Shown here one piece after another: positions 1-6,352 of a stretch of 6,352 nucleotides of DNA (its first letter is position 1; every line of letters begins with the position of its first letter). The stretch lies in the NCBI GenBank assembly GCA_946885765.1, contig CAMPHD010000194.1:1-6352 (forward strand), in the 5' to 3' direction. Under the pieces are notes generated by a model that saw only the letters and a list, made by a program, of their open reading frames with translations, had not been told where the DNA came from and did no database searches. Origin of the DNA: an uncultured Thalassospira sp. (GTDB taxonomy: Bacteria > Pseudomonadota > Alphaproteobacteria > Rhodospirillales_A > Thalassospiraceae). Both the position numbers and the translations under genes were made by a program.

Positions 1-993
1 TTCCACCGCAATCTGCACTTCGCGGCGCGACATTGCCACCACGCGGCTGGACCGCACCACCGGAAGACCAACCAGCCGTTCCTCGATCTTCGCCCAATCA
101 TCAAGTCCGGTGATCGGGATGAACACCATCAATTGCCCGCCCGTACCGTAATTGATCAGATTGGCCCGTTTCCAGGTTTCGGATAACTGGTCCTGAACGC
201 TTTTGGCGGCCCGCACCAGCGTCTCGTTCAGGCTTTCGCCTTCCTGAGTCGTTTCGGTCACGCCAAAGACCTGCGGTGCACCACCCGCGTCATAGCGCGT
301 GACCGTGACATCGACGGTTTCCGCACCGGTTTCACCACGCACATCGGCACTGGCCACCACCGCGACATTCGCCCCATAGCGGCGTGCAAGCTCGTTCAAA
401 CGCTCGACCGCACCATTTTCCGCCTGCTCGGCCGAAACGGTGCCGATATCCTGCAAATCGCCAATCGGTGCCTTGACCGGCACCAGACCACCCGATGCGA
501 AATTGCGGCTCCAAATATCGCGCCACGGGTTTGGATCATCCCACAGGCTGGTATAACCGCCCGAATGATAGACCGGCACAACGATCACCGGCTTGGATTG
601 CAGTTCGGCAAACGGGATATCGCGGAAACGCAGATAGTTGCGCAGTTCGGTTTCCTTGAACCGCACCGTCATGTCCGCGATATAGCGCACCGAAGATGTT
701 TTCTCGTTCGAAACCCCGAAATCGCGCACCATGTTATTGATGTCGGCCTGGCTGGGGCTGCCAATTCCCGCGCGGTCTTCGGGCAATGTCAGGCGCGCGA
801 CAACCTCGTCGAAGGCCTTGCGCTGCCCGATGGCAAGGGCCTGATCACGTGCGGCCGCGGCGGTTTCTGCGCTTTCGTCAACATGCACGCCCGATACCGA
901 AAAGATATCCTGTGCAAATACCGGAAAGGATAAGGACGCCGAAAGTCCGGCGATACCCGCCAACAGCCTGAATTTTTTGAGTCTTGTAAGCAC
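1..993 (-). CDS. exported DUF2066 domain protein (3' end outside window)
   Basis: Translating the minus strand gives 331 codons without a stop, running off the left edge. I chose the GTG at 993 because AAAGAGG (999-1005) sits 5 nt upstream; in-frame ATGs at 1011 and 1053 lack a ribosome site and would add a polar extension before the signal peptide. The N-terminus MLTRLKKFRL is followed by a hydrophobic stretch ending SFPVFA-QD, a Sec signal peptide cleaved near residue 27, so the protein is exported. Residues about 30-70 (VSGVHVDE, then an Ala-rich helix with AIGQRKAFDEVVARLT) and YIADMTVRFKE (104-114) match my memory of DUF2066, a family of unknown function found next to purine genes in Rhodospirillales. 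No catalytic motif or cysteine is visible. It diverges from purM. Family assignment is from memory; coding status is secure. Confidence 0.85.
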   Translation of the reverse strand, partial: MLTRLKKFRLLAGIAGLSASLSFPVFAQDIFSVSGVHVDESAETAAAARDQALAIGQRKAFDEVVARLTLPEDRAGIGSPSQADINNMVRDFGVSNEKTSSVRYIADMTVRFKETELRNYLRFRDIPFAELQSKPVIVVPVYHSGGYTSLWDDPNPWRDIWSRNFASGGLVPVKAPIGDLQDIGTVSAEQAENGAVERLNELARRYGANVAVVASADVRGETGAETVDVTVTRYDAGGAPQVFGVTETTQEGESLNETLVRAAKSVQDQLSETWKRANLINYGTGGQLMVFIPITGLDDWAKIEERLVGLPVVRSSRVVAMSRREVQIAVE

Positions 994-1105
994 GTTTGCC
1001 TCTTTGCCCATTTTTTCGATGGTTTGATGATCTTTGTGGCACGAGTGAAGCATTCTGGAAAGAAAACTCTCCCATGCGCACCTGAGCATTGCATATTGCC
1101 CGCGT

Positions 1106-1134
1106 TTGAGTATTTTCGGCCCAGCGGAAATTAT
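1106..1134 (+). promoter_or_regulatory. candidate purM promoter
   Basis: TTGAGT (1106-1111, 4/6) and AATTAT (1129-1134, 4/6) are separated by 17 nt. Each hexamer alone is mediocre. What raises interest is that the implied start, about 1140-1142, falls at the beginning of the left arm of the long inverted repeat, so the RNA would open directly with the closing stem of the leader fold. It shares bases with the divergent DUF2066 promoter, so the two probably compete for polymerase. Confidence 0.4.
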
Positions 1135-1137
1135 CAA
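1109..1137 (-). promoter_or_regulatory. predicted sigma70-type promoter of the DUF2066 gene
   Basis: On the minus strand, TTGATA (1132-1137, 5/6 to the -35 consensus) is followed after exactly 17 nt by AATACT (1109-1114, 4/6 to the -10 consensus). The transcript would start near 1102, giving a leader of about 110 nt before the GTG at 993. It overlaps the opposite-strand purM promoter candidate. Confidence 0.5.
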
Positions 1138-1138
1138 G

Positions 1139-1310
1139 CCCGCGTTTTTTATCAGTATGACGCTTTTTCTGTGGTTATCGATCTGATTAAAGGCGTCACT
1201 ATGGCGGTATTTCCCGGGCATCTGGTTCATCCGGCCCCGGAACATCGCGCGAATGACAATTTGAAGTCAGGGCGTACTGATGAAAAACGCGGGGTTTCCC
1301 GCTTTGTTTT
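1139..1310 (+). ncRNA. structured purM leader, candidate attenuator or riboswitch-like RNA
   Basis: Positions 1139-1159 are complementary to 1273-1293 over 21 nt; 19 pairs are Watson-Crick and the other two (1150 with 1282, 1158 with 1274) are U-G pairs. The enclosed 113 nt can form three smaller stems: 1158-1167 with 1189-1198 (10 bp, one G-U, sharing its outermost bases with the long stem), 1211-1218 with 1235-1242 (7 of 8 pairs), and 1254-1257 with 1266-1269. A multibranched RNA closed by a long stem is the result. The right arm overlaps the left half of the terminator-like hairpin at 1289-1302, so only one can form at a time. A purine-pathway ligand or a protein is a natural trigger but is only inferred. 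A MITE-like DNA element with terminal inverted repeats is the alternative, though no flanking target duplication is visible. Confidence 0.5.
1283..1310 (+). terminator. terminator-like hairpin in the purM leader
   Basis: GCGGG (1289-1293) pairs with CCCGC (1298-1302) across a GTTT loop. An A-run precedes it and TTTGTTTT (1303-1310) follows, and AAA/TTT can lengthen the stem with one bulged C. It lies 30 nt before the purM start codon and 18 nt before its ribosome site, so it would act as a conditional stop. The core stem is only 5 bp, so termination may be partial. Confidence 0.4.
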
Positions 1311-1339
1311 ATCCATGCGCTTAAGCCGAGGATCACCCA

Positions 1340-2413
1340 ATGACCGCCTCCAACGGCCTTACCTATAAGGACTCCGGTGTCGATATCGATGCTGGCAATG
1401 CCCTTGTCGATGCAATCAAACCGCTGGCCAAAGCAACCAGCAGAACCGGCGTTACCGGTGGTTTGGGGGGATTCGGCGCTTTGTTCGACCTGAAAGCTGC
1501 CGGTTATAATGATCCGGTTCTGGTTTCCTGCACCGATGGTGTCGGTACCAAGCTTAAAGTCGCCTTTCTGGCTGACAAACACGACACCGTCGGCATCGAC
1601 CTTGTCGCCATGAGCGTCAATGACCTTGTGGTTCAGGGCGCGGAACCGCTTCTGTTCCTTGATTATTTTGCCACCGGCAAACTTGCCGTTGAAAAGGCAA
1701 CCGATGTTGTCGCCGGCATTGCCGAGGGCTGCAAACAGGCAGGATGTGCGTTGATCGGTGGGGAAACCGCCGAAATGCCGGGCATGTATGCGGACGGTGA
1801 ATATGATCTGGCCGGTTTTGCGGTCGGGGCGGCGGAACGTGGCGAGTTGCTGGACGGTTCCAACGTTGCCGAGGGCGATGTGATCCTTGGTCTGGCATCA
1901 AGCGGTGTTCATTCCAACGGTTATTCGCTTGTGCGCAAGGTTGTTGAACTTGCCGGGCTTGATTACGCCGATGATGCTCCGTTTGCACCGGGCAAAAATG
2001 TTGGCGAGGCGCTTCTTGAACCGACCAAAATCTATGTCAAAAGCTGCCTTGCGGCGCATAAGGCCGGTCTGGTCAAGGCGCTGGCGCATATTACCGGTGG
2101 TGGTCTGACCGAAAACGTCCCGCGCGTTCTGCCGGAAAACCTGACGGCGGTGTTTGACGCCAGCACGTGGGAGTTCCTTCCGATTTTCAAATGGCTGTCC
2201 AAACAGGGCGGCATTCCGTCGGTTGAAATGGCGCGTACCTTTAACTGCGGCATTGGCATGTGCGTTGTGGTTCCGGCCGATAAGGCCAATGAGGCCGAAG
2301 CATTGCTGCGTGAAAACGGCGAAACCGTCAGCCAGATCGGTGTGATCGGCCCGCGTGCCGGTGATGGCCCGCAGGTCATCATCAAGAACATGGCCGCTGC
2401 ATGGGAAAAGTAA
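1340..2413 (+). CDS. purM: phosphoribosylformylglycinamidine cyclo-ligase (AIR synthetase)
   Basis: PurM closes the imidazole ring: FGAM plus ATP gives aminoimidazole ribonucleotide, ADP and phosphate, step 5 of de novo purine synthesis, in the cytosol. The 357-residue product is close to the usual 345-350. Family signatures are intact: the Gly-rich segment [14 protein letters not shown] (37-50), the nucleotide-binding [10 protein letters not shown] (66-75), [11 protein letters not shown] (86-96), [12 protein letters not shown] (139-150), [13 protein letters not shown] (186-198) and [16 protein letters not shown] (250-265) with the C-terminal GIGMCVVV (304-311). The start ATG has GAGGA (1328-1332) 7 nt upstream and begins [17 protein letters not shown], as is normal for the family. 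purN overlaps its end by 13 nt. Expression may be controlled by the structured leader upstream. Confidence 0.97.
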
Positions 2414-3075
2414 CGCCGCTGAAGCTTGCCGTTCTGGTTTCGGGCGGCGGGTCGAATCTTCAGGCGATCATTGATGCCTGCAAGGCGTCCGATTATCCGG
2501 CCGAAATCGTTCTGGTGTTTTCCAACCAGCGTGATGCCGGTGGGCTTGAACGTGCGCGCCGTGCCGGTATCCGGGCCGAAGCCATTTCGCACAAGGGCTT
2601 CGAAGGCGGTCGCGAGGCCTATGACAGCACGGTCAGCAGCCTGATTGAAGAATCCGGTGCCGATCTGGTGGTTCTGGCGGGCTACCTGCGTCTGGTCAGC
2701 GAGAGCTTTGTGACCTGCTGGCAGGGGCGTCTGATCAATATTCACCCGTCCCTTTTGCCGAGCTTCAAGGGCCTGCATGTTCATCAGGCTGCCCTTGATG
2801 CCGGGGTCAAATATTCCGGCTGCACGGTGCATTATGTGGTGCCCGAGGTTGATTCCGGCCCGATCATTGCCCAGGCCGTGGTGCCGGTCCTGCCCGGTGA
2901 TGATGCGGGTACGCTCGCACAGCGTATCCTTAAACAGGAACACCGCATCTATCCGCAGGTGATCCGCTGGATCGCCGAGGGGCGCGTTTCGACCAATGAC
3001 GCCGGGATCGTAACGGTCGCCGATGCGAATGCACCCGATTTCGCGCAGATCAATCCGGTGCCTGAACCGAACTGA
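2401..3075 (+). CDS. purN: phosphoribosylglycinamide formyltransferase (GAR transformylase)
   Basis: PurN transfers the formyl group of 10-formyltetrahydrofolate to GAR, giving FGAR, step 3 of purine synthesis. The 224-residue protein has the whole family core: [15 protein letters not shown] (11-25) at the phosphate-binding end, [14 protein letters not shown] (40-53), [11 protein letters not shown] (90-100), [17 protein letters not shown] (112-128), VDSGPII (150-156) and QEHRIYP (179-185). The catalytic trio known from E. coli PurN (Asn, His, Asp) is present as N113, H115 and D151. The ATG lies inside the last codons of purM and has no clear ribosome site of its own, so translation is probably coupled to purM. 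The C-terminal 25 residues or so are a variable tail. The terminator at 3110 ends the two-gene operon. Confidence 0.97.
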
Positions 3076-3109
3076 CTGCGCCCGTGGCGGGCGATCCGCA
3101 AATGGTTTT

Positions 3110-3143
3110 AAGGGGTGAACGAAAGTTCGCCCCTTTTTCTTTG
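3110..3143 (+). terminator. intrinsic terminator of purMN
   Basis: AAGGGGTGAAC (3110-3120) pairs with GTTCGCCCCTT (3125-3135): 11 pairs including one G-U, closed by a GAAA tetraloop of the stable GNRA kind and followed by TTTCTTT. It begins 35 nt after the purN stop. A smaller hairpin (CGCCCG at 3079-3084 with CGGGCG at 3088-3093) lies between stop and terminator and lacks a T-run. Confidence 0.9.
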
Positions 3144-3205
3144 GGCGGATATCGACACCTTCAGCAGGAATGCCCGTATCGGCTGTAACAAAACCATCGA
3201 ATACA

Positions 3206-3275
3206 AATTATCGTTTACATCTTGCCAAGATATTGCAGCGACCCAATAATCAATTATAGGTTTTCACTAATTATA
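3206..3275. repeat. AT-rich repeats around the sulfatase promoter
   Basis: AATTATA occurs at 3252-3258 and again at 3269-3275 (17 nt apart), with AATTAT also at 3206-3211. A perfect inverted repeat ATAAT-CA-ATTAT covers 3246-3257, over the -10 element and presumed start site. Such a position suits a regulator site, but short AT words arise easily in AT-rich DNA. Confidence 0.3.
3222..3250 (+). promoter_or_regulatory. predicted sigma70-type promoter of the sulfatase operon
   Basis: TTGCCA (3222-3227, 5/6) and AATAAT (3245-3250, 5/6) are separated by exactly 17 nt, within an AT-rich patch that contrasts with the GC-rich flanks. Transcription would start near 3257, leaving a leader of about 248 nt before the sulfatase ATG. 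A second -10-like TATAAC at 3272-3277 has no good partner hexamer. Confidence 0.6.
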
Positions 3276-3504
3276 ACTCTCAAGCGTATTAGAAACGTCA
3301 CCTTGTCGGATATTGCCGAACCGCTCCGGCTTAATCAGCAAGAGCAAACCTGAACTGCCAAGCACTCCTGAAGCTGCAATCCCGCCATCAGGGCAACAGT
3401 GTCCGAACAATGCAGGTGGAAACCTTAAGTCTCCCAATGGGAGCACGAGCACAGGGGGGCATTCCCGCCACCCGTTTTACCGGACAGAAGGGAGCTAGAC
3501 AGCT
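3257..3504 (+). other. long untranslated leader of the sulfatase operon
   Basis: I see no convincing gene in this stretch. It contains several small hairpins: CCTGA (3367-3371) with TCAGG (3388-3392), AGGT (3414-3417) with ACCT (3422-3425) across GGAA, and CTCCC (3431-3435) with GGGAG (3439-3443). None resembles a riboswitch I know. AAGGGAG at 3488-3494 is the sulfatase ribosome site, 10 nt before the ATG, slightly farther than usual. Confidence 0.4.
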
Positions 3505-5151
3505 ATGCAACCGAAAATCATAGCGGGCCTGATGGCCGCAGGACTTGCCTGCGCCGCCTTGCCGGGCTTGGCATTCGCCCAAAATGCGCAAAAGCCGAAT
3601 ATCCTGTTCATTGTTTCGGACGACACCGGTTATGGCGATACCGGTCCGTATCTGGGCGGCGAGGCCCGCGGTATGCCGACCCCCAATATCGACAAACTGG
3701 CCGAAGAAGGCATGATGTTCACATCCTTCTACGCCCAGCCAAGCTGCACACCGGGCCGTGCTGCCATGCAGACCGGTCGCATTCCGAACCGTTCGGGCAT
3801 GACGACGGTGGCCTTTCAGGGACAGGGCGGCGGCCTTCCGGCAGCCGAATGGACGCTTGCCTCGGTTCTGAAAACCGGTGGCTATGATACCTATTTCACC
3901 GGCAAGTGGCATCTGGGTGAAGAGGATTATGCCCTTCCCAATGCCCAGGGCTATGACGTGATGAAATATGTCGGCCTGTACCACCTCAATGCCTATACCT
4001 ATGCCGATCCGACCTGGTTCCCCGACATGCCCGATGACCTTCGCCAGATGTTCATTGATGTCACCAAGGGATCACTTTCCGGCAAGGCCGGTGAAAAACC
4101 CACCGAAGATTTCAAAATCAACGGCCAGTATGTCGACACCCCGGACAAAGGTGTCGTCGGCATTCCCTATTTCGACGGTTATGTTGAAAAAGCTTCTATC
4201 GAGTTCCTTGAAGAAGCAGCAAAGAAACCCGACACCCCCTTCTTCATCAATGTGAACTTCATGAAGGTTCATCAGCCGAATATGCCGCACCCGGATTTCG
4301 AACATAAATCGATTTCGAAATCCAAATATGCGGACTCTGTTGTCGAGCTTGATGCCCGTATCGGGAACATCGTCAACAAGCTCGACGAACTGGGGCTCAA
4401 GGACAACACCATCGTCTTCTGGACCACCGATAACGGCGCATGGCAGGATGTTTACCCGGATGCGGGTTATACGCCGTTCCGTGGCACCAAGGGCACGATC
4501 CGCGAAGGTGGCAACCGTGTTCCCGCCATTGTTCGCTGGCCCGGCCATGTCGAGCCTGATACCAAAAGTGCGGCAATTGTCGGCGGCCTTGATCTGATGG
4601 CAACCTTTGCATCCGCCGCCGATATCGAGCTTCCCACCGAAGACCGTGAAGGCAAACCGATCATCTTTGACAGTTACGACATGACCCCGGTCTGGGAAGG
4701 TAGCGGCGAGTCGGAACGCAAAGCATGGTTCTATTTCACCGAAAACGAACTGACCCCGGGTGCAGCACGTATCGGCCATTATAAGGCGGTATTCAACCTG
4801 CGTGGCGATAACGGTGCCGCCACCGGTGGGCTGGCCGTTGATTCAAACCTCGGCTGGAAAGGCCCGGAAAGCTATGTCGCTGCGGTTCCGCAGATCTTTG
4901 ACATCCTGCAAGATCCGCAGGAACGTTATGACATCTTCATGAACAACTACACCGAACGCACCTGGTATCTGCCGGTGGTCAATCAGGAAGTGTCGGACCT
5001 GATGCAGACCTACATCAAATACCCGCCGCGCAAGGCACAAAGCGAAGTCTATAACGGGCCAATTACACTCAGCCAGTATCAGCGCTTCAGCTATGTACGC
5101 GATGCCCTGAAGAACGAAGGCTTCAATATCGGCCTGCCAAGCGGAAACTGA
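3505..5151 (+). CDS. exported type I arylsulfatase (formylglycine-dependent)
   Basis: Predicted to hydrolyse sulfate esters in the periplasm. The N-terminus MQPKIIAGLMAAGLACAA...GLAFA-QN is a Sec signal peptide cleaved after about residue 25. The alkaline-phosphatase/sulfatase fold follows: PNILFIVSDDTGYGD (31-45) with metal ligands D39 and D40, then CTPGRAAMQTGR (81-92), where C81 is the residue converted to formylglycine and R85 its partner. GKWHLG (133-138) gives K134 and H136, KVHQP (254-258) gives H256, TTDNG (307-311) gives D309 and N310, and RGTKGTIREGG (326-336) gives K329. By comparison with P. aeruginosa AtsA the active site is complete. Length 548 is normal. The motif is CxPGR rather than the common CxPSR, but CxPxR suffices for maturation. 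A separate maturation enzyme is required and is not seen here. Substrate unknown. Confidence 0.93.
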   Translation: MQPKIIAGLMAAGLACAALPGLAFAQNAQKPNILFIVSDDTGYGDTGPYLGGEARGMPTPNIDKLAEEGMMFTSFYAQPSCTPGRAAMQTGRIPNRSGMTTVAFQGQGGGLPAAEWTLASVLKTGGYDTYFTGKWHLGEEDYALPNAQGYDVMKYVGLYHLNAYTYADPTWFPDMPDDLRQMFIDVTKGSLSGKAGEKPTEDFKINGQYVDTPDKGVVGIPYFDGYVEKASIEFLEEAAKKPDTPFFINVNFMKVHQPNMPHPDFEHKSISKSKYADSVVELDARIGNIVNKLDELGLKDNTIVFWTTDNGAWQDVYPDAGYTPFRGTKGTIREGGNRVPAIVRWPGHVEPDTKSAAIVGGLDLMATFASAADIELPTEDREGKPIIFDSYDMTPVWEGSGESERKAWFYFTENELTPGAARIGHYKAVFNLRGDNGAATGGLAVDSNLGWKGPESYVAAVPQIFDILQDPQERYDIFMNNYTERTWYLPVVNQEVSDLMQTYIKYPPRKAQSEVYNGPITLSQYQRFSYVRDALKNEGFNIGLPSGN

Positions 5152-5166
5152 TCCCGCGAAACCGAA

Positions 5167-5196
5167 TGTCCGCCCCGTTGCAAAGCGGGGCGGACG
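5167..5196 (+). other. intercistronic GC-rich hairpin between sulfatase and HAD genes
   Basis: GTCCGCCCCG (5168-5177) is perfectly complementary to CGGGGCGGAC (5186-5195). The inner T-A and T-G pairs extend the stem to 12 bp around a GCAA tetraloop of the GNRA type, and an outer T-G pair is possible. No T-run follows, so it does not look like an intrinsic terminator. In an operon such a hairpin more often protects upstream mRNA from 3' exonucleases or sets gene-to-gene ratios. Confidence 0.7.
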
Positions 5197-5232
5197 TCTC
5201 CGTGAAAAATTGTTCCTGAAAGGACTTATTCC

Positions 5233-6231
5233 ATGCGGTTCAAGTCAGTCTTTCATGTGTTCGGGGTCTGCCTCGTCACCGCCTGCATGTCCGTTACCGG
5301 TGCGATGGCACAGTCCGATCCGCTTCCTTCATGGAATGAAGGCGCAACAAAACAGTCAATTGTCGATTTCGTCACAGCCGTAACCACCGACGGTGGCCCG
5401 GACTATGTCGCCCCAACCGACCGGATTGCAACTTTTGACAATGACGGCACGCTCTGGAGCGAGCAGCCCATGTATGTGCAGCTTGCCTTTGCGCTTGATC
5501 GCGTCAAACAGATGGCGCCCGATCACCCCGAATGGAAGGACAAGGAACCCTATAAATCGGTTCTTGCCGGGGACCTGAAGGGTCTTGCCGCAACCGGTGA
5601 AAAGGGTGTGCTCGAACTGGTTGCCGTCACCCATGCCGGGATGACCAGCGATGAATTCACCAAAATCGCAACCGACTGGATCGCAACCGCAAAGCACCCC
5701 AAAACCGGCAGACTTTATACCGATATGGTCTATCAGCCGATGCTTGAACTGGTTGATTATCTTCATAGCAACGATTTCAGGGTCTTCATCGTTTCGGGCG
5801 GCGGTATCGAGTTCATGCGCCCATGGACGGAAAAGGTTTACGGCATTCCGTCTGAGCGGGTCGTCGGTTCCTCGATCAAAACCGAATACAAGGTTGTCGA
5901 CGGTAAACCGGTCATAAACCGTCTGACAGCCGTCGACTTCATTGATGACAAGGAAGGCAAGCCGATTGGCATTCTGGGCCATATCGGCAAACGCCCGATT
6001 GCCGCCTTTGGCAATTCGGACGGCGATTTCCAGATGCTGCAATGGGCAACCGCCGGGGACGGAAAACGGTTTGGCCTTATTGTCCATCATGATGACGGCG
6101 ACCGTGAAGTTGCCTATGACCGCAAATCGGTATTTGGCAAACTCGACAAGGCTCTGGACGAAGGCCCCGGACTGGGCTGGACAATCGTCAGCATGAAAAA
6201 CGACTGGAAACAGGTCTATCCCGGCCAGTAA
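5233..6231 (+). CDS. exported HAD-superfamily phosphatase-like hydrolase
   Basis: A 332-residue protein with a signal peptide (MRFKSVFHVF to GAMA-QS, cleaved near residue 26). HAD motif I is FDNDGTLW (68-75) with nucleophile D69 and acid/base D71; motif II is IVSGGG (186-191) with S188; motif III lysine is probably K243 in EGKPIGI; motif IV is GNSDGD (260-265) with D263 and D265. About 90 residues between motifs I and II form a helical cap, so a phosphoserine-phosphatase-like fold is likely. Family knowledge predicts phosphate monoester hydrolysis; the substrate cannot be read from sequence. Motif IV has Asn where many relatives have GD. VTAC (15-18) resembles a lipobox, but the hydrophobic run continues past it to AMA. 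The ribosome site GAAAGGA (5218-5224) lies 8 nt before the ATG. The gap to the sulfatase is 81 nt without a terminator, so co-transcription is likely. Confidence 0.88.
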   Translation: MRFKSVFHVFGVCLVTACMSVTGAMAQSDPLPSWNEGATKQSIVDFVTAVTTDGGPDYVAPTDRIATFDNDGTLWSEQPMYVQLAFALDRVKQMAPDHPEWKDKEPYKSVLAGDLKGLAATGEKGVLELVAVTHAGMTSDEFTKIATDWIATAKHPKTGRLYTDMVYQPMLELVDYLHSNDFRVFIVSGGGIEFMRPWTEKVYGIPSERVVGSSIKTEYKVVDGKPVINRLTAVDFIDDKEGKPIGILGHIGKRPIAAFGNSDGDFQMLQWATAGDGKRFGLIVHHDDGDREVAYDRKSVFGKLDKALDEGPGLGWTIVSMKNDWKQVYPGQ

Positions 6232-6295
6232 GCTGCGACAGGAAAACCTCGTCGGCCTCGCAATCATCGGAAACGGCCAGAAATGCCGGTCCGAA

Positions 6296-6323
6296 AGCAT
6301 ATCCGTTGGGAGCATACCCGTTG
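6296..6323. repeat. 15-bp-period tandem duplication before the third gene
   Basis: AGCATATCCGTTG (6296-6308) recurs as AGCATACCCGTTG (6311-6323), 12 of 13 matching, with a 15-nt period. Each copy ends in an in-frame TTG, so the duplication also doubles the possible start codon. Confidence 0.6.
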
Positions 6324-6352
6324 AATAGACTCTATGCAGGTTCTGCGCTGGC
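6321..6352 (+). CDS. start of a probable third gene in the operon (TTG start, truncated)
   Basis: TTG at 6321 is preceded by GGGAG (6308-6312) at 8 nt spacing and reads (M)NRLYAGSALA, which has the Arg plus small/hydrophobic run of a signal-peptide start. The frame has no upstream ATG or GTG back to the HAD gene; another in-frame TTG is at 6306. An ATG at 6334 in another frame (MQVLRW) has no ribosome site. No terminator is visible in the 89 nt after the HAD stop, so this would be the third gene of the sulfatase operon. Too little is present to assign a product. A formylglycine-generating enzyme would make sense beside a sulfatase, but that is a guess. Confidence 0.35.
   Translation, partial: MNRLYAGSAL

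What the first reader, a model, noticed from the sequence alone, without database searches (positions are those of the whole stretch)
1139..1310. Possible undescribed attenuator or riboswitch-like leader upstream of purMN
Seen: a 21-nt inverted repeat (1139-1159 with 1273-1293) with 19 perfect pairs and two differences that are both U-G compatible, enclosing three further potential stems. Its right arm contains the left half of a terminator-like hairpin (1289-1302, then TTTGTTTT), making the two folds exclusive. The best purM promoter candidate would start transcription at the left arm. Known: mutually exclusive antiterminator and terminator folds are the hallmark of leader attenuation, and E. 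coli purMN is instead controlled by the PurR repressor. Inference: this leader senses a purine-pathway signal or a protein, with the long stem as the ON state.
Basis: partly seen in the sequence, partly recalled or inferred. Interest (0 to 1): 0.75.

Follow-up and report, generated by a model that had tools for sequence, protein, structure and literature searches.

The report
Conserved attenuator-like leader before purM
In the marine bacterium Thalassospira the messenger RNA for a purine-making enzyme begins with a conserved folded leader whose pieces can pair in two competing ways, one of which would form a stop signal, so it looks like an undescribed on/off switch whose trigger is unknown.

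Summary
The inverted repeat and terminator-like hairpin upstream of purM are real (T. xianhensis-like Thalassospira). The long stem P1 plus an overlapping hairpin T precede purM in 28 of 29 Thalassospira genomes. No other copy was found in the genus and none in other genera of the order. P1 covaries (5 of 20 pairs changed on both sides; covariation score reached by 0 of 500 shuffles). It is not a MITE and matches no Rfam family.

Corrections: a promoter block conserved across the order lies at 1089-1116, so transcription should start near 1123, upstream of the left arm. T competes only with the basal pairs of P1. The loop is about 113 nt in the window but about 17 nt in the short form, so no ligand core inside the loop is shared.

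New: four segments (GCGG 1124-1127, CCGC 1140-1143, GCGG 1289-1292, CCGC 1299-1302) occur in 29 of 29 rows with the element. They allow 1:2+3:4 (terminator) or 2:3 (antiterminator). Computation favours the antiterminator by 2.7-10.5 kcal/mol, so readthrough is the default fold.

Best reading: a genus-specific transcription attenuator without conserved leader peptide or shared aptamer. The trigger is unknown and termination unproven. Side finding: near-cognate purM start codons in relatives.

The parts
1089..1116 (+). inferred purM promoter: TTGCAT (1089-1094), 16 nt, TATTTT (1111-1116); inferred start of transcription near A1123
   Evidence: a TTGCAA-N16-TATNTT-like block stands upstream of purM in other genera of the order (printed; pattern found in 30 of 40 loci, each with a 16-nt spacer); not mapped by experiment
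1124..1127 (+). segment 1, GCGG, can pair with segment 2 (mini-hairpin P0)
   Evidence: present in 30 of 30 rows; P0 predicted in 30 of 30
1139..1159 (+). left arm of P1; holds segment 2, CCGC (1140-1143)
1183..1196 (+). middle element of the long form, complementary to 1142-1155 at 13 of 14 positions (alternative stem P1')
   Evidence: 22 of 22 long-form rows, no covariation; pairing predicted before the right arm is made in 16 of 24 rows, not in the window
1204..1248 (+). interior hairpin P3 of the long form
1273..1293 (+). right arm of P1 (antiterminator); holds segment 3, GCGG (1289-1292)
1289..1302 (+). hairpin T, terminator-like; holds segment 4, CCGC (1299-1302)
   Evidence: hairpin with at least 4 G-C pairs in 29 of 29 rows
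1303..1310 (+). U-tract after T
   Evidence: simple U-tract test passed in 23 of 29 rows
1340..2413 (+). purM
   Evidence: TIGR00878
2401..3075 (+). purN, overlapping the end of purM
   Evidence: TIGR00639

Best explanation
A genus-specific cis-acting RNA leader that works as a transcription attenuator of purMN. RNA starting near 1123 can take two folds. ON: P1 (segments 2:3) captures GCGGG of the right arm, so T cannot form and RNA polymerase reads into purM. OFF: the left arm is held elsewhere (segment 2 by segment 1 in P0; in the long form the rest of the left arm possibly by the middle element), so 3:4 forms T and transcription stops at about 1303-1310. Shown: the sequences, their conservation and the covariation of P1. 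Computed only: the folds, and that ON is the more stable. Inferred: the promoter, that T terminates, that the balance is regulated. The trigger is unknown; most likely something that keeps the left arm from the right arm (a bound factor, or the speed of elongation).
For: P1 and T upstream of purM in 28 of 29 genomes; P1 covariation, 97.4% of cells paired, 5 of 20 pairs changed on both sides, score 0.179 against 0.084 in shuffles (0 of 500) and at most 0.046 when slid; T stem kept in 29 of 29 rows although its loop changes in length and letters; all four segments in 29 of 29 rows with the element; the gene upstream is divergent, so a terminator between this promoter and purM makes sense chiefly as an attenuator (inference); left arm less variable than right arm within the long form, 1 against 7 extra states over 19 columns each.
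Against: P1 is more stable than the T-forming fold in 29 of 29 rows by 2.7-10.5 kcal/mol, and the equilibrium probability of T is 0.00 in 29 of 29, so OFF needs an unknown agent. The U-tract test fails in 6 of 29 rows. Most P1 covariation separates two clades, hence few independent events. P1' shows no covariation and is not predicted in the window and its three closest relatives. The short form has no middle element. One genome, G028, does without P1 and T. No transcript data exist here.
Confidence: 0.45

Rival explanations
1. A structured 5' end that protects or helps process the purM mRNA (a 5' stem of the ompA kind, recalled, or a double-strand cleavage site). T is incidental, or stops only RNA that lacks the 5' part.
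For: P1 is by far the dominant fold. G028, without P1 and T, still has a predicted 5' mini-hairpin. Terasakiella relatives have an unrelated hairpin right after the same promoter block. The short form has no alternative partner of the left arm other than segment 1.
Against: The T stem is kept in 29 of 29 rows through changes of its loop, which a stabiliser does not need; T forms a terminator-like site in 23 of 29 rows.
Confidence: 0.3
2. A ligand- or protein-binding switch in the interior of the long form (P3 and the middle element), acting through P1' against P1. The short form would have lost sensing.
For: In clade A2 P3 has 97.6% of cells paired and a covariation score of 0.079 against 0.042 in shuffles (0 of 500), with one pair changed on both sides; similar hairpin architecture with other letters in the other long-form clade; middle element nearly invariant in 22 of 22.
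Against: Absent from 5 short-form genomes that keep P1 and T. The number of pairs changed on both sides in P3 (1 of 13) is no higher than in shuffles (500 of 500 reach it). No Rfam match.
Confidence: 0.12
3. The repeat acts as DNA: two inverted operators for a regulator, or constraint by the promoter and first transcribed bases only.
For: The left arm and the 19 nt before its end are nearly invariant, and G028 keeps AGCGGAATTTATCAAGCCC without P1.
Against: Differences between the arms are largely U-G compatible; the arms change together between long and short forms; a pattern search for the 5' segment gave scattered hits with up to 3 mismatches and the list was cut; one recurring 2-mismatch hit was read in one genome and looks like coding sequence.
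Confidence: 0.05
4. A MITE or other scattered repeat.
For: Inverted-repeat shape.
Against: Only the purM locus in 7 of 8 genomes with the window's form (1 of 8 had no match) and in 23 of 29 with a second long form (6 of 29 had no match: the 5 short-form genomes and G028); all first-look candidates were scored there.
Confidence: 0.01

Closest known systems
trp/his-type four-segment transcription attenuators (recalled)
   Same: segments 1:2 and 3:4 (terminator) against 2:3 (antiterminator)
   Different: no conserved leader peptide; segment 1 is only 4 nt at the very 5' end; the antiterminator is about 20 pairs and more stable than the terminator fold
Riboswitches and protein-controlled antiterminators that act on a terminator (recalled)
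   Same: a long stem whose 3' arm shares bases with a terminator
   Different: no core inside the loop is shared by the long and short forms; no Rfam match; no known trigger
PurR repression of purMN in E. coli (recalled)
   Same: same operon
   Different: a protein and DNA operator instead of a leader RNA; no search for a PurR site was made here
5' stabilising stems such as that of ompA (recalled)
   Same: stem close to the 5' end of the mRNA
   Different: here a terminator-like hairpin shares its base

Membership tests
Transcription attenuator (terminator/antiterminator leader) | terminator hairpin with U-tract between promoter and gene | tested here: met
   met in the window; hairpin in 29 of 29 rows, U-tract test in 23 of 29; promoter inferred
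Transcription attenuator (terminator/antiterminator leader) | alternative stem that excludes the terminator, conserved with covariation | tested here: met
   P1; exclusion over the basal pairs only
Transcription attenuator (terminator/antiterminator leader) | both folds reachable, balance set by a signal | tested here: inconclusive
   T-forming fold 2.7-10.5 kcal/mol less stable; signal unknown
Transcription attenuator (terminator/antiterminator leader) | termination observed | not testable with these tools
   needs transcript ends or in vitro transcription
Leader-peptide attenuator (trp type) | conserved short reading frame with ribosome-binding site in the leader | tested here: not met
   7 of 29 rows with the element have no such frame, and the frames found in the rest differ between clades
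Metabolite riboswitch | conserved aptamer core | tested here: not met
   not shared between long and short forms; a core limited to the long form is not excluded
Metabolite riboswitch | match to a described family | tested here: not met
MITE | copies at several unrelated loci | tested here: not met

The most novel reading that the evidence does not exclude
A self-contained four-segment switch with neither leader peptide nor shared aptamer. The first nucleotides of the transcript and the speed of elongation through the purine-rich right arm (GATGAAAAACGCGGGG) would decide between a quickly formed terminator pair (1:2, 3:4) and the more stable antiterminator, so that purM is read through when purine nucleotides are scarce. 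It would be found only in Thalassospira, whose purM begins with ATG, while many relatives may restrain purM with a near-cognate AUU, AUA or AUC start codon.
Probability: 0.1. Interest if true: 0.8.

Novelty: new variant of a known kind. Interest (0 to 1): 0.5.

Why it matters
The paper searches made here found no report of a purM leader in Thalassospira or of purM with attenuation, leader and Alphaproteobacteria together; the library holds open-licence papers only. A leader limited to one genus that exists as a long form, a short form and absent offers a natural series for asking which parts a terminator/antiterminator switch needs. The four-segment design without peptide or shared aptamer can be tested with a few in vitro transcription templates.

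Tried and rejected
Start-site switching at the left arm: folding from successive 5' ends between 1136 and 1144 flips the fold once about 6-7 nt are lost in most of the 22 long-form rows computed (the 5 short-form rows failed in that script), which recalled pyrC-type control. I dropped it as the main reading when the order-wide promoter block placed the start near 1123. MITE: rejected. Leader peptide: rejected. Operator with a regulon: pattern search gave scattered hits, list cut; of three fetched hits only one was read, the other two were not. Other genera: 20 non-Thalassospira loci scanned for long stems; of 131 non-Thalassospira order genomes with a PurM match, 40 upstream regions were fetched and printed; the terminator scan stopped with an error at L156, so 3 of 40 were not scanned. 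DNA searches of 317 order genomes with the long and short forms scored at most two candidates per genome; besides Thalassospira (26 and 8 genomes) they gave three and one short marginal matches. In the four regions fetched for these no PurM start was found; one match was not re-found with the long-form query. Gain or loss: G028 lies outside the rest with weak support (86/57), its union with the short-form clade is not rejected (p-AU 0.233), and the outgroup branches are long, so this is open. Papers: search listings with abstract starts only, none opened.

Full report
What was checked. The window holds a DUF2066 gene on the minus strand and purM (1340-2413), purN, a sulfatase-family gene and a HAD-family gene on the plus strand. 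PurM is 100% identical to that of Thalassospira xianhensis MCCC 1A02616. The reported repeat has 19 Watson-Crick and two U-G pairs, and the terminator-like hairpin with its U-tract is where it was said to be. 0 of 1000 dinucleotide shuffles of 1123-1339 reach its score. No Rfam family reaches its threshold in the window or in four related loci, and two weak matches in 1000-1400 are at chance level (E about 9).

Conservation. PurM was found in 29 of 29 Thalassospira genomes, and the region upstream was read in 29 of 29. In 28 the P1 stem and the T hairpin are present. Three forms occur: long (23 genomes; loop 113 nt in the window), short (5 genomes; loop about 17 nt) and absent (1 genome, G028, which keeps the promoter block and AGCGGAATTTATCAAGCCC). 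DNA searches that scored all first-look candidates find one locus, purM, per genome: with the window's form 7 of 8 genomes matched, with a second long form 23 of 29. Searches of 317 order genomes, which scored at most two candidates per genome, matched 26 Thalassospira genomes plus three others (long form) and 8 Thalassospira genomes plus one other (short form). The four others are short marginal matches (E 4.5e-4 to 9.5e-4), and no PurM start was found in the 0.9-1.2 kb fetched around them.

RNA structure. Alignment A3 has 27 distinct rows: the window and 26 genomes, leaving out two genomes with duplicate sequences and G028. 97.4% of the cells of 20 P1 pairs are standard pairs; 5 of 20 pairs have changes on both sides (22 cells). 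The covariation score is 0.179 against 0.084 in shuffles (0 of 500 as high) and at most 0.046 when slid. The number of double-changed pairs itself is reached by 28 of 500 shuffles. Much of the signal is the difference between long and short forms, so independent events are few. Within the long form the left arm shows 1 extra state and the right arm 7 over 19 columns each, so something besides P1 seems to constrain the left arm. One candidate is the middle element 1183-1196, complementary to 1142-1155 at 13 of 14 positions in 22 of 22 long-form rows; two positions vary and keep pairing, but nothing covaries. Before the right arm is made this pairing is predicted in 16 of 24 long-form rows, but has probability 0.17 or less in the window and its three closest relatives. 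The hairpin P3 keeps a similar architecture with other letters in the two long-form groups; in clade A2 its support is modest.

Start of transcription. Upstream regions of 40 purM genes of other genera (40 of 131 with a match) show a conserved block such as ATTGCAAACCGTCCGGGATGAAGTATCTTCGG. The pattern TTG[CA][AC]N-N15-18-TA[TA]NNT was found in 30 of 40, each with a 16-nt spacer. The window has TTGCAT-N16-TATTTT at 1089-1116, so the start should lie near A1123. The left arm is then transcribed in full, beginning 16 nt after the start. This is inference; no start has been mapped, and the search for one in print gave two unrelated listings.

The four segments. RNA from 1123 holds GCGG (1124-1127), CCGC (1140-1143), GCGG (1289-1292) and CCGC (1299-1302). 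All four are present in 29 of 30 rows (window and 29 genomes), the exception being G028. The 5' mini-hairpin 1:2 is predicted in 30 of 30. Two sets of pairs are possible: 1:2 with 3:4, in which T forms, and 2:3 within P1, in which it does not; in the window and G007 the 5' GCGG then pairs with segment 4. The second set is more stable in 29 of 29 rows by 2.7 to 10.5 kcal/mol, median 6.3 (30 C), and T has equilibrium probability 0.00 in 29 of 29. So the anatomy is that of an attenuator, but the computed default is readthrough. The T stem is present in 29 of 29 rows with varying loops; its U-tract passes a simple test (at least 5 T in 8, 2 of the first 3) in 23 of 29.

Interpretation. The most likely function is attenuation of purMN with P1 as antiterminator, where something must keep the left arm from the right arm to switch purM off. 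What that is cannot be said: no leader peptide is conserved and no core inside the loop is shared by the two forms. A stabilising or processing role of the 5' stem is the main rival; Terasakiella relatives carry an unrelated hairpin right after the same promoter block. Whether G028 lost the element or never had it is open.

Literature. Listings only: 0 papers hold Thalassospira and purM, 0 hold purM, attenuation, leader and Alphaproteobacteria. Looser searches listed 12 of 70 and 12 of 69 papers; none of the listed titles is about a purM leader in this group. Comparisons with trp-type leaders, ompA, PurR, pyrC and riboswitches are recalled.

Side finding. In many relatives the purM frame has no ATG, GTG or TTG between the in-frame stop and the conserved N-terminus (codons in the last two positions before it not counted). 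From the output, ATT is then the candidate in 12 of 40 loci and ATA in 2 of 40. Among the 80 loci (33 of which my motif did not anchor, 36 with a canonical candidate) 11 lack one, among them three Nitrospirillum and Azospirillum sp. B4 with ATA. The two sets overlap in part. Thalassospira and the Terasakiella relatives have ATG. No paper was found with 'AUU start codon' and purM or Alphaproteobacteria.

Noticed in passing
order loci L120, L128, L132, L133, L134, L143, L147, L149, L150, L151, L153, L156 (ATT), L152, L154 (ATA); L008-L011, L017 (ATA), L016, L063 (ATC), L019, L020, L024, L075 (ATT): purM of many Rhodospirillales relatives has no ATG, GTG or TTG between the in-frame stop and the conserved N-terminus; a near-cognate AUU, AUA or AUC start after a GAGGA-like site looks likely.
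   Followed up: partly
L124, L131, L139, L142, L144, L012, upstream of purM: Terasakiella relatives have an unrelated 5' hairpin (GGCGTTCAACAT..ATGTTGGACGC, then a T-rich stretch) right after the same promoter block.
   Followed up: partly
upstream of purM in 30 of 40 order loci; window 1089-1116: a purM promoter block with a fixed 16-nt spacer is conserved across the order beyond its two hexamers.
   Followed up: partly
window 1289-1302, minus strand: hairpin T also reads as a terminator on the minus strand (GCGGGAAACCCCGC then GTTTTTCATC).
   Followed up: no
L113 (G028), 1457-1479: one Thalassospira genome lacks P1 and T but keeps the promoter block and a 5' GCGG/CCGC mini-hairpin.
   Followed up: partly
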